64,000 bases of DNA from contig NZ_PDJE01000001.1 of NCBI RefSeq assembly GCF_002563955.1, positions 1,116,001 through 1,180,000 of the forward strand. The letters are read 5' to 3'. The translations under genes and the position numbers were made by a program. This document shows positions 1-64,000 of this stretch, in pieces (position 1 is the stretch's first letter; each line of letters opens with the position of its first letter). Source of the DNA: Paramicrobacterium agarici (GTDB lineage: Bacteria > Actinomycetota > Actinomycetes > Actinomycetales > Microbacteriaceae). Under the pieces are notes generated by a model. That model worked only from the letters and a program-made list of their open reading frames with translations, searched no databases and was not told the DNA's origin.

Positions 1-270
1 CGCGACAACTCGGGAATGTTCTCCGGTTCCCCAGAGGCCGAGGCGCGCGGAAGCATGTTCACGGGAGCCATCGCCGTGCAAGAGCGCGAGCAGGAGGCCG
101 CTGCCGAAGTAGCGGCCGAAGCCGCGACCGAAGAGATGGATGCTGAGACGTCCGTGCCGTCTCAGGCGTGGCAGCAAGTGCCGCCTCCTCGGCCGCCGCT
201 TCCGCAGCAGAGCACTGAGCAGCTGCCGCCTCCGGCTGACGAGCCGGGTCCGGACGACACGACTCGCTGA
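1..270 (+). CDS. C-terminal end of an unidentified protein (5' partial)
   Basis: An open frame enters from the left edge and ends at a TGA at 268-270. The visible ~89 residues have an alanine/glutamate-rich stretch followed by a proline/glutamine-rich tail (PPPRPPLPQQ) ending in DDTTR. Such tails are typical of disordered C-termini, and no domain is recognisable. It converges on the GntP gene with a strong hairpin between them, which supports a real gene end here. The function cannot be named from this fragment. Confidence 0.5.
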   Translation, partial: RDNSGMFSGSPEAEARGSMFTGAIAVQEREQEAAAEVAAEAATEEMDAETSVPSQAWQQVPPPRPPLPQQSTEQLPPPADEPGPDDTTR

Positions 271-281
271 GCGGTAGAGCA

Positions 282-320
282 CACGGGGCGGGAATCGCGA
301 AACGCGGTTCCCGCCCCGTG
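282..320. terminator. Bidirectional hairpin between convergent genes
   Basis: An inverted repeat with 13-base outer arms (CACGGGGCGGGAA at 282-294 and its complement at 308-320) encloses an inner CGCG/CGCG stem around an AAA loop. It lies between the stop of the left-edge gene and the stop of the GntP gene. There is no strong U-tract, so termination in either direction is inferred from position and stem strength. Confidence 0.6.
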
Positions 321-324
321 CGCG

Positions 325-1749
325 TTAGATGCCGACGGCAGAGACGATCGCGTACAGCGCCCACGCAATCGCGAAAGCGAGAAAACCGACGGCTGTCGAG
401 ATGACGCTCCACGACTTCAGGGCGTCCTTCGTTGACATCTCGAGAAATCGGCTGACGAGCCAGAACCCAGAGTCGTTCACGTGTGAGAACGAGATTCCTC
501 CCGCGCCGAGCGCGACGACGATGAGCGCGAGCTGCAGCGGACTCTGGCCACCCGTGGCGATCACGGCGGGGGCGAGAAGACCTGCGGCGGTCGTGGTGGC
601 GACCGTCGCCGAACCCTGGGCAAGGCGCATGGCAACGGCGATGACGAAGCCCGCGACGATGATCGGGAGGCCGATGGAGTTCATGATGTCGGCGAGCGCG
701 CCGCCGATTCCCGTCGCCGTGAGCACTCCGCCGAACATGCCGCCGGCACCCGTGATCAGAATGATGGAGCAGACGGGAGCGAGAGCCTCGTCGACAATGG
801 TCTCGATGGCTCCGCCGATCTTGCCCTTGGCGGGAACGACGATGAGCACGATCATGGCGACGATCGAGGTGATGAGAAGAGCGATCGGGGTGGCGCCGAT
901 CGTCGTGAGGACCGGGAACCACGGCTCGTCTCCGCTCAGTGTGCCGTTCGTCTGCAGTGCAGCCGCACCCGTGTTCAGCGTGATGAGAATGAGCGGAAGA
1001 ACGAGCATCAGCAAGACGGTGCCGAACTTCGGAAGTGCGACGCCTTCCTCGGCGAAGTCTCGCGGAGTTCCGAGGAGGTTCGGAATGGGGAACTCGGGGA
1101 ATCGGCGCGCGATGAAGAGGGCAAGACGGTAGCCCGCGAGGTACCACACGGGAATGGCGATGAGAATGCTCGTGATGACGACCAGGCCAACGTCGACGCC
1201 CAGGATCCCCGAAGCCGCTGTGGGTCCCGGGTGCGGAGGAACGAGAGCGTGCATGGTCAGGAACGCTCCGGTCGAGGGTAGCGCGTAGAGCAGCAATCCG
1301 CCCTTCAGTCGCCTCGCGACCTGATAGATGATCGGGAGCATCACGATGAAGCCTGCGTCGAGGAAGATCGGGAACGCGAAGAGGAACGACGCGAGCGAGA
1401 GGGCGAACGGCGCCTTGCTGTCGCCAAAGCGGCGAATAAGGCTCTCGGCGAGCACTTGGGCGCCGCCCGAGATCTCGATGATGCGCCCGAGCACCGCACC
1501 GAAGCCGATGAGTAGGGCGACGTTCCCGAGCGTCGATCCGAACGGTCCGGTGACGGTTTCGAGAAGGTCGGCAGCCGAGACGCCGGCGGCGAGAGCGGTC
1601 AGGATGCTGACGATGACGAGCGAATAGAAGGCATGCAGTCGCACCTTGATGATGAGAAGCAAGAGCAAGGCGATGGCTATGGCCGCGATGGCGAGCAGCA
1701 CGGGCACGGAACGCGTGGTCTCGGCCGCGGCTTCGAGCGCAATATTCAT
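325..1749 (-). CDS. GntP-family sugar-acid permease
   Basis: A 474-residue, very hydrophobic protein with about 12-14 membrane segments and the glycine-rich loops of the GntP/gluconate:H+ symporter family, for example LIGFGAVLGRIIEISGG near residues 80-97. The length matches the family (about 440-470). GntP members import aldonates such as gluconate or other sugar acids by proton symport. The ATG at 1747-1749 follows an AAAGGAG about 14 bases upstream. It is divergent from the TIM-barrel/dehydrogenase pair and shares their operator-bearing promoter region, so it probably brings in the substrate of that locus. The exact substrate cannot be read from sequence. Confidence 0.85.
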   Translation of the reverse strand: MNIALEAAAETTRSVPVLLAIAAIAIALLLLLIIKVRLHAFYSLVIVSILTALAAGVSAADLLETVTGPFGSTLGNVALLIGFGAVLGRIIEISGGAQVLAESLIRRFGDSKAPFALSLASFLFAFPIFLDAGFIVMLPIIYQVARRLKGGLLLYALPSTGAFLTMHALVPPHPGPTAASGILGVDVGLVVITSILIAIPVWYLAGYRLALFIARRFPEFPIPNLLGTPRDFAEEGVALPKFGTVLLMLVLPLILITLNTGAAALQTNGTLSGDEPWFPVLTTIGATPIALLITSIVAMIVLIVVPAKGKIGGAIETIVDEALAPVCSIILITGAGGMFGGVLTATGIGGALADIMNSIGLPIIVAGFVIAVAMRLAQGSATVATTTAAGLLAPAVIATGGQSPLQLALIVVALGAGGISFSHVNDSGFWLVSRFLEMSTKDALKSWSVISTAVGFLAFAIAWALYAIVSAVGI

Positions 1750-1788
1750 GGGAAGAGTCGCATCTCCTTTGTTGCGGGGTGGGCAAAC

Positions 1789-1816
1789 ATCCTAGAGCCT
1801 ATAGGATATGTGGAAA
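1789..1816. promoter_or_regulatory. Candidate GntR operator in the GntP/TIM-barrel divergent promoter
   Basis: ATCCTA-gagcc-TATAGGAT forms an imperfect inverted repeat at 1789-1807. It is followed by a stretch reading CCTATAGGATATGTGGAAA (1798-1816) that closely matches 7702-7720 in front of the kinase operon. A GTGGAA/TTCCAC inverted pair follows (1810-1815 and 1830-1835). Sharing by the two promoter regions of one locus that encodes a GntR-family repressor makes this the likely operator. The assignment is inferred. Confidence 0.55.
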
Positions 1817-1906
1817 GGGCGGTAGGGTATTCCACGAGATGAGGTTCTCCACGGGCCTCTGCCTCACCGCGACAGAGTCGAACACAACGATCCGCAACGG
1901 AGCACC

Positions 1907-2842
1907 ATGTCACACACGGCACCATTCACTGCAGAGACCTGGCCGATCGCCACGTGCCTCCACGGTTTCGCACCCATCGATGCTGACGGCATCGCCATGC
2001 ACGACGCCGATCCGCAGGTGTGGGACGACATGTTCGCCCAGATCGAGGACGTCGGCTTCACGCTCGCCGAGCTTGCCGACAGCCACGTTCGACCAGCGGA
2101 TCTGTCAGCCGCTCGTCGCGATGAGTTTCTCGCGATCGCGCGATCGCACGGCGTCGGCGTCCCGTCGGTGCACCTGCAGCGGCAGAGCGTGATTATGCCC
2201 GGGCATGAGGAGCGCAACCTTGACTACGCGCATCGTACGATCGATGCAGCGGCCGAGTGGGGAATGGAGGTCTTCTCGACGGGTCTCCATCAGCCGTTCA
2301 ACGAAGCGCAGAAGAAGGCGCTTTGGTTCTGGACGGCGCAGGGACCGAAAGACCCAGAGGACCCCGAGGTGTGGAATGCCGCAGTGGCGCGCTTGCGCGA
2401 ACTCGGCAAGCACGCCTCCGACGTCGGGCTACGCATGTCGCTCGAACTGTACGAGGACACGTACCTCGGAACCGCAGACAGCGCCGTGCGCCTGGTCGAG
2501 GAGATCGGACTCGACAACGTGGGGCTCAACCCCGATGTGGCCAACCTCATCCGCCTGCACCGGCCCGTCGAAGACTGGCGCGAACTGTTCGCGAAGACGC
2601 TTCCCTACGCCAACTACATGCACGTCAAGAACTACACGCGCGACGAAGCCGCCGACCTCAGCTGGTCCACGTCGGTGCCCTCCACCATGGAGACCGGCCT
2701 CATCAACTACCGCCAGGTCTTTCGCGACGCGATCGCGCTCGGCTTCGACGGCATCATTCTCATGGAGCAGTACGGCGGCGACAGCCTCGGCGTCTGCGCC
2801 ACAAACCAGAAGTACGTCCGCAGCCTGCTGCCGCAGGCCTGA
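1907..2842 (+). CDS. Xylose isomerase-like TIM-barrel enzyme (sugar isomerase / 3-oxo-acid decarboxylase type)
   Basis: A 311-residue protein of the AP-endonuclease-2/xylose-isomerase-like TIM-barrel superfamily. The expected divalent-metal ligands are visible as Glu180 (MSLELYEDT), Asp210 (GLNPDVANL), His239 (YMHVKNY) and Glu287 (ILMEQYGGD). The ATG is preceded by CGGAG at good spacing. Family members include hydroxypyruvate isomerase, L-erythrulose-phosphate isomerase LerI, 2-oxotetronate isomerase OtnI and the 3-oxo-isoapionate decarboxylase OiaC. It is followed 21 bases later by a dehydrogenase and lies in a locus with an erythrulose-type kinase. Action on a keto acid or keto-tetrose is therefore likely, but sequence alone does not separate isomerase from decarboxylase. 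Confidence 0.75.
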   Translation: MSHTAPFTAETWPIATCLHGFAPIDADGIAMHDADPQVWDDMFAQIEDVGFTLAELADSHVRPADLSAARRDEFLAIARSHGVGVPSVHLQRQSVIMPGHEERNLDYAHRTIDAAAEWGMEVFSTGLHQPFNEAQKKALWFWTAQGPKDPEDPEVWNAAVARLRELGKHASDVGLRMSLELYEDTYLGTADSAVRLVEEIGLDNVGLNPDVANLIRLHRPVEDWRELFAKTLPYANYMHVKNYTRDEAADLSWSTSVPSTMETGLINYRQVFRDAIALGFDGIILMEQYGGDSLGVCATNQKYVRSLLPQA

Positions 2843-2863
2843 GAGACAAGGAAGAAGAACACA

Positions 2864-3826
2864 ATGAGCGAACGCACCATCGCCGTCGTCGGCTCGGGAT
2901 ACATGGGCGGCGGAATCGCCCAGGTCCTGGCGCTCTCCGGGGCGCACGTCCGCATCGCCGACATCTCCGAAGAGATCGCGAAGAAGAACTATGACCGGCT
3001 CATCGACGAGGCACGACAGTTCCTCGCCGACGAGCTCTTCCCGGCCGACGCTGTCGAGCGCATCGAGGCGAACGTCGAAGCCGCAGCATCCATCGAAGCC
3101 GCCGTCGCCGACGCTGACTTCATCGAGGAGGCGGTCCCCGAGAAGATCGAGATCAAGCACGACACGCTTCGTCGGATCAGCGCAGCGGCACGCGAGGACG
3201 CCGTCATCGGCTCGAATACGTCGACGATTCTCATCGGCTCGCTCGCCGAAGCCGTCACGAATCCCGAGCGCTTTCTCGGCGTGCACTTCTCGAACCCCGC
3301 GCCGTTCATTCCCGGTGTGGAGCTGATCCCTCATGAGGGAACGGACGAGAGTGCGATCGACACCGCCGAGCAGATCGTCGCCGCAACGGGCAAGGAGTCG
3401 GCTCGCGTCAAGGACTCGACCGGCTTCGTTCTCAACCGCCTGCAGTACGCGCTCTTTCACGAGGCCACGCAGATCGTCGAAGAGGGAATCGCGACGCCCG
3501 AAGACATCGACACGATCGTGCGGACGACCTTCGGCTTCCGCCTGCCCGCGTTCGGGCCGTTCGCGATCGCCGACATGGCGGGTCTCGACGTCTACTCGTT
3601 CTGCTATGCGTCACTTCAGACGCGGTGGCCCGAGCGCTTCGCCACGCCGGATTCCCTCAAGCAGCTCGTGGATGCGGGCAAATTCGGCACCAAAACCGGT
3701 GCCGGCTACCTGGACGTGCCCGAGGATCGCACTCCCGAACTCGTCGCGTACCGCAACAAGGCATACGTCGCGATCAAGAAGCTCATGGACGAGCTTGGTC
3801 CGGCACCCATTCACCCCGAGCGCTGA
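2864..3826 (+). CDS. 3-hydroxyacyl-CoA dehydrogenase-family oxidoreductase (sugar-acid 3-dehydrogenase candidate)
   Basis: A 320-residue protein with an N-terminal NAD-binding fold (GSGYMG, residues 10-15) and the C-terminal helical dimerisation domain of the 3HCDH family. The catalytic set is present: Ser120 (SNTST), His141 and Glu153 (GVHFSNPAP...VELI) and Asn191 (GFVLNRL). The family includes 3-hydroxybutyryl-CoA dehydrogenase, carnitine dehydrogenase and L-gulonate 3-dehydrogenase. No beta-oxidation partner lies nearby; instead it sits in a sugar-acid locus. I infer oxidation of a C3 hydroxyl on a sugar acid to a decarboxylation-prone 3-oxo acid. An AAGGAAG lies upstream of the ATG. Confidence 0.75.
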   Translation: MSERTIAVVGSGYMGGGIAQVLALSGAHVRIADISEEIAKKNYDRLIDEARQFLADELFPADAVERIEANVEAAASIEAAVADADFIEEAVPEKIEIKHDTLRRISAAAREDAVIGSNTSTILIGSLAEAVTNPERFLGVHFSNPAPFIPGVELIPHEGTDESAIDTAEQIVAATGKESARVKDSTGFVLNRLQYALFHEATQIVEEGIATPEDIDTIVRTTFGFRLPAFGPFAIADMAGLDVYSFCYASLQTRWPERFATPDSLKQLVDAGKFGTKTGAGYLDVPEDRTPELVAYRNKAYVAIKKLMDELGPAPIHPER

Positions 3827-3832
3827 GTGAAG

Positions 3833-3858
3833 ACGGGCGGCCTCGCACAGCCGTCCGT
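3833..3858. terminator. Possible bidirectional terminator
   Basis: ACGGGCGG (3833-3840) pairs with CCGTCCGT (3851-3858) with one G-T pair, and a short T run follows. It lies between the convergent dehydrogenase and GntR genes. The stem is short, so the call is tentative. Confidence 0.35.
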
Positions 3859-3888
3859 TTGCACTCCCGCGTCGATGGACGGATGCTG

Positions 3889-4623
3889 TCAGCCTGCGGC
3901 GTTCGACGCCTGTCGGGCCGCATCGCGGCGAGAGCGCTCGCGCACCTTGTCGACGTGCTCGCGCATCGCCTGCGCCGCAGCATCCGGTCCGACAGCGAGC
4001 GCGTCGAGAATGGCGCGATGCTCGGTGACCGCTTCATGGGCGTCGCTCACCCCGGTCTTGACGGTCTGGCGCATGCGGTGCACGCGCGTCGATATCGCCT
4101 CCGACATGTCGAGCAGGAACGGATTGCGCGCTCCCTCGAAGATGAGGTGGTGAAAATTCCAGTCGACGGCGAAGTATTCGCGAATGAGATCGACGGGCAT
4201 ATCGCCGCTCGCGGAGGAGCTCTGCACGCGCTCCATCACGGTGACGTGCTCTGCGAGCGCAGCCTCAAGCGCGGGGATCAGCTGTTTCGGCTCGCGCGCC
4301 GCGAGTGCTGTCGCGCCGCTCTCGAGCACTATTCGAGCATCAAAGAGAGCCTCGAGCTGGTCATCGGCGATGGGCGGAGCAACGCGATAGCCCTTGTGAG
4401 CCTCTCGAGTGACGAGACCCGTTCGCTCAAGCTGCACGAGCGCCTCTCGAACGGGCGTGGGCGAGACGTTGAGGTCGCGCGCGATGGCGTCGATCGAGAG
4501 ACGGGTTCCCGCCTCGATCGACGAGCTCATGAGCATGTCGAGAACGAGATCGTACACGCGGTCGCGCAGTCCGCGTCTCTCGAGAGACGACGTGGCGCCG
4601 GGGGAAAAGATGGTTTCGGCCAT
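3889..4623 (-). CDS. GntR-family (FCD/FadR subfamily) transcriptional regulator
   Basis: A 244-residue regulator with an N-terminal winged helix (about residues 18-80, including IDAIARDLNVSPTPVREALVQLERTGLV) and a C-terminal FCD ligand domain. The usual FCD metal-binding residues are seen in VDWNFHH, VTEHRA and MREHVDK. FCD regulators commonly sense small organic acids or sugar acids. The gene is the last of the kinase-isomerase operon (19 bases after the TPI-like gene, GGAG upstream of the ATG). It should therefore autoregulate the operon and control the divergent permease and enzyme promoters through the shared CCTATAGGATAT motif. Confidence 0.85.
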   Translation of the reverse strand: MAETIFSPGATSSLERRGLRDRVYDLVLDMLMSSSIEAGTRLSIDAIARDLNVSPTPVREALVQLERTGLVTREAHKGYRVAPPIADDQLEALFDARIVLESGATALAAREPKQLIPALEAALAEHVTVMERVQSSSASGDMPVDLIREYFAVDWNFHHLIFEGARNPFLLDMSEAISTRVHRMRQTVKTGVSDAHEAVTEHRAILDALAVGPDAAAQAMREHVDKVRERSRRDAARQASNAAG

Positions 4624-4641
4624 GACTGGTCTCCGCGGGGT

Positions 4642-5436
4642 TTAGATGATCGTGGGTGCGCTGTCGCCGCTTAACACCTTACGCACCTCATCCAGAACCG
4701 TGCCGAGTGCCGCGGGATCATGGGCCAGCCGCCCGAGGAACAGGCCATCGACCGTGTTCCTGATCTCCGTGACGAGCCCCGGTCCCGCGCTTCCGCCGTA
4801 GATGACGCTCGAGTCGGGAAATGCCGTGAGCCCGCGTACGCGGTCGCGCAGGGGCTCGCAGACGGCGCGAATGTCACCGGCCGAAGCAGGTTCGCGCGCC
4901 CCGATCGCCCACCCCGGCTCGTAGGCGACGATGAGACGGCCGGTACGGCCGCGCTCATGAGCGAGCGCGAGAGCATCGTCGAGCTGGCGAACGCATTCGG
5001 CAGCAGCATCCGCCGCATTCCGCCGCTCCGTCTCGCCCACGCAGAGCACGGGGGAGAGGCCATTGCGCAGAGCGGCGTCAGTCTTGAGACGGACGATCTC
5101 GTCCGTCTCACCGAAGAGACGTCGTCGCTCTGCATGACCCACCTCGACGAGAGTGCAGCCGAGCTCGGCGATCTGCGCGCCGGACACCTCGCCCGTGAAA
5201 GCGCCCTCGTCATCGGTGGCGAGATCCTGTGCGCCGACGGCGGCGAGACCGTCGAGGATCTCGCGCGCGGCTGGAATCGACTGGTAGGAGGGAACGACAA
5301 AGAGCTCAGCCTCTCCCGCCGACACCGCGTGGTGGCTGCGGGCGATGTCAGCGCCGGCTTCGCACCACTCGAGCGTGCGTGCGTGCCCGAAGTACATCTT
5401 CAGGCTCACGCCGATCAGAAACGGAGAGGCGCTCAC
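4642..5436 (-). CDS. Triosephosphate isomerase-family protein, EryH-like (erythrulose-phosphate isomerase)
   Basis: A 264-residue TIM-family protein starting at GTG 5434-5436. Catalytic residues are conserved: Lys13 (VSLKMYF), His101 (EVGHAERR) and Glu173 (AYEPGWAIG), with the phosphate-loop glycines in IYGGSAGPG. It departs from housekeeping TPI: the usual NWKMN is VSLKMYF and YGGSVKPEN is YGGSAGPG. Such TPI paralogues next to an RpiB paralogue and a DhaK-type kinase include EryH, which interconverts L-erythrulose 1-phosphate and D-erythrulose 4-phosphate. It starts just after the RpiB-like stop. An accessory rather than glycolytic role is inferred from this divergence and context. Confidence 0.8.
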   Translation of the reverse strand: MSASPFLIGVSLKMYFGHARTLEWCEAGADIARSHHAVSAGEAELFVVPSYQSIPAAREILDGLAAVGAQDLATDDEGAFTGEVSGAQIAELGCTLVEVGHAERRRLFGETDEIVRLKTDAALRNGLSPVLCVGETERRNAADAAAECVRQLDDALALAHERGRTGRLIVAYEPGWAIGAREPASAGDIRAVCEPLRDRVRGLTAFPDSSVIYGGSAGPGLVTEIRNTVDGLFLGRLAHDPAALGTVLDEVRKVLSGDSAPTII

Positions 5437-5440
5437 CGCT

Positions 5441-5902
5441 CTAGTCGCCTTCGTACGCGCAGATCTCCTGCACCTTCTCGTTCGAGGCGCTTGTCGCGTC
5501 GAACTCATATGTCAGCCACTCGCGCACATTGCGACGTGCAAGCTCGAGCCCGACGACGCGCTGACCCATGCACAGCACCTGGGCGTTGTTCGAGAGGACG
5601 CTGCGCTCGACCGAGTAGCTGTCGTGCGCCGTGACGGCGCGGATTCCCCTGACCTTGTTCGCGGCGATGGCGACTCCGAGTCCCGTACCGCAGATCAGCA
5701 CCGCGCGATCGGCATCGCCGCGAGCGACGATCTCCGCCGCGGTCGTTGCGATTGTCGGGTAGTTCGTATGCCCGTCAGCATCCACTCCGACATCGATGAC
5801 CGATGTCACGAGGTCACTTGCCTCGAGGTCGGCCTTGATCGCTTCCTTGTAATCGAAACCAGCGTCGTCCGACCCGACGACGACCGTCCATGTTCGTGCC
5901 AT
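5441..5902 (-). CDS. RpiB/LacAB-family isomerase, EryI-like
   Basis: A 153-residue protein of the ribose-5-phosphate isomerase B family. The active-site thiol is Cys71 in ICGTGLG, followed by the conserved [10 protein letters not shown] and the TAHDSYS loop. The usual SDHAG near the N-terminus is SDDAG here, one His-to-Asp change, suggesting altered substrate. RpiB paralogues paired with a TPI paralogue (EryI/EryH) convert D-erythrulose 4-phosphate to D-erythrose 4-phosphate. The ATG at 5900-5902 has AGGAG five bases upstream and lies two bases after the kinase stop; the GTG six bases earlier would sit on the ribosome-binding site. Confidence 0.8.
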
Positions 5903-5904
5903 GA

Positions 5905-7662
5905 TCACTCCTTCTTCTCGGTGGTCTCGTGTGCGCCGTCGCTCAGGACGCGCGTGATCGTCTCGGCGATCAGTGCAAGCGACACGGCTCCGGGGTCTGT
6001 CACGCCGACGGCCTTCTCGCCGTGCGCGCGAGCGCGGCCGACTGCAGGAAGGAGGTCGGATGTCTTCTCTGCAGCATCCCTCGCCACCGTGCTCGCTGCC
6101 GCCCAGGCATCGACGAGCGACGCCCCGTTCTCAACGTGCTCGGCGAGCGTGTCGGCGAACGGAACGAGAGCATCGACCATCGTCTTATCGCCGACCTTCG
6201 CTTTTCCGTATGACATGACTGCGTCCTTTGCCGCGACGATGCCGGCGCTGACCGAGGCCGCTGACGGCGTGCCGTCGTCGCCGAGCCTCGCGCCGATCGT
6301 GCGCAGGATGACGCCCCACAGAGCGCCCGATGTTCCGCCAGCACGGTCTGACCACGCGTCGGCGGCGCGGGCGAGAAGCGTCTGCGCCCCCGCACCCTTC
6401 TCGACGACCGATGCCGCCTCCGCCGCCGCGGCGCGAGACCCGCGCTGCATGCCGATGCCGTGGTCGCCGTCGCCCGCGATCGAGTCAATGTGCCCCAGTT
6501 CCTCTGCATGCTCGTCGATCACGTCGCGCACTGCCTCGAGCGCATCCGCCAGGGTGGATGCGGTACGGCGGGAGTCCTGCGAGGCGTCGGGAATGACAGC
6601 ATCCGTGTCATCGTCGTCGTCCGGGTCGACAGCCTGCAGGCCCGCGGCATCGAACGACCCACATCGGAAGGCAGGGGTATCGGCGGGTGCGCTCCAGAGC
6701 GTCTCGAGCTCGTCGTCGAGCCAGAGCAGCGTGAGCGACGCCCCGGCCATGTCGAAGCTCGTGCAGAACTCGCCGATCTGGGGGTCGACGACGGTGACCC
6801 CGGCGTCGTCAAGAAGATCTGCGATGCGGCTGAAGACCACGAAGAGCTCTTCGCTCTTCACTGAGCCGAGCCCGTTGAGAACGGGGACAACGCGTGCTCC
6901 GTGGTCGGTGACGTTCTCGGGGATCTCGGCGTCGTCGAGCAGGTGCTCGATGAACAGGTCGGCAAGACCGTCGGCCGTCGGAATGTCCGTCTCATCGATT
7001 CCCGGTTCGCCGTGGATGCCGAGTCCGATCGCCATGCGGCCCGCGGGAACAGTGAACAGCGGCTCGTCGGCGCCGGGAAGTGTGCAGCCGGTGAAGGCGA
7101 CGCCCATCGACCGGGTGCGGGCGTTCGCGAGATGTGCCACGCGTTCGACGCCGTCAATGTCGTACCCGGATGCCGCTGCCGCACCAGCTGTCTTGAAGAC
7201 CGTGAGATCTCCGGCGATGCCGCGACGCTTGTGCTGCTCATTCGGGGCGGCGCTGAAAATGTCGTCGGTGACCGTCACCGTGCGACAGTCGATTCCGTCT
7301 GCGCGCACGGTCTCCTGAGCCTCGGAGAAGTGCAGCACATCGCCGGCGTAATTTCCGTAGCTGAGGAGGACGCCCTTCCCCTGCTCACTCGCTCGAATGA
7401 CAGACTCGACCTGGTGCGCCGACGGCGATGCAAAGAGATTGCCCATGGCTGCTCCGTGAGCGAGCCCAGGGCCGACAAGCCCGGCGAAGGCCGGGTAGTG
7501 GCCGGAACCACCGCCAATCACAACGGCCGTCTCTGCCTCTGCTGATCGTGTCGATCGCGAGACCCCTCCATGGACTTTGCGCACCCATCGGCCATTGGCG
7601 CGGACGAACCCCTCCACCATCTCGTCGGCGAAATCGGACGGTTCATTCCAGAGCCGAGTCAT
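5905..7662 (-). CDS. DhaK-DhaL fused ATP-dependent ketose kinase (dihydroxyacetone / erythrulose kinase)
   Basis: A 585-residue fusion of a DhaK domain (about residues 1-335) and a DhaL domain (about 375-585), as in ATP-dependent dihydroxyacetone and erythrulose kinases. The substrate-binding histidine is His217 in GLGIHGEPG; the DhaL nucleotide/Mg site is [10 protein letters not shown] near residue 405. It phosphorylates short ketoses in the cytoplasm. I chose the ATG at 7660-7662 because GAGGAG lies seven bases upstream; a longer frame to 7728 would cover the operator-like motif. It is first in the kinase-RpiB-TPI-GntR operon, and its neighbours favour erythrulose over dihydroxyacetone. Confidence 0.85.
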
Positions 7663-7700
7663 TACATGTCTCCTCGTCGTCGAGCCCAAAAGTCTTGTAG

Positions 7701-7720
7701 TCCTATAGGATATTGGAAAA
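7701..7720. promoter_or_regulatory. Candidate GntR operator upstream of the kinase operon
   Basis: A perfect TCCTATAGGA palindrome (7701-7710) continues as TATTGGAAAA. It repeats the 1798-1816 sequence almost base for base. It lies about 40 bases upstream of the kinase start, a usual place for a repressor site. Confidence 0.55.
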
Positions 7721-7827
7721 GTACGCAAAGTGCACGGTTATCGAGACACCGTCGGAAACGGGTGTCGGAGGCTGCCTCTACGGTCGATGGCGTGCCGGAT
7801 CTTCCAGCCGAAATACGGGAGAAGATC

Positions 7828-8214
7828 ATGAAAGTACTCATTGCAACGACAGAACTGCAGGGCAGCGAGACCGGCGACTTCATCACCGCCATTCCGGGCG
7901 AGCTCGTCGTCGACGCCGGGCCGTGCGAAGACGCGACGGCCACTGACGACTGGAGTTGCACCTGCTCGCGGAGCTTCGTCGGGGTCTCGTCTGGACTCAT
8001 GACGACGACAGCCAAGGTCGTCGATAGCATCGTCGTTGACGCACGCACGTACGAGCTCGCGGTGCGGCAGGGGATCGGAATACGATTTTGCGCTGACTGC
8101 GCGAGCGACATCGCGAAGCTCTCGCTCTCCATCGCGAATCACTGGGAGGCAGGCACGGTGCTCGAGCGCTCCCGAAGCACGATTCGAGCGCGGGAGGCTC
8201 ATCTGCGAGCATGA
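7828..8214 (+). CDS. Hypothetical cysteine-containing protein
   Basis: A 128-residue protein with a GGAG six bases before the ATG. Cysteines fall in short groups (PCED, WSCTCSRSF, FCADC), suggesting a metal site or redox pairs. The middle section (FVGVSSG...TTTAKVVD) looks like a compact folded domain. No signal peptide or membrane segment is visible. I do not recognise the family with confidence. It stands alone between the kinase operon promoter and a small SnoaL-like gene. Confidence 0.65.
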   Translation: MKVLIATTELQGSETGDFITAIPGELVVDAGPCEDATATDDWSCTCSRSFVGVSSGLMTTTAKVVDSIVVDARTYELAVRQGIGIRFCADCASDIAKLSLSIANHWEAGTVLERSRSTIRAREAHLRA

Positions 8215-8259
8215 TTCGACGGGGTCGACGCGGTGGCGCGCGCTTGTTATCGTGAGCGC

Positions 8260-8625
8260 ATGTCACGAGACGAAGATCTCTACGCTCTGGAACGCCGAGG
8301 GTGGCAGTCACTGTGCGACGGCACCGGTGGGGTCTTTTACGGGAGCCTCATGACCGATGACGCGCTCATGGTGCTCGCGGGAGGGTTTGCGCTCGACCGC
8401 GACGGCGTGGTGGCGTCGCTGACCGATGCGCCGCAATGGGACGACTTCGACATCAGCGGCGAGCGTGTCATCGCCGTGTCAGAGGACGTGCGAACCCTTG
8501 TGTACACCGGTAGCGCCATGCGGGGGAACGAGCCGGAGTTTCGGGCGCTCATGTCGAGCACCTACGTGCGCATCGACAACGAGTGGAGGCTCGCGCTGTA
8601 CCAGCAGACTCCCATGGAGTCCTAG
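8260..8625 (+). CDS. SnoaL/NTF2-like (DUF4440-type) small protein
   Basis: A 121-residue protein with the layout of the NTF2-like cone-fold family: an N-terminal helix (YALERRGWQSLCDG), a middle section with the LMVLAGGFALDRDGV turn, and C-terminal strands ending in TYVRIDNEWRLALYQQTP, the usual DUF4440 finish. Members bind small ligands or act as accessory enzymes; no substrate can be read here. The ATG at 8260 gives the family length, although no strong ribosome-binding site is visible and a GTG a few bases upstream is possible. Confidence 0.65.
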   Translation: MSRDEDLYALERRGWQSLCDGTGGVFYGSLMTDDALMVLAGGFALDRDGVVASLTDAPQWDDFDISGERVIAVSEDVRTLVYTGSAMRGNEPEFRALMSSTYVRIDNEWRLALYQQTPMES

Positions 8626-8660
8626 CGCTGCGCGAGCCTCCTGACTCAATCTGTCTCGAG

Positions 8661-10160
8661 TCAGACGGTGGCGTCGGTCTCGACCACGGGCTGAGATTCG
8701 TCGGGAATCTCGTCGGCGGGCTTCTTGACGAGGAACGCGCCGATGATCGCGAACGAGAAGATGATCGCACCCGAGAGGAAGGCTCCGCGAACGCCGCTCG
8801 CGATGGCCGCATCCTTAGCGGCTCCGCTGGCGATGAGTCCCGTGGACACCGTCGCCATGACGGTGACGAACAGCGCGGTTCCCGCTGCGCCGGCCACTTG
8901 CTGCACCGTGCCGACGATCGCGCTCGCGTGCGAGTAGAGATGCGGCCGGACCGAACCCATGCTCGACGTGAACAGCGGCGTGAATAGCAGCGACAGTCCG
9001 AGGCTCAGCACGAGGTGCGCACCGAGGATGAAGAACGGCGACGTCGTCTCAGACACGGTCAGGGCGAGCGTCCACAGCACTGCGGCAACGACCAGCGTGC
9101 CGGGAATGAGCAGCGGTTTCGTGCCAAGGCGGTCGTACAGGCGGCCCACGACGGGTCCCATGAGGCCCATGAGCAATCCACCGGGGAGTACGAGCAGGCC
9201 GATGACCAGCGGCTCAAGGTGGAGCGCCTGCTGAAGGTAGATCGGCAAGAGCACGATGGTGCCGAAGAGTCCCATCATGGCAACGATCATCATGACCACC
9301 GATGTCGAGAAGTTCACCGACGTGAACGTGCGCGTGTCGAGGAGGGCGTTGTCTGACTTCTCGAGACGCTTCTGCATCATGACGAGGATCGCGAGTGCCA
9401 CGATTCCGATCGCGATGGTCACCCAGACGAACGCGGGCGTGCCCTGCGGATTGTCTCCGTCACCGCTTCCGATGTTGCTCAAGCCGTACACGAGTGAGCC
9501 GAATCCGATGGCCGACACGATGATCGAAGGGATGCTGATCGGGAGCTTGCGCGGCTCGTTCACGTTGCTGATGAACTTGATGCCGACGACCAGCATCGCC
9601 ACGGCGATGGGCAGCACGAGGATGAACATCCAGCGCCATCCGAGCATATCGAGAATGACTCCGGAAACGGTCGGACCGACAGCGGGTGCGACGGACATGA
9701 CGATCGAGACGTTTCCCATCGTCTTGCCTCGGGAGGCCGGGGGTACGAGCGTCATGATGGTGGTCATGAGCAGGGGCATCATGATGGCGGTTCCGGACGC
9801 CTGCACGACGCGGGCACCGAGCAGCATCCAGAATCCCGGCGCGATGGCCGCAAGCGCGGTTCCCGCAGAGAAGAGCGTCATTGCCGCGATGAAGACCTGG
9901 CGTGTCGTGAAGCGTTGAAGGAGAAATCCCGTGATCGGGATCACGACGGCCATCGTGAGCATGAACGCGGTCGTCAGCCACTGCGCGAGACGCGCGCTCA
10001 CCTCGAGGTCGCGCATCAGGTCGGTGAGCGCGACGCTCATGATCGTCTCATTGAGAATGACGACGAAGGCTGCGCCGAGGAGAAGCCAGATCACCTTCAT
10101 CGGAGAAGCATCTGCCATTGTTCCGGACTCTGGCGGAGAGACAGAGGTGCGGTTGGTCAA
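8661..10160 (-). CDS. MFS drug exporter, DHA2 (14-TMS, EmrB/QacA) family
   Basis: A protein of up to 499 residues with about 14 membrane segments, the count of the DHA2 proton-antiport exporters. Visible family motifs include the acidic residue in TM1 (LNETIMSVALTDL) and antiporter motif C (APAVGPTVSGVILD). The start is uncertain: the TTG at 10158-10160 gives the longest frame, while the ATG at 10116-10118 (MADASPMK) begins just before TM1. A divergent TetR regulator lies 257 bases away, a typical arrangement for regulated efflux. The exported substrate is unknown. Confidence 0.85.
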   Translation of the reverse strand: MTNRTSVSPPESGTMADASPMKVIWLLLGAAFVVILNETIMSVALTDLMRDLEVSARLAQWLTTAFMLTMAVVIPITGFLLQRFTTRQVFIAAMTLFSAGTALAAIAPGFWMLLGARVVQASGTAIMMPLLMTTIMTLVPPASRGKTMGNVSIVMSVAPAVGPTVSGVILDMLGWRWMFILVLPIAVAMLVVGIKFISNVNEPRKLPISIPSIIVSAIGFGSLVYGLSNIGSGDGDNPQGTPAFVWVTIAIGIVALAILVMMQKRLEKSDNALLDTRTFTSVNFSTSVVMMIVAMMGLFGTIVLLPIYLQQALHLEPLVIGLLVLPGGLLMGLMGPVVGRLYDRLGTKPLLIPGTLVVAAVLWTLALTVSETTSPFFILGAHLVLSLGLSLLFTPLFTSSMGSVRPHLYSHASAIVGTVQQVAGAAGTALFVTVMATVSTGLIASGAAKDAAIASGVRGAFLSGAIIFSFAIIGAFLVKKPADEIPDESQPVVETDATV

Positions 10161-10362
10161 GAGAGTTCCGTTCGTCGATTGTGGGCGCGGAGAAACCGCA
10201 GAATCTGGGAGATGTGACGGTGAATCGCTTCGATGGGATTGGCAACCGTGCGCTGAGCTGAACTATTCCATCACCGGCCGAAGAATTTGGCAAGACTTCG
10301 GAACCGAGACCGCTCGGCGTGTGTGCATGGACTCCTCGAGGACGTAGGCGACAATGTGGACA

Positions 10363-10393
10363 GTGTGAACACGTAGGATGTAGACACCGTACA
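10363..10393. promoter_or_regulatory. Candidate TetR operator region
   Basis: Two small dyads lie just before the TetR start: GTGTGAACAC (10363-10372) and TGTA...TACA (10379-10393). Divergent MFS/TetR promoters usually carry such repeats. The arms are short and the call is positional. The rest of the 10161-10417 gap shows no further gene. Confidence 0.3.
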
Positions 10394-10417
10394 CATCATG
10401 GGAGCGGGGAGTCAAGA

Positions 10418-11038
10418 GTGCCGGGTCGAGACACGTACCATCACGGCAACCTGCGGGCCGAACTGATCGAAGCGGCACTCGCCGAAGCACGCGAGTCAGG
10501 CCCCCAGGCAATCGGGCTGCGCAGCATCACCCGGAAGCTTCGCGTGTCGCCGAACGCCGCCTATCGGCACTTCGACGACCGGAACGCTTTGATTCTCGCG
10601 GTCGCCGCGGAGATTCAGAACAAGATGGTCGACGAGATGCGCTCGCGGATGCCTCCGCCCGATGGACGAACGGCGCGAGAGAAGGCGCGGTCTCGGCTGC
10701 GCGCCGTCGGTCTCGGTTACATTGCCTTTGCCCGGTCAGAGCCCGGCTGGTTCGCTCTCGCGTTCTTCGGAGCGCGCGATGTTCCTGGTCCGCCGCTCGA
10801 ATCGACCGATGGCGGCACACCGCCGCCTTTCGCGCTGCTGACAGAGACCCTGGACGAGCTGGTCGCGGCAGGCGGTCTTGCTCCCGAGCGGCGAGACGGC
10901 GCTGAATGGGCATGCTGGAGTGCTGTGCACGGCTTTGCGGAACTGGCGAACTTCGGCCCTCTCGCGTCGCACGACGACTCTCAGGTCACGGCGCTCGCGG
11001 AGCGGGTCGTCGACGACATCATCTCCGGAATCGCCTGA
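10418..11038 (+). CDS. TetR/AcrR-family regulator
   Basis: A 206-residue regulator with the TetR helix-turn-helix near residues 25-60 (GLRSITRKLRVSPNAAYRHF, DDRNALI) followed by a helical ligand domain. The C-terminal part has the GYIAFARSEPGWFALAF signature seen in WHG/TetR_C domains. The GTG at 10418 is preceded by GGGGAG at 6-7 bases; a longer frame upstream would run through the candidate operator. It is divergent from the DHA2 exporter and probably represses it. Confidence 0.85.
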   Translation: MPGRDTYHHGNLRAELIEAALAEARESGPQAIGLRSITRKLRVSPNAAYRHFDDRNALILAVAAEIQNKMVDEMRSRMPPPDGRTAREKARSRLRAVGLGYIAFARSEPGWFALAFFGARDVPGPPLESTDGGTPPPFALLTETLDELVAAGGLAPERRDGAEWACWSAVHGFAELANFGPLASHDDSQVTALAERVVDDIISGIA

Positions 11039-11058
11039 GAGCGTCGCACACGCGATCG

Positions 11059-11478
11059 TCAGAGCCGATCGTCTTCTCTCAGGTCGTCAAGGCTGTCGAC
11101 AGCATCCACATCGAACTCTTCCCATCCGTCATCAGACTCGTCGCCGAACGCATCATCGTCGGCGAACTCGTCTGATCCCTCAATGCGCACCAGTTCGGTG
11201 CCGGGTGCAGCATCAAGGTACTCGACGATCGCGTCGTCGAGATTCGCGATCTCGTTGACATCGAAGACGCCGACGTGACGCTCGTCGTCGAGATACTCCT
11301 GGCTCTCGTCGCCCGAGAGAAAACGCCAGCCGCTGTCGGCGTCGTCAGAAGGTTCTTCGCGGTACATGTAGCCGACGGCGCGACCCGCCACCGTGATCTG
11401 GTCAGAGGCTACGGCCGTGCCGTAGCCGGTGGCGAGATCGAGAAGCTCTTCGCTGTCGAGCACGTATCTCTTGGACAT
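11059..11478 (-). CDS. DUF2185 (Imm33-like) domain protein
   Basis: A 139-residue acidic protein. Residues about 25-95 (VAGRAVGYMYREEP..., GWRFLSGDESQEYLDDERHVGVFDVNEIANLD) resemble the DUF2185/Imm33 domain, found in immunity proteins and standalone bacterial proteins. The C-terminal 40 residues are nearly all Asp/Glu and low complexity. GGAGGG lies ahead of the ATG at 11478, which fits better than the GTG six bases earlier. No toxin gene is adjacent, so an immunity role is not supported here. Confidence 0.6.
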   Translation of the reverse strand: MSKRYVLDSEELLDLATGYGTAVASDQITVAGRAVGYMYREEPSDDADSGWRFLSGDESQEYLDDERHVGVFDVNEIANLDDAIVEYLDAAPGTELVRIEGSDEFADDDAFGDESDDGWEEFDVDAVDSLDDLREDDRL

Positions 11479-11549
11479 GGTCACCCTCCGATGGCATCAA
11501 GAATGGCCCACCCGGCGCTGGGAGACAAGACCTGTTCCCGAACCGATAC

Positions 11550-13274
11550 CTAGAGGATCTGACGAGCGTTGGTGCGGGCCAGATCGATCAGCTCGTCACC
11601 ACGACCGGACATGACGGTGCGGATGGCGTAGAGCGCAAAGCCGCCGACCTGCTCGGCCGTGATCGCGGGCGGCATGGAGAGCTCCTGGCGCTCGGTCACG
11701 ACGTCGACGAGCGCAGGCCCGTCGTGCGCGAACGCCTGCTTCACGGCATCCTGCAGCTCACTCGAACGCTCCACGCGGAAGCCCTTGATGCCGAGCGCTG
11801 TCGCAACGTCGGCGAAATTGGGGTTGTCGAGACCTGTTCCGAATGTGAGGATGCCCGCGGCCTTCATCTCGAGTTCGACGAAGTTGAGCGACGAATTGTT
11901 GAACACGACGAGCTTCACGGGCAGCGCGCTCTGCGTCAGCGTGATCAGGTCTCCCATGAGCATCGCGAGCCCGCCGTCTCCGGACAACGTCACGACCTGG
12001 CGGCTGGGAAAGGCCGACTGGGCGCCGATCGCCTGCGGAAGCGCGTTCGCCATCGACCCGTGGGTGAACGACCCGATGAGGCGACGCTTGCCGTTCATGG
12101 TCAGATAGCGCGACGCCCACACGACGGGAGAGCCGACGTCTGGCGTGAAGACCGCGTCGTCGTCTGCGAGCTCGTCGATGACGCGCGCCACGTATTGAGG
12201 GTGAAGCGGCTGGGTTCCGCGCCTCGGCGTTGCGAGCTCATCGAGCTTCTTGCGCGTCTTGGTGTAGTTCTTGCGCATGGCGTCGAGGTGGCGGCTGCTC
12301 TTCGACGTCGAAAGGCGGGGAAGCAGAGCCTCGATCGTCTCGCGGACCCCGCCGCGCAGCCCCACGTCAATGGGCGTGCGCCGTCCGAGATGCTCACCTC
12401 GAATGTCGACTTGAATGATCGTGGCGTCGTCGGGGAAGAACTGCTGGTACGGAAAGTCGGTTCCCAGCATGATGAGCGTGTCGCAGCTCTCCATCGCCCG
12501 ATAGCCGGACGCAAAGCCGAGCAGACCGGTCATGCCGACGTCGTAGGGGTTGTCGTGCTCGACGAACTCCTTGCCGCGCATTGCATGGACGATGGGAGCC
12601 TTGAGTGTCTCGGCGAACCGCATGAGCTCAGCGTGCGCGCCCTCACAGCCCGCCCCGGCGAGGATCGTCACCTTTCCGGCGTTATTCAGCGCGGCTGCCG
12701 CGCGGTCGAGGGTCTCTGTGTCGGGAACGGTTGCCGACGCCGTCGCGCGAATGGGCGCGACAAGCTCGTTCGCGGCCTCGGCAAGACCGACGTCTCCGGG
12801 CATCACGATGACGGCGACGCCGCGCTGCTCGATCGCCGCTCGCATGGCCATGTGCAGAACGCGCGGCATCTGGTCGACGCTCGACACGAGTTCGACGTAG
12901 ACGCTGCATTCGCGAAAGAGCTCGGTCGGGTGCGTTTCTTGAAAGTAGCCGCTGCCGATCTCCTGGCTGGGAATCTGCGCCGCGATCGCGAGCACGGGAA
13001 CACGTGAGCGCTGCGCGTCGAACAGTCCGTTGATCAGGTGCAGGTTGCCCGGCCCGCAGCTGCCCGCGCACACGGCAAGCTCGCCCGTGAGGGCTGCCTC
13101 AGCGGATGCTGCGAAAGCGGCGGTCTCCTCGTGGCGCACCTGCACCCAGTCGATGTCGGGGCGCGTGCGCAGCGCTTCTGTGAAGCCGTTCAGCGAGTCT
13201 CCGGGAATGCCGTAGACCCTGTCGACGCCGCTCGCTCTCAAGGTTTCGACAATGTTCTCTGCGACCGTGACCAT
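11550..13274 (-). CDS. poxB: Pyruvate oxidase / ubiquinone-dependent pyruvate dehydrogenase
   Basis: A 574-residue ThDP enzyme close in length to E. coli PoxB (572). N-terminal PYR domain with the catalytic glutamate region (VQVRHEETAAFAA), a central FAD-binding domain, and a C-terminal PP domain with the ThDP/Mg motif GDGGLAML...VVFNNSS. The last ~25 residues form an amphipathic helix like the membrane-docking peptide of PoxB. It oxidatively decarboxylates pyruvate to acetate and CO2 and passes electrons to menaquinone. The ATG at 13274 has GGGGAGG six bases upstream. Confidence 0.88.
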   Translation of the reverse strand: MVTVAENIVETLRASGVDRVYGIPGDSLNGFTEALRTRPDIDWVQVRHEETAAFAASAEAALTGELAVCAGSCGPGNLHLINGLFDAQRSRVPVLAIAAQIPSQEIGSGYFQETHPTELFRECSVYVELVSSVDQMPRVLHMAMRAAIEQRGVAVIVMPGDVGLAEAANELVAPIRATASATVPDTETLDRAAAALNNAGKVTILAGAGCEGAHAELMRFAETLKAPIVHAMRGKEFVEHDNPYDVGMTGLLGFASGYRAMESCDTLIMLGTDFPYQQFFPDDATIIQVDIRGEHLGRRTPIDVGLRGGVRETIEALLPRLSTSKSSRHLDAMRKNYTKTRKKLDELATPRRGTQPLHPQYVARVIDELADDDAVFTPDVGSPVVWASRYLTMNGKRRLIGSFTHGSMANALPQAIGAQSAFPSRQVVTLSGDGGLAMLMGDLITLTQSALPVKLVVFNNSSLNFVELEMKAAGILTFGTGLDNPNFADVATALGIKGFRVERSSELQDAVKQAFAHDGPALVDVVTERQELSMPPAITAEQVGGFALYAIRTVMSGRGDELIDLARTNARQIL

Positions 13275-13339
13275 GCAAACCTCCCCTGTCTTGCCTGAGT
13301 CTGGCAGATGTCGATGACGCAGGCTAGGGGTAGACGAGG

Positions 13340-16300
13340 TCAGGCGTCGTCGAGCAGCATCCGTATGTCGTCGGCCGTGAGCGCGCTGCTGAAAGCTGCA
13401 TCGTCGTCGACGACCGCGTCGAACAGCGCAGCCTTCTTGCGTTGCAGCTGCAGCACCTTCTCTTCGATGGTTCCCTCGGCGACGAGCCGGTAGACGAACA
13501 CGTTCTTTGCCTGCCCGATGCGGTGCGTGCGGTCGATGGCCTGCGCCTCGCTCGCCGGGTTCCACCAGGGATCGAGAAGAAAGACGTAATCGGCTTCGGT
13601 CAGTGTCAGCCCGAAGCCGCCCGCCTTCAGGCTGATCAGAAAGACCGGATCGTCGCCGGTGCGGAACCCGTCGATGACGTCGCCGCGGCGCCGTGTCGAT
13701 CCGTCAAGGTATGAATAGCGGATGCCGCGAGCGTCGAGCCGCTCGGCCACGGTGCCGAGAAACGACGTGAACTGGCTGAACACGAGGGTGCGGTGCCCCT
13801 CGGCAAGCACGTCGTCGAGGTGCTCGAACAGGGCGTCGAGTTTGCTCGAGGGCACATCGGCATACGCGTTGTCGACGAGCGCCGGATCGAGCGCCAGTAT
13901 GCGCAGCAGTGTGAGCGAGCGGAAGACGATGAAGCGGTTGCGGTCGATGTCGTCGATGAGCCCGAGCAGTTTCTTGCGCTCGCGCTGCAGCACGGTGTCG
14001 TAGAGGCTGCGGTGGGCTGCGGAGAGCTCGACGGTCAGCGTCTGCTCCTGCTTGTCGGGGAGTTCTGGGGCGACGAGCTCTTTCGTGCGGCGCATGAGGA
14101 AGGGACGTATGCGTCGCCGAAGCCGCGGCAGGCGCTCGGGGCCCTCACCGCTCTCGATCGGCCGCACGTACTCTTCGCCGAAGCGGCGTCGCGACGGAAA
14201 GAGCCCGGGCGCGGTGATGGAGCACAGCGCCCAGAGGTCGAGAAGCGTGTTTTCGAGCGGGGTTCCCGTGATCGCGAGCCGGAACGGCGCGACGATGTCC
14301 TTTGCTGCGAGATGCGCTTTGGCGTCGGGATTCTTGATGAACTGCGCCTCATCGAGAATCAGCCCGGCCCAGCTCTGCTCGGCGACGTCTGCGGCGTCGA
14401 TGCGCATGACGGCGTACGACATGATCACGACGTCCGCGCCAGCGGTTGCCGCAGCGAGCGGAGTGCGGCGTTTGCCGTGTGTGGCGGAGATGACGCGCAC
14501 GTCGAGGTGCGGAACGAATCGCTCGGCCTCGGACTTCCACGTCGAGACGACCGAGGTGGGCGCGACGACGAGAAACGGCGGCTCACCAGCATCCGCCCCC
14601 TTCACCTCCCGCGCATGCGCGACGAGCGTCAGAGTCTGAAGCGTTTTGCCGAGGCCCATGTCATCGGCGAGGATGCCGCCGAGGCGGTGCTTCCACAGAA
14701 ACGCGAGCCAATGGAAGCCCTGCACCTGGTACGGGCGCAGCTCTGCGTTCACGGTGTCGGGCACCGCGACCTCGTCGACAGTTCCGGAGTTGAGGGCCGA
14801 CACCGAGCTGCGCCACGAGACCGCCTCGTCTGTCTCGTCTGCGAGGTCTTCGAAGTCGGACCAGAGCCCCACCTGGTAGCGGCTGATGGTCGGGTGCCCT
14901 GGCTCCCACTCGTCGAGGGCGTCCGCCTCGGCGAGCAGTTCACGCAGCCTGTCGAACGCGGGATGCGCGAGCGAGAAGTACGAGTTGTCGACGAGCTTGA
15001 GCTTCTTCTTGCCGCGCGCGAGCGCATTGAAAAGGTCGATGAAGGGGATCGTGCGCCCCTCGATCGTGATCACGATGCCGAGATCGAACCAGTCGTTCTT
15101 GTCGGTTTCAATGGTCGAGATGGCGACGTGCGGTGACTCGGTCAGCTCGCGATACGCGGGGCGCGTGCCGGAGACGATGACGCGAACGCCGTCGAGCGAT
15201 TCGAGTGCGGGCAGCACGTGCTCGGTGAACTCCGCCGTCGCAACGTCGCGCAGCTCGTGCGTCGTGCGCTCTGTGGAACCAGGCCACGTGCGCTCGACGC
15301 GCGACAGCGTCTCGGTCTCGAGTGCGATGTCACGGCGTTCGCCCGCGACGGCGTGCAGCGCAAGCGTGCGCTGAGGGTCGTGGTACTCCCAGTGCCACGC
15401 GAGACGAAGCGCATCGCGTTTGCCGTACGTCGCCGTCAGCACGAGGACGGGAGGGGCGACCTCAGGCAGGTCGACCGACTCGTCGCTGCTCACGACGGTG
15501 ACGCCAGAGGTCATGCGCGGAAAGTACTCGGTGAAGAACTCCGCTGTGCCGTCGGGCGGCACCGTGACGGGCTCCGTGTGGGTGATGAGAGCGCGTCGTT
15601 CACCCGTGAGCGGCTCGAAGACGGGCGCGAGCGTGAGCACGATGCCCGCCGTCGTGTCGTAGGTGTAGACCCCGTGGTCTCCGATGGGTGCGACGGCGCT
15701 GGCATCGACGCGCTCGCCGCCGATGGTCACGAGAGGGTGTAACGCGAGGCCCTCTCCCTCGGCACGCACGTCGAGCGAAACCTGCGCCGAGTCCGCGAGC
15801 CTCACCGTCATGCCGCGGTTGATGCCGACAAGACTCACGCCGATCGTCTCGGCGTCTTTGAGCAGCGTCCACAGCAGCGGGCTGCGGAACTCGTCGATGC
15901 TCAGATCGTCTGGCTCGTTCATGAGCCACCGTTCGCGAGTGGCATCGAAGAGCCCGAGAAGCTGCGTGAACCACAGCAGCTGCCTCGGTTCGAGCGCGAG
16001 ACGGTTCACTTGGTGCGCGAGCGTTCGCCACGAGAGTGACCCCTTGATCCAGCCGCCGCGCTTACCGGGCATGAGGGGACGGATGCCGAGGCGCACCGGC
16101 GTTCCGGAACGCAGACTGGCACGCGTCGCCGTCGTCGAGCCGCGCCGGGACGGCCCTCGAGCATTGCGCAGCTCGAAGCCGAGCGCGAGGTGCGTCATCG
16201 TCGGCGAGGGGCGCTCTGCGGGGGCGAGCCGCTCGACAGCGGTCTTCCACGCGGGCCGCGCCGCGGCATCCTCCCTCTGCTCTGCCTGCGAGGCTGCCTG

Positions 16301-16606
16301 TGCCGCGCAGGCGAGAAGCGTCGCGGCAATGTGCTTGCACCGTGCCTGCACAGGGCAGCTGCACGCCGTGAACGTGGGGGTGAACCCGTTGTTCGTCGGT
16401 GTCAGATCGATGCGGCATCGATACGGCGCCGCCGAGTTTCCCAGAACGTGAGCCGTGAGCGTGCGCGTCTCGACGTTCCAGCGCATGTTGGTGACGGCTC
16501 CGGATTGCGCGTAGGGGCGTGCGCGCGTGAGCGTTGCGGCGTCGACGAGCGACGATGCGACCGATGCATCGAGGGCGGGCAGCATCTCGTCTGGCACGCC
16601 ACTCAT
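13340..16606 (-). CDS. SWIM-zinc-finger SNF2-family ATPase/helicase
   Basis: A 1088-residue protein. An N-terminal SWIM zinc finger is seen at Cys82-x-Cys84, Cys90 and His92. After a ~500-residue bacterial SNF2-associated region comes the SNF2 ATPase: motif I DDMGLGKTLQT, motif II LDEAQ, and C-terminal helicase motifs including FSQFTSFLG and HRIGQ with an arginine finger region. Such proteins translocate on double-stranded DNA or remodel DNA-bound complexes. The gene ends 65 bases before the poxB start and is probably transcribed independently. The start is plausible but its ribosome-binding site is weak. Confidence 0.85.
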   Translation of the reverse strand: MSGVPDEMLPALDASVASSLVDAATLTRARPYAQSGAVTNMRWNVETRTLTAHVLGNSAAPYRCRIDLTPTNNGFTPTFTACSCPVQARCKHIAATLLACAAQAASQAEQREDAAARPAWKTAVERLAPAERPSPTMTHLALGFELRNARGPSRRGSTTATRASLRSGTPVRLGIRPLMPGKRGGWIKGSLSWRTLAHQVNRLALEPRQLLWFTQLLGLFDATRERWLMNEPDDLSIDEFRSPLLWTLLKDAETIGVSLVGINRGMTVRLADSAQVSLDVRAEGEGLALHPLVTIGGERVDASAVAPIGDHGVYTYDTTAGIVLTLAPVFEPLTGERRALITHTEPVTVPPDGTAEFFTEYFPRMTSGVTVVSSDESVDLPEVAPPVLVLTATYGKRDALRLAWHWEYHDPQRTLALHAVAGERRDIALETETLSRVERTWPGSTERTTHELRDVATAEFTEHVLPALESLDGVRVIVSGTRPAYRELTESPHVAISTIETDKNDWFDLGIVITIEGRTIPFIDLFNALARGKKKLKLVDNSYFSLAHPAFDRLRELLAEADALDEWEPGHPTISRYQVGLWSDFEDLADETDEAVSWRSSVSALNSGTVDEVAVPDTVNAELRPYQVQGFHWLAFLWKHRLGGILADDMGLGKTLQTLTLVAHAREVKGADAGEPPFLVVAPTSVVSTWKSEAERFVPHLDVRVISATHGKRRTPLAAATAGADVVIMSYAVMRIDAADVAEQSWAGLILDEAQFIKNPDAKAHLAAKDIVAPFRLAITGTPLENTLLDLWALCSITAPGLFPSRRRFGEEYVRPIESGEGPERLPRLRRRIRPFLMRRTKELVAPELPDKQEQTLTVELSAAHRSLYDTVLQRERKKLLGLIDDIDRNRFIVFRSLTLLRILALDPALVDNAYADVPSSKLDALFEHLDDVLAEGHRTLVFSQFTSFLGTVAERLDARGIRYSYLDGSTRRRGDVIDGFRTGDDPVFLISLKAGGFGLTLTEADYVFLLDPWWNPASEAQAIDRTHRIGQAKNVFVYRLVAEGTIEEKVLQLQRKKAALFDAVVDDDAAFSSALTADDIRMLLDDA

Positions 16607-16647
16607 GCTCTCATGCGCTGCCGACGGTCAGCAGAGCACGACGCCCG

Positions 16648-18012
16648 TCACGCCTTGTGCGCGTCTCGCTTCCGGCGCGACAGCACCGTCGCAATGTGCA
16701 GAATGACGCCGAGAGCGAGCAGCAGCAGCCCGTACAGCCAGACCTGCCCGCTCTGCTGCGTCATGAGCAGAATGCACGAGGCTGCTCCCAGCACGGGCAC
16801 GAAGCTCCACACCCTGAAATGCTTATGGTCGACGGGGTCACGGCGAAGCACGAGCACCGCGATGTTGGTGCTGAGAAAGACGAACAGCAGCAGAAGCACA
16901 ACGGTTTCAGCGAGCGTCGAGACGTCACCGACGAGCGTGAGGAGCATCGCGAGCACCGTCGTTGCCACGATCGCCGCCCACGGAGTGCGCCGCTTCGCGA
17001 GCACGGGCGTCAGAAACGATGGCAGGAGCCGCTCCTCGGCCATGCCGTATGTGACGCGGCTCGCCATGATCATGGTGAGCAGAGCACCATTAGCCACGGC
17101 GATGAGCGCGATGATGCTGAACAGCCAGGGCGGAAGCGTGACGTCAGTCGCCTTGACGACCGCGAGCAGCGGTCCAGACGACTTCGACAGCTCGGATGCT
17201 GGAAGGGTGATGGAGCTGGCGACACCGACGAGCACGTACACGACGCCGGCGGTGCCGAGCGCGGCGAACAGCGCACGCGGGTAGACGCGAGACGGATTGC
17301 GGATCTCCTCTGCGACGTTCGCCGACGTCTCGAAGCCGACGAACGAGTAGAACGCGATGATCGCGGCGGCGAGAATCGCGAGCCCTGGCGAGGTGTCCGC
17401 CGGAAACTCCGTGAGACGTGAGAAGTCGCCGCCCCCGCCGCCGACCATGATGGCAACGACGACGACAACGATCACGAGTCCGCTCAGCTCGATGACGGTC
17501 ATGACCGTGTTGCTCTTGAGCGATTCTGAGATTCCGCGCGCGTTCAAGCAGGCCACGAGTGCGAGAAATGCGATGGCGACGGGGATGGGTGGAAGCTCGA
17601 TGAACGTGCCGAGGTAGTCGCCCGCGAAGGCGAGAGACAGTCCTGCCGCACTCGTGACGCCGGCAGCGATCATGCTGAATCCGACGAGAAACGAGATGAC
17701 CGGCCACGGGTACGCGCGCTTGGCGTACACGGCAGCGCCGCCAGCCTTCGGGTACTTGGTGACGAGTTCGGCGTAGGAGCCGGCGGTCAGCAGCGCGAGC
17801 ACGAGGGCGACGATGAGGGGCACCCACACGGCGCCGCCGACCTCGCCGCTCAGCTCTCCCATGAGTGCGTAGATGCCCGCGCCGAGAACGTCGCCGACAA
17901 TGAAGAAGAACAGAAGCGGGCCAGTGATGCGGCGTTTCAGACGTGTCGAAGCACCAGAGGCGTCGGCGTCGCTTGCCGTGTGCTCTGGGGCCGGACCTTC
18001 GCGTGCGGTCAT
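16648..18012 (-). CDS. APC-superfamily amino acid permease
   Basis: About 454 residues with 12-13 membrane segments and the APC signature of TM1 (FFFIVGDVLGAGIYALMG) and TM6 (YSFVGFETSANVAEE). It imports or exchanges amino acids or amines at the cytoplasmic membrane; specificity is not readable. I chose the ATG at 18012 (MTAREGP) because the longer frame to 18084 runs back toward the divergent cca gene. The N-terminal 40 residues before TM1 are hydrophilic. Confidence 0.85.
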   Translation of the reverse strand: MTAREGPAPEHTASDADASGASTRLKRRITGPLLFFFIVGDVLGAGIYALMGELSGEVGGAVWVPLIVALVLALLTAGSYAELVTKYPKAGGAAVYAKRAYPWPVISFLVGFSMIAAGVTSAAGLSLAFAGDYLGTFIELPPIPVAIAFLALVACLNARGISESLKSNTVMTVIELSGLVIVVVVVAIMVGGGGGDFSRLTEFPADTSPGLAILAAAIIAFYSFVGFETSANVAEEIRNPSRVYPRALFAALGTAGVVYVLVGVASSITLPASELSKSSGPLLAVVKATDVTLPPWLFSIIALIAVANGALLTMIMASRVTYGMAEERLLPSFLTPVLAKRRTPWAAIVATTVLAMLLTLVGDVSTLAETVVLLLLFVFLSTNIAVLVLRRDPVDHKHFRVWSFVPVLGAASCILLMTQQSGQVWLYGLLLLALGVILHIATVLSRRKRDAHKA

Positions 18013-18108
18013 TCTCCGAACGTAAGCGCCACGCGTCACGCGGTGATAGGGCTTGACAAGCTGTCTCGCAATGGGCGCTCCCATCGTCGCTCCCTTACGA
18101 TTGACCCC

Positions 18109-19563
18109 ATGGTGAAAATGGCTGAGGCCCTCGAACGACTCCAGACTCTCGCCGACTCACCCATCGTGCAGCGCGTAGCGGCGGCGTTTGCCGACGCCGG
18201 GCACGAGCTCGCTCTCGTGGGCGGCCCGGTGCGCGACGCCATGCTTGGGCGCGCTGTGCATGACTATGACTTCACAACCGATGCTCACCCCGACACCATT
18301 CTCGAGATCGTCACGCCGATCTCGAGCGCCCAGTGGGATATCGGGCGCGAGTTCGGCACAATCGGCGCTCGCATCGTGACGGGTGAGGGGGCGGATGCTC
18401 TCGCTGACACCGTCGAGATCACGACATACCGTGCCGATGCCTACGATCGCGAGACGCGCAAGCCTCTCGTCGCGTTCGGCACGGTTCTCGACGATGATCT
18501 CAAGCGTCGCGATTTCACCGTCAACGCGATGGCGCTGCGGGTTCCCGATGTGACGCTCGTCGACCCGCACGGAGGCGTTGAAGACCTGCTTGACGCCACA
18601 CTTCGCACGCCGTCCTCTCCCGAGGTGAGCTTTGGCGACGACCCGCTGCGCATGCTCCGCGCGGCGCGGTTCGCCAGTCAGCTCGGGTTTCACGTTGCAG
18701 ACGAGGTGCAGGATGCCATGCAGGAGATGGCACCCAGCATCCGCATCGTCTCGGCGGAGCGCGTCCAGAGCGAGCTGGCGAAGCTGCTCTGCACCGACGC
18801 GCCGTCCGACGGCATCCGCCTGCTCGTTGACACAGGACTTGCCGAGCTCGTGCTGCCCGAGGTGCCCGCTCTGCGCCTTGAGACAGACGAGCACCACCAT
18901 CACAAAGATGTCTACGAGCACTCGCTGACGGTTCTTGATCAGGCGATCGGCCACGAGAAGCGGCGGCACCCGGGGGAGCAGCCCGACCTCATTCTGAGGC
19001 TCGCGGCGCTGCTTCACGACATCGGCAAGCCGGCGACGCGCCGTCTCGAGCCCGGCGGCGCCGTGAGCTTTTACCACCACGACGTGGTCGGCTCGAAGCT
19101 CGCGAAGAAGCGCCTCAAGGCGCTGCGCTTCGACAAAGAGACCATCACGTCTGTCGCGCGTCTCATCGAGCTTCACTTGCGGTTCTTCGGCTACAGCGAG
19201 GGCGCATGGACCGATTCAGCTGTTCGCCGCTATGTACGCGACGCGGGCGATCTGCTCGAGCGCCTGCACATGCTCACACGGGCAGACGTCACGACGCGCA
19301 ACAAGCGCAAGGCCGACCGCCTCGCCTTCGCCTACGACGACCTCGAGAAGCGCATCGACGAACTCAAGGAGCAGGAGGAGTTGGAGGCCGTGCGCCCGGA
19401 GCTCGACGGCAATCGCATTCAGGAGGTGCTCGGGGTCGGTCCAGGCCCCGAGGTCGGCCGCGCCTACAAATGGCTTCTCGAACTGCGCCTCGATGAGGGA
19501 ACGCTCGGAGAAGACGAAGCAGAACGCCGTCTCACAGAGTGGTGGAGTTCCCGCGGGCAGTAG
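18109..19563 (+). CDS. cca: CCA tRNA nucleotidyltransferase
   Basis: A 484-residue class II CCA-adding enzyme. The N-terminal nucleotidyltransferase head has LVGGPVRDAMLG and the catalytic DYDFTTDA; the RRDFTVNAMA and DPLRMLRAARFA motifs of the neck follow. An HD domain (LLHDIGKP) lies at about residues 300-310, as in many actinobacterial homologues. It repairs or adds the 3'-CCA of tRNAs. The ATG at 18109 lacks a clear ribosome-binding site and may be leaderless. Confidence 0.9.
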   Translation: MVKMAEALERLQTLADSPIVQRVAAAFADAGHELALVGGPVRDAMLGRAVHDYDFTTDAHPDTILEIVTPISSAQWDIGREFGTIGARIVTGEGADALADTVEITTYRADAYDRETRKPLVAFGTVLDDDLKRRDFTVNAMALRVPDVTLVDPHGGVEDLLDATLRTPSSPEVSFGDDPLRMLRAARFASQLGFHVADEVQDAMQEMAPSIRIVSAERVQSELAKLLCTDAPSDGIRLLVDTGLAELVLPEVPALRLETDEHHHHKDVYEHSLTVLDQAIGHEKRRHPGEQPDLILRLAALLHDIGKPATRRLEPGGAVSFYHHDVVGSKLAKKRLKALRFDKETITSVARLIELHLRFFGYSEGAWTDSAVRRYVRDAGDLLERLHMLTRADVTTRNKRKADRLAFAYDDLEKRIDELKEQEELEAVRPELDGNRIQEVLGVGPGPEVGRAYKWLLELRLDEGTLGEDEAERRLTEWWSSRGQ

Positions 19564-20007
19564 CCTCGCGGCATCCTCACCCCACCGTCGGAGCAGTCGC
19601 TACCAGTCGTGAACCGTGCCGTCGCGAAGCGGGGATTCCGTCATGAACAATGCGAGCGCCCGTCGAGCGGAACTTCCCACTACGGTCGGTCGTTCTCGCG
19701 AGAACGCCAGCAATTTCTCATCAACGTGGGTATCGTTGTTCTGTTGTCGCGACCGACGTCGTCGCTCTGGTCCCCATCGCGGCCGTCGCCGAGCACAAGC
19801 GCTCTGGCTGCTCGTGGTGTCGATGGGTGCGAGCTGGGCACGACTACGGTTGCGACTGCTAGCCTCCAATCTCAGGACACGAGCAGTTGGAAGCTGGTGA
19901 TGGCGGCGACGACGCAGAGCGGTCCCGCCGATGATCGTGTTCCTGAGCGTCAGAAGCACATTGTCAGGTCCATCACCATCACAGGTTTCAGATAGAGAAA
20001 GACCCGA
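19564..20007. other. 444-base intergenic stretch without a supported gene
   Basis: Between cca and the sugar-binding lipoprotein there is no convincing coding region. Several short open frames on both strands overlap here. The longest on the minus strand (19600-19959) has an arginine-rich composition typical of non-coding high-GC DNA, and none has a ribosome-binding site and a recognisable domain. The promoter of the lipoprotein gene must lie here. A gene remnant is possible but not demonstrable. Confidence 0.5.
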
Positions 20008-21342
20008 ATGGCGAAGCGAATCCTTACGATTGCAGCGGCGGTGGCAGCATCCTCCCTCATGCTGTCTGGCTGCGCTGCCTCAGACACAACCGAGGCAGAC
20101 ACGACGACCGTCAACTTCCGGTTGTGGGACGAAAACGTCGCCAAGGCCTACGAGGCCTCCTTCGACGAATTCGAAGAGCAGAACCCGAATATCTCCGTGA
20201 ACATCAACGTCGTCCCGTGGGACGAATACTGGTCAAAGCTGCGCACAGATGTCGCCGGCGGAACAATGGACGACGTCTTCTGGATCAACAACTCGTACTA
20301 CGGCGCGTACGTGGACTCCGGCAACCTCATGGACGTCGGCGCCGTCATGGGGGCGGGCGCGAAAGAGGCGTGGGAGCCGAGCGTCGTCGACCAGTTCACG
20401 CGAAACGACACCCTATGGGGCGTGCCCCAGCTGTATGACGCTGGAATCGCGGTCTATTACAACGCCGAGCTCCTGGAGGCTGCCGGCGTGACTCCCAAGG
20501 ATCTCAACGGGCTCACCTGGGATCCGGAGGAAGCCGAGAACGACAACTATCTCGCGATGGCACGCAAGCTCACCGTTGACTCGTCGGGCACAGCCGGTGA
20601 CGCCAAGGGGTTTGACGGCGGATCCGTGGCGCAGTACGGCACCAACCTCGCGTATGACCTGCAGGCGATTCTTCTCCCGTTCATCGGCTCGAACGGCGGC
20701 AAGTTCCAAGACGGAGGCGAGTTCGCATTCGCGAACGAGAACTCCGCGCAGGCGATCGACTATCTCGTTCAAGCGATAAACAAATATCACGTCGCACCGC
20801 CCGCCGAAGAGACGAACGGCGACGGCAACTTCAGCCTCGCTGCCTTCACCGAGGGCAAGATGGCCATGTTCCAGTCGGGCCTGTACAACCTCAAGGAGAT
20901 CTCGGAGTCGGCCGATTTCGAGTGGGGTGTCGCCATGCTGCCTGCCGGTCCGGAAGGTCGCGTGTCCGTGACGAACGGCATCGTCGCTGCGGGCAATGCC
21001 GCCAGCGAGAACAAGGATGCTGTCAAGAAGGTGCTCGGCTGGCTCGGGAGCGAGCAGGGCAATGCCTATCTCGGAAAGGACGGCTCGGCCGTGCCCGGCG
21101 TTGTCGCTGCCCAGGACACGTACTTCGAGTACTGGAACAAGAAGGACGTCGATGTCTCGCCGTTCTTCGACGTCGTCTCCGACGGCCCGACGATTCCCGC
21201 TCCCACGGGGACCAATTACCAGAAGGGCTTCGATCAATTCGATCCCCTCTTCAAGGAGATCTTCAGCGGATCCACGGATCCGCTGAAGGGGCTGGAGCAG
21301 GCGCAAGCGGCCGCGAACGGTGCGATCGGAACCGCCGAATAA
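20008..21342 (+). CDS. ABC transporter sugar-binding lipoprotein (family 1)
   Basis: A 444-residue extracellular solute-binding protein. Signal peptide with lipobox LSGC (Cys22), then the family-1 carbohydrate-binding fold with typical segments (WGVPQLYDAGIAVYYNAELLEAAGV, EGKMAMFQSGLYNL). It should be anchored outside the membrane and deliver a sugar or oligosaccharide to an ABC importer. No permease or ATPase gene lies nearby, so it is an orphan in this window. The ribosomal rpsF operon follows downstream. Confidence 0.88.
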   Translation: MAKRILTIAAAVAASSLMLSGCAASDTTEADTTTVNFRLWDENVAKAYEASFDEFEEQNPNISVNINVVPWDEYWSKLRTDVAGGTMDDVFWINNSYYGAYVDSGNLMDVGAVMGAGAKEAWEPSVVDQFTRNDTLWGVPQLYDAGIAVYYNAELLEAAGVTPKDLNGLTWDPEEAENDNYLAMARKLTVDSSGTAGDAKGFDGGSVAQYGTNLAYDLQAILLPFIGSNGGKFQDGGEFAFANENSAQAIDYLVQAINKYHVAPPAEETNGDGNFSLAAFTEGKMAMFQSGLYNLKEISESADFEWGVAMLPAGPEGRVSVTNGIVAAGNAASENKDAVKKVLGWLGSEQGNAYLGKDGSAVPGVVAAQDTYFEYWNKKDVDVSPFFDVVSDGPTIPAPTGTNYQKGFDQFDPLFKEIFSGSTDPLKGLEQAQAAANGAIGTAE

Positions 21343-21392
21343 TCGTGCATTAGCGCTGCCGGCGTTCGTCGAGTATCATTGCCAAGTTGCCT

Positions 21393-21478
21393 GCGCTCGG
21401 CCTTGAGCGCGGCCACGATGCTACAACCCTCCTGTTGCAGAACGTCTGCAGCCGATCTAGACCGAAGGAGGTGGGTTA
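21393..21478 (+). promoter_or_regulatory. Structured rpsF leader with pairing across the Shine-Dalgarno
   Basis: The leader contains a GCGCTC/GAGCGC hairpin (21393-21410) and a TGCAG-aacgt-CTGCA hairpin (about 21436-21450). AACCCTCCT (21425-21433) can pair with the SD region AGGAGG(t)GGGTT (21466-21477) with one bulged base. Autoregulatory leaders bound by S6:S18 are known ahead of rpsF in many bacteria. This leader resembles that idea in logic; a match to the known motif is not established. Confidence 0.45.
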
Positions 21479-21841
21479 GTGACGCATCAGTACGAACTCA
21501 TGGTCATCCTCGACCCCGAGATTGACGAGCGCACGGTTGCACCGAGTCTCGACAAATTCCTCAACGTCATCCGTAACGACGGTGGCACCGTCGACAACGT
21601 CGACATCTGGGGACGTCGCCGCCTGGCCTACGAGATCAACAAGAAGTCCGAGGGCATCTACGCTGTCGTCGACTTCACGGCCTCGAGCGAATCCACTCAG
21701 GAACTCGACCGTCAGCTGAAGCTCTCCGAAGCCGTCATGCGCACCAAGGTGCTCCGCGCCGAAGAGGCGATCGCTCAGGTCGCGTCCGAGGCAAAGCGCG
21801 CCGAGGCGAAGGCCGCGCGCAAGGCAAGCAAGGGCGCCTAG
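21479..21841 (+). CDS. rpsF: 30S ribosomal protein S6
   Basis: A 120-residue S6 protein ([45 protein letters not shown]). It binds 16S rRNA with S18, which is encoded two genes downstream. The GTG start lies 7 bases after a strong AAGGAGGT. It is first in rpsF-ssb-rpsR-rplI, a conserved order. The C-terminal tail is Ala/Lys-rich as in actinobacterial S6. Confidence 0.95.
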
Positions 21842-21845
21842 TCCC

Positions 21846-22352
21846 ATGGCTGGCGAGACCGTCATCACCGTGGTGGGCAACCTCACTGCCGATCCTGAAC
21901 TGCGCTACACGCAGTCAGGCCTCGCGGTTGCCAACTTCACCATCGCAAGCACTCCGCGCACGTTCGACCGTCAGTCGAACGAGTGGAAAGACGGTGAAGC
22001 ACTCTTCCTGCGCGCAAGTGTCTGGCGTGAATTCGCTGAGCACGTCGCAGGCACTCTCACCAAGGGCAGCCGCGTCATCGCTCAGGGTCGTCTCAAGCAG
22101 CGGTCATTCGAGACCCGTGAGGGCGAGAAGCGCACCGTGATCGAGCTCGATGTCGACGAGATCGGTCCGAGTCTTCGCTACGCGACCGCGCAGGTCACCC
22201 GTGCTCAGTCTTCGGGCGGGGGACAGGGGCGTTCGCAGGCGTCGTCCTATCAGAACGACGAGCCGTGGGCTCCCGCAGCACCGTCCCCGTCTCAGGGCGG
22301 CGGCGATGGCTGGGCGACCCCCGGAAGCTACGGCGACGAGACACCCTTCTAA
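21846..22352 (+). CDS. ssb: Single-stranded DNA-binding protein
   Basis: A 168-residue SSB with an OB fold in residues 1-110 ([44 protein letters not shown]) and a Gly/Ser/Gln-rich linker. The acidic tip ends DETPF, a variant of the usual DDxPF partner-binding tail. It protects single-stranded DNA and recruits repair and replication proteins. The start is four bases after the rpsF stop, so it is translated within the ribosomal operon. Confidence 0.93.
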
Positions 22353-22415
22353 TCACACACGTGCGACGACACCCTTGTGGCGTCGCGCAAGAATCTTCAC
22401 GAAGAGGAAACCACT

Positions 22416-22676
22416 ATGGCTGGAAAGTCGAGCGGCCAGGGCCGCAAGTCTTCCCGCGGCAAAGGTGCAAAGGCATCCGCCCCGGCGAAGTCGATCCGTG
22501 TCGGCGTCATTGACTACAAAGACGTCGCCACGCTCCGCAAGTTCATCTCAGAGCGCGGCAAGATTCGCGCTCGTCGCATCACCGGTGTCTCCGTGCAGGA
22601 GCAGCGCCTGATCGCACGGGCAATCAAGAACGCCCGCGAAATGGCTCTTCTGCCCTACGCCGGCTCAGGCCGCTAA
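22416..22676 (+). CDS. rpsR: 30S ribosomal protein S18 (cysteine-free form)
   Basis: An 86-residue S18 ([25 protein letters not shown]) preceded by AGAGGA. The zinc-coordinating cysteines of the C+ form (CxxC before the DYKD segment and the Cys after RRVTG) are absent; the second site reads GVSVQEQR. It is therefore the zinc-independent C- form. It partners S6 on the 30S platform. Its position in the main rpsF operon suggests it may be the housekeeping copy. The longer in-frame start at 22377 is not supported. Confidence 0.93.
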
Positions 22677-22687
22677 GGAGTACACGC

Positions 22688-23140
22688 ATGTCGAAAGTTA
22701 TTCTGACGCACGAGGTCACCGGTCTCGGTGCTCCCGGTGATGTCGTCGATGTCAAGGGCGGCTACGCCCGCAACTACCTCGTTCCGCAGGGCTTCGCGAC
22801 CCCGTGGACGCGTGGCGGCGAGAAGCAGGTCGAGCAGATCAAGGCGGCTCGCGCAGCCCGTGAGCTCGAGACTCTTGAAGAGGCCAAGGCCCTCAAGGAT
22901 GCGATCGAAGCGAACACGATCACGCTGACCGTCAAGGCCGGCTCTGAAGGCCGTCTGTTCGGCTCGGTCAAGCCCAGCGACATCGCTGCGGCCATCGCCG
23001 AGGCCGGCATCGGCGAGGTTGACAAGCGCAAGATCGAGATCCCCAGCGCCATCAAGGCAACGGGCAAGCACGAGGCTACGCTGCGACTCCGCGAGGACGT
23101 CTCTGCGACGATCTCGCTTCAGGTGGTCGCCGCCAAGTAG
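22688..23140 (+). CDS. rplI: 50S ribosomal protein L9
   Basis: A 150-residue L9 with the N-terminal rRNA-binding domain ([34 protein letters not shown]), the long connecting helix rich in Ala/Glu, and the C-terminal domain ([16 protein letters not shown]). AAGGAG lies seven bases before the ATG. It is the last gene of the ribosomal operon and is followed by a strong terminator. Confidence 0.95.
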
Positions 23141-23155
23141 GCGAGCTGACGACGG

Positions 23156-23184
23156 CGGGGTGGGCCATTGGCCCACCCCGTTTT
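23156..23184 (+). terminator. Intrinsic terminator after rplI
   Basis: A near-perfect hairpin with arms CGGGGTGGGCC and its complement up to 23180 is followed by TTTT. It separates the ribosomal operon from dnaB. Confidence 0.85.
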
Positions 23185-23250
23185 CGTGCGCCGCGAGTGC
23201 TTGAACTGGGTCTTGCGTCGCGTGCACCCGACGGCTACTATTCTGCTCGT

Positions 23251-23448
23251 TTGTGCACAGGCGGGCTGTCAAATCGGAACCCTCAACCACGGGTTCAATC
23301 GGATTGATCATCCACACACAGTGGAAAACAAAAGACCAGGCTAGGCGTCATAAATAAAATTCGATCCCCACGTTGTCCACAGTTATCCACATACAGTTCC
23401 CACAGCGCCGTCGGCGTTTCGCCCAGGTTCTCCACACAGTTATCCACA
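23251..23448. promoter_or_regulatory. DnaA-box cluster upstream of dnaB
   Basis: Within the 500-base gap between rplI and dnaB, DnaA-box-like 9-mers run in one direction: TTGTGCACA (23251), TCATCCACA (23308), TTGTCCACA (23373), TTATCCACA (23383), TTCTCCACA (23428) and TTATCCACA (23440). The two pairs are separated by only one and three bases. A local AT-rich stretch (taaataaaatt, about 23350-23361) lies just upstream. This looks like a DnaA-binding regulatory or titration site. The rest of the gap up to 23641 shows no gene. Confidence 0.65.
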
Positions 23449-23641
23449 GGCCGATTTGGGGGTAAGCGACGGTGGTCTTTAGGGTAAGTCAGCAGACAGC
23501 CGCACACCCGCGCGTGAGCGCTTGGCGGCACGATGTCAGCAGGTGCTGATTCACTTGGCACGCAGCGGAGACAACGACGTTCGGTTGCGGCCAGGCTGAG
23601 TCAGTGCTGTGCCGATGAGCGATGAAAAGGGGGAGTGTTTC

Positions 23642-25012
23642 GTGTCGATTGCGCATCTCGAGACCGGAGGCGGAGCGGGCTCCGACTCCGAGCGCCCGTA
23701 CGAGCGCACGCCGCCGCATGACCTCCTGGCTGAGCAGTCGACCCTCGGCGGAATGATGCTGTCGAAAGACGCCGTCGCCGACGTTGTCGAACTGGTGCGT
23801 GGCGCGGACTTCTACATTCCGAAGCACGAGATCATCTTCGACGCGATGCTCTCTCTCTACTCGCACGGTGAGCCGACAGACGTCATCGCCGTCACCGACG
23901 AGCTCGTCAAACAGGGCGAACTGCAGCGTGCGGGCGGTGCTGATTACCTGCACACGCTCACATCTCTCGTTCCCACAGCGGCAAACGCTGGCTTCTACGC
24001 ATCCATCGTGTCGGAACGCGCAATGCTGCGGCGGCTCGTGGAAGCGGGCACGCGCATTGTGCAGATGGGCTACTCGGGCGAGGGCGAGGTCCTCGATCTC
24101 GTCAACAACGCGCAGGCCGAGATCTATTCGGTCTCGGGTGATGAGAGTGCCGAAGACTACGTCCCGCTGACGACTGCGGTCGACGCCGCGGTCGAAGAGA
24201 TCGAGGCCGCGAGCGGCCGCGACGGCACCATGACCGGTATTCCCACGGGCTTCAAGGAGCTCGACGATCTGACGAACGGTCTGCATCCCGGTCAGATGAT
24301 CATCATCGCCGCTCGTCCCGCCATGGGTAAGTCGACACTGGCACTGGACTTTGCGCGAGCAGCATCCATCGCAAATGACGAGCCATCGATCTTCTTCTCA
24401 CTTGAGATGGGGAAGAGCGAGATCGCCATGCGTCTTCTCAGTGCAGAGGGGGCGATTCCGCTGCAGAACATGCGTAAGGGAACGCTCGATTCGCGAGACT
24501 GGACGACCATGGCGTCGACGCGGGGGCGCATCAACGAGGCTCCCCTCTACATCGACGACAGCCCGAACATGACGCTCGTCGAGATCAGGGCTAAGTGTCG
24601 TCGGCTCAAGCAGCGAGTCGGGCTGAAGCTTGTCGTTATCGACTATCTGCAGCTCATGACGAGTGGAAAGCGGGTCGAGAGCCGTCAGCAGGAGGTCTCG
24701 GAGTTCTCGCGTGCTCTGAAGTTGCTTGCCAAGGAGCTCAATGTTCCTGTCATTGCGCTGTCGCAGCTGAACCGTGGTCCGGAGCAGAGGCAAGACAAGA
24801 TGCCGGCGATCAGTGATCTGCGTGAATCGGGGTCGATTGAGCAGGATGCTGACATGGTCGTCCTTCTGCATCGTGAGTCGGTGTACGAGAAGGACTCGCG
24901 GCCCGGTGAAGCAGATCTCATTGTGGCCAAGCATCGTAATGGTCCGACGGCCACGATCACTGTGGCGTTCCAGGGGCACTATTCTCGCTTTGCCGACATG
25001 GCGCCTGCCTAA
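23642..25012 (+). CDS. dnaB: Replicative DNA helicase DnaB
   Basis: A 456-residue DnaB: the N-terminal helical domain (PHDLLAEQSTLGGMMLSKDAV), and the RecA-like motor with Walker A ARPAMGKSTLAL and Walker B VVIDYLQLM, ending in the conserved KHRNGPTATITVAF. It unwinds the lagging-strand template at the fork. The GTG at 23642 sits six bases after GGGGGAG; a longer in-frame start at 23609 is less supported. It is preceded by a DnaA-box cluster that may tie its expression to DnaA activity. Confidence 0.93.
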   Translation: MSIAHLETGGGAGSDSERPYERTPPHDLLAEQSTLGGMMLSKDAVADVVELVRGADFYIPKHEIIFDAMLSLYSHGEPTDVIAVTDELVKQGELQRAGGADYLHTLTSLVPTAANAGFYASIVSERAMLRRLVEAGTRIVQMGYSGEGEVLDLVNNAQAEIYSVSGDESAEDYVPLTTAVDAAVEEIEAASGRDGTMTGIPTGFKELDDLTNGLHPGQMIIIAARPAMGKSTLALDFARAASIANDEPSIFFSLEMGKSEIAMRLLSAEGAIPLQNMRKGTLDSRDWTTMASTRGRINEAPLYIDDSPNMTLVEIRAKCRRLKQRVGLKLVVIDYLQLMTSGKRVESRQQEVSEFSRALKLLAKELNVPVIALSQLNRGPEQRQDKMPAISDLRESGSIEQDADMVVLLHRESVYEKDSRPGEADLIVAKHRNGPTATITVAFQGHYSRFADMAPA

Positions 25013-25207
25013 GAAGACTTTCGCAAGGGACGGTGTTGTCTCGAATTTCTTCTCGTCATCTCGTGAGGTCAGCGCGCAGGGCTGCTTCGTCGTCGGGCAG
25101 ATGGGCCCCGAGTCGGTCCATGACAGTCGTGTCTGCCCGCAGGGCACTTCGAGTAGCGCTTCGAGCTGTTCTGCTCGTGCGTGTGGTGTGTCGGGGCCGC
25201 CGCGTTG

Positions 25208-26637
25208 TCAGGAACGCGGCCCGGTATCTCGCCCGCCGTCGGGTGGTCGTCGTTGCCCGAGATATCTCCGGTTGACGTACCAGCCGGGCGGTACGATGCG
25301 TGGTCGGCCGTTGTTGTCGCGGGTGATGGCCCATTCTTCGTGTTCGAGCAGTCTGTGGTGAAACCAGCAGACGAGGACGCCGTTGGGCAGGTCTGTTCTG
25401 CCGCCGGTCTCCCATGCGTGAATGTGGTGGGCTTCGCAGAGCCAGGCGGGATGTGACAGTCGGGTGCAACACAGGTGGGTCCGTCCCTGGCGATCAACGC
25501 TAGCCGCTGCTGCGTGCTGAAAAACCTCTCGGCGGTCCCGAGGGTGAGCACTTCCCCGTGCTCGTTGATCTGCACGTGCCGGGTGTCGCCGTCGCACTGC
25601 ATCTGGGTCACGAACGATATCGGCAAGACTGCCGGCGTGCCTGGTGACCACGCTGCCCCGGTTTCCGTGTTGAGGTTGCGTGCGTCCACGGTGACGAGCA
25701 CGGTCGGTCCGCGGCCGTGGAGTTTGGGTGCGGTCTTCTGTTTTCCGGTGCCGCCGATGATCGTCGTGAACACGTCGGCGCGTTCTTGCGGTTTCGACCG
25801 CTCCTCCGGTGCTTGCTCATTGTCGGCCTGCTCGTCGGCATGCATAAACGTCGGTGACGTTCGTTTGGACATGTAGGCGTCGAACACGGGTGTCACCTGT
25901 GCTGCCTGTTCCGGTGACAGGGTGCCGGTGATCTTCAGGGTGCCGTCGTCTTGATGCCGAAACACGAGCTTCCGCGCCTGGTGCAGTTCCTCCGCGGACG
26001 GTTCGACACCGTCGGGGTCGAGAACGGCGCAGAACGCTCTCGCCTGCTGACGGAGGTTGTCCGCTGACGCGGGTGCTTCCCCGGTCGCGCCGGTCGCGTT
26101 GCCCAGCAGTGTCGCTTCGGCCCAGTCCATCTGCTCCGGCACCGCACGAGGCAGCACCGGTGCGAGTGTCGTGGTGATTGCTTCGGCAGCATCTAGACCG
26201 ATGACACCGTCGCTCAACGCTTGAGCGGTCTGCGGGAACACCGGGGCAAGCGGCAGCCCGGTGTCGGAAACTCTCGGTGTCGTGTGGATGGCGAGTCTCG
26301 TATACCGATACGCGGTCGAGTTCTTCGCCCCCGTGATCTTCTCAAACAACGCTGCCGGCGAGGAGCATCCGTGACGGGCTGCGAGACCGTTGAATCCGGT
26401 GTCGCTGTCCGAACGGCGGGCGATCTCGCCGACGTTGCCGACCTGGCGGCCCTCGACCAGACGGCAGATATTGCCGAGCAGGCCGGTGAATTCCAGAAGG
26501 GCGTCCGCAGAGAGTGCGCTCGGGTCTACATCGGTAAGGTTCGCGACAGTCGAGAGCGCTTCTTCAGCGGCACGCACAGCGACAGCATCCGGGCCGCCCA
26601 TCGGCTCGAATCCGGGTGCTGCTGCCATGTTTTCCAT
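25208..26637 (-). pseudogene. HNH endonuclease, DUF222/13E12 family, frameshifted before the HNH core
   Basis: From the ATG at 26637 the frame encodes a DUF222 domain (about residues 20-390) up to the start of the HNH motif (ARDGPTCVAPDCHIP). The rest of the HNH domain (AWLCEAHHIHAW...NGVLVCWFHHRLLEHEEWAI...) continues in another frame to a stop at 25208. Restoring one base near 25449-25451 rejoins CHIP to AWLCEAHHIHAW, so a single-base deletion is the simplest cause. The undisturbed frame runs on to 25069 with a nonsense tail. The family is highly repeated in Microbacteriaceae; its biological role is uncertain. An assembly error must be considered. Confidence 0.7.
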
Positions 26638-27151
26638 GCCAACAGTCTTCCAGCAGCCACCGACATTGCCACCGCAGAAAACCCGGTCAAAACACCATTG
26701 TGGACAACTCGTCAAACTCAGTATCTGTGGACGAAGAGTCGTCTCAGGTGAGACGGGTCACGCCGGTGATGCTCACAGCGAGGGACGGTGATGGCGGCGA
26801 TACAGAAAGGGCGCGAGCGGGCTGGCTCTCCACAAGCGATTCGCACAGGTGGCTATCCACAGAAATGGATCTGCGATGTCGGAGGACCGTGTGCCGGATG
26901 CACGCTTGTGACATGTTGGATACGTACGAGCTTCCCGATGCACTCTATGGCAGTGGCATCAAACCTGCGGCGCTTCACCGCCCTGTTGGCTCATCACTTC
27001 TCGGCGCGATTGCCGACGTGGCTTGACGCGTGACAAAGCCCCGACTGCTCACGAGGCCGGAGGCGGCACACGCTCAGGTTCTGACCGATAGAATGGGGAC
27101 GTCGACGGCCGCTTCTCTGCGGCAGATTATCGTGAAAGAGGCAGAGTCTTC
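26638..27151. other. 514-base intergenic region with DnaA-box-like sites
   Basis: No coding region is supported between the HNH gene and the next membrane-protein gene. The region carries a perfect minus-strand DnaA box TTGTCCACA (26699-26707), a one-mismatch copy at 26726-26734 and CTATCCACA at 26853-26861. These could be operators, titration sites or chance in TCCACA-rich DNA. Confidence 0.4.
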
Positions 27152-27793
27152 GTGGTCACCCCCGCACGTGCGCGCGCCCTCGAGCCGGCGCCAACGCGGT
27201 TCTGGATCCTTCACATCGTTCGCGCGGTGATCCTGGCGGCGGTCGGGCTCTTCATCACCTTCTCACGCGATCACTCGCCGCACCTCGGCCTTATCGCCTT
27301 CGGCGCGTTCGCGCTCGTGTCGGGAATCGTCATCGGTACGCTGTCAGTACGGCTCGTGGCCGATGCCCCAACGCGACGTCTCGTGATCGCGCAGACCGTC
27401 GTCTCGATTGCGGCGGGAACCATCGCTCTCGCGCTTCAGGCCACGGGGCTTGGAACACTGCTGCTCACCGTGTCGATCTGGGCCGGGCTGACCGGTCTTC
27501 TCGAGTTGTACGCGGGGTACCGGCTTGCTCGCCGATCAGCGTTGTCGCGCGATTTTCTCATCGCGGGAGGGCTGACCGCGCTGCTTGCCATCGTGTTCGT
27601 TCTGCTTCCGCCGGACTTTCAGCAGACTGACGGCGGAATGGACAACGTTCCGCTGACATTGACCTCATCGGTGATCGCTGTGGGAGTCTTCGGAGCATAT
27701 GCCGCGGTGATGGCGGTCTTTCTCGCCATCGGGGGCCTCTCGATCAAATGGCAGAAAGCGGACGACGAAGCATCAACGGAGGAACCGGCATGA
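27152..27793 (+). CDS. Membrane protein, DUF308/HdeD-like
   Basis: A 213-residue protein starting at GTG 27152 with six to seven hydrophobic segments (first WILHIVRAVILAAVGLFITF near residues 15-35). The periodic pairs of helices with GxxxLxxG turns resemble the DUF308/HdeD-type membrane proteins. The length fits. It overlaps the next small membrane gene by ATGA, implying translational coupling. No specific function can be assigned. Confidence 0.65.
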   Translation: MVTPARARALEPAPTRFWILHIVRAVILAAVGLFITFSRDHSPHLGLIAFGAFALVSGIVIGTLSVRLVADAPTRRLVIAQTVVSIAAGTIALALQATGLGTLLLTVSIWAGLTGLLELYAGYRLARRSALSRDFLIAGGLTALLAIVFVLLPPDFQQTDGGMDNVPLTLTSSVIAVGVFGAYAAVMAVFLAIGGLSIKWQKADDEASTEEPA

Positions 27794-28050
27794 CCAAACC
27801 CAGCAAGCGCGAGATGCTGAAGCCTCTTGAGCTTCTGAGCATCGCGGCTGCGTTCGGCATCTTCGCGGGTCTCATCACGCTGATGTCAACCAGGGACTTT
27901 CTGCTGACCGTGATGTTCACGGGCGTCGCGTTCATCGTCGGGCTCGTCTTTCTGGCACTCTTTGCGCTGACGATCAAGCCGAACAAGATCGAGCAAGAAG
28001 AGATTCACCGAGACGACGACGGGAACCCCAAGCCGCCCACGATGCTCTAG
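27790..28050 (+). CDS. Small two-TM membrane protein
   Basis: An 86-residue protein with two membrane helices (LELLSIAAAFGIFAGLITLM and LLTVMFTGVAFIVGLVFLALFALT) and a charged C-terminal tail. GGAGGA lies before the ATG, which overlaps the upstream stop. Its coupling to the DUF308-like protein suggests the two act together. The family is not recognised. Confidence 0.7.
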   Translation: MTKPSKREMLKPLELLSIAAAFGIFAGLITLMSTRDFLLTVMFTGVAFIVGLVFLALFALTIKPNKIEQEEIHRDDDGNPKPPTML

Positions 28051-28062
28051 GAGCTTCGGCGA

Positions 28063-28677
28063 TCATCGCGGCTCGTCCGTCAAGCCGGTAGCCCGGAAGG
28101 CCCGTGCATAGATCTCGCGGATGACCTTCTGCTTGCGGCGGTTGTACTCCATCACCGTCTCGCGACGTTCTGTTGCCCTGGACGCCGCGGCGCGTTTCGC
28201 GTCTGCGTACAGCATCCGATCGTGCTCATCTCGTCGCAGGTGGTCGCGAAAGATGCGGTGCTTCCACGGCTCGGCGGCGTCGGGGCCGAAGACATGCAGA
28301 TTGACCGACTGATCGGAGGCTTTGAGGCAACGATGCTCGAACCACCACGGCTCGCGCACGGTCAGCACGAAGCCGGCATCGGTGAGCGCAGGAAGCCAGG
28401 CCGGCTCGTCTGAGGGATCGGCGACGATGAGGTCGATGTCGAGCACCTGCTTCGAGGGCAAGCCCGGGACGGACGTTGACCCGACGTGAGCGATATCGAG
28501 AACGTGCGCTCCGAGATGGCGACGAATCTGTGACTCCTGTTCGGCGTACAGCGCGGGCCACTCCTCGTCGAATTCGACGATGTCGATCGGCTGCGCTGCG
28601 GGCGCCACCACCCACGGGGATTCTCCAGGGGGAGGGTCGACGTCGAAGAACGTCGTGATGTCGCGCACCGTAGGCAT
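28063..28677 (-). CDS. GrpB-family (UPF0157) nucleotidyltransferase-like protein
   Basis: A 204-residue protein with the GrpB signature: EFDEEWPALYAEQESQIRRHLGA, AHVGSTSVPGLPSKQVLDIDLIV and WKHRIFRDHLR. The GSTS...DIDL arrangement is that of the nucleotidyltransferase superfamily active site, although the biochemical substrate of GrpB proteins is not settled. It converges on the small membrane gene with a 12-base gap and shows no obvious operon partner. Confidence 0.8.
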   Translation of the reverse strand: MPTVRDITTFFDVDPPPGESPWVVAPAAQPIDIVEFDEEWPALYAEQESQIRRHLGAHVLDIAHVGSTSVPGLPSKQVLDIDLIVADPSDEPAWLPALTDAGFVLTVREPWWFEHRCLKASDQSVNLHVFGPDAAEPWKHRIFRDHLRRDEHDRMLYADAKRAAASRATERRETVMEYNRRKQKVIREIYARAFRATGLTDEPR

Positions 28678-28708
28678 GCGACAAGCCTACGAGCAGAGTG
28701 ACGGGGTC

Positions 28709-29836
28709 TTACACGATGCCAAGGCGTTCAGAGAGCACGAGCGCGGCGGCTCCTCGCAGCACGATATCTGGGCCGAGCGGCGTGACATGGATATCGACGT
28801 GGTCGACGTCATCGGCCGTGCTCGCGTCGACTGCCTCACGCGTGGCGTCGATCAGGACGTCGCCGATCACCTCGCTCGGGCCCGTGAGCACAACAGATGT
28901 GAGACCGAGTGATGTGATGAGGGGCGCGAGCGCAGAGCCGAGCACCTGACCGGCACGCTGCAGCGCAGCATCCGCTGTCTCGCCTGCGATGACCGCCTTC
29001 TCGATCTGCTTGCGCAGTGTGGGAGCCGTGATGAGCGATTCGAGCGCGACGGCTTCACTGCCGGTACTCGGACACACGAGCACCCGGCCGATCTCGCCAG
29101 CGGTCAATCGTGATCCGAGAACGGGGCGGCCGTCGAGCAGCAGGCCGCCTCCGACGCCGCGGCCGATCTTCACAAGCAAGAGGTCGTCGCCTCCTGAAGC
29201 GAAGCTGTGCTCGGCGAGTACGGCGACGTTGGCGTCGTTGGCCACCGAGACGGGCACGCCGAAACGCGTTGAGAGAGCGGGAGCCAGAGAGCGGTTCGTC
29301 CAGTCGAGCGAGATGCTGCGGCGCACGACCTGGTCGCGGTCGACGATGCCGGGCACGCCGATTCCGACACCGAGAACAGGAGCGGTTGTCAGCTGCAGCG
29401 CCCACTCAAGAAGGTCGTCGACAAGCGACGCCGCTTCGTCGCCCGTGACACCGGGCGACGGAATCGATACCTCTTCGGAGATCTCACCGTCGAGGTTGGT
29501 GAGCACGGCGCGGAACACGTCGTGGCCGCTGAGATCGATCGCGACGATCTGCTGGTTGTCGCGAGCCATCTCGAGCAGCACCGCCGGCTTGCCCGGACCG
29601 TTTGACGGGCGGATTCCCCGCTCGACAATCAGTCCTTCGCGCAGCAGATCTCCCACGAGGTCCGAGACCGTGACGCGCGTCAGCCCCGATTCTCGTGCGA
29701 TGTCGGCGCGACTGAGCGGGGTGCCGCGGTAGAGCATCTGCAGCACGAGCGCGCGGTTGTGGGCACGCGTGTGGCCAGGGAGCGCGGCTGATTCACGTCG
29801 CAGGGCAGCGGATGACGAGAGCAGCCGCGGGTCCAT
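28709..29836 (-). CDS. ROK-family transcriptional regulator (NagC/Mlc type)
   Basis: A 375-residue protein: N-terminal winged helix (GTPLSRADIARESGLTRVTVSDLVGDLLREGLI, about residues 35-70) fused to a ROK sugar-kinase-like domain (GVGIGVPGIVDRD, ANDANVAVLAE, GRGVGGGLLLDG). The zinc-binding CxCGxxGCxE of ROK proteins is not present; the region reads AGEIGRVLVCPSTG. Such proteins repress sugar genes and respond to sugar or sugar-phosphate ligands. No sugar operon is adjacent, so the target is not visible here. Confidence 0.85.
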   Translation of the reverse strand: MDPRLLSSSAALRRESAALPGHTRAHNRALVLQMLYRGTPLSRADIARESGLTRVTVSDLVGDLLREGLIVERGIRPSNGPGKPAVLLEMARDNQQIVAIDLSGHDVFRAVLTNLDGEISEEVSIPSPGVTGDEAASLVDDLLEWALQLTTAPVLGVGIGVPGIVDRDQVVRRSISLDWTNRSLAPALSTRFGVPVSVANDANVAVLAEHSFASGGDDLLLVKIGRGVGGGLLLDGRPVLGSRLTAGEIGRVLVCPSTGSEAVALESLITAPTLRKQIEKAVIAGETADAALQRAGQVLGSALAPLITSLGLTSVVLTGPSEVIGDVLIDATREAVDASTADDVDHVDIHVTPLGPDIVLRGAAALVLSERLGIV

Positions 29837-29890
29837 GTCTGTTTGATTTCCTCACACTCGGGGTTTGCGTCTTCGCGGTGCGTGACGACG

Positions 29891-31282
29891 TCAGCGCGGG
29901 GCGCCGAGTGCGTCGACCTGCGATTCGGCGAGGCCGATGTACGCCTGCGCGGTAAGCGCAAGCAGACGCTGCTTCGCCTCGTCGCCGATGTCGAGCCCCG
30001 AGACGAATTCCACGAGGTCGGCGTGACCGATGCGCTTGCCGCGAGTGAGTTCTTTGAGCAGGGCGTAGGGGTCGCTGATCTGGGAGCGCCCCGCGGTGAC
30101 CTCCGCACGGATGACGGTCTGGATCGCCTCGCCGAGAACTTCCCAGTTGCTGTCGAGATCTGCCAGCAGCGCGTCGCGATCGAGGTCGATCTCGCGCAGG
30201 CCGCGCCCGATGTTGTCGAGCGCGAGCAGGGAGTGGCCGAGCGCGACCCCGATGTTGCGCTGCGTTGTGGAGTCCGTGAGGTCGCGCTGCAGTCGCGATG
30301 TGACGAGCGTCGACGCGAGCGAGTCGAGCAGCGCGCACGAGAGTTCGAGGTTCGCCTCGGCGTTCTCGAAGCGGATCGGATTGACCTTGTGCGGCATCGT
30401 CGACGAGCCCGTCGCCCCGGCCTGCGGAATCTGACGGAAGTACCCCATCGAGATGTACGTCCACACGTCAGTCGCGAGATTGTGCAGCACGCGACCCGCA
30501 TGAGCGATGCGGGAGTACAGTTCTGCCTGCCAGTCGTGTGATTCGATCTGCGTCGTGAGCGGGTTCCACGTGAGCCCGAGAGACTCGACGAACTCGCGCG
30601 AGATGGCCGGCCAGTCAGCATCCGGATCTGCCACGACGTGTGCAGCGAAGTCGCCCGTCGCTCCCGAGAACTTGCCGAGGTACTCGCTCGCTTCGATCTG
30701 CGTCAGGATGCGCTCGAGGCGGTACACGGTCACCGCGATCTCGCGCCCCATCGTGCTCGGCGTCGCGGGCTGTCCATGCGTGTGCGACAGCATCGGCGCG
30801 TCGCGGTACGTCGTGGCCAGCTCGCGCAGCGCGGCGATGACGCCCCGGTACTTCGGCAGCCACACGTTCTGAACGGCATCCTTCACCGTGAGCGCGTACG
30901 ACAGATTGTTGATGTCTTCGCTCGTGCACGCGAAGTGCGTGAGCTCGGCGATGTGATTGAGACCGAGCTCGGAGAGACGCTCGCGCACGAGGTACTCGAC
31001 CGCCTTCACGTCGTGTCGCGTCGTGGCCTCGAACTCCGCGAGCCGGTCGATCTCGGCCTGCCCGAAGTCGGTGACGAGCGCGCGCAGCGACGCCGCCTCC
31101 TCACTGGACAGCGGCCGCGAGCCGAACATGCTGTGCGCCGTGAGGTAGAGCAGCCACTCGACCTCGACTCTCACACGTGCACGGTTGAGTCCCGCCTCAC
31201 TCAGGTGTTCTCCCAGGTCGGTGACGGCGGCGCGATAGCGGCCATCGAGAGGGCTGAGCGGCTGAGGCGGAAGTGGTGTCAT
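29891..31282 (-). CDS. purB: Adenylosuccinate lyase
   Basis: A 463-residue lyase of the fumarase/aspartase superfamily with the signature GSSTMPHKVNPIRFENAE and the N-terminal PLSPLDGRYRAAV. It catalyses two steps of purine synthesis, forming AICAR and AMP with release of fumarate. The ATG at 31282 is preceded by GGGAG at seven bases and overlaps the stop of the upstream phosphatase gene by four bases. This coupling to a low-molecular-weight phosphatase is worth noting. Confidence 0.93.
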   Translation of the reverse strand: MTPLPPQPLSPLDGRYRAAVTDLGEHLSEAGLNRARVRVEVEWLLYLTAHSMFGSRPLSSEEAASLRALVTDFGQAEIDRLAEFEATTRHDVKAVEYLVRERLSELGLNHIAELTHFACTSEDINNLSYALTVKDAVQNVWLPKYRGVIAALRELATTYRDAPMLSHTHGQPATPSTMGREIAVTVYRLERILTQIEASEYLGKFSGATGDFAAHVVADPDADWPAISREFVESLGLTWNPLTTQIESHDWQAELYSRIAHAGRVLHNLATDVWTYISMGYFRQIPQAGATGSSTMPHKVNPIRFENAEANLELSCALLDSLASTLVTSRLQRDLTDSTTQRNIGVALGHSLLALDNIGRGLREIDLDRDALLADLDSNWEVLGEAIQTVIRAEVTAGRSQISDPYALLKELTRGKRIGHADLVEFVSGLDIGDEAKQRLLALTAQAYIGLAESQVDALGAPR

Positions 31283-31797
31283 CGAAGGGCTCCCTGTCGG
31301 ATAGCGGGCTCGAGCTGGCGGAACAGAGCCAGGCTCGCTCTCTCTATCATCCCAAGAACCCGGTCGAAGGTTTGCGTATCTGAGTAGTACGGGTCGGGGA
31401 CGTCCCAGATTCCGTTCGCGGACGCGTCGAACGACATCAGCAGCGATACCTTTTCTTGGTCGGATGCTGTCGGCGCGCTGTGCTGCAAGGAGCGCAGATG
31501 AGTGCGGTCGAGGGCGACCACGAGATCGAGGGTGGGAAACCACGCGCCGTCGAACTGCTTCGCCCGATGCTTCGACCCGTCATATCCTCGCGTGGCGAGG
31601 GCATCGAGCGTTCGCTGGTCCGCGCGTTCGCCCACGTGCCAGTCGCCGATGCCCGCTGAGGTCGCGGTGACCCACTGTGCCAGACCTGCTTGCTCGACGC
31701 GTGTGAGAAAGACGATCTCGGCCATGGGGGAACGGCAGATGTTGCCCGCGCAGACGAAGCAGATCGAAAAGGGAACGATCTCGGAGCCGCGGGACAT
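31279..31797 (-). CDS. Low-molecular-weight protein-tyrosine phosphatase
   Basis: A 172-residue LMW-PTP. The P-loop CX5R is Cys16-AGNIC-Arg22 followed by SPMAE, and the general-acid Asp lies in IWDVPDPYY. It dephosphorylates phosphotyrosine or phosphoarginine proteins. The ATG at 31797 gives the family length; the frame continues far upstream without a recognisable domain and is rejected. The stop overlaps the purB start as ATGA. Confidence 0.88.
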   Translation of the reverse strand: MSRGSEIVPFSICFVCAGNICRSPMAEIVFLTRVEQAGLAQWVTATSAGIGDWHVGERADQRTLDALATRGYDGSKHRAKQFDGAWFPTLDLVVALDRTHLRSLQHSAPTASDQEKVSLLMSFDASANGIWDVPDPYYSDTQTFDRVLGMIERASLALFRQLEPAIRQGALR

Positions 31798-31957
31798 GGC
31801 CTCTATTCTGTCGAACTGCGCAGGCGATTCACAGTCCCCGTTCCAAATTCCGTCCACAGTGCGGCCGGATGCTCGTTCATCCACAGATGAGAGGGTCGGG
31901 GTGGGGCGGATGCTGCGCGCGAGAGAGCCTGGATGCACACCGTGGAAGGGAGCATCT

Positions 31958-32269
31958 GTGGACCCCGTGACCGAAGCAGAGGCTGGGCGCGCGATCGCCG
32001 AGCTGCGCGCGCAGCATTCTGCGCTCAATCGAGTGCGCGACACCGTTGTGGCGCTGACCGCTCGACGAATCCCAGAAGTCATGCCGGCGAACTGGTCTGG
32101 CGCAGCGGCGCGCTCGTACGAGCGACGACTCGACGAGGTCGGCGCGCAACTGTCGTGGAGCGAATCGAGCCTGACAGGAGCGATCGATGCCGTGCTGCAC
32201 GATATCGCGAGCGTGCAGGCGGATGCCGCCTCGAGCATTGACGCCGATCGGCTCGGAGGAACCCGATGA
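31958..32269 (+). CDS. WXG100-like small helical protein
   Basis: A 103-residue protein, mostly helical, with a central Trp46-Ser-Gly48 between two predicted helices, the hallmark of WXG100/ESX proteins. GGGAG lies six bases before the GTG start. It overlaps the following lipase-like gene by ATGA, so the two are made together. WXG100 proteins usually pair with a partner and leave by type VII secretion. No ESX machinery is in this window. Weak similarity means the family call rests on motif and architecture. Confidence 0.6.
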   Translation: MDPVTEAEAGRAIAELRAQHSALNRVRDTVVALTARRIPEVMPANWSGAAARSYERRLDEVGAQLSWSESSLTGAIDAVLHDIASVQADAASSIDADRLGGTR

Positions 32270-33972
32270 CGCTCACGGTCGGAGCTCCCACGATGGTCGA
32301 CACCGACGAGATCAGCACCTTTGCCGAGGAGCTCGCGAGCGTCTCGCTCGAGTGCGGGATCGCGAGTTCCGAGGTCTCTGCCGCTCGCGTGCTGACAGCG
32401 CCGCCGAATGCGTCGGCGAGGTGGAGCTCGGCTGGCTCGCGCATCGATCGCGCTGCGGAGCAGCTGGCCGCCGCCTCGGACCAGGCGGCGTCGGTCTCGC
32501 GCGCGCTCGGTGCGACAGCATCCTTGTACCTTGACACCGAAGCGACCGTGAGCAGTCTCTTCGACACGGCATGGTCTGTGACGGGCGCGACCGGCGGAGC
32601 CCTCTTCGGACACATGGTGCTGCCATTGATCGGTGCGACAGCTCTTGCCGGTGCGCCGGTCATCGTGCCGACGCTCCTGAATCCGACCGCTCGGCAGGCT
32701 TTCATGCGCGCTGGAACTGTTCTCGGCGAGAAAGTGACGGCGTGGCTCGGCGCGCATCCGAAGGTCGCGCGGAGTCCCGTCGCGATGATGCTCGTTCGCG
32801 GTCTCGCCTCGGGCAGCGATGACGCCGTCAAGGCAGCCCTCGGTATGCCGCCGAGTCTCACACCGCTCGTCGATAACCCGCGGCTCTCGGTGCCGGGGGC
32901 CGTTATGGGACTCGGTGTGCTCGGCGTGCCGTTCCTGCGCGAGTCTGCGGTTTCGGTCTCACGTGCCGGTACGTCGGCCGTGACCGCCCCCACAAGCGTT
33001 GCCGACCTTGCATCGCGCATTCCCGAATCGCGGGCTGGTGCGCCGCAGATCCGCGTTGAGGAGTACGGAGAAGGCGACTCGTGGGTCGTCTACGTCGGGG
33101 ATACCGTCGACTCAGGTGTCGGCGGGGGAGACGAGGCATTCGATATGGAGTCGAATCTCACGCTCATGGCGGATGCCGACGGCGGGGGTTATCGCGCTGT
33201 CGAGAAGGCGATGGCCGATGCCGGAATCGGAGCAGACGACCGGGTGACGATCGTGGGCCACTCGCAGGGCGGACTCATCGCCGAGCGCGTCACGCAGTCA
33301 GATGAGTACAACGTGCAGACGCTGGTCACGTTCGGCGCGCCGTCAACGGGCGCGGACCTGCCCGATGGTGTCAACGCGTACGCTGTCGAGCACTCGGGTG
33401 ACCTCATTCCCGCGGTCGGCGGATTCACCGACGGAGGCGAACGGGTGGTCGTGACCGGCGATGCTCCGGAGGGAGGCGACGACTGGCTGGCAGCGCACCA
33501 CATGTCGGGGTACGAGCACACCGCTTCGCAGATGGACGAATCGCTCGACCCGCGGTTCGACCCCTTGAAATCAGCGCTCGATGCGATCGGCGGCGAGGGA
33601 ACGAGCACCGAATATCACGCCGAGCGCATCGACGAGGCTGCACCTCCGCTGCCACGCAGCGACGCAGGCGAAAGCGCAGCTTCCCCCGCCACGACGTCAG
33701 AAGACGGCGACGCGCGCGGGAGCGTGCGCCCCCAAGACGCCGATCTCCGATCCGACCGGCTCGTCGATGACGCTGCACCGAAGGCACCGGCGTCGCCCGA
33801 GCACCTGAGCAGCGCGGACCCGCTGATTGACGCCGATGCACCGGGACTCGACGCCGATGAGAACGGCGACGGTCGGCTGCGTGAGGACGTGCAACCGCCG
33901 GTCGCTCGCCTCGACCGGCTTGGCCCGCAGCCCTCGCCGCTGCCGCTCCCCGACAAGGTGATTCGCCCGTGA
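32266..33972 (+). CDS. Alpha/beta-hydrolase (lipase-like) protein with WXG-like N-terminus
   Basis: A 568-residue protein in three parts. Residues 1-105 are helical with an RWSSAG turn, resembling an ESX/WXG-type targeting domain. A hydrophobic stretch at 110-136 follows. The alpha/beta-hydrolase domain has the nucleophile elbow Gly-His-Ser333-Gln-Gly-Gly and candidate Asp379 and His418. The last ~130 residues are Asp/Pro-rich and disordered. Coupling to the WXG100-like gene suggests a secreted or surface lipase/esterase, possibly a type VII effector. The hydrolase is clear; the secretion route is inferred. Confidence 0.7.
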   Translation: MTLTVGAPTMVDTDEISTFAEELASVSLECGIASSEVSAARVLTAPPNASARWSSAGSRIDRAAEQLAAASDQAASVSRALGATASLYLDTEATVSSLFDTAWSVTGATGGALFGHMVLPLIGATALAGAPVIVPTLLNPTARQAFMRAGTVLGEKVTAWLGAHPKVARSPVAMMLVRGLASGSDDAVKAALGMPPSLTPLVDNPRLSVPGAVMGLGVLGVPFLRESAVSVSRAGTSAVTAPTSVADLASRIPESRAGAPQIRVEEYGEGDSWVVYVGDTVDSGVGGGDEAFDMESNLTLMADADGGGYRAVEKAMADAGIGADDRVTIVGHSQGGLIAERVTQSDEYNVQTLVTFGAPSTGADLPDGVNAYAVEHSGDLIPAVGGFTDGGERVVVTGDAPEGGDDWLAAHHMSGYEHTASQMDESLDPRFDPLKSALDAIGGEGTSTEYHAERIDEAAPPLPRSDAGESAASPATTSEDGDARGSVRPQDADLRSDRLVDDAAPKAPASPEHLSSADPLIDADAPGLDADENGDGRLREDVQPPVARLDRLGPQPSPLPLPDKVIRP

Positions 33973-33985
33973 GCGCGCTCGAAGG

Positions 33986-34375
33986 CTAGGAGCGCCCTCG
34001 CTTGGGGCGCACGAAGAGCCCGATGAACCAGTTGATGATGCCGATCACAAGTGCCCCGAGCACCCCCCACCAGAAGCCGTCGACGTGAAGCCCGAAGCCG
34101 AACAGGCCGCTCAGCCATGCGGTGAGAAGCAGAAGGAGCCCGTTGACGATGAACGAGATGAGGCCGAGCGTGAGGATGTAGATGGGAAAAGCGACGACCT
34201 TGATTATTGGTCTGACGATGCCGTTGACAATCGCGAAGATCAGCCCGACGACGCCGTAGCTCAGGCCGACCTGCCACCACTCATCGCCGAACGAGGTCAT
34301 CGTAATGCCACCGACAATGAGCGTTGTGAGCCAAATGGCAACGCCGTTGATGATCACCTGCAGGAGGAATCGCAT
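33986..34375 (-). CDS. Phage-holin-4-type (YvlD-like) membrane protein
   Basis: A 129-residue protein with four membrane helices and the YvlD/mycobacterial 4-TM holin signature (IVNGIVRPIIKVVAFPIYILTLGLISFIVNGLLLLLTAW). Despite the family name, chromosomal members are ordinary membrane proteins, often stress-linked. The ATG at 34375 gives the expected length; the upstream extension is a shadow of the divergent aminotransferase. Confidence 0.8.
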   Translation of the reverse strand: MRFLLQVIINGVAIWLTTLIVGGITMTSFGDEWWQVGLSYGVVGLIFAIVNGIVRPIIKVVAFPIYILTLGLISFIVNGLLLLLTAWLSGLFGFGLHVDGFWWGVLGALVIGIINWFIGLFVRPKRGRS

Positions 34376-34468
34376 GCCACCATGATGGCAGTCGCGCCTG
34401 AATATCGACAGCCATAGCTTCTCGCGCGTATACCCGGGCCGGCATGGTGGCTGTCTAGACTCGGGAAG

Positions 34469-35596
34469 GTGAATGCCCCCGAAGTATCCCGCCGGCTTCC
34501 CGATGCGACGCACGTTCGACTGCGTCCGGAGATCCTCGCGACTCCCCCCTATCGTCAGGGCAAGCCCGCGGCCGCCGATGCCTTCAAGCTCTCGAGCAAC
34601 GAGAACCCCTTTCCGCCGCTTCCCGGCGTGATCGACGCCATCGTCGCGGCAAGCGATGTCAACCGCTACCCGGATGCCGCGGCGACGGCATTGCGCCAGC
34701 GCCTTGCCGCGGAGCACGGTGTCGACGAAAACGAGATCCACGTGGGCGCGGGCTCTGTCGCTCTGCTCTCGCAGTTCATTCAGGCCGCTGCAGGACCCGG
34801 CGACGAGGTGCTTTATTCGTGGCGCAGCTTCGAGGCCTACCCAGGACTCGTCACCGTGGCGGGAGCCACGAGCGTGCAGGTGCCCAACACACCTGACGGC
34901 GAGCACGACCTCGACGCGATGGCTGCTGCGATCACCGATCGCACGCGGGTGCTGATCGTCTGCACCCCGAATAACCCCACGGGAACGACGGTCAGCGCCG
35001 ACGACTTCGACGCATTCATGGCGCGGGTGCCTGAGAGCGTTCTGGTTCTGCTTGACGAGGCGTACGTCGAATTCGTGCGTGATGACGCTGCTGTGAACGG
35101 TCTCGACGTCGTCGGGCGGTACGCCAACCTCGTCATACTGCGAACGTTCTCAAAGGCGTACGGACTGGCGGGTCTGCGCGTGGGCTGGGCGATTGGGCCC
35201 GTGCGCCTTCTCGATGCCGCACGCGCATCTGCGATACCCCTCTCGGTCACCGGAACCGCGCAAGCGGCAGCGATCGCGTCGCTCGACAGCGCAGACGAGC
35301 TCCTCGAGCGCGTCGAGCAGCTCGTCGTACGCCGCGAGCACGTCGTCTCTGCTCTGCGCGCGCAGGGCTGGTCCGTTCCAGACACGCAGGCCAATTTCGT
35401 CTGGCTGCCGACGGGAGACCAGACGGATGCTGCCGCGGCAGCGCTCGCGGAGCACGGCATTGTCTCGCGGCCCTTCGCCGGTTCCGGCATCCGCATCAGT
35501 ATCGGTGAGCCGGAGTCTGTCGATAAGCTCCTAGCGGCGACCGATGGGATTGTGAAAACCCTCCCATCCGGTCACGGCGCAAGGACCATAGGTTAG
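34469..35596 (+). CDS. Histidinol-phosphate aminotransferase-like PLP aminotransferase
   Basis: A 375-residue fold-type I aminotransferase of the HisC family. [13 protein letters not shown] at the N-terminus, [18 protein letters not shown] and the PLP-lysine segment [16 protein letters not shown] are all present. It could be HisC or the related aromatic aminotransferase (Pat). It lies four bases upstream of the 2-oxoacid dehydrogenase genes, and an operon with them fits a transaminase feeding 2-oxo acids. The GTG start is at 34469. Confidence 0.85.
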
Positions 35597-35600
35597 AACG

Positions 35601-36740
35601 GTGGCCTCTGTGAACGACATCCAGAACACCTCGGTACGCATGCTCGCAGCGGACGGCACGTTCGCTCCGACTCCGGCGGCCGAAAGGTACCTTCCGATTC
35701 TCGACTCCCTGACGGACGCCGACCATCGCCGGTTCTACCGGGACATGGCCGTGACACGCGCCTTCGACATCGAAGCGGCGAACCTGCAGAGGCAGGGGCA
35801 GCTAGCGCTCTGGGCGCCGAGCCATGGGCAGGAGGCAGCGCAAGTCGGGTCAGCGCACGCGGCGCGCGGGCAGGACACGATCTTTCCGTCGTACCGCGAG
35901 CACGCCGTCGCCATGATCCGCGGCGTCGACCCCGTCGGCATCCTGGCCCTCTTTCGCGGCGTGACGCTCGGCGGCTGGGACCCGACAGACCCCGCGAACG
36001 GCAACGTGCGGCTGTACACGCTCGTGCTCGGCACCCAAGCGCTGCACGCGAGCGGCTACGGCATGGGCCTCACCTTCCGTGGCGAGACAGCGACGGGCGA
36101 TCCTGACGCAGACAAAGCCGTCATGGTGTACTTTGGCGACGGCTCGACGAGCGAGGGCGACGTCAACGAGGCAATGATCTTCGCGGCGAGCTACCAGAAC
36201 CCCCAGGTGTTCTTCTTGCAGAACAACCAGTGGGCGATCTCAGTGCCGGTCACGCGGCAGTCGCGTACACCGCTGTTCCAGCGTGCGGCGGGCTTCGGGC
36301 TCGACAGCGTGCACGTTGACGGAAACGACGTTCTGGCCAGTTACGCAGTGTCGCGCACGCATCTCGAGAACGCCCGCAGCGGCGAGGGCCCGCAGTTCAT
36401 CGAGGCCGACACGTATCGGATCGGCGCGCACACGACGAGCGATGACCCGACGAAGTACCGGGCAAACGACGAGCTCGACACGTGGGTCGCTCGTGACCCG
36501 ATCGTGCGCTTCGGCACCTGGCTGCGCGAGCAGGGAGCTCCGCAGAGCCTCTTCGACGAGGTCGACGCCGAGGCCAAAGACGTCGCCGCTGACGCGCGAC
36601 GTCGCTGCCTCACGCTGCCCGACCCCGATCGAGACCAGATGTTCGACTTCGTCTACAGCGAGGATCATCCGCTCACCGATGATCAGGCGGACTGGCTTGA
36701 GCAGTACGAGGCGAGCCTTGAAGGGAGTGCAGACAGGTGA
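35601..36740 (+). CDS. bkdA: Branched-chain 2-oxoacid dehydrogenase E1 alpha subunit
   Basis: A 379-residue E1alpha with the ThDP/Mg motif GDGSTSEGDVNEA...NNQWAISVP and the regulatory-loop region YRIGAHTTSDDPTKYR, characteristic of the BCKDH/PDH type. With E1beta it decarboxylates 2-oxo acids and transfers the acyl group to the lipoyl arm of E2. It starts at GTG 35601 right after the aminotransferase and overlaps E1beta by GTGA. The branched-chain assignment over pyruvate comes from context and similarity of the HTT loop. Confidence 0.88.
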   Translation: MASVNDIQNTSVRMLAADGTFAPTPAAERYLPILDSLTDADHRRFYRDMAVTRAFDIEAANLQRQGQLALWAPSHGQEAAQVGSAHAARGQDTIFPSYREHAVAMIRGVDPVGILALFRGVTLGGWDPTDPANGNVRLYTLVLGTQALHASGYGMGLTFRGETATGDPDADKAVMVYFGDGSTSEGDVNEAMIFAASYQNPQVFFLQNNQWAISVPVTRQSRTPLFQRAAGFGLDSVHVDGNDVLASYAVSRTHLENARSGEGPQFIEADTYRIGAHTTSDDPTKYRANDELDTWVARDPIVRFGTWLREQGAPQSLFDEVDAEAKDVAADARRRCLTLPDPDRDQMFDFVYSEDHPLTDDQADWLEQYEASLEGSADR

Positions 36741-37753
36741 CCGACACTCTCGAGACCGCTGCCTCGGCGGCATCCCAGACAACGACCATGCCGATGGCCA
36801 AGGCGCTCAACGCCGGTCTTCGCGCCGCGATGTCCGCAGATGACAACGTTCTGCTCATGGGGGAAGACATCGGGCCGCTCGGCGGCGTCTTCCGCGTGAC
36901 CGAGGGACTGCACGCCGAGTTCGGCGAGAACCGCGTTCTCGACACCCCGCTCGCCGAGTCGGGGATCATCGGCACCGCGATCGGCCTGGCGATGAACGGA
37001 TTCCGCCCCGTCTGCGAAATTCAATTCGACGGCTTCGTCTTTCCAGGCTTCAACCAGATCACGACGCAGTTGGCGAAGCTCACCAACAAGCACATGGGTG
37101 CGCTGTCGATGCCCGTGGTGATCCGCATTCCCTACGGCGGCCACATCGGAGCCGTCGAGCACCACCAGGAGAGCCCCGAGACATACTTCGCGCACACTCC
37201 CGGCTTGCGCGTGATCAGCCCGTCGACGCCGAATGACGCGTACTGGATGATCCAGGAGGCCATCGAGTCGAATGACCCGGTCGTCTTCTTCGAGCCCAAG
37301 AGCCGGTACTGGCAGAAGGGCGAGGTCGACGTCTCGGCACCCGCCGCGGATCTGCACGCGAGCCGGGTCGTGCGGGTGGGCAGCGATGCGACGCTCGTCG
37401 CCCATGGCGCCATGGTGACGACGGCGCTGCAGGCAGCCGAGCTGGCGTCTGCAGAGGGAATCAGTCTTGAGGTGGTCGACCTGCGCTCCATCTCGCCGAT
37501 CGACTATGACCCGCTTCTCGCGAGCGTGCGCAAGACGGGAAGGCTCGTCGTCGCTCAAGAAGCATCCGGGTTCGTCTCTGTCGGCTCCGAGATCGCCGCG
37601 ACCGTCGCCGAGCGCGCCTTCTACTCGCTTGAGGCGCCCGTGCTGCGGGTGTCTGGCTTTGACGTTCCGTTTCCCGCCGCGCGACTCGAGAAGGAGTTCC
37701 TTCCCGATGCCGACCGCATTCTCGAGGCCGTCGACCGGTCTCTCGCCTACTAG
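36737..37753 (+). CDS. bkdB: Branched-chain 2-oxoacid dehydrogenase E1 beta subunit
   Basis: A 338-residue E1beta (MPMAKALNAGLRAAMSADDNVLLMGEDIG, GIIGTAIGLAMNGFRPVCEIQFDGFVFP). It completes the alpha2beta2 E1 enzyme with the preceding gene. The GTG overlaps the E1alpha stop, giving coupled translation. Confidence 0.9.
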   Translation: MTDTLETAASAASQTTTMPMAKALNAGLRAAMSADDNVLLMGEDIGPLGGVFRVTEGLHAEFGENRVLDTPLAESGIIGTAIGLAMNGFRPVCEIQFDGFVFPGFNQITTQLAKLTNKHMGALSMPVVIRIPYGGHIGAVEHHQESPETYFAHTPGLRVISPSTPNDAYWMIQEAIESNDPVVFFEPKSRYWQKGEVDVSAPAADLHASRVVRVGSDATLVAHGAMVTTALQAAELASAEGISLEVVDLRSISPIDYDPLLASVRKTGRLVVAQEASGFVSVGSEIAATVAERAFYSLEAPVLRVSGFDVPFPAARLEKEFLPDADRILEAVDRSLAY

Positions 37754-37768
37754 CCACCAGGAGAGCAC

Positions 37769-39067
37769 ATGAGCGAGTCAGAGTTTCCCCTCCCCGACGT
37801 CGGCGAGGGTCTCACCGAGGCCGAGATCGTGCAGTGGAAAGTCGCTCCCGGCGACACCGTCGAGCTCAATCAGGTGCTCGTCGAGATCGAGACGGCCAAA
37901 TCGCTTGTCGAACTGCCGTCGCCGTTCGAGGGAACGATCGGCAAGATTCTCGTTGACGAGGGCACCACGGTCGATGTGGGCACGCCGATCGTGACGGTGC
38001 AGGGGGCGGATGCTGCGCCCGAACCCGTGCGTGAGGCCGAAGAGGTCGCCGCAGACACTCAGACGACGATCGAGGACGACGAGTCCGGCGAGGGCTCCGT
38101 GCTCGTGGGATACGGCACAGGGGCAGGCGCGCCGAGTCGTCGCCGCAAGAAGCGCAAGCCGGTCGCGGCGCCACGCCCCCCGGCATCCGTTCCGGCAGCG
38201 GCAGCAGGGCCGATCATCGCGAAGCCGCCGATTCGCAAGCTCGCAAAGGATCTCGGCGTCGACCTGAGCACCGTCGAAGGGACGGGACTCGCGGGGGAGA
38301 TCACGCGCGACGACGTCGTGCGGCACGCGGGACAGGCGAGCGTGTTCCGCAACATCGAGACACCGGAATGGAGCGAGGACCGCGAGGAGCGCGTCCCCGT
38401 CAAGGGCGTGCGCAAGCAGATCGCGCAAGCGATGGTGTCGTCGAAGTTCCAGGCTCCGCACGTCAGCGTGTTCGTCGACGTCGATGCAACGCGCACGATG
38501 GAGTTCGTCAAGCGCCTCAAGGCATCAACGGACTTCGCCGGTGTCAAGGTCTCGCCCCTGCTGATCATGGCCAGGGCGATGATCTGGGCTGTGCGCCGCA
38601 ACCCGAGCGTCAATGCGACGTGGACGGATGAAGAAATCATCATTCACCACTACGTCAATCTCGGCATCGCTGCGGCGACGCCGAGGGGCCTGCTCGTGCC
38701 GAACGTCAAGGAAGCACAGTCGATGACGCTGCTCGAGCTCGCAACGGCGCTGGAGCAGCTGACGCTCACTGCGCGAGATGGCAAGACGCAGCCGAGCGAC
38801 ATGCAGAACGGCACCATCACGCTCACGAACATCGGCGTGTTCGGCATGGACACGGGGACGCCGATTCTCAATCCTGGCGAAGTTGGAATCGTCGCCATGG
38901 GAACGATCAAGCAGAAGCCCTGGGTTGTCGATGGCGAGGTGCGTCCGCGTTTCGTCACGACGATTGGAGGGTCGTTCGATCACCGCGTCGTTGACGGCGA
39001 TGTCGTTTCTCGCTTCATCGCTGACGTGGCATCCATCATCGAGGAGCCAGCACTACTTCTTGACTGA
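37769..39067 (+). CDS. bkdC: Dihydrolipoamide acyltransferase E2
   Basis: A 432-residue E2. The lipoyl domain (residues 1-78) has the lipoylated Lys44 in EIETAKSL; the peripheral-subunit-binding domain is at about 150-185 ([15 protein letters not shown]); the catalytic domain ends with FDHRVVDGD. It forms the core of the complex and transfers the acyl group to CoA. CAGGAGAG lies before the ATG. No E3 gene is adjacent, so a shared lipoamide dehydrogenase elsewhere is assumed. Confidence 0.92.
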
Positions 39068-39475
39068 GTGTCGTACTGTCGACAATCCACATAACAAAGC
39101 AGTAACGACTAGTAAAACGCTTCTGACCGGGTATTTTGACGTGCACCTACGGGTTTGCGTGGCCCGTTACGCTGTGCCTCGCCTCGCGTTGCGTTGTCTT
39201 GACCGTTAAGCTGGCCTATGGCCTTCGGGCCGTCCCAACCAGTCCGCGCCCCCGAGAAACTGGCCTCCGCCGGAGTCACCTGGGCGTATGGTCGAGGGCA
39301 TCGGCGTCGACTACCCGGTCGGCGCCTCGGCAGACACCCGAGTTCGCCGCGGTGGCTCACCCGGCCGCCTTTACCGCTTGATCAAGGTGAACCTGCCGTG
39401 CACTTGACCCGGCCGCAAACACAATAGCCGCACACGAAGCCGCATCGTTCGCTTCTGTGCGTGCCTGGAGAATAC
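39068..39475 (+). other. Long leader/promoter region before proVWX
   Basis: The 408 bases contain no supported gene. A GGCC-TTCG-GGCC hairpin with a stable UUCG loop lies at about 39220-39231, and further GC-rich dyads occur up to about 39345 (for example around GGTCGAGGGCATCGGCGTCGAC). TTGACG (39136) and TTGACC (39199) could be -35 elements. A structured 5' leader is plausible for an osmolyte importer, but I could not match it to a known riboswitch class. Confidence 0.35.
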
Positions 39476-40798
39476 GTGTCAGAAACTGTCGCGCTTAAAG
39501 CGCAGAATCTCTACAAAGTCTTCGGGCGGCGCCCCAAAGAGGTCATCAAGCGACTCAAGGCCGGCGAATCGCGTGATTCGCTGACCGCGCTGGGCACCGC
39601 CGCCGTCATCGACGCTAGCTTCGAGGTCACGCAGGGCGAGATCTTCGTCGTCATGGGGCTCAGCGGTTCCGGAAAGTCGACGTTGATCCGCATGCTCAAC
39701 GGCCTCTGGGACACGAGCGAGGGCTCCGTCACTATCGGCGATACCGCGATCACCGGCATCTCTGACAAGGAGCTTCGCACCGTGCGCCGCAAGCGCATCT
39801 CGATGGTCTTTCAGCACTTCGCCCTTCTGCCGCACCGTACGGTGCTGGACAACGTGGCGTACGGGCTGGAAATCCAGGGGATGTCCAAGGCCGAGCGCCA
39901 GCAGAAGGCCCTGGAATGGGTTGAGCGTGTCGGTCTGAAAGGCTGGGAAGACAAGCTTCCCAGCCAGCTCTCCGGCGGCATGCAGCAGCGTGTCGGCCTC
40001 GCACGCGCGCTTTCTGCCGACACCGACATCCTGCTCATGGATGAGGCGTTCTCAGCTCTCGACCCGCTCATCCGGCGCGAGATGCAAGAACAGCTCGTCG
40101 AGCTGCAGCAGGAGCTCGGCAAGACCATCATCTTCATCACGCATGATCTCAACGAGGCAATGTTCCTCGGGGACCGCATTGCCGTGATGCGCGACGGTCG
40201 CATCGTGCAGATTGGCGCACCCGACGACATCCTCACGGACCCCGCGAACGACTACGTCGCCCAGTTCGTACAGGATGTTGACCGCGCGCGTGTGCTGACA
40301 GCATCCGGAGTCATGGAACCTGCCCGGTCGGTCATCACGGCGACCGCCGGGCCACGCGGCGCTCTGCGCACCATGCGCGATCTGCAGACGTCTGCGGCGT
40401 TCGTCGTCGGCCATGGCCGTAAGCTGCTCGGCGTCGTCCGCGACCGCGACGTCATGCGCGCGGTCAAAGACAACGAGAAGGACATCATGTCGATCCTGCG
40501 GCACGACACACCGACCGTCGCTCCGGATCAGCATCTCGTCGACCTGTTCGGTATCTCGGCGGAATCGACGTTGCCCGTGGCGGTTGTCGACGAGAACGAG
40601 CGCCTTCTCGGCGCGATCCCCCGCGTCACGCTGCTGGCCTCGCTCGGCAACGTTCCGTCGACGACCACCGAGATTCCGGTCGTCGAGCCTCCCGTGACCG
40701 TACCTGTCGAAGCAATGACCGAGACGCTGCGTGAGACCGCGGGCGAAGAAGTGACTGCCGACGAAGCAGCCGCCGCAAGCGAAGGGAGCGCCAGCTGA
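39476..40798 (+). CDS. proV: Glycine betaine/proline ABC transporter ATPase
   Basis: A 440-residue ATPase: Walker A GLSGSGKST, signature LSGGMQQRVGLARA, Walker B DILLMDEAFSALD, then two C-terminal CBS domains as in ProV/OpuAA. It energises osmoprotectant uptake; CBS domains sense ionic strength or nucleotides in homologues. The GTG at 39476 follows GGAG by six bases, which is better than the in-frame GTG at 39461. The C-terminal ~60 residues after the CBS pair are Glu/Val/Ala-rich and likely disordered. Confidence 0.92.
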   Translation: MSETVALKAQNLYKVFGRRPKEVIKRLKAGESRDSLTALGTAAVIDASFEVTQGEIFVVMGLSGSGKSTLIRMLNGLWDTSEGSVTIGDTAITGISDKELRTVRRKRISMVFQHFALLPHRTVLDNVAYGLEIQGMSKAERQQKALEWVERVGLKGWEDKLPSQLSGGMQQRVGLARALSADTDILLMDEAFSALDPLIRREMQEQLVELQQELGKTIIFITHDLNEAMFLGDRIAVMRDGRIVQIGAPDDILTDPANDYVAQFVQDVDRARVLTASGVMEPARSVITATAGPRGALRTMRDLQTSAAFVVGHGRKLLGVVRDRDVMRAVKDNEKDIMSILRHDTPTVAPDQHLVDLFGISAESTLPVAVVDENERLLGAIPRVTLLASLGNVPSTTTEIPVVEPPVTVPVEAMTETLRETAGEEVTADEAAAASEGSAS

Positions 40799-41739
40799 TG
40801 GAGTTTAGACTTCCCCTTGGCGAGTGGGTTGAGGCGTTCAGCGACTTCGTCACGAACACCTTCGCAGGGCTCTTCGACGTGATCGCCGCCATTTTCGGCG
40901 GTTTCTACGACGGCGTCGACTGGCTTCTCGCAACGCCTCCGTTCTGGGTGATCATGATCATCCTCGCGGTCGCGGGCTTCTTTGCGCGCGGCTGGGTCTT
41001 CGCCGTGGGCACGGTGGTCGGGCTCCTGCTGATTCTCAGCGTGAATCAGTGGGACAACGCCATGGACACGCTCGCGCTCACACTCGTCGCGGCCGCGATC
41101 GCCGTCATCATCGCGATTCCCGTGGGCATCTGGGCCGCGCGGTCCGACACGGCATCCAAAGTGATCCGGCCGATTCTCGACTTCCTGCAGACGATGCCGG
41201 CTTTCGTCTACCTGATTCCAGCGATCTTCCTGTTCAGCGTGGGTGTCGTTCCCGGTGTCGTCGCGACGATCCTCTTCGCTGTCGCGCCCGGTGTGCGGCT
41301 GACGGAACTCGGAATTCGCGGCGTGGACACCGAAGTTGTCGAGGCGGGCCACGCGTTCGGGGCATCGCCACGGCGCATCCTCATGCAGATTCAGCTTCCG
41401 CTCGCGCGGCCGAGCATCATGGCCGGCGTCAACCAGGTGATCATGCTGTCGCTGTCTATGGTCGTGATCGCCAGCATGGTCGGCGCGCCTGGACTCGGTA
41501 AGCCGATCATCTCGGCGCTGCAGTCGATCAATATCGGGCTCGGCTTTGAGGCAGGCCTGTCGGTTGTGATCCTCGCGATTCTGCTCGACCGCCTGACGGC
41601 AACGCTCGGCGGCGACCACAAGAAGAAGCGGGCAAAGCCGGCGGCTTCCGCCAGCGACACCTCTCAGAATGCGAGCGACGACGCTGAAGAGACGACCGAG
41701 GCCGGGCAGAAGCGCGCTGCCGCCGCGGACGTCAGCTGA
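40798..41739 (+). CDS. proW: Glycine betaine/proline ABC transporter permease
   Basis: A 313-residue permease with about seven membrane helices and the EAA-type loop (EAGHAFGASPRRILMQIQLPLARPSIMAGVNQ) that contacts the ATPase. The start overlaps the proV stop (TGATG). The C-terminal 40 residues are hydrophilic and rich in Ala, Glu and Lys, longer than in E. coli ProW. Confidence 0.92.
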   Translation: MEFRLPLGEWVEAFSDFVTNTFAGLFDVIAAIFGGFYDGVDWLLATPPFWVIMIILAVAGFFARGWVFAVGTVVGLLLILSVNQWDNAMDTLALTLVAAAIAVIIAIPVGIWAARSDTASKVIRPILDFLQTMPAFVYLIPAIFLFSVGVVPGVVATILFAVAPGVRLTELGIRGVDTEVVEAGHAFGASPRRILMQIQLPLARPSIMAGVNQVIMLSLSMVVIASMVGAPGLGKPIISALQSINIGLGFEAGLSVVILAILLDRLTATLGGDHKKKRAKPAASASDTSQNASDDAEETTEAGQKRAAAADVS

Positions 41740-41791
41740 CCTGTTCGAAGAATGTAAACCTCGGCTTGCCCGGGGCGTAGAAAGGAAAAGA

Positions 41792-42685
41792 ATGAAGAAG
41801 CGTATTCTCGCTGTGGCCGCCATGGCCACGGCCGCTGTTCTCGGCGTGACGGGCTGCTCGGGTGATTCCGGCGGCTCCGGCGGCGGCAGCGAAGACAAGG
41901 GCGACATCACGATCGGCGTCTTCAACGGATGGCCCGAGGGTGAGGCTGCCTCGTACCTGTGGAAGTCGATCCTTGAGGACAAGGGCTACAACGTCTCGCT
42001 TGAGTACGCAGACGCGGGGCCCGTCTTCGCCGGTGTCGCGAGTGGAGACTACGACTTCGCACTTGACGGCTGGCTTCCGCTGACGCACAAGAAGTACTTC
42101 GAGCAGTTCGAGGGCGAGATCGTCGACCTCGGTGCATGGAACGAAGACGCGAAGCTCACGTTCGCCGTGAACGCCGACGCACCGATCGACTCGCTCGAGG
42201 AGCTCGCTGCCAACGCTGACAAGTTCGGCAACAAGATCATCGGGATCGAGCCGGGCGCTGGCCTGACCATGACGACGAAGGACGCCGTCATTCCCGAGTA
42301 CGGCCTTGAGGACATGGAGTACATCACGTCGTCGACCCCGGCGATGCTCGCCGAGCTCAAGAAGGCGCTGGATGCTGACGAGAACATCGTCGTGACGCTG
42401 TGGCGTCCGCACTGGGCCTACGACGCCTTCGACATCAAGGACCTCGAGGACCCGAAGAAGGCCCTCGGCGAGGCGGAGTCGATCCACACCTTCACGAGCA
42501 CCGGTTTCGAAGAGGACTTCTCCGAGGTCAACGAGTGGCTGAGCAACTTCAAGATGGACTCGGACCTGCTGTTCTCGCTTGAGAACGTCATGTACAACAC
42601 CGACGAGGAGATCAAGGACTACACGCCCATCGTCGAGGACTGGATCGCTGAGAACCAGGACTACGTCGACGGCCTCACCAAGTAG
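41792..42685 (+). CDS. proX: Glycine betaine/proline-binding lipoprotein
   Basis: A 297-residue OpuAC/ProX-type binding protein with a lipobox VTGC (Cys22) and a Gly/Ser linker. Aromatic-rich segments (LWRPHWAYDAF, FALDGWLPLTH) match the quaternary-amine cage of betaine-binding proteins. It is anchored outside and delivers osmoprotectants to ProVW. AAAGGAAA lies ahead of the ATG and a terminator follows the gene. Confidence 0.92.
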   Translation: MKKRILAVAAMATAAVLGVTGCSGDSGGSGGGSEDKGDITIGVFNGWPEGEAASYLWKSILEDKGYNVSLEYADAGPVFAGVASGDYDFALDGWLPLTHKKYFEQFEGEIVDLGAWNEDAKLTFAVNADAPIDSLEELAANADKFGNKIIGIEPGAGLTMTTKDAVIPEYGLEDMEYITSSTPAMLAELKKALDADENIVVTLWRPHWAYDAFDIKDLEDPKKALGEAESIHTFTSTGFEEDFSEVNEWLSNFKMDSDLLFSLENVMYNTDEEIKDYTPIVEDWIAENQDYVDGLTK

Positions 42686-42698
42686 GTCTCTGACGCGG

Positions 42699-42739
42699 AA
42701 AGCGGCGGGTGCTCCCCACGGGAGAGTGCCCGCCGCTTT
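42699..42739 (+). terminator. Intrinsic terminator after proX
   Basis: AAAGCGGCGGG (42699-42709) pairs with CCCGCCGCTTT (42729-42739), with additional pairing inside the loop. It closes the proVWX operon. Confidence 0.8.
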
Positions 42740-42770
42740 GCTGTGCCTGACAGCATCCATCGATTCGACT

Positions 42771-42807
42771 TTGAAAATCATTATCAATAGTGCTTAGATT
42801 GCATGTG
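42771..42807 (+). promoter_or_regulatory. Zur-box promoter of znuACB (apparently leaderless)
   Basis: TTGAAAATCATTATCAATA (42771-42789) closely resembles Zur boxes of actinobacteria. TTGAAA (42771-42776) can serve as -35 and TAGATT (42795-42800) as -10 with an 18-base spacer. Transcription would then start at or next to the GTG at 42807, which has no ribosome-binding site. The box covers the -35 and spacer, so Zur-Zn binding would block RNA polymerase. Confidence 0.75.
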
Positions 42808-43775
42808 TGAAACGAACGATCCCCACCGCACTCATTGCTGTCTCCGCAACCGCGCTTGCCCTCAGTGGCTGCTCCTCGTCCGCCGACTCGGCCGAGACAG
42901 ATGGGGTGAGCATCGTCGCTTCGACGAACGTTTACGGGGACATCGCCGCGGCAATTGCCGGCGACGCTGCGGACGTCACCTCCATCATCGATTCGAGTGT
43001 TCAGGATCCGCACTCCTACGAGGCGAGTGCGCAGGACCGTCTCGCCGTGAGTAAGGCTGACATCGTGATCCAGAATGGCGGAGGTTACGACGGGTTCATC
43101 GACAGCCTGCTCGGAGATGCCGACCCGATCGTGCTCAACGCGTCAGAGATCTCGGGACTGATGCCCGAGGCTGAGGGCCATGAGCATGAGCACGAAGGTG
43201 AGCACGACGAAGACGGCGCTCATGGCCACGAAGGTCACAACCACATCGAGGGCTTCAACGAGCACGTCTGGTATAGCCTCGACGCCATGAACCACGTCGC
43301 TGAACACCTTGCCGAGGAGCTCAGCGAGCTGGACCCCGATAACGCGAGCACCTTTGAGGACAACTATGACGAGTTCTCAGCGGAGCTCGAAAGCGCTCAT
43401 GAGTCGCTGCACGAGCTCGGTGAGAGTGCCACGGGTGCGTCCGTGCTGATCACGGAGCCCGTGCCGCTGTACCTGCTTGAAGACGCGGGGTTGGTGAACG
43501 AGACGCCCGCCGAGTTCAGCGAGGCAGTCGAAGAGGGAACGGACGTTCCGGCGGCGGTGATTCAGGAGATGCTCGAGCTCGTCCAGTCGGGGGACATCGC
43601 CATGCTCGCATACAATGAGCAGACGAGCGGCCCCATCACCGAAGAGGTGAAGGACGCCGCAGAATCGGCCGGCGTTCCCGTGGTGTCGTTCTCAGAGACT
43701 CTGCCCGACGGCGAGGGATATGTCAGCTGGATGACCGCCAACATCGAGGCACTGAGTGAGGTCTTCACCGCGTGA
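42807..43775 (+). CDS. znuA: Zinc ABC transporter substrate-binding lipoprotein
   Basis: A 322-residue cluster A-I metal-binding protein with lipobox LSGC (Cys22). Metal-ligand regions are seen in DPHSYEA, EHVWYS, and the C-terminal Asp/Glu region, with a His/Asp/Glu-rich loop at about residues 120-145 (HEHEHEGEHDEDG then more His) that marks zinc rather than manganese proteins. It captures Zn2+ outside the cell for ZnuCB. The GTG start has no ribosome-binding site, in line with a leaderless transcript. Confidence 0.93.
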   Translation: MKRTIPTALIAVSATALALSGCSSSADSAETDGVSIVASTNVYGDIAAAIAGDAADVTSIIDSSVQDPHSYEASAQDRLAVSKADIVIQNGGGYDGFIDSLLGDADPIVLNASEISGLMPEAEGHEHEHEGEHDEDGAHGHEGHNHIEGFNEHVWYSLDAMNHVAEHLAEELSELDPDNASTFEDNYDEFSAELESAHESLHELGESATGASVLITEPVPLYLLEDAGLVNETPAEFSEAVEEGTDVPAAVIQEMLELVQSGDIAMLAYNEQTSGPITEEVKDAAESAGVPVVSFSETLPDGEGYVSWMTANIEALSEVFTA

Positions 43776-44596
43776 CGCAGCACGAGCATCCCAGCGACCC
43801 GGTCGTCTCGCTTCGAGACGCCGGGCTTCGCTTTGGCGACCGCACTCTGTGGTCGAATCTCACTCTTGACGTCTGCCCGGGCGAGTTTCTCGCCGTGCTC
43901 GGCCCGAACGGGTCGGGAAAGACGACTCTGCTCAAGACGCTGCTCGGTCAGCAGGAGCTCACGGAGGGCACCGTCGCGATCAACGGTCATCCGGTGCGGC
44001 GCGGCGACAGACAGATCGGCTACATCCCGCAGCAGAAGCTCATTCCTGCGGGAACGCCCATGCGCGCGCGAGATCTCGTGGCACTCGGTGTCAACGGGCA
44101 CAGGTTCGGAATTCCGCGATCGCGACGTGCCGAACGAGAGCGCGTCGACGAGCTTCTCGACGCCGTCGGAGCCACGAGCTACGCCGACGAGCCGGTCGGC
44201 AGTCTCTCCGGAGGAGAGCAGCAGCGATTGCGCGTCGGTCAGGCGCTCGCAGCGGATCCCAGCATCCTGCTGTGTGATGAACCGCTGCTGAGCCTCGATC
44301 TGCACCACCAGCGCGGGGTCAGCGAACTCATCGATGCTCGTCGCCGAGAGGCCGACACGGCCGTGCTGTTCGTCACCCACGACGTCAATCCCGTATTGAA
44401 CATGGTCGACCGCATTCTCTACTTCGCAGGCGGGCGCTTTCTCGAGGGCACGCCAGACGAGGTGCTGCGCTCCGACGTGCTGTCCACGCTGTACGGGACG
44501 CCCGTCGAGTGCATTCGCACGGGAGGGCGTGTGGTCGTCGTCGGAATTCCGGATGCTGAGACGACACACCACCACCAGCATGAGGGCGCTGCATGA
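43772..44596 (+). CDS. znuC: Zinc ABC transporter ATPase
   Basis: A 274-residue ABC ATPase: Walker A GPNGSGKTT, signature LSGGEQQRL, Walker B ILLCDEPLLSLD (with Leu replacing the common Thr after the Glu-Pro pair) and the H-loop VTHDVN. It powers zinc uptake with ZnuB. It overlaps znuA by GTGA and znuB by ATGA, so the three proteins are made in step. Confidence 0.9.
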   Translation: MTQHEHPSDPVVSLRDAGLRFGDRTLWSNLTLDVCPGEFLAVLGPNGSGKTTLLKTLLGQQELTEGTVAINGHPVRRGDRQIGYIPQQKLIPAGTPMRARDLVALGVNGHRFGIPRSRRAERERVDELLDAVGATSYADEPVGSLSGGEQQRLRVGQALAADPSILLCDEPLLSLDLHHQRGVSELIDARRREADTAVLFVTHDVNPVLNMVDRILYFAGGRFLEGTPDEVLRSDVLSTLYGTPVECIRTGGRVVVVGIPDAETTHHHQHEGAA

Positions 44597-45483
44597 ACCC
44601 GGTGCTCTCCGCGCTCGTGCACACGGCGTCCGAAGACGACATCTGGTCGCGACTGTTCAACTTTGAGAACTACGGCGAACTGCTCGCCCTCGTGCACAAC
44701 TCGGTGATCGCGGGCGCTGTTCTCGGTATCGTCGGCGGGCTCATCGGAGTTTTCGTCATGCAGCGCGACATGGCCTTTGCCGTGCATGGCATCAGTGAGC
44801 TCTCCTTCGCCGGAGCATCGGCAGCGCTGCTCTTTGGCGCGAACGTGATCACCGGGTCTCTCGCGGGCGCACTGGTCTCCGCGATCATGATCGGCCTTCT
44901 CGGGTCCAAAGCACGGGATCGCAACTCGATCATCGGGGTGCTCATGCCGTTCGGGCTCGGTCTCGGCATACTCTTTCTCGCCCTGTATCCCGGCCGGTCT
45001 GCGAATAAGTTCGGCCTGCTCACCGGACAGATCATCGCCGTCGACAATCCGCGCCTCGGCTGGCTCATCGCAATCTCCGTCGTTGTACTCATCGGCCTGC
45101 TGTGGATGTGGCGGCCGCTCAGCTTCGACAGCCTCGATGCCGACGTCGCTGCGGCGCGGGGCGTGCCGACGCGCTTCATCTCTCTGGCGTTCATGGTGCT
45201 GCTCGGTCTTATCGTCGCCGTGTCTGTGCAGATCATCGGAGCGCTGCTCGTGCTCGCTCTTGTCGTGACACCGGCAGCTGCCGCACTGCGTGTGTCGAGT
45301 TCGCCCATCATGGTCCCGGTGCTCGCCGTGACGTTCGGCTTCGTCTCCGCCGTCGGTGGAATCATGCTCGCGATCGGCGGCTCTCTTCCGATCAGCCCGT
45401 ACATCACGACGATCTCATTCGCGATCTATCTCGTGGCGCGACTCGTCGGGCTCAGGCATAAGGCCCGTCCCGCCGTTCGGTGA
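44593..45483 (+). CDS. znuB: Zinc ABC transporter permease
   Basis: A 296-residue ABC-3 family permease with about eight to nine helices (VIAGAVLGIVGGLIGVFVMQRDMAFAVHGISELSFAG at the front). It forms the zinc channel of ZnuACB. The ATG overlaps the znuC stop. The zur gene starts 75 bases downstream. Confidence 0.92.
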   Translation: MNPVLSALVHTASEDDIWSRLFNFENYGELLALVHNSVIAGAVLGIVGGLIGVFVMQRDMAFAVHGISELSFAGASAALLFGANVITGSLAGALVSAIMIGLLGSKARDRNSIIGVLMPFGLGLGILFLALYPGRSANKFGLLTGQIIAVDNPRLGWLIAISVVVLIGLLWMWRPLSFDSLDADVAAARGVPTRFISLAFMVLLGLIVAVSVQIIGALLVLALVVTPAAAALRVSSSPIMVPVLAVTFGFVSAVGGIMLAIGGSLPISPYITTISFAIYLVARLVGLRHKARPAVR

Positions 45484-45557
45484 GGTCTTACGGCATGACA
45501 CTCACCCGGGAATCCCGGCATCTCGGGGTAGTCTGGAGGGTGCTCTGGAGGTGAAGC

Positions 45558-45962
45558 ATGGTCGTGAGACGCAATACGTGGCAGCGTGAGGCCGTGCGCG
45601 ACGCATTGGACTCGGCAGATGGGTTCGTCAGTGCTCAAGGTCTTCACTCGCAGCTGAAAGACGCGGGTTCGCACATCGGTCTCGCAACGGTATACCGGGC
45701 ACTTGCTGACCTCGCGACAGACGGCGATGCCGACTCGCTGCAGTCGCCCGAGGGTGAAGCGCTTTATCGTGCGTGTGAATCATCGGGGCATCACCATCAC
45801 CTCATCTGCCGCACCTGCGGGGTGACGGTCGAGATCGAGGCGGGAGAGGTCGAGCGCTGGGCGCGCAACGTCGCCGCCGAGCACGGGTTCACCGACGCTC
45901 GCCACATCGTCGACATCTTCGGACTATGCCCCGAATGCTCTGCCGCACAGCGACAGCCCTGA
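45558..45962 (+). CDS. zur: Fur-family regulator, probably Zur
   Basis: A 134-residue Fur-family protein with an N-terminal winged helix (RRNTWQREAVRDAL...GLATVYRALADLA) and a metal domain with HHHHLICRTCG and FGLCPECSA, the structural CxxC pairs. Fur paralogues next to znuACB are zinc sensors. It should repress the znu promoter when zinc is plentiful. GGAGGT lies five bases before the ATG. Confidence 0.88.
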   Translation: MVVRRNTWQREAVRDALDSADGFVSAQGLHSQLKDAGSHIGLATVYRALADLATDGDADSLQSPEGEALYRACESSGHHHHLICRTCGVTVEIEAGEVERWARNVAAEHGFTDARHIVDIFGLCPECSAAQRQP

Positions 45963-46110
45963 GCGAGAGTGCCGACCGACTGTGATAGAGTATCTCTTTG
46001 GCTGATCGGACCCTCTCGACCGATCATGCCGCGTATCGCCTTACGAGGCCGATATGCCGACAAGAGATCTTGGGCAGGGCATCCGCTCTGCGGTACTGAA
46101 GGAGACCACT

Positions 46111-46347
46111 ATGGCAGCAGTGTGCCAGGTGACTGGAGCCGTTCCCGGCTTCGGGCACAACATCTCGCACTCGCACCGGCGCACCAAGCGTCGTTTCGAC
46201 CCGAACATCCAGAAGAAGACCTACTACGTTCCGTCGCTTCGTCGTAACGTGACGCTCACGCTGAGCGCCAAGGGCATCAAGGTCATCGACGCACGCGGCA
46301 TCGAGTCCGTCGTCAAGGACCTTCTCGCACGTGGGGAGAAGATCTAA
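46111..46347 (+). CDS. rpmB: 50S ribosomal protein L28 (zinc-independent form)
   Basis: A 78-residue L28 ([33 protein letters not shown]). Only one cysteine remains of the CxxC pairs of C+ L28, so it cannot hold the structural zinc. GAAGGAG lies before the ATG; the longer frame from 46054 is not supported. It heads rpmB-rpmG-rpsN next to zur, a grouping typical of low-zinc ribosomal paralogues, but no clear Zur box was found in the 148 bases upstream. Confidence 0.93.
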
Positions 46348-46514
46348 TGGCAAAGGCACAGGATGTCCGCCCGATCATCAAGCTTCGTTCGACGGCCGGA
46401 ACCGGGTTCACGTATGTGACCCGCAAGAACCGCCGCAACAACCCAGACCGACTCGTGCTGAAGAAGTATGACCCTGTCGTCCGCAAGCACGTTGACTTCC
46501 GCGAGGAGCGATAA
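46347..46514 (+). CDS. rpmG: 50S ribosomal protein L33 (cysteine-free form)
   Basis: A 55-residue L33 ([41 protein letters not shown]). The C+ form has CxxC after the first strand and KYCP...C near the end; here those positions read AGTGFTY and [11 protein letters not shown]. It is zinc-independent. The ATG overlaps the rpmB stop (TAATG). Confidence 0.93.
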
Positions 46515-46518
46515 GCAT

Positions 46519-46824
46519 ATGGCTAAGAAGAGCAAAATCGCGCGCAACGAGCAGCGCAAGCAGGTTGTGGCGCGTTACGAAGAGAAGCGTCGCGAGTTGA
46601 AGAAGGCGCTCGTCGACCCCAACGGCACCGACGAGTCGCGTGAGGCCGCTCGCGTTGGACTGCAGAAGCTTCCGCGCAACGCCTCCCCGGTTCGTGTCCG
46701 CAACCGTGACTCGATCGATGGACGCCCCCGCGGCATCCTGAACCGCTTCGGCATCTCGCGCGTCCGTTTCCGCGAGATGGCACACCGTGGCGAGCTGCCC
46801 GGCGTGACAAAGTCAAGCTGGTAA
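46519..46824 (+). CDS. rpsN: 30S ribosomal protein S14 (zinc-independent long form)
   Basis: A 101-residue S14 of the long, cysteine-free C- type ([57 protein letters not shown]). C+ S14 is about 61 residues with two CxxC motifs. It lies five bases after rpmG and completes the zinc-free trio. The ATG at 46519 is chosen by homology length; GAGGAG lies ten bases upstream. A very strong terminator follows. Confidence 0.95.
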
Positions 46825-46836
46825 ATCAGCCTTCGT

Positions 46837-46872
46837 AAAAAGGGCATCGGCATTCGTGCCGATGCCCTTTTT
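46837..46872 (+). terminator. Intrinsic terminator after rpsN
   Basis: A perfect 16-base stem (AAAAAGGGCATCGGCA and its complement) closed by a TTCG tetraloop ends in TTTTT. The 3' arm carries the U-tract. Confidence 0.92.
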
Positions 46873-47096
46873 CATGCCGGAATCACGGGCGAAACTCCCC
46901 AAATTCACACGTTTGAGGTGCATTTCAGTCGATTTCGCCCGACACGCCCACTGAAAGTGCCCGAAAACCCGCAGAAATCCGCGAAATCATGCGGTTCTCT
47001 GTTACATTCATCGAGTCACAGAACCTCGGTGATTACTCGTCACAGGGGCCGAAAACCGCGTGATTCACGCAGCAAACGTCCGAGGAGGACAACTCA

Positions 47097-47384
47097 ATGG
47101 CTGATAAGTCGCTCAACAAGACCGAGCTCGTCGCGAAGATTGCCTCGTCGACCGGCCAGAGCCAGGCTGCCGTCGGTGGCGTGCTCGACGCGCTGTTCGC
47201 TGAGCTTGCTGACGCTGTCAGCAGCGGCGTCAAGGTTTCGATCCCCGGTTGGCTCGCCGTCGAGCGCACCGACCGTGCTGCTCGTACCGGCCGCAACCCG
47301 CAGACGGGCGAGACCATCAACATCCCGGCCGGTCACTCGGTGAAGGTCACGGCTGGCTCGAAGCTCAAGTCGGCTGTCAAGTAA
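47097..47384 (+). CDS. hup: HU-family DNA-binding protein
   Basis: A 95-residue HU protein (MADKSLNKTELVAKIASSTG, GRNPQTGETINIPA) without the Lys/Ala-rich C-terminal extension seen in mycobacterial HupB. It bends and compacts DNA as a dimer. GAGGAGG lies before the ATG. A 224-base upstream region holds its promoter (a TACATT -10 candidate near 47004), and a terminator follows. The gap 46873-47096 holds no other gene. Confidence 0.93.
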   Translation: MADKSLNKTELVAKIASSTGQSQAAVGGVLDALFAELADAVSSGVKVSIPGWLAVERTDRAARTGRNPQTGETINIPAGHSVKVTAGSKLKSAVK

Positions 47385-47399
47385 CACGCAGTCCATTCG

Positions 47400-47432
47400 A
47401 AAGGCGCCGTGCTCATGCACGGCGCCTTTTTT
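47400..47432 (+). terminator. Intrinsic terminator after hup
   Basis: AAAGGCGCCGTGC (47400-47412) pairs with its complement at 47417-47429 around a TCAT loop, and Ts continue to 47432. Confidence 0.9.
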
Positions 47433-47485
47433 GCACCCGTGCTTCCTGAAGCCTCGCACTCAGGTCTCCCGCGTACGCTTATAGG

Positions 47486-49504
47486 GTGACCCGTTCTCTG
47501 CGCATTCTCGGCCCCTCTGTGCTGCTTGCCGTCGCGCTGCTCGCCGTCTTCACGGGGCTCGCGATCGGCGGAGGAGCCGATGCGCCGGCGATCGGGGATC
47601 CCGGCGAGATCGTGCGCTTCGGGCTGCCGATCACCAAGCTCCTCGTCAACCTCGGTGCCGCGCTCACGCTCGGCACGATCGTCATCGCCCTCTTCGCCCT
47701 TGACGCGACTCGGCCGGCCTACGAACGAGCACTTGACGTCGCTGCAGCCGGAGCGGGCGTCTACACGGTCGCGTCGGCAGCGACCGCCTTCTATACATTC
47801 ATGAACATCACGGGAACCCAGTTCTCGTTCGGCAACGACTTCGGGCAGAAGTTGGCCGTGTTCTTCACCGACGTCGAGGTCGGTCAAGCATGGCTCATCA
47901 CCACGCTCATCGCCGCGGCCGTAACCGTGCTGTGCTTTGCCGTGCGCAATCAGACGGGGCTCTTCTTCGTCGGCGTCCTCGCTCTGGCGTCCCTCATCCC
48001 CATGGCGGAGCAGGGACACGCCGCCGGGGCGGCGAACCACGCTCAGGCCGTGAACGGGCTCGGCCTCCACTTGCTCTTCGCCGCCGTCTGGCTCGGCGGG
48101 CTTCTCGCGCTCATCCTGCTCAAGCGGGAACTCGATGGAGCCGAACTCACGCAGGCACTCAGCCGCTATTCGTCCATCGCGCTCATCTGCTTCATCGTCG
48201 TCGCTGTCTCCGGCTACGTCAGTGCGCAGCTTCGCATCGGAGCGTGGGCAGAGCTTCTCACTCCCTACGGGCTTCTCGTTCTGCTCAAGGTGGCCGCGCT
48301 CGTCGTGCTCGGCATGTTCGGGGCGATGTATCGCCGCTGGGTGATCAGGCGGATGCCGCAGCCTGGCGCGGGCTCCCACGGCACCGTGTCTCGCGCAGCC
48401 CGGTCCCGCACGCAGCTGTTCTGGATGCTTGCCGTCGCCGAACTGGGGTTCATGGGAGTCGCGTCCGGTGTCGCGGCCGCGCTCGCGCGAACGGCAACCC
48501 CTGTGCCGCAGGAAGCGCCGCAGGAGGGCACACCGGCCGTGCTGCTCACGGGTGACCCTCTGCCGCCCCCGGTTCAGCCGTCGACCTTCATCACGGGCTG
48601 GGACATCGATCTCATCTGGATGCTCGTGTGCGGCTTCGGCATCTTCTTCTACCTCGCGGGTGTGTGGCGGCTCCGTAAGCGCGGCGACCACTGGCCGGTG
48701 CTGCGTACCGTCTCCTGGATCGCGGGGCTCCTTCTGCTGTTCTACTTCACGAGCGGCGCCACAAACCTGTATCAGCGGTATCTCTTCAGTCTGCACATGC
48801 TCGGGCACATGGGACTGACCATGGCCGTGCCGGTGTTGCTGGTCCCCGGGGCGCCGTTCACGCTCGCGCTTCGCGCTCTGCACAAGCGAACGGACGGCTC
48901 TCGCGGTCCGCGCGAGTGGGTGCTGACATTCGTGCATTCAAAGGTGTCCACGTTCCTCAGTCATGGCGTCATCGCCGCCGTTCTGTTTGCCGGCTCGCTC
49001 TGGGTCTTCTATTACTCGCCACTGCTGCGATGGGCCATGGAAGAGCACATCGGGCACGAGTGGATGATCGCGCACTTCGTCATCACGGGATACCTGTTCG
49101 TCAACGCCCTTATCGGCATTGACCCGGGCCCGCCTCGACTCGGGCATCCGATGCGTCTGATGCTGCTGCTCGCGACAATGGCGACGCACGCGTTCTTCGG
49201 CCTGTCGATCATGATGAGCACGGGACTGTTCGCCGCTGACTGGTTCGGCGCGATGGGCCGTACCTGGGGGCCAACCCCGCTCGAGGACCAGTACATCGGG
49301 GGCGGCATCGCGTGGAGCGTGGGAGAGATCCCGACGATCATCCTGGCGATCATCGTCGCCGTGCAGTGGGCGAAGTCCGACACGCGAGAGCAGAAGCGGC
49401 TCGACCGCGCAGAGGCGCGCAGTGACGACGCGAAGCTGCGCGCCTACAACGAGCAGCTGGCCAAGCTTGCCGAGCAAGACGGGGCGAGCAAAGACCGCGT
49501 GTGA
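47486..49504 (+). CDS. CopD-CtaG fused membrane protein (copper / cytochrome oxidase assembly)
   Basis: A 672-residue protein with about 14-15 membrane helices. The first half (to about residue 350) resembles the CopD copper-resistance domain, with the conserved HAQAVNGLGLHLLFAAVWLGG region; the second half is a CtaG/caa3 assembly domain (DIDLIWMLVCGFGIFFY, LHMLGHMGLTMAVPVLLVPGAP, HEWMIAHF). The fusion is usual in actinobacteria. It probably handles copper for cytochrome oxidase. The GTG has no ribosome-binding site and a TACGCT six bases upstream could be the -10 of a leaderless transcript. Confidence 0.85.
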   Translation: MTRSLRILGPSVLLAVALLAVFTGLAIGGGADAPAIGDPGEIVRFGLPITKLLVNLGAALTLGTIVIALFALDATRPAYERALDVAAAGAGVYTVASAATAFYTFMNITGTQFSFGNDFGQKLAVFFTDVEVGQAWLITTLIAAAVTVLCFAVRNQTGLFFVGVLALASLIPMAEQGHAAGAANHAQAVNGLGLHLLFAAVWLGGLLALILLKRELDGAELTQALSRYSSIALICFIVVAVSGYVSAQLRIGAWAELLTPYGLLVLLKVAALVVLGMFGAMYRRWVIRRMPQPGAGSHGTVSRAARSRTQLFWMLAVAELGFMGVASGVAAALARTATPVPQEAPQEGTPAVLLTGDPLPPPVQPSTFITGWDIDLIWMLVCGFGIFFYLAGVWRLRKRGDHWPVLRTVSWIAGLLLLFYFTSGATNLYQRYLFSLHMLGHMGLTMAVPVLLVPGAPFTLALRALHKRTDGSRGPREWVLTFVHSKVSTFLSHGVIAAVLFAGSLWVFYYSPLLRWAMEEHIGHEWMIAHFVITGYLFVNALIGIDPGPPRLGHPMRLMLLLATMATHAFFGLSIMMSTGLFAADWFGAMGRTWGPTPLEDQYIGGGIAWSVGEIPTIILAIIVAVQWAKSDTREQKRLDRAEARSDDAKLRAYNEQLAKLAEQDGASKDRV

Positions 49505-49564
49505 CCGGATGCTGTCGCAGCAGCGCTCTCGCGGTCTGCGGGCCGCGAAGGCACGGCCGTACGG

Positions 49565-50695
49565 TCAGTTCGCGTCGTCCTCGTCGTCGCCGCTCGCGGT
49601 CTCCTTCGTCAGAAGCTGTGCGGTGACTGTTCCGTCTGAGAAGAGATAGACGTTTCCGAACGCCTTGAAGGGCACGTTCTCCGTGACCTTGTCGATCGAC
49701 CCATCGGCGAGCGACTGAATGTCGACGTCGATTGTCGCTGTCGCTTCGCTGTTCGGGACTTCCCAGGAGTTGCTGCCGGGAACCAGCTCGATCTCGGGGT
49801 ACGACGAGATGCTCCACGCCGGCTCTCCCGAGACGCGGTCGGTGACTTCAAAGCCGAACGGGCAGCCTGTGGGCTGCAGAATGACCTGCGTCGCGCACTC
49901 ATCGAGCTGAGCGTTGAACTGCTCCTGCGCAGCCTCGATGAACGCGTCCGTCGGCTCGGCGTCAACGCTCGCTTCTTCTACCTGCCCGGGCGAATCGGCA
50001 AAGACCTCGTCGGCATCCGCGGTCAGGTAGTCCGTGTCCACGGCGAAGTCGTAGCGCCCCGGTGTGAAGATGAGCACGTTCACGATGTTGTCGAATGCTG
50101 GTTCGGTGCCCTTGGGCGCGACCTGACGCGTATCGAAGTCTGCGCCGTTCATGGAGAACTGAGTTGTGTGGTTGACGCTGAGGTTCACCGCGGCGAGCGG
50201 GCTGGTCGAGAACTCCCAGTGACCGAAGAAACCGCCGATCTTCGTCAGCTCGAACACTGCTGTGCCGCTGTCATCGCCGATCATGAAGTCGTACGTCACC
50301 TGGTGCGTGCCGTCGCTCATCGCAGTGTCAGAGACGAACGACGTCTCGGTGACAGGTGAGATGACGCTGTTGCGCAGCAGCTTGTCCGACGCATTCTCGG
50401 GCAGGCCGGCGCTCTTCAGCTCGTCGGCTGAGAGCTTGACGCCCGGAACATCGAGAGCCGACGCCGCGTCGCCGCGCTGCAGGGCGTCGAGGTACTGCGT
50501 CACGGTACCGCGCGCGCCGTAGACGGTGCGCTGCAGAGACCCCACGGCGCTCGCTGCTGCGCCGAGAAGCATGACGCCGACGATCACCCAGATGATGATG
50601 AACCGGGTGCGAGCCGGGTCAGACGTGCGCTGCGGCTGCTGCGGGGCCGGCGCAGGGCTTGGGTGAGCTGGGGGTACCTGGTTCACAGAGGCCAT
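49565..50695 (-). CDS. Membrane-anchored extracytoplasmic protein of unknown function
   Basis: A 376-residue protein from the ATG at 50695: a Pro/Gln-rich cytoplasmic N-terminus (residues 1-28), one membrane helix (FIIIWVIVGVMLLGAAASAV), then about 320 extracytoplasmic residues. Two cysteines in ECATQVILQPTGCPFG may form a disulfide. A repeat-like strand pattern suggests tandem DUF4878/DUF-like folds, not resolved here. The acidic tail ends DDEDDAN. It is divergent from the helicase gene. Function unknown. Confidence 0.7.
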   Translation of the reverse strand: MASVNQVPPAHPSPAPAPQQPQRTSDPARTRFIIIWVIVGVMLLGAAASAVGSLQRTVYGARGTVTQYLDALQRGDAASALDVPGVKLSADELKSAGLPENASDKLLRNSVISPVTETSFVSDTAMSDGTHQVTYDFMIGDDSGTAVFELTKIGGFFGHWEFSTSPLAAVNLSVNHTTQFSMNGADFDTRQVAPKGTEPAFDNIVNVLIFTPGRYDFAVDTDYLTADADEVFADSPGQVEEASVDAEPTDAFIEAAQEQFNAQLDECATQVILQPTGCPFGFEVTDRVSGEPAWSISSYPEIELVPGSNSWEVPNSEATATIDVDIQSLADGSIDKVTENVPFKAFGNVYLFSDGTVTAQLLTKETASGDDEDDAN

Positions 50696-50790
50696 CCTAG
50701 GGCAGGGCATTGCGAAGGGCGACGGGTACTGCTGCCCGTCGCCTATCATGGGTGGGATCGCGCCGAACGGAAAAGAGTCTGCACCCCCAC

Positions 50791-52104
50791 ATGTCCGATT
50801 TCGCCCTCGCACCTGAGCAGCAGGCGGTTTTCGATCTCATCGAGAAGACCCGCGACCACATTTTCGTGACAGGCAGGGCGGGCACCGGAAAGTCGACGTT
50901 GCTCAACGAGCTCGCGTGGCGCACCGACAAGCAGCTTGTGATCGCCGCCCCGACGGGAGTCGCGGCTCTCAACGTCGGCGGGCAGACCATCCACTCGCTT
51001 TTCCGGCTGCCCATCGGCGTGATCGCCGACAGTGACATCGACCAGAACGACGCGGTGCGCAAGCTGCTCAACACGATCGAGACGCTCGTCATCGACGAGG
51101 TCTCGATGGTCAATGCCGATCTCATGGACGCGATCGACCGCAGTCTGAGGCAGGCGCGCCAGCGAAAGAGCGAACCGTTCGGCGGCGTGCAGATCGTGCT
51201 GTTTGGTGATCCCTATCAGCTCGCCCCCGTACCCGGGGACCCCGAAGAGCGTGCGTACTTCGCCGACACCTATCGATCGATGTGGTTCTTTGACGCGAAG
51301 GTCTGGCTTGACGCACCACTGACGATCGTCGAGCTCACAGAGATCCACCGGCAGCACGACGTCGACTTCAAGCGCATGCTCAATGCCGTGCGTCATGGAC
51401 GGGTGACCGCCGATATCGCGGAGCGACTCAACACGATGGGTGCGCGCACACCGCCGAGCGACGGAGCCATCACCCTCGCCTCGCGCAACGACAGCGTCAA
51501 TCGCATCAACAACGCCGCCCTCGCCCGGTTGCCCGGCCGGTCGCTGAGCGCAAAGGCAGAGATCAACGGAGACTTCGGCGGGCGCGCGTATCCGGCCGAA
51601 GAGACCCTCGAGCTCAAGCAGGGCGCTCAGGTGATGTTCTTGCGAAACGACGGCGGAAACGACGGGGGACCGCGCTGGGTCAACGGAACGATCGGCACGG
51701 TGACGAAGATCACGTCAAACGTGTTCGTCGAGGTCGACGGTGAAGAGCACGAGGTCGAACCCGCCACGTGGGAGAAGTACCGCTACTCATATTCGCCCAT
51801 CACCAAACGCCTGAAGCGCGAGATCGTCGCCGAGTTCGAACAGTTTCCGCTGCGGCTCGCGTGGGCCGTGACGATTCACAAGTCACAGGGAAAAACGTAC
51901 GACCGCGCAATCGTCGATCTCGGCACGCGGGCTTTCAGTCCGGGCCAGACGTACGTCGCGTTGAGCCGTCTCACGTCGCTCGAGGGTCTTTACCTGTCGC
52001 GTCCGCTGCGCCCGAGCGACATCATCGTCGATCGTGATGTGCAGCGCTTCATGGCGAACGTCACGCGCATTGCGGGGGCGGATGCTGCGGGTGCAGTGCA
52101 CTGA
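50791..52104 (+). CDS. Pif1/RecD2-like SF1B DNA helicase
   Basis: A 437-residue helicase with Walker A GRAGTGKST, Walker B VIDEVSM, GDPYQLAPVP (motif III) and the C-terminal VTIHKSQGKTYDRAIVDLG motif with VALSRLTSLEGLYLSR. This is the set of Pif1-like 5'-3' helicases. Bacterial Pif1 proteins resolve G-quadruplexes or aid replication. It stands alone. The ATG at 50791 is supported by homology; a TATCAT near 50744 could be a -10. Confidence 0.85.
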   Translation: MSDFALAPEQQAVFDLIEKTRDHIFVTGRAGTGKSTLLNELAWRTDKQLVIAAPTGVAALNVGGQTIHSLFRLPIGVIADSDIDQNDAVRKLLNTIETLVIDEVSMVNADLMDAIDRSLRQARQRKSEPFGGVQIVLFGDPYQLAPVPGDPEERAYFADTYRSMWFFDAKVWLDAPLTIVELTEIHRQHDVDFKRMLNAVRHGRVTADIAERLNTMGARTPPSDGAITLASRNDSVNRINNAALARLPGRSLSAKAEINGDFGGRAYPAEETLELKQGAQVMFLRNDGGNDGGPRWVNGTIGTVTKITSNVFVEVDGEEHEVEPATWEKYRYSYSPITKRLKREIVAEFEQFPLRLAWAVTIHKSQGKTYDRAIVDLGTRAFSPGQTYVALSRLTSLEGLYLSRPLRPSDIIVDRDVQRFMANVTRIAGADAAGAVH

Positions 52105-52129
52105 GCGCACGCCGCCGTCCGATTCGGCG

Positions 52130-52774
52130 TCAGGCAGCAGCCTGCTTCTGCCGGAGCAGATCGACGAAAAGATCTGAGTTGAACCGGTACGCGATCAGCG
52201 TCTCGTCGATCATGCGCTCGCGCTCGACGTCGTTCCACGGCGCGTCGTCGAGTGCGCGGCGGTAGGTGTTCTTGAACGCGTCGAGGTCATCGATGTCGTC
52301 GAAGGCGTAGAACTCGACGCCTCGACGCTCGAATCCGAAGTGGCGAGACATGAGCCGCGCAATGAACTGCCCGCCCGACAGGTCGCCAAGGTATCGCGTG
52401 TAGTGGTGCGCGATGAAGCCTGCGGGCCACCCCGAAACCTCGCGAATGCGCTGCGCATACGCCTCGGTCGTCGGCAGCGGGGTGATCGCGCGCCTCCACT
52501 GTGAGCCGAACAGATGCTCGAGGTCGCGCTCGAGAGCGGGCAGGCGCGTGAGCTCCGGGTGCAGAAACGGGGCAGCCTCAGCATCCGCTGCAAGCCCTGT
52601 CGCGCCGGCCTCGAGTGCGTCGTAGATGAACCAGTGCTGAGCGGAGAGCGCCGCATAGTCGCTCTTCGTGCCGCGTCCCTGCATGAGGTCGCGCATGAAC
52701 GCTGCACCTTCACTGTCAGAGTGCGATGCGCGCGTGCGCTCAGCGAGTCGGGCAGAGAATCGGGTGGCGGTCAT
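52130..52774 (-). CDS. hmuO: Heme oxygenase (HmuO type)
   Basis: A 214-residue biliverdin-producing heme oxygenase. The proximal histidine is in RASHSDSE (His18) and the distal helix glycines in RYLGDLSGGQFIA. It degrades host or environmental heme to biliverdin, CO and Fe2+. An IdeR-type iron box lies 25-43 bases upstream of the start. The DUF2470 gene is immediately upstream, as in other heme-utilisation clusters. Confidence 0.92.
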   Translation of the reverse strand: MTATRFSARLAERTRASHSDSEGAAFMRDLMQGRGTKSDYAALSAQHWFIYDALEAGATGLAADAEAAPFLHPELTRLPALERDLEHLFGSQWRRAITPLPTTEAYAQRIREVSGWPAGFIAHHYTRYLGDLSGGQFIARLMSRHFGFERRGVEFYAFDDIDDLDAFKNTYRRALDDAPWNDVERERMIDETLIAYRFNSDLFVDLLRQKQAAA

Positions 52775-52798
52775 GCTGCTCCGTCGGCGTCAGGAAAG

Positions 52799-52817
52799 TA
52801 AGGGTACCCTTAGCCTA
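52799..52817. promoter_or_regulatory. IdeR/DtxR iron box upstream of hmuO
   Basis: TAAGGGTACCCTTAGCCTA contains a perfect TAAGGGTACCCTTA dyad and fits most positions of the DtxR/IdeR consensus TTAGGTTAGCCTAACCTAA. It lies just upstream of hmuO and just after the DUF2470 stop, so it should repress hmuO when iron is sufficient. Confidence 0.7.
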
Positions 52818-52836
52818 TGGATCGCCGGGGCTCGTG

Positions 52837-53148
52837 TCACGTGCTTTTTCGATCTCCGCGTTCGCCACCGAGGCGCTGGACGGCGCCACGATGCAGCTCG
52901 ACCACCGCACGGCGCACGTCTTTGCGCTCGACGACCTCGGCCGGCCACGGAATGCGCGTGCGGACCGTCGCGCCAGCGGCATCCGAATACTCCCAGTCTC
53001 CGCCGTCACCGTCGAACCCCACCATGGCCACATCGGATGCTGCGGGGTCGGCGAAGGCGTGCACGATCGTGTGGTTGTCGGCAACGTGATCGCCGTTCAT
53101 GTGCGCCAGAATGGCCGAGATCACATCGTTGTCGAAATGCTGCGTCAT
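52837..53148 (-). CDS. DUF2470 domain protein (heme-utilisation associated)
   Basis: A 103-residue protein with the DUF2470 signature (NDVISAILAHMNGDHVADNHTIVHAF) shared with the C-terminal domain of HugZ-type heme enzymes. Standalone DUF2470 genes often neighbour heme oxygenases. It precedes hmuO in the same direction, 62 bases away, but the iron box between them suggests hmuO has its own promoter. The ATG at 53148 is chosen; a TTG at 53160 is possible. Confidence 0.75.
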   Translation of the reverse strand: MTQHFDNDVISAILAHMNGDHVADNHTIVHAFADPAASDVAMVGFDGDGGDWEYSDAAGATVRTRIPWPAEVVERKDVRRAVVELHRGAVQRLGGERGDRKST

Positions 53149-53266
53149 GTCGATAGTCAATCAGTCTCGCGCCGGGCCGCGCCAGTATCGCCGATCGACC
53201 CATACGGCTTCGGCACAGTTTTGCCGGTTACAATCCAGCAAGAGCTCTTGTGGGGGAGGCTGCTTG

Positions 53267-54535
53267 GTGAGAGGTTTTGGGCACCGTTCACGCGCGATGG
53301 CCGCTGTGTCCGTTCTCGGCGTGGGCCTCATGGCGCTGACCGCATGTTCGGGAGAACCTGCACCAGCGGTGACGCTGCAGCCGCAAGTGGATGCCACGTT
53401 GCCCGAGGATGCGACAACGCTCATCGATGAGGCTGTGAACCACGCCATCGCGGCGTCGGGATCGACCGGAGCGATCGCTGGGGTGTGGGCTCCTTGGGCT
53501 GGCGTGAACCTCAAGGGCTATGGCGTCACAGAAATCGATGGGGACACCGAGGTGACGTCCGATATGGCATTTCGCATCGGCGCGAACACGCGACCGATGA
53601 CGTGCACGGTGCTGCTCGCGCTCGCCGATGAGGGCGTTGTCGCGGTGGATGACAAGGTGTCGGAGTACCTGCCGACGACGGTCGGTGTCGAAGGACTCAC
53701 GCTTGAGCACCTGTGCCAGGGAACATCGGGATTCGGTGACTACCGCGCGAATCTCGACAAGAGCTTCATTCAGAATCCCGAGCGGGTCTGGTATCCGACC
53801 GAACTCTACAACGACGGAATGGCCACTCACGAGGCGACACCCGGCGAGTCGTTCTCGCCCGCAGCCACGGGCTATGTGCTTCTCGGGCAGGCGTTGCAGT
53901 CGGCGACGGGCAAGACCTTCGCCAAGCTCTACGAGCAGTACGTCTTCGCGCCTCTCGGGCTCGAGAACACCTCTCTTCCGTCTCCGACAGACGTGGAGCT
54001 CCCCGATGAATCGCTGCACAGCTACGAGTCGCTGACAGTGTCGGGCAAACCGCAGTGCGATAAGCCGTACGACCAGTCGAAGCAATCGTCGTCACTGGGA
54101 TTCACGTCCGGCGGCGTGGTCTCGACAGCGCAAGACCTTCACGCGTTCTCGCAGGCGTTCGCTCAGGCGAAGCTGTTCAGCGACGAGGCTGCGAAACACC
54201 AGGAGAAGACGCGTGCGATCAGCGATGACGCCGCCTCGTGGATCGAGTACGGGTTCGGAACCTACCATTACGGACCGATGTATGGGCAGGCGGGCGATGT
54301 GCCTGGCTTCATCACCGCGGCACTGAGTGATCCGGCATCCGGTCTCACCGTCGTAGTCATGCTGAACAACTCGACCGCGGGCGGCTCGCTTGCTCTCTCG
54401 CTCGCCATGCAGCTCGCGTCGTACGGTTCGAAGCTGCCCGCAGCGTCGGGCTCCGACGCGCCATCGATCGATTTGCCGTGGTCGGCCGAGCAGATGAACC
54501 AGCAGGTGAGCGACAAAGCCGTGTGCCAAGGCTGA
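53267..54535 (+). CDS. Beta-lactamase-fold lipoprotein lacking catalytic residues (pseudoenzyme)
   Basis: A 422-residue lipoprotein (lipobox LTAC, Cys27) with the beta-lactamase/DD-peptidase (PF00144) fold: AFRIGANTRPMTCTVLLA, HLCQGTSGFGDY, PGESFSPAATGYVLLGQAL, FAPLGLENTSLPSP. The SxxK motif reads ANTR (106-109), the YxN motif reads PAA (198-200), and the HxG/KTG position reads QAG (341-343). All three catalytic elements are therefore gone while the fold is kept. It probably binds peptidoglycan or another ligand on the cell surface. GGGGGAGG precedes the GTG start by seven bases. Confidence 0.82.
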   Translation: MRGFGHRSRAMAAVSVLGVGLMALTACSGEPAPAVTLQPQVDATLPEDATTLIDEAVNHAIAASGSTGAIAGVWAPWAGVNLKGYGVTEIDGDTEVTSDMAFRIGANTRPMTCTVLLALADEGVVAVDDKVSEYLPTTVGVEGLTLEHLCQGTSGFGDYRANLDKSFIQNPERVWYPTELYNDGMATHEATPGESFSPAATGYVLLGQALQSATGKTFAKLYEQYVFAPLGLENTSLPSPTDVELPDESLHSYESLTVSGKPQCDKPYDQSKQSSSLGFTSGGVVSTAQDLHAFSQAFAQAKLFSDEAAKHQEKTRAISDDAASWIEYGFGTYHYGPMYGQAGDVPGFITAALSDPASGLTVVVMLNNSTAGGSLALSLAMQLASYGSKLPAASGSDAPSIDLPWSAEQMNQQVSDKAVCQG

Positions 54536-54593
54536 GATGCCCGATGGGCGACGCAAACCTGCATTTCGGCAGTGTCGCCCCTAGTCTGGACGT

Positions 54594-55115
54594 ATGCCCA
54601 TCACTCCCGACACGAAAGACTGGACGTGGGTTCTCACGCGTCCCTGCCCCGAGTGCGGCTTCGACGCCAGAACGGTGATGGTATCGGACGTCGCTGGTTT
54701 CGCCCGCGCGAACGCCGGGGTGTGGGCAGATGCCCTTGAGCGTGACGACGTCCGTGAGCGCCCGAATGACAGCACGTGGTCTCCGCTCGAGTACGCATGC
54801 CACGTGCGCGACGTACACAGTCTCTTCGCCGAGCGGCTGGTGCTGGCGATGACTCATGAGAACCCGGTCTTTCCCGATTGGAATCAAGACGATGCGGCCG
54901 TGCAGGGGCAGTATCACAATGAAGACCCGGAGCGCGTTGCGCGAGACCTGACGGATGCTGCATTCGCCTCGGCTGAGGCATTCGACGCCGTGCCCGCCGC
55001 TGCCGCCGCTCGCACGGGGCGGCGCAGTGACGGAGCCTCGTTCACGATCGAGACTCTCGGTCAGTATTACGTGCACGACATTGTGCATCACGCCTGGGAC
55101 GTCACTCACGACTGA
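54594..55115 (+). CDS. DinB-like metal-binding protein
   Basis: A 173-residue DinB/YfiT-like four-helix protein. Candidate metal histidines lie in EYACHVRDV and YYVHDIVHH, and a CPECG near the N-terminus is typical of one actinobacterial subgroup. Members include thiol-dependent (bacillithiol or mycothiol) transferases, but no partner is visible. The ATG has no ribosome-binding site; TAGTCT six bases upstream suggests a leaderless transcript. Confidence 0.75.
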   Translation: MPITPDTKDWTWVLTRPCPECGFDARTVMVSDVAGFARANAGVWADALERDDVRERPNDSTWSPLEYACHVRDVHSLFAERLVLAMTHENPVFPDWNQDDAAVQGQYHNEDPERVARDLTDAAFASAEAFDAVPAAAAARTGRRSDGASFTIETLGQYYVHDIVHHAWDVTHD

Positions 55116-55171
55116 GGCTGGCATGCATGAGCACGCCAGCCTCAGAAAGTGTGTGTCGTACGCCCGGCCGT

Positions 55172-55432
55172 TCAGCCGCCGAAGTGACGGGACATACTCG
55201 GGTGTGCGGCAAACGCCGTGAGAAGGTGCTGTGCCGCGTCGAGAGTCGAGAACTCGCCGCGGTAGCGTCCCAACGGGTCGTGAGCCTGAAACTGCCCGTT
55301 GACGCGGTCGACCGAACCGGCGAAGGTGCCGTTCACGCTGGCGACCCAGAGTCCTGCGTCGGCTTCGCGCCATGAGAGATGAAATGTGCTCTCGGTGAGC
55401 GGAGCGGATGTGGTGGGATTCGTGATGGTCAT
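55172..55432 (-). CDS. Small hypothetical protein (86 aa)
   Basis: Eighty-six residues with a clear AAAGGA seven bases before the ATG at 55432. The body (FHLSWREADAGLWVASVNGTFAGSVDRVNGQFQAHDPLGRYRGEFSTLDAAQHLLTAF) reads as a small beta domain plus helix. It follows a 55-residue membrane peptide gene by 38 bases and is probably co-transcribed. The family is not recognised. Confidence 0.65.
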   Translation of the reverse strand: MTITNPTTSAPLTESTFHLSWREADAGLWVASVNGTFAGSVDRVNGQFQAHDPLGRYRGEFSTLDAAQHLLTAFAAHPSMSRHFGG

Positions 55433-55470
55433 TGAGAAGTCCTTTCCTGGTGCGAGATCGTGCAGCGCGA

Positions 55471-55638
55471 TCAGAGGTAGTAGGCAGCGGCAACTGCGCC
55501 GCCGACGACGAGCGGTATGCAGGTGGCGCCGACGCCTGTCGCGATTCCAAGAAGTACGCGCTGACGCGTCGCTTCTCGCACTTCGCTGAATGGGCTGCGA
55601 CGGGAACGGACGTTCGGTTCGCCGAAGGTGACGCTCAT
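55471..55638 (-). CDS. Small membrane protein (55 aa)
   Basis: A 55-residue protein with a charged N-terminus (MSVTFGEPNVRSRRSPFSEV) and one C-terminal membrane helix (LLGIATGVGATC...VVGGAVAAAYYL). GAGGAG lies five bases before the ATG at 55638. It pairs with the downstream 86-residue protein. A CCCCCGATCGGGGG palindrome (55662-55675) lies just upstream of the start and could be its operator. Not recognised. Confidence 0.6.
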   Translation of the reverse strand: MSVTFGEPNVRSRRSPFSEVREATRQRVLLGIATGVGATCIPLVVGGAVAAAYYL

Positions 55639-55788
55639 GATGGCTCCTCTCCACGGCCTGGCCCCCGATCGGGGGTGGTAAGAGCAAATCTGCCACCGAA
55701 CGCGCAGGGTGCCAAAGGGGACGATGAACCCTTGTCGGCAACCTCTGTGCTCTGCTAGGGTCGCGCTCGCGAGCGTGACCGAGCGGTA

Positions 55789-56121
55789 CTACGCCTTCTT
55801 CACGACAGTGAGTAGAAGCACCGAGTCTTCGAGCGCCCGCACGTTGTGAATAGCATCGGGAACGATGATCAAGTCGCCGTTCCAGCCGCTCCACGACGCG
55901 TCTGCGGTCGTCAGCTCGATCCGCCCGCTGAGCACGTGCACGGTGGCATCGCCCGGGCTCTCGTGGTCGCCCATCGTGACTCCTTCGCGCAGGGCGATAA
56001 GTGTCTGCCGTAGCGCGTGCTCGCGTCCGCCGAAGACGGTCTTGGCGCTGCGGCCACTCGAGCTGTTCTGTGCGTGTTCGAGTTCGTGTCGTGCGAGGGC
56101 AGTGAGCGACGTCTTCTGCAC
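55789..56121 (-). CDS. Cupin-domain protein
   Basis: A 110-residue single-domain cupin (TLIALREGVTMGDHESPGDATVHVLSGRIELTT...GDLIIVPDAIHNVRAL). Cupin motif 1 has the His/Glu metal set in part (DHESPGDATVHVLSG) and motif 2 ends PDAIHNV. It could bind a metal or small ligand; the substrate is unknown. The GTG at 56121 follows GGAGG by five bases. It is separated from DUF3618 by a strong palindrome. Confidence 0.72.
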   Translation of the reverse strand: MQKTSLTALARHELEHAQNSSSGRSAKTVFGGREHALRQTLIALREGVTMGDHESPGDATVHVLSGRIELTTADASWSGWNGDLIIVPDAIHNVRALEDSVLLLTVVKKA

Positions 56122-56189
56122 GGGGGCCTCCTCGGAATCCGTCACTCCAGTGTGCACCAGATCGAGTCGGGTTCCCAGCAAGACAGCGC

Positions 56190-56223
56190 GGGGGCCGTCC
56201 GCCGCATGCGGCGGACGGCCCCC
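56190..56223. terminator. 34-base perfect palindrome, probable terminator
   Basis: GGGGGCCGTCCGCCGC and its complement meet at a CATG centre without mismatch. It lies just downstream of the DUF3618 gene and upstream of the cupin gene on the same strand, so it most likely ends the DUF3618 operon. It lacks a T-tract. Confidence 0.7.
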
Positions 56224-56233
56224 GATGGACCTG

Positions 56234-56827
56234 CTATCCCTGTGACTGCGAAGGGTCTTGCACGGCGTGCTTCGCCTCCGTAGCGTCGTCTTTCACGTCT
56301 GACGCTGCAGACGACGCTTCGGACTTCACCTCCTGCGCGGCCTCTTCGGCCGACTGCTTCACGTTGTCGACGGCTTCGGACGCCGGCTCTTTGAGGTCTT
56401 CGGCCACATTCTTGGCAGCATCCTTGGCCTCTTTCACCAAAGGCTGCGCGGATTCCTTGATTGCCGAGCCCATCTCTTTCTCTTGAGAGCTCGCGGGAAT
56501 CAGTGAGGAGGCGAGCCAGCCGACTCCGAAGGCGATGAGGCCGACAGCCAGCGGGTTGCCCTCAGCCTTCTTCGCGGCGCGGTGCGGGAGCTCTGACACG
56601 TCGTCCGTGATGTCAGAAGCGGTCTCCGACACTGAATCGCCGACGTCTGAGGCGGTGCCCATCACCTTGTCGCTCATGCGCCGTACCGCGCCCTTCATCT
56701 TGTCAGTCTGCCGGTGCACGGCCTTCGACGGCGAAACTTTGTCTGCAAGAGCGTCCACGTCTCGCCCCAGCTCGCCACGTGTAGCCTCGATGTTCGATCG
56801 GATTGCATTCGGGTCATCGGTAGTCAT
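56234..56827 (-). CDS. DUF3618 protein
   Basis: A 197-residue protein with the DUF3618 N-terminus (NAIRSNIEATRGELGRDVDALADKV), one central hydrophobic segment (PLAVGLIAFGVGWLASSLI) and a long Ala/Glu/Lys/Asp-rich C-terminal coil that resembles LEA-like or apolipoprotein-type helices. It is the last gene of a three-gene operon with a holin-superfamily III protein. These operons are common in actinobacteria and are linked to envelope or stress states; the mechanism is unknown. Confidence 0.8.
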   Translation of the reverse strand: MTTDDPNAIRSNIEATRGELGRDVDALADKVSPSKAVHRQTDKMKGAVRRMSDKVMGTASDVGDSVSETASDITDDVSELPHRAAKKAEGNPLAVGLIAFGVGWLASSLIPASSQEKEMGSAIKESAQPLVKEAKDAAKNVAEDLKEPASEAVDNVKQSAEEAAQEVKSEASSAASDVKDDATEAKHAVQDPSQSQG

Positions 56828-57240
56828 CGGTTCTCCTCATTTCGCTTCAATGCGTCTGGTATCTCTTTGACGGTGTCGACCGTCTGCGGCGCACCCTTGA
56901 CCGACTCGAACTTCTTTCCCATGAGACAGAGGACGAGTGCGATGATGGCCCAGACCACGGCGATCACCAGGCCGGACCAGCCGTTGCCGATCAGGTAGCC
57001 CAGCCCCCACCATGCAGCGATGGAGAGGAAGAAGATGGCCATCATGCCGGCGTAGCCTGCGCCGCCGTACAGCCCTGCGCCCTTGCCCGCTCGTGTCGCT
57101 GATTGCTTGATCTCTGCCTTGGCGAGTTCAACCTCTTGCCGCATCAGTTCAGAAACGTCGCGGCTCACCTCGCCGAGCAGATCGCCGAGTGAGGAACGCT
57201 CTGCGTGCTCCTCAGACGGCGTTTCGCGTGGGTCTGTCAT
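56824..57240 (-). CDS. Actinobacterial holin-superfamily III (Phage_holin_3_6) membrane protein
   Basis: A 138-residue protein with the family signature (SLGDLLGEVSRDVSELMRQEVELAKAEIKQSATRAGKGAGLYGGAGYAG) and two membrane helices. Despite the holin name it is a chromosomal envelope protein, always near DUF3618. It overlaps both neighbours by ATGA. Confidence 0.85.
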   Translation of the reverse strand: MTDPRETPSEEHAERSSLGDLLGEVSRDVSELMRQEVELAKAEIKQSATRAGKGAGLYGGAGYAGMMAIFFLSIAAWWGLGYLIGNGWSGLVIAVVWAIIALVLCLMGKKFESVKGAPQTVDTVKEIPDALKRNEENR

Positions 57241-57847
57241 GAAAGTCCCCCGTTCCGTCGGGGTGCCTCTGGCGGCACGAAGCCCGAATCAGGGGCTGTG
57301 TAAGGAGACTCTGCTTGGGATGCAGTCGAGCTCGTCCGCGCAGGATTGGGCGCTTCGTCGACGGGCGGCGGTGGGACACTGCGGCCGGAGTCATCGACTC
57401 GCGAGTGCGCGTTCTGGCCGCTCGTGTTCGACGGTGCGGAATGTGCGCGTTCGCGAGAGTGAGTTGCGCCCGACTCGTCTCCCGTCATCGAGCGAGTGAG
57501 CCGACCGGCGAGGATGCCCGCGACCGCCGCGGCCCCGATGAACACGCCCGGCTTGCGGCGTGCGAATCCCTTGACCTCGTCGAGGAGAGATCCAGGGTCA
57601 CGTTGGTCGAGCCAGGAAGCGACGTCGCTTGACTTCGAGGCGGCCTGCTTGACGAGTTCTGTTGCAACCCCGTTACGCTCTGATCCCCTGGCCATGCTCT
57701 GCAGCTCGTCGCTTACGGAGCGGAGTCCGCTGGCGACCCGCTTCTGCTGGTGGGCAGCTTGGTCGCGAAGCTCGCTGCCTGCTCTTTGGCCCGGTCCGCA
57801 CCGCTTTCGTTCGCAGAGCCGGAAGCAGGTGGATAGGTGTTCGACAT
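57237..57847 (-). pseudogene. First gene of the DUF3618/holin operon, frameshifted near residue 23
   Basis: An ATG at 57847 with a GGGAAGGA ribosome-binding site starts a frame reading MSNTYPP...DRAKEQ that soon runs into a stop. From about 57778 the expected continuation (GSELRDQAAHQQKRVASGLRSVSDELQSM...) is in another frame and goes on to 57237 with one membrane helix (FIGAAAVAGILAGRL) and a Pro/Ser-rich tail. One missing base near 57778-57780 explains both halves. Internal initiation at the ATG at 57695 could still make the C-terminal part. A sequencing error is possible. Confidence 0.65.
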
Positions 57848-58109
57848 AGTGTTCCTTCCCCTGAAGCAGACCCGGTATCCCCGGCCCGTGTCATATGCGC
57901 TCCGCGTGGAACAAAGTGACCTGCTTCACGCGGAAGCGATGATTCGACACGCTACGCGCGGCGTTTCTTTGCAACCAGGGGGTGGAAAACCGTCGATCGA
58001 GAGCTATCCTGTGGCGACTGCTCGGCGCGGCGGCCTCAGCCCGAATTCTCGAGCGACGTTATTCTGGACAGCTGGGCTTTGCCAGCGCACGAACGATGGA
58101 AAGCAGATC

Positions 58110-58874
58110 ATGAGGCCGTTTGACCAGCTTGTCGGCGAAGCATCCACCGCTGATGTCTCGGGCTGGGGCTTCGAGTGGCTGCGCGACCGTGCGATCGAAG
58201 AGCGTCCTGGGTGGGGATTCGCTCGGCTCTTGAGCGAGAAGCTCGCTGGAGCAGCCTCCGCGCTCGACCTCGATACGGGCGGCGGTGAGGTGCTGGATGA
58301 GGCACCAGTGCTCCCCTCGCGAACAGCGGTGACGGAGGCGTGGCCGCCCAATGCTCGGCGAGCTCGCGAGCGGCTCGGACCGCGGGGAGTCGATGTTGTC
58401 GAGACCGTGGATGGCGCGCCCCTGCCGTTCGCCGACGCATCGTTTGCGCTCGTCACCTCACGGCACCCCGTTGCGCCAAACTGGGCAGAGATCCATCGGG
58501 TCCTCGAGCCGGGCGGCCGGTACTTCGCGCAGCACGTAGGACCTGCGTCGGCGTTTGAACTCATCGAGTATTTGCTCGGACCCCGCCCTGAGCAGCGCGC
58601 GGGGCGAGATCCCGAGCGCGAGATAGCCGATGCAAAGGCGGCGGGACTCAGGATTCTCGACCTGCAGACGGCCCGTTGCCGCATGGAGTTCTACGACATC
58701 GGCGCGATCGTCTGGATTCTGCGCAAGTGCGTGTGGTGGGTGCCGGACTTCTCGGTCGAGCGGTATCGCGGAAAGCTCCTCGAGCTTGACCGCAAGTTGC
58801 GCGCTGGCGATCCGTTTGTGGCTCATTCGACGCGGCACCTGATCGAGGCCGAGCGCCCCGTGGAGCGCGCATGA
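58110..58874 (+). CDS. SAM-dependent methyltransferase
   Basis: A 254-residue class I methyltransferase of the Methyltransf_11 type: motif I ALDLDTGGGEVLDE, acidic segment VETVDGAPLPFADASFALVTSRHPV, and the post-motif IHRVLEPGGRYFAQH. The substrate is unknown. The ATG at 58110 has GGAAAG upstream. Its stop overlaps the start of the glycosylase-like gene (ATGA). Confidence 0.8.
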   Translation: MRPFDQLVGEASTADVSGWGFEWLRDRAIEERPGWGFARLLSEKLAGAASALDLDTGGGEVLDEAPVLPSRTAVTEAWPPNARRARERLGPRGVDVVETVDGAPLPFADASFALVTSRHPVAPNWAEIHRVLEPGGRYFAQHVGPASAFELIEYLLGPRPEQRAGRDPEREIADAKAAGLRILDLQTARCRMEFYDIGAIVWILRKCVWWVPDFSVERYRGKLLELDRKLRAGDPFVAHSTRHLIEAERPVERA

Positions 58875-59305
58875 GACTGTGGTCGGTTCACCCTCGTTAC
58901 TTCGACAGGCAAGCGCTCACCGCAGCGTGGCGCGAGGGATTGCTCGCGCAATCAGTTATTGCCGAGCCTGGTCGTGGCTACTCGAACCACCCGCAGCTCG
59001 CCCGCTTTCGCGAGACGGCCGAGCCGCTTCGCGCGATCGGAACGTTTCTCAGTGGCCTCGTCGACGAGGCGGATGCTCGAGGATATCGATTCGATCGTTC
59101 GAAGATCCGTGAGGCGAAAATGGGCGAGCGGATGCTGGTGAGCGACGGCCAGCTCGCATACGAGTGGTCGCATCTGCTCGCGAAGCTGCAGCGCAGAACG
59201 CCCGAGTTGTGGGAGCGGTGGTGTGATGAAGCGATGCCCGAACCGCATCCACTTTTCACGGTCGTGCCTGGCCCGATCGCATCGTGGGAGCGCCCGAGCA
59301 GTTGA
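58871..59305 (+). CDS. Pyrimidine-dimer DNA glycosylase-like protein (Pyr_excise family)
   Basis: A 144-residue protein with the Pyr_excise (PF03013) signature: MRLWSVHPRYFDRQALTAAWREGLLAQSVI, GYSNHPQLARF, and GERMLVSDGQLAYEWSHL. T4 endonuclease V, the best-known relative, cuts at cyclobutane pyrimidine dimers. Activity here is inferred from family membership. Translational coupling to a methyltransferase is the notable context. Confidence 0.75.
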   Translation: MRLWSVHPRYFDRQALTAAWREGLLAQSVIAEPGRGYSNHPQLARFRETAEPLRAIGTFLSGLVDEADARGYRFDRSKIREAKMGERMLVSDGQLAYEWSHLLAKLQRRTPELWERWCDEAMPEPHPLFTVVPGPIASWERPSS

Positions 59306-59379
59306 GTCTGGTTGTCGCCACGAGCCTGTCTGCGCGTGTGCATCGACAAATTCACGGCGCTGTGAGAGATTCTCGAAGT

Positions 59380-59775
59380 ATGACGCTGCGACTTTCACAC
59401 ACGTCCATCGATTCACGCAATGCTTACGCTCAGTCCCGCTGGTGGGGCGATGTGCTTGGTTATGCCGAGGATGCTGACGACCCGAATCTCCCCGATCACG
59501 AGGAGTGCCTCATCATCTCACCCGACGGTGCGAGCAGGCTGCTCTTCATCGATGTTCCCGAGGGCAAGTCTGTGAAGAACCGCCTGCACTTCGATCTTCG
59601 GCCCACCGACGTCACACGTGCAGAAGAGGTGGAGCGCGTTCTCTCGCTTGGTGCGACGCATGTCGCCGACTTTATTCGGGAAGACGGGACGGGCTGGGTC
59701 GTCTTGGCGGATCCGGAGGGCAACGAATTCTGCATTTTGACGGGGCAGCCGGAGCTCGACGCTCTCGGACAGTAG
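59380..59775 (+). CDS. VOC/glyoxalase-like domain protein
   Basis: A 131-residue single VOC-domain protein (SHTSIDSRNAYAQSRWWGDVLGY at the front and WVVLADPEGNEFCIL at the end), the paired beta-alpha-beta-beta-beta plan of glyoxalase-like proteins. Members bind metals or small toxins; no substrate is indicated. The ATG at 59380 is supported by the domain boundary. Confidence 0.78.
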   Translation: MTLRLSHTSIDSRNAYAQSRWWGDVLGYAEDADDPNLPDHEECLIISPDGASRLLFIDVPEGKSVKNRLHFDLRPTDVTRAEEVERVLSLGATHVADFIREDGTGWVVLADPEGNEFCILTGQPELDALGQ

Positions 59776-59856
59776 CGGCTGCGGGCGTGGGCCGTTCAGC
59801 GCTGCAAGTCACGGGCGGCGTTCGGCGCGTTCTGAATGGATGTGTTGAATAGACGT

Positions 59857-60360
59857 ATGGCCACCTCATTGGTACTCGTCGCAGACACGCATCTACCCAA
59901 GCGCGCGAAGGCGCTCGCGCCAGCGGTGTGGGACGCGATCGAGGCTGCCGACGTCGTCATTCACGCAGGAGACTGGGTGGACGAGGCGACGCTAGACGAG
60001 TTCGAAGCGCGGTCGAAAAGCTTGATCGCCGTGTATGGGAACAATGACGGGCCGGAGCTGCGCGCACGGCTGTGCGAGATCGCCAGGGCAGAGATTGGCG
60101 GCATCCGCTTTGCCGTCATTCATGAGACGGGAGCAGCGAAGGGCCGCGAGAAGCGCATGGACGGCCAGTTCGACGACGTCGATGTTCTCGTTTTCGGGCA
60201 TAGCCACATTCCATGGGACTCGGTAACCCCTCGCGGGATGCGCCTGCTGAATCCGGGTTCACCGACCGACCGGCGGCGCCAGCCGGTCTGCACGTTCATG
60301 ACAGCGATCGCTGACGAGGGAGAGCTTCAAGATGTCACGCTCGTTCCCGTTCATCGGTAG
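59857..60360 (+). CDS. YfcE-type metallophosphoesterase
   Basis: A 167-residue phosphoesterase with the calcineurin-type metal motifs ADTHLPKR, HAGDW, GNNDG and FGHSHIP. YfcE/MJ0936-like enzymes hydrolyse phosphodiesters; the natural substrate is often unknown. The ATG at 59857 is preferred to 59836 because the family begins at the VADTH strand. Confidence 0.82.
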   Translation: MATSLVLVADTHLPKRAKALAPAVWDAIEAADVVIHAGDWVDEATLDEFEARSKSLIAVYGNNDGPELRARLCEIARAEIGGIRFAVIHETGAAKGREKRMDGQFDDVDVLVFGHSHIPWDSVTPRGMRLLNPGSPTDRRRQPVCTFMTAIADEGELQDVTLVPVHR

Positions 60361-60431
60361 CACTGCGGACGATACTGGCCCTACCTATTGAGATTCGATA
60401 TATTAATATCGTTTATGGAGAGGAAAGGGCA

Positions 60432-60917
60432 ATGGGACGAGCAACCATCGCGGTATTGCGAATTGTGATCGCACTATCGCTCGCGGGTTCGCTTTACGTT
60501 CAGGCTGTCATTGTGCCGCTGTTCTGGGCGGACCTCGAAGGGGAGATTCTTTGGGGCCGGATTGCACTGGTCGTCATCGCGGTGCTCGGCGTTGCAACGA
60601 TGCAAGTGTTTGCAATTTGCGTATGGAAGCTGCTCACTCTCGTCCGTCAGGGGTCGGTGTTTTCGCCGAAGTCGTTTCGCTACGTTGACGTCATAACGGG
60701 CGCCGTCGCCGGAGCTGCGGCTCTTGCTCTAGCTCTGGGCGTCGTGCTCGCGCCCGGTGGGACTGCGCCGGGAATCGTGGGTCTCATCTGTGGTGCGGCC
60801 CTCGTGCTGGGCGGCATGGCACTTCTCGTCGTCGTTATGCGGAGACTGCTGGCTCAGGCTGTGGAACGGGAGAACGAAGCCCGTCGCCTCCGCTCCGAGC
60901 TGGGCGAGGTGATCTGA
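60432..60917 (+). CDS. DUF2975 membrane protein
   Basis: A 161-residue protein with four membrane helices and the DUF2975 layout (LRIVIALSLAGSLYVQAVIVPLFW ... LTLVRQGSVFSPKSFRYVDVI). DUF2975 genes nearly always precede a small XRE regulator, as here, with ATG overlap (ATGC at 60917). The pair is widespread and of unknown function. The region between 60361 and 60431 is AT-richer than the rest. Confidence 0.82.
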   Translation: MGRATIAVLRIVIALSLAGSLYVQAVIVPLFWADLEGEILWGRIALVVIAVLGVATMQVFAICVWKLLTLVRQGSVFSPKSFRYVDVITGAVAGAAALALALGVVLAPGGTAPGIVGLICGAALVLGGMALLVVVMRRLLAQAVERENEARRLRSELGEVI

Positions 60918-61213
60918 TGCCGATCATCGTTGACATTGACGTGATGCTGGCTCGACGCAAGATGGCCGTCGGCACGCTAGCGGAGCGAATCGGCATCACG
61001 CCGGCCAATCTCTCCGTACTCAAGAACGGCCGTGCGAAGGCGATCCGATTCTCGACACTCGACGCACTTTGTGAAGCATTGCATTGTCAGCCAGGAGATC
61101 TGCTCAGATGGGAGCCGGCCGATCCGTCGCAACCTGAATCCAGCCAAACACAGGAATCTCGCGATGGAGGGGATGACGGGAATCGAACCCGCGCTGTCAG
61201 CTTGGGAAGCTGA
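60917..61213 (+). CDS. Small XRE/Cro-type regulator (YozG-like), C-terminus overlapping tRNA-Gly
   Basis: A 98-residue HTH regulator (VMLARRKMAVGTLAERIGITPANLSVLKNGRAKAIRFSTLDALCEALHCQPGDLLRWEP). It is coupled to DUF2975. The last ~17 residues (DGGDDGNRTRAVSLGS) are read antisense through the tRNA-Gly gene, because no stop occurs before it; functional sequence probably ends near residue 70-80. Confidence 0.75.
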   Translation: MPIIVDIDVMLARRKMAVGTLAERIGITPANLSVLKNGRAKAIRFSTLDALCEALHCQPGDLLRWEPADPSQPESSQTQESRDGGDDGNRTRAVSLGS

Positions 61214-61238
61214 AGTTCTACCATTGAACTACATCCCC
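61165..61238 (-). tRNA. tRNA-Gly (anticodon CCC)
   Basis: On the minus strand the cloverleaf is complete: acceptor GGGGATG/CATCCCC, D-arm GTTC...GAAC, anticodon arm TCAGC-TTCCCAA-GCTGA, T-arm GCGGG-TTCGATT-CCCGT, discriminator T and an encoded CCA. The loop TTCCCAA gives anticodon CCC. Its 3' end overlaps the XRE gene on the other strand. Confidence 0.92.
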
Positions 61239-61294
61239 ATTGCGCCCAAAGGCACCACGTCATCTTAGCAACATCTGACGGCTACACTGACATC

Positions 61295-61900
61295 GTGCTT
61301 CTCTCAGACCGCGACATCAAAGCAGAGTTGGCGGAGTCCCGCATTGGGCTCGATCCGTACGACATCGACATGGTTCAGCCGTCGAGCGTCGACGTGCGCC
61401 TCGATCGGTTCTTTCGCCTGTTCGACAACCACAAGTACCCGTACATCGACCCGTCACAGGATCAGCCGGAGCTGACACGACTCATCGAGGTCGAGCCGGA
61501 CGAGTCGTTCATTCTGCACCCGGGCGAGTTCGTGCTGGGCTCCACGTTCGAGCAGGTCACGCTGCCCGACGACGTGGCGGCACGACTCGAGGGCAAAAGC
61601 TCGCTCGGCCGCCTCGGCCTGCTCACGCACTCCACAGCGGGGTTCATCGACCCCGGGTTCTCGGGGCACGTCACACTCGAGCTCAGCAACGTCGCGACGC
61701 TGCCGATCAAGCTGTGGCCTGGCATGAAGATCGGGCAGCTGTGCTTCTTCAGGCTCACGTCTCCGACAGAGCAGCCCTACGGATCGGCGGCATACGGCTC
61801 GCGGTACCAGGGGCAGCGTGGCCCGACAGCATCCCGCTCGTTCGCAAACTTTCACCGCACGGACGTAAGCGTGACCGATGTCGGACGGCTCGGCGAGTAG
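61295..61900 (+). CDS. dcd: dCTP deaminase
   Basis: A 201-residue dCTP deaminase ([57 protein letters not shown]). It makes dUTP (or dUMP in bifunctional forms) for thymidylate synthesis. The GTG at 61295 has no clear ribosome-binding site. Confidence 0.93.
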
Positions 61901-61958
61901 CAATCCGCTCTGAGCAGAATCGCGCGACAGCGACGCGACGCCCGACTTAGGGTGAAGC

Positions 61959-62357
61959 ATGGCTGAGATCGTAAAGATGCACGAGGCGCGACGGCGACGG
62001 CGCCCCGTTGCGTGGGAACCTGAGCAGCGAGAACCGAATCACCGTGGTCGTGACCGACTGCACGCAGAGATGCGAAAGCCCGAGCGACTGTGGCGCGAAG
62101 CACTCGGCGAACGGTTTCGCGAGCACCGGAGCCGACGCGGCGAGAAGCTCACCGATACGGCGAAGACCGCTGGTGTCTCGCCGCAGTACCTCTCAGAGGT
62201 GGAGCGGGGACGCAAAGAGCCCTCGAGCGAGATGATCGCCGCGATCGCCGGTGCCCTCGGCACAACGCTCGTCGAGCTTACGGGCGAGGTGGCGACCGAG
62301 CTGCAGCGCCAGGGCGCGCCGCGCAGTGGCGGCAACGCCCTGCTGCTCGCGGCCTGA
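61959..62357 (+). CDS. ClgR/PopR-like XRE regulator with C-terminal Ala-Ala
   Basis: A 132-residue protein with a basic N-terminus and an HTH (RLWREALGERFREHRSRRGEKLTDTAKTAGVSPQYLSEVERGRKEPSSEMIAAIAGAL) that closely resembles ClgR and Streptomyces PopR. It ends NALLLAA; PopR and ClgR carry C-terminal Ala-Ala that marks them for Clp proteolysis. It converges on two clpP genes, the same neighbourhood as PopR, so control of those genes is likely. Confidence 0.8.
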   Translation: MAEIVKMHEARRRRRPVAWEPEQREPNHRGRDRLHAEMRKPERLWREALGERFREHRSRRGEKLTDTAKTAGVSPQYLSEVERGRKEPSSEMIAAIAGALGTTLVELTGEVATELQRQGAPRSGGNALLLAA

Positions 62358-62365
62358 GCGAGGCG

Positions 62366-62974
62366 TCAGGCGACAGCATCCGTCACTTCTCTCGTCGTGA
62401 GCACCTGGTCGACGAGTCCGTACTCGAGCGCTTGCGCCGCCGTGAACACCCGATCGCGGTCGGTGTCGCGGCGCAGAGTCTGCACGCTCTGCCCGCTGTG
62501 CGCGCTGAGGATCTCTTCGATCTCGGCGCGGATTCGCACCACCTCGTCGGCCTGAAGAATGAGGTCGGGGATCGCCCCGCGTCCCTCGGCCGCGGGCTGA
62601 TGCAGCACGACCCTGGCGTGCGGGAGCACCGCTCGCCGGCCAGGGGCTCCCGCGGCGAGAAGCACAGCGCCAGCGGCGAGGGCCTGCCCGACGCAGGTCG
62701 TCGCGATGGGTGACTGCACGTACTGCATGGTGTCGTAGACGGCGAGCATCGACGCAAGGTCTCCGCCCTCGCAGTTGATGTAGAGGTTGATCGGCTCGCC
62801 CGAACTCTCGGACTCGAGGTGCAGCAGCTGCGCGATGATCGCGTTGGCGACTCCCGCGTCGACGGGCGTGCCCAGGTAGACGATGCGCTCCGTGAGCAGG
62901 TTGGAGTAGACATCCATGATGCGCTCGCCGCGTGGATGCTGCGCGACGACGTTCGGGATGGTGTACGAGGTCAT
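62366..62974 (-). CDS. ClpP-family protein with Ala at the catalytic Ser position
   Basis: A 202-residue ClpP homologue ([46 protein letters not shown]). The nucleophile motif GQAASMG reads GQALAAG, so the catalytic Ser is Ala100; the His is kept (His125, RVVLHQP) and an Asp follows in RRDTDRDR. It should not be proteolytic by itself but can form mixed rings. It starts one base after the stop of the active clpP. Confidence 0.85.
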
Positions 62975-62975
62975 G

Positions 62976-63587
62976 TCAGACCCCCAGTCCGATCGGATTT
63001 CTGCGGTCGGGCATCACCTGGTCGAAGCTCGACACGATGCGGTCGATGAACCCGTATTCCTTCGCCTGCTCGGCGGTGTACCAGCGGTCGTGGAGTGAAT
63101 CGTCAAATACCCGCTCGAGCGGCTGCTCGGTGTCGGAGGCGATGAGCCCGAGGACCGTGTCGCGCGTGTAACGCAGGTCGTCAGCCTGCACCTCGACCTC
63201 GACGGCCGTGCCGCCAATGCCTGCGGAGCCCTGGTGCATGAGGATGCGCGCGTGGGGCAGAGCGCTGCGCTTGCCCTTCGTGCCCGATGACAGCAGGAAC
63301 TGCCCGGCGCTGCACGCGAGGCCGATCGCGAGCGTCGAGACGTCGCAGGGGACCAACCGCATGATGTCGCGAATCGCGAGCATCGACGGGACGCTGCCGC
63401 CAGGGGAGTGGATCCACAGGGCGATGTCGGTCGTGGCGTCCTCTGCGGCGAGAAGCAGCAGCTGGCTCGCGAGCAGCGTTCCATTGTCGTCATCGAGAAC
63501 CCCGTCGAGAACGAGCACTCGCCGGTGCAGCAGCTGCTCGCGCATGCGCTCGGTGAACAGCGGTGGAGATGAGTCGTCGTGTGTCAT
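62976..63587 (-). CDS. clpP: ClpP protease subunit with intact Ser-His-Asp
   Basis: A 203-residue ClpP-family protein with the oligomeric fold ([25 protein letters not shown]). The nucleophile is Ser93 in LACSAGQ and the His is His118 in ILMHQGS; an Asp lies in [11 protein letters not shown]. It should form rings with its partner and dock a Clp ATPase. A GGCAGATCTGCC/GCTCTG...CAGAGC repeat lies upstream (63632-63660). The ATG at 63587 fits the domain; the longer frame to 63623 is less likely. Confidence 0.88.
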
Positions 63588-63631
63588 GACTCGAGCATGC
63601 GCGGCCCGATGCCATGAGCGCACGGGATGCT

Positions 63632-63660
63632 GCTCTGGGCAGATCTGCCGCGGGCAGAGC
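63632..63660. promoter_or_regulatory. Nested inverted repeat upstream of clpP pair
   Basis: GCTCTG (63632) and CAGAGC (63655-63660) enclose a perfect GGCAGATCTGCC palindrome; TCTGCC-gcg-GGCAGA also forms a dyad. It could be an operator for the neighbouring ClgR/PopR-like regulator or a terminator for the gene ending at 63669. I cannot decide from sequence. Confidence 0.4.
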
Positions 63661-63668
63661 GGGAGCGA

Positions 63669-64000
63669 TCAGGTGAGCGCGTTGACGCGCACGACGACGA
63701 TCTGCGTGGTCATCTCAGCGTCGAGAGGGGAATGCTGCGCGAAATATCCCTGCGGCGCGGCGGCGATCACGACGGTGCCGACGGGCAATCCCTCGAGGTC
63801 GACGCCGAGAAACTGCGAGAGGGCGCGGCCGGAGGCGACAGCCGTGTCGAACGAACCGGAATCCGGTGGCGAGAGGTGTGATTCCCCGCCGTAGTTCCAC
63901 GGGGCCGTGTCGTAGCCGAACGAGACACGGCTCGAATCAGTGATCGTCGTGGAGCTCTCGCCGTCGACAAGCACCTTCCCTTCGAGTGCGGTGGGCGGAG
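63669..64000 (-). CDS. FKBP-like protein (5' part outside window)
   Basis: The visible C-terminal ~110 residues (VLVDGESSTTITDSSRVSFGYDTAPWNYGGES..., SQFLGVDLEGLPVGTVVIAAAPQGYF..., TTQIVVVRVNALT) resemble the strand pattern of an FKBP-type peptidyl-prolyl isomerase domain, although several active-site positions are degenerate. The N-terminus lies beyond the right edge, so signal peptide and first domain cannot be judged. Confidence 0.5.
   Translation of the reverse strand, partial: PPTALEGKVLVDGESSTTITDSSRVSFGYDTAPWNYGGESHLSPPDSGSFDTAVASGRALSQFLGVDLEGLPVGTVVIAAAPQGYFAQHSPLDAEMTTQIVVVRVNALT

Follow-up and report, generated by a model that had tools for sequence, protein, structure and literature searches.

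A clpP3-clpP4-popR backup Clp locus whose ClpP4 lacks the catalytic serine

The two-gene clpP operon described here and the regulator gene beside it constitute a backup Clp system of the clpP3-clpP4-popR kind, familiar from Streptomyces, and its ClpP4 has lost the catalytic serine and is under purifying selection. We consider it likely that the locus encodes a reserve protease controlled by PopR, a hetero-tetradecamer in which ClpP3 would do the cutting and ClpP4 would dock ClpX/ClpC. With somewhat less assurance, we favour the view that the backup ClpP4 of actinobacteria is a recurrent pseudo-protease, which would have lost Ser, His or Asp depending on the lineage beside a ClpP3 that is intact in the rows examined. 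It would then be an independently evolved counterpart of the ClpP/ClpR arrangement, setting a non-docking cutting ring on a non-cutting docking ring, in Streptomyces too.

The clpP pair closes the window (the whole 64-kb stretch of DNA that was analysed; features in Table 1), with the clpP4-like gene beginning one base past the stop of the clpP3-like gene, for which a longer reading from a GTG at 63623 is possible. The initial annotation had described a two-gene clpP operon with Ser93/His118 upstream and Ala100/His125 downstream, and its coordinates and residues were reproduced exactly, catalytic positions being assigned by alignment with E. coli Ser97/His122/Asp171. Both proteins match the Pfam CLP_protease family (219 bits for the downstream, 175 bits for the upstream protein) as well as the sequences of solved ClpP structures. 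Set against the Ser-His-Asp triad of an active ClpP peptidase, the clpP4-like protein has Ala100 in place of Ser, the one triad residue that it has lost, and keeps His and Asp. It carries the full axial loop (PRGER) and the docking Tyr; the clpP3-like protein is without the canonical N-terminal axial loop. A phage head-maturation ClpP was considered and rejected, as the domain model NF045542 gives 56.5 and 61.7 bits at a cut-off of 120. A promoter and terminator scan of 61900-64000 predicted neither kind. A dCTP deaminase gene (61295-61900, plus strand) adjoins the popR-like gene. Elsewhere in the genome, a single contig of 3.23 Mb with four ClpP matches in two pairs, the second pair is a canonical clpP1-clpP2 at 2123355-2124585, with Ser in both proteins and clpX following. 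The genome encodes one ClpX and two proteins with a Clp_N domain, and since all of these matches lie outside the window, the clpP3-clpP4 pair presumably uses the common ATPases of the cell.

Table 1. Features of the clpP3-clpP4-popR locus (positions in the window)
Feature	Position	Strand	Details
clpP3-like gene	62976..63587	minus	203 aa from ATG; motifs GLACSAG (Ser93), LMHQ (His118), Asp167
clpP4-like gene	62366..62974	minus	202 aa; motifs GQALAAG (Ala100), LHQP (His125), Asp174
popR-like gene	61959..62357	plus	132 aa; XRE/ClgR-related helix-turn-helix; converges on clpP4-like gene; C-terminal LLLAA
Tandem PopR-type operator (predicted)	63629..63658	minus	ends 41 bases ahead of clpP3-like ATG
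Operator copy 1	63644-63658		TCTGCC-CGC-GGCAGA; exact
Operator copy 2	63629-63643		TCTGCC-CAG-AGCAGC; 2 mismatches; directly after copy 1

Four of five congeners (the genome of the window counted; the exception is G001) carry the pair, and all four have Ala100, encoded by GCC in the window and by GCG, GCC and GCT in the others. Among congeners, dN/dS is 0.022-0.077 for ClpP4 and 0.070-0.088 for ClpP3. In the best 120 of 7556 database homologues, the nucleophile position is Ala in 105, Ser in 8, Glu in 3, Gly in 2, and Thr and Gln in 1 each. An erroneous Ala, or a clpP4-like gene in decay, would fit with the loss of further catalytic residues in some lineages, where ClpP4 gives up His (for Gly, Asp, Asn or Thr) or Asp (for Ala or Glu), and with a clpP4 match that is divided over two frames in one relative (G029, L018). 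We nevertheless give this explanation almost no credence, given an Ala common to four congeners through differing codons, a ClpP4 dN/dS like that of ClpP3, Ala in 105 of those best 120 homologues and a complete open frame. For the window, sequencing error and pseudogene alike were rejected on the congener codons and dN/dS. The two doubts voiced in the initial annotation are thereby answered, for a sequencing error is excluded by the same observations, and the notion that all homologues carry Ser fails at 105 Ala to 8 Ser.

A wider set of 95 downstream proteins (the window, 14 related genomes and 80 named records, the last being the best of at least 588) has Ala in 73, Gly in 13, Ser in 8 and Asp in 1 at the nucleophile position, with His in 92 and Asp174 in 93. 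Their upstream ClpP3 partners, in which the named records are again the best 80 of at least 588, have Ser in 93 of 93 readable proteins and His and Asp167 in 94 of 94, one of the 94 being uncovered at Ser as its reading is incomplete. The retention of His and Asp in so much of this selected ClpP4 set would suit a subunit that stays active through a substitute nucleophile or residues of its partner; yet position 100 wanders among Ala, Gly, Glu, Asp, Gln and Thr, and the aligned motif shows no conserved replacement Ser, Thr or Cys, and such residual activity is in our estimation very improbable.

Upstream of the clpP3-like gene, the window sequence TCTGCCCGCGGCAGATCTGCCCAGAGCAGC at 63658-63629 is a tandem of two 15-base palindromes. 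The exact palindrome is found once in 64 kb where 0.01 would be expected; the genome as a whole has two such places and, on each strand, three for a reversed control pattern, and as this is no enrichment, the case for an operator rests on place and conservation. The second exact palindrome sits inside a reading frame that we take to be galT-like. The PopR site of S. lividans is given as TCTGCC-3N-GGCGAATCTGCC-3N-GGCAGA (PMC9775585), and this published form is also present upstream at the S. fungicidicus locus. Allowing no mismatch, up to one and up to two, the site was recovered in 24, 48 and 90 of 115 upstream regions; for 59 permuted half-sites the corresponding averages were 0.02, 0.27 and 3.92, with 1, 6 and 40 as the highest values. 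Its tandem form, at no more than 7 mismatches in 24 (a threshold of our own choice, with no prior rule behind it), is found in 107 of the 115 regions, with a control mean of 3.7 and a maximum of 75; the latter came from TCCGCT, which like CCTGCT is a top-scoring permuted half-site and a near neighbour of the true motif.

Against the NCBIfam ClgR model the popR-like protein scores 64 bits and a separate ClgR-like protein elsewhere in the genome 97 bits, both under the cut-off of 170, so that PopR is named here from position, C-terminus and operator and not from a curated model. Unlike the popR-like protein, that ClgR-like protein (C1:2006290-2006577; L150 ~1615-1923) has no C-terminal Ala-Ala and ends in DLVTR; its gene is flanked by what are presumably cinA-like and recX/recA-like genes. 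A degradation signal of C-terminal alanines is said to have been shown for PopR itself in Viala 2002. Two such alanines are described as the likely degradation signal of ClgR and Lon (PMC9775585, PMC7142297), and in S. lividans the ClgR paralogue PopR is reported to activate the clpP3-clpP4 operon and to be degraded by ClpP1P2 (PMC9765437, PMC12607617, PMC9775585).

The family was followed through 116 loci: 15 come from related genomes (window counted), 80 from named records, 3 from plasmids and 18 from a survey of the phylum. At least 588 named loci were confirmed, of which the best 80 were used; these are rich in Nocardia, so the counts are of sequences and not of events; the survey, in which 8 loci and 20 stretches were taken among the matches listed over 396 genomes, is not a measure of prevalence. 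With that selection of named records, clpP3 lies ahead of clpP4 on one strand in 115 of the 116 loci (the exception, L074, is a short contig without clpP3), and 103 have a popR-like gene that runs towards clpP4 in convergent orientation, with an Ala-Ala end in 98 of these. A popR-like hit was not found at the other 13 of the 116: some are short, but Kribbella and some Nocardia have full flanks. The Kribbella loci (L065, L066, L085, L094) hold the clp pair with no popR-like hit found within ~3 kb, and their regulation may differ from the PopR type. Of 59 genomes, the window's own counted, 15 have the pair and 14 of these a popR-like gene within ~1.5 kb. Complete clpP3-clpP4-PopR-like sets are present outside the window's class at L135 (G165) and L139 (G408), from which the system is probably old; the catalytic Asp of their ClpP4 has become Ala in both, and the His has become Asp in L139. 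A plasmid-borne origin as the norm was rejected, given that 157 plasmid records match, 2 of them at 60-80% identity and 155 below 60%. In an Acidipropionibacterium MAG (L093) the clpP3-like reading, like the clpP4 match of L018, is divided over two frames.

In a tree from an alignment stripped of its active-site columns, the 46 ClpP4-like rows, Streptomyces among them, form one clade (100/99), and 21 ClpP3-like rows, Streptomyces included, form another (99/98) that neighbours housekeeping ClpP1; the tree took in 46 of 116 ClpP4 and 21 of 115 ClpP3 loci, its bootstrap is not settled and several backbone branches are weak. The comparison with Streptomyces ClpP3/ClpP4 proposed in the initial annotation thus finds both proteins in shared clades. 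The full Ser-His-Asp triad is present in every row of ClpP3 (21/21), ClpP1 (8/8), ClpP2 (8/8) and the single ClpPs (9/9), and in only 8 of the 46 ClpP4 rows. Ser, His and Asp174 each need a minimum of 5 changes on the tree, and the intact or broken state of the triad needs 7, numbers that do not separate loss from regain. The residue lost in the window's clade is Ser, mostly in favour of Ala, and another group within the window's own family (L012, L013, L124, L130) has Gly instead; Asp174 is replaced by Ala or Glu in 6 of the 46 rows. Among 121 rows of the Streptomyces type (S. fungicidicus ClpP4 and the best 120 of 7999 matches), all 121 have Ser, and the His position holds Gly in 119, Ala in 1 and His in 1. 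Judged by these residues, Streptomyces ClpP4 is probably catalytically dead. The single row that keeps His (P0001) is a protein of 331 residues, apparently two ClpP4-like pieces joined, and may be an assembly chimera. Ser at position 100 is found in Nocardia jejuensis (L036), Actinomadura hibisca (L072) and three Kribbella (L065, L066, L085), in or beside the Ala clade, which indicates that a dead site is not obligatory in ClpP4; in nested species the Ser may be a one-base reversion.

The two subunits also part company at the features through which a Clp ring meets its ATPase. With rows trimmed to the matched domain, the axial-loop columns are complete in 45 of 46 ClpP4, 8 of 8 ClpP2 and none of 21 ClpP3; the sole ClpP4 row without the loop is presumably L018, where the reading is split and the larger part was used. 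At the docking position E. coli Tyr62, Tyr is present in all 46 ClpP4 and in 5 of 21 ClpP3, where Trp stands in 11, and Leu occupies the Phe82 position in 16 of the 21. Since 19 of 21 ClpP3 rows are aromatic at Tyr62, ATPases might also dock on ClpP3. The ClpP4 pocket departs from that of E. coli, with His for Phe49 (39/46), Thr for Ile90 (33/46) and Ala for Phe112 (27/46), the first of these being found likewise in all nine single ClpPs. The Tyr60 position holds Gln, Asn, Ser or Glu in 40 of 46 ClpP4 and Tyr in 7 of 8 ClpP1; Streptomyces ClpP2 is reported to have Ser there (PMC9765437). In Streptomyces ClpP1P2, according to the same source, ClpP1 cuts, ClpP2 alone docks all three ATPases tested, and a Ser-to-Ala change in ClpP2 leaves activity full (PMC9765437). 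For M. tuberculosis, too, docking of ClpX and ClpC1 is attributed to the ClpP2 face alone, and a core with dead ClpP2 is described as maturing somewhat faster (PMC4416901). From the residues and from this ClpP1P2 precedent in Streptomyces and Mycobacterium, where the docking ring can do without catalysis, a division between a cutting ClpP3 and a docking ClpP4 is most likely, and the simplest model would have ClpP4 as a docking ring whose active site was superfluous and was given up. E. coli has a ClpP of its own. Counting against this division, RelB is reported to be lost faster in E. coli with S. cattleya ClpP4X and ClpP5X (PMC4989188), under gene names that may not correspond to those used here.

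Live and dead subunits could instead share each heptamer, as in cyanobacterial ClpP3/R, the dead ones tuning the rate or the crowding of active sites. The rings of Synechococcus ClpP3/R are indeed described as 3:4 mixtures, and giving ClpR back its active site is said not to make the core faster (PMC4673316). That paper, however, also tells of certain non-photosynthetic bacteria whose two ClpPs lie in separate homogeneous heptamers (PMC4673316), the ring-by-ring work on M. tuberculosis likewise speaks for separate rings (PMC4416901), and the axial-loop contrast of ClpP3 and ClpP4 resembles that of housekeeping ClpP1 and ClpP2, which suits one ring each; mixed heptamers are on this footing unlikely, though they deserve some weight. 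ClpP4 might also be regulatory or dominant-negative, mixing with housekeeping ClpP1 or with ClpP3 to damp activity in the manner of ClpP-ADEP, which disrupts ClpP1 tetradecamers and is an instance of one ClpP paralogue poisoning one partner and supporting another (PMC12607617). Such a poison would hardly be expected beside ClpP3 in 115 of 116 loci, the remaining one a short contig; moreover, S. lividans is reported to require either clpP1P2 or clpP3P4 for viability (PMC9765437), which makes clpP3P4 a working protease there, and we regard a dominant-negative role as improbable.

Separate rings with divided labour would operate as follows. In healthy cells, housekeeping ClpP1P2 and its ATPases would clear PopR, probably by way of its C-terminal Ala-Ala; turnover of PopR by ClpP1P2 has been demonstrated by others in Streptomyces and would carry over to this locus. 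Should ClpP1P2 fail, PopR would build up, bind the upstream tandem palindrome and turn on clpP3-clpP4, the products of which would assemble as a hetero-tetradecamer. All peptide-bond cleavage would come from ClpP3, and ClpP4, its catalytic Ser lost, would supply the axial gate and the docking face for ClpX/ClpC. The sequences, their orthology and conservation, the regulator and the operator were observed here; assembly, docking and induction upon ClpP1P2 failure are steps that we infer.

Many Clp cores pair two ClpPs, and frequently the active site of one is expendable; the advantage of two different ClpPs per core is called unclear (PMC4673316). A docking subunit that repeatedly sheds its active site, next to a partner that does not, would make the idea of divided labour directly testable. 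Were Streptomyces ClpP4 dead, the reading of antibiotic and inhibitor data on ClpP3P4 would be affected, and a recurrent pseudo-protease that extends to Streptomyces may bear on the escape of ClpP3P4 from acyldepsipeptides. A search of part of the open-licence literature found no statement of a ClpP4 without catalytic residues. The initial annotation, which knew of no established case of this exact pairing in the family, agrees with this result, but the clpP3-clpP4-PopR system itself was already known. The interpretation given in that annotation is partly supported: conservation backs the pairing of a dead with a live subunit, and a non-catalytic (docking or structural) role is the most plausible reading; it had missed the orthology to Streptomyces ClpP3/ClpP4, the PopR-like gene and the operator.

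Among known systems, ClpP-ADEP of Streptomyces hawaiiensis is similar in being an accessory ClpP by which a hetero-oligomeric Clp core is remodelled. It differs in that one gene alone, in the neighbourhood of an antibiotic cluster, is described; the protein is most like ClpP1 and proteolytically active with ClpP2 (PMC12607617). The ClpR of cyanobacteria and plastids shares with ClpP4 the state of a triad-defective ClpP paralogue beside an active ClpP, though of the triad the window's ClpP4 lacks only Ser. ClpR belongs to another phylum and to a constitutive essential core, mixed in-ring in Synechococcus (PMC4673316). The likeness of the window's ClpP4 to ClpR would be one of analogy only; in the tree, which was built without ClpR, it falls with the actinobacterial ClpP4 clade. 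Actinobacterial ClpP1P2 (Streptomyces, Mycobacterium) is again an asymmetric pair of which one member cuts and the other docks ATPases (PMC9765437, PMC4416901). Its ClpP2, however, has the full triad in 8 of 8 rows even though the Ser is reported to be dispensable in Streptomyces (PMC9765437), and ClpP4 has mostly lost the triad. Closest of all is Streptomyces clpP3-clpP4/PopR, with the same gene order, converging Ala-Ala regulator, tandem TCTGCC-3N-GGCAGA operator and separate clpP1P2, and with orthology in the tree; plasmid p1 of S. fungicidicus has the same clpP3-clpP4-regulator layout, its regulator ending in CLAA. The Streptomyces-type ClpP4 differs in keeping Ser and exchanging His for Gly (119/121, from the best 120 of 7999 matches), where the window's ClpP4 exchanges Ser for Ala and keeps His. 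The locus is thus of a known kind, the clpP3-clpP4-PopR system, of which a recurrently dead ClpP4 would be a variant.
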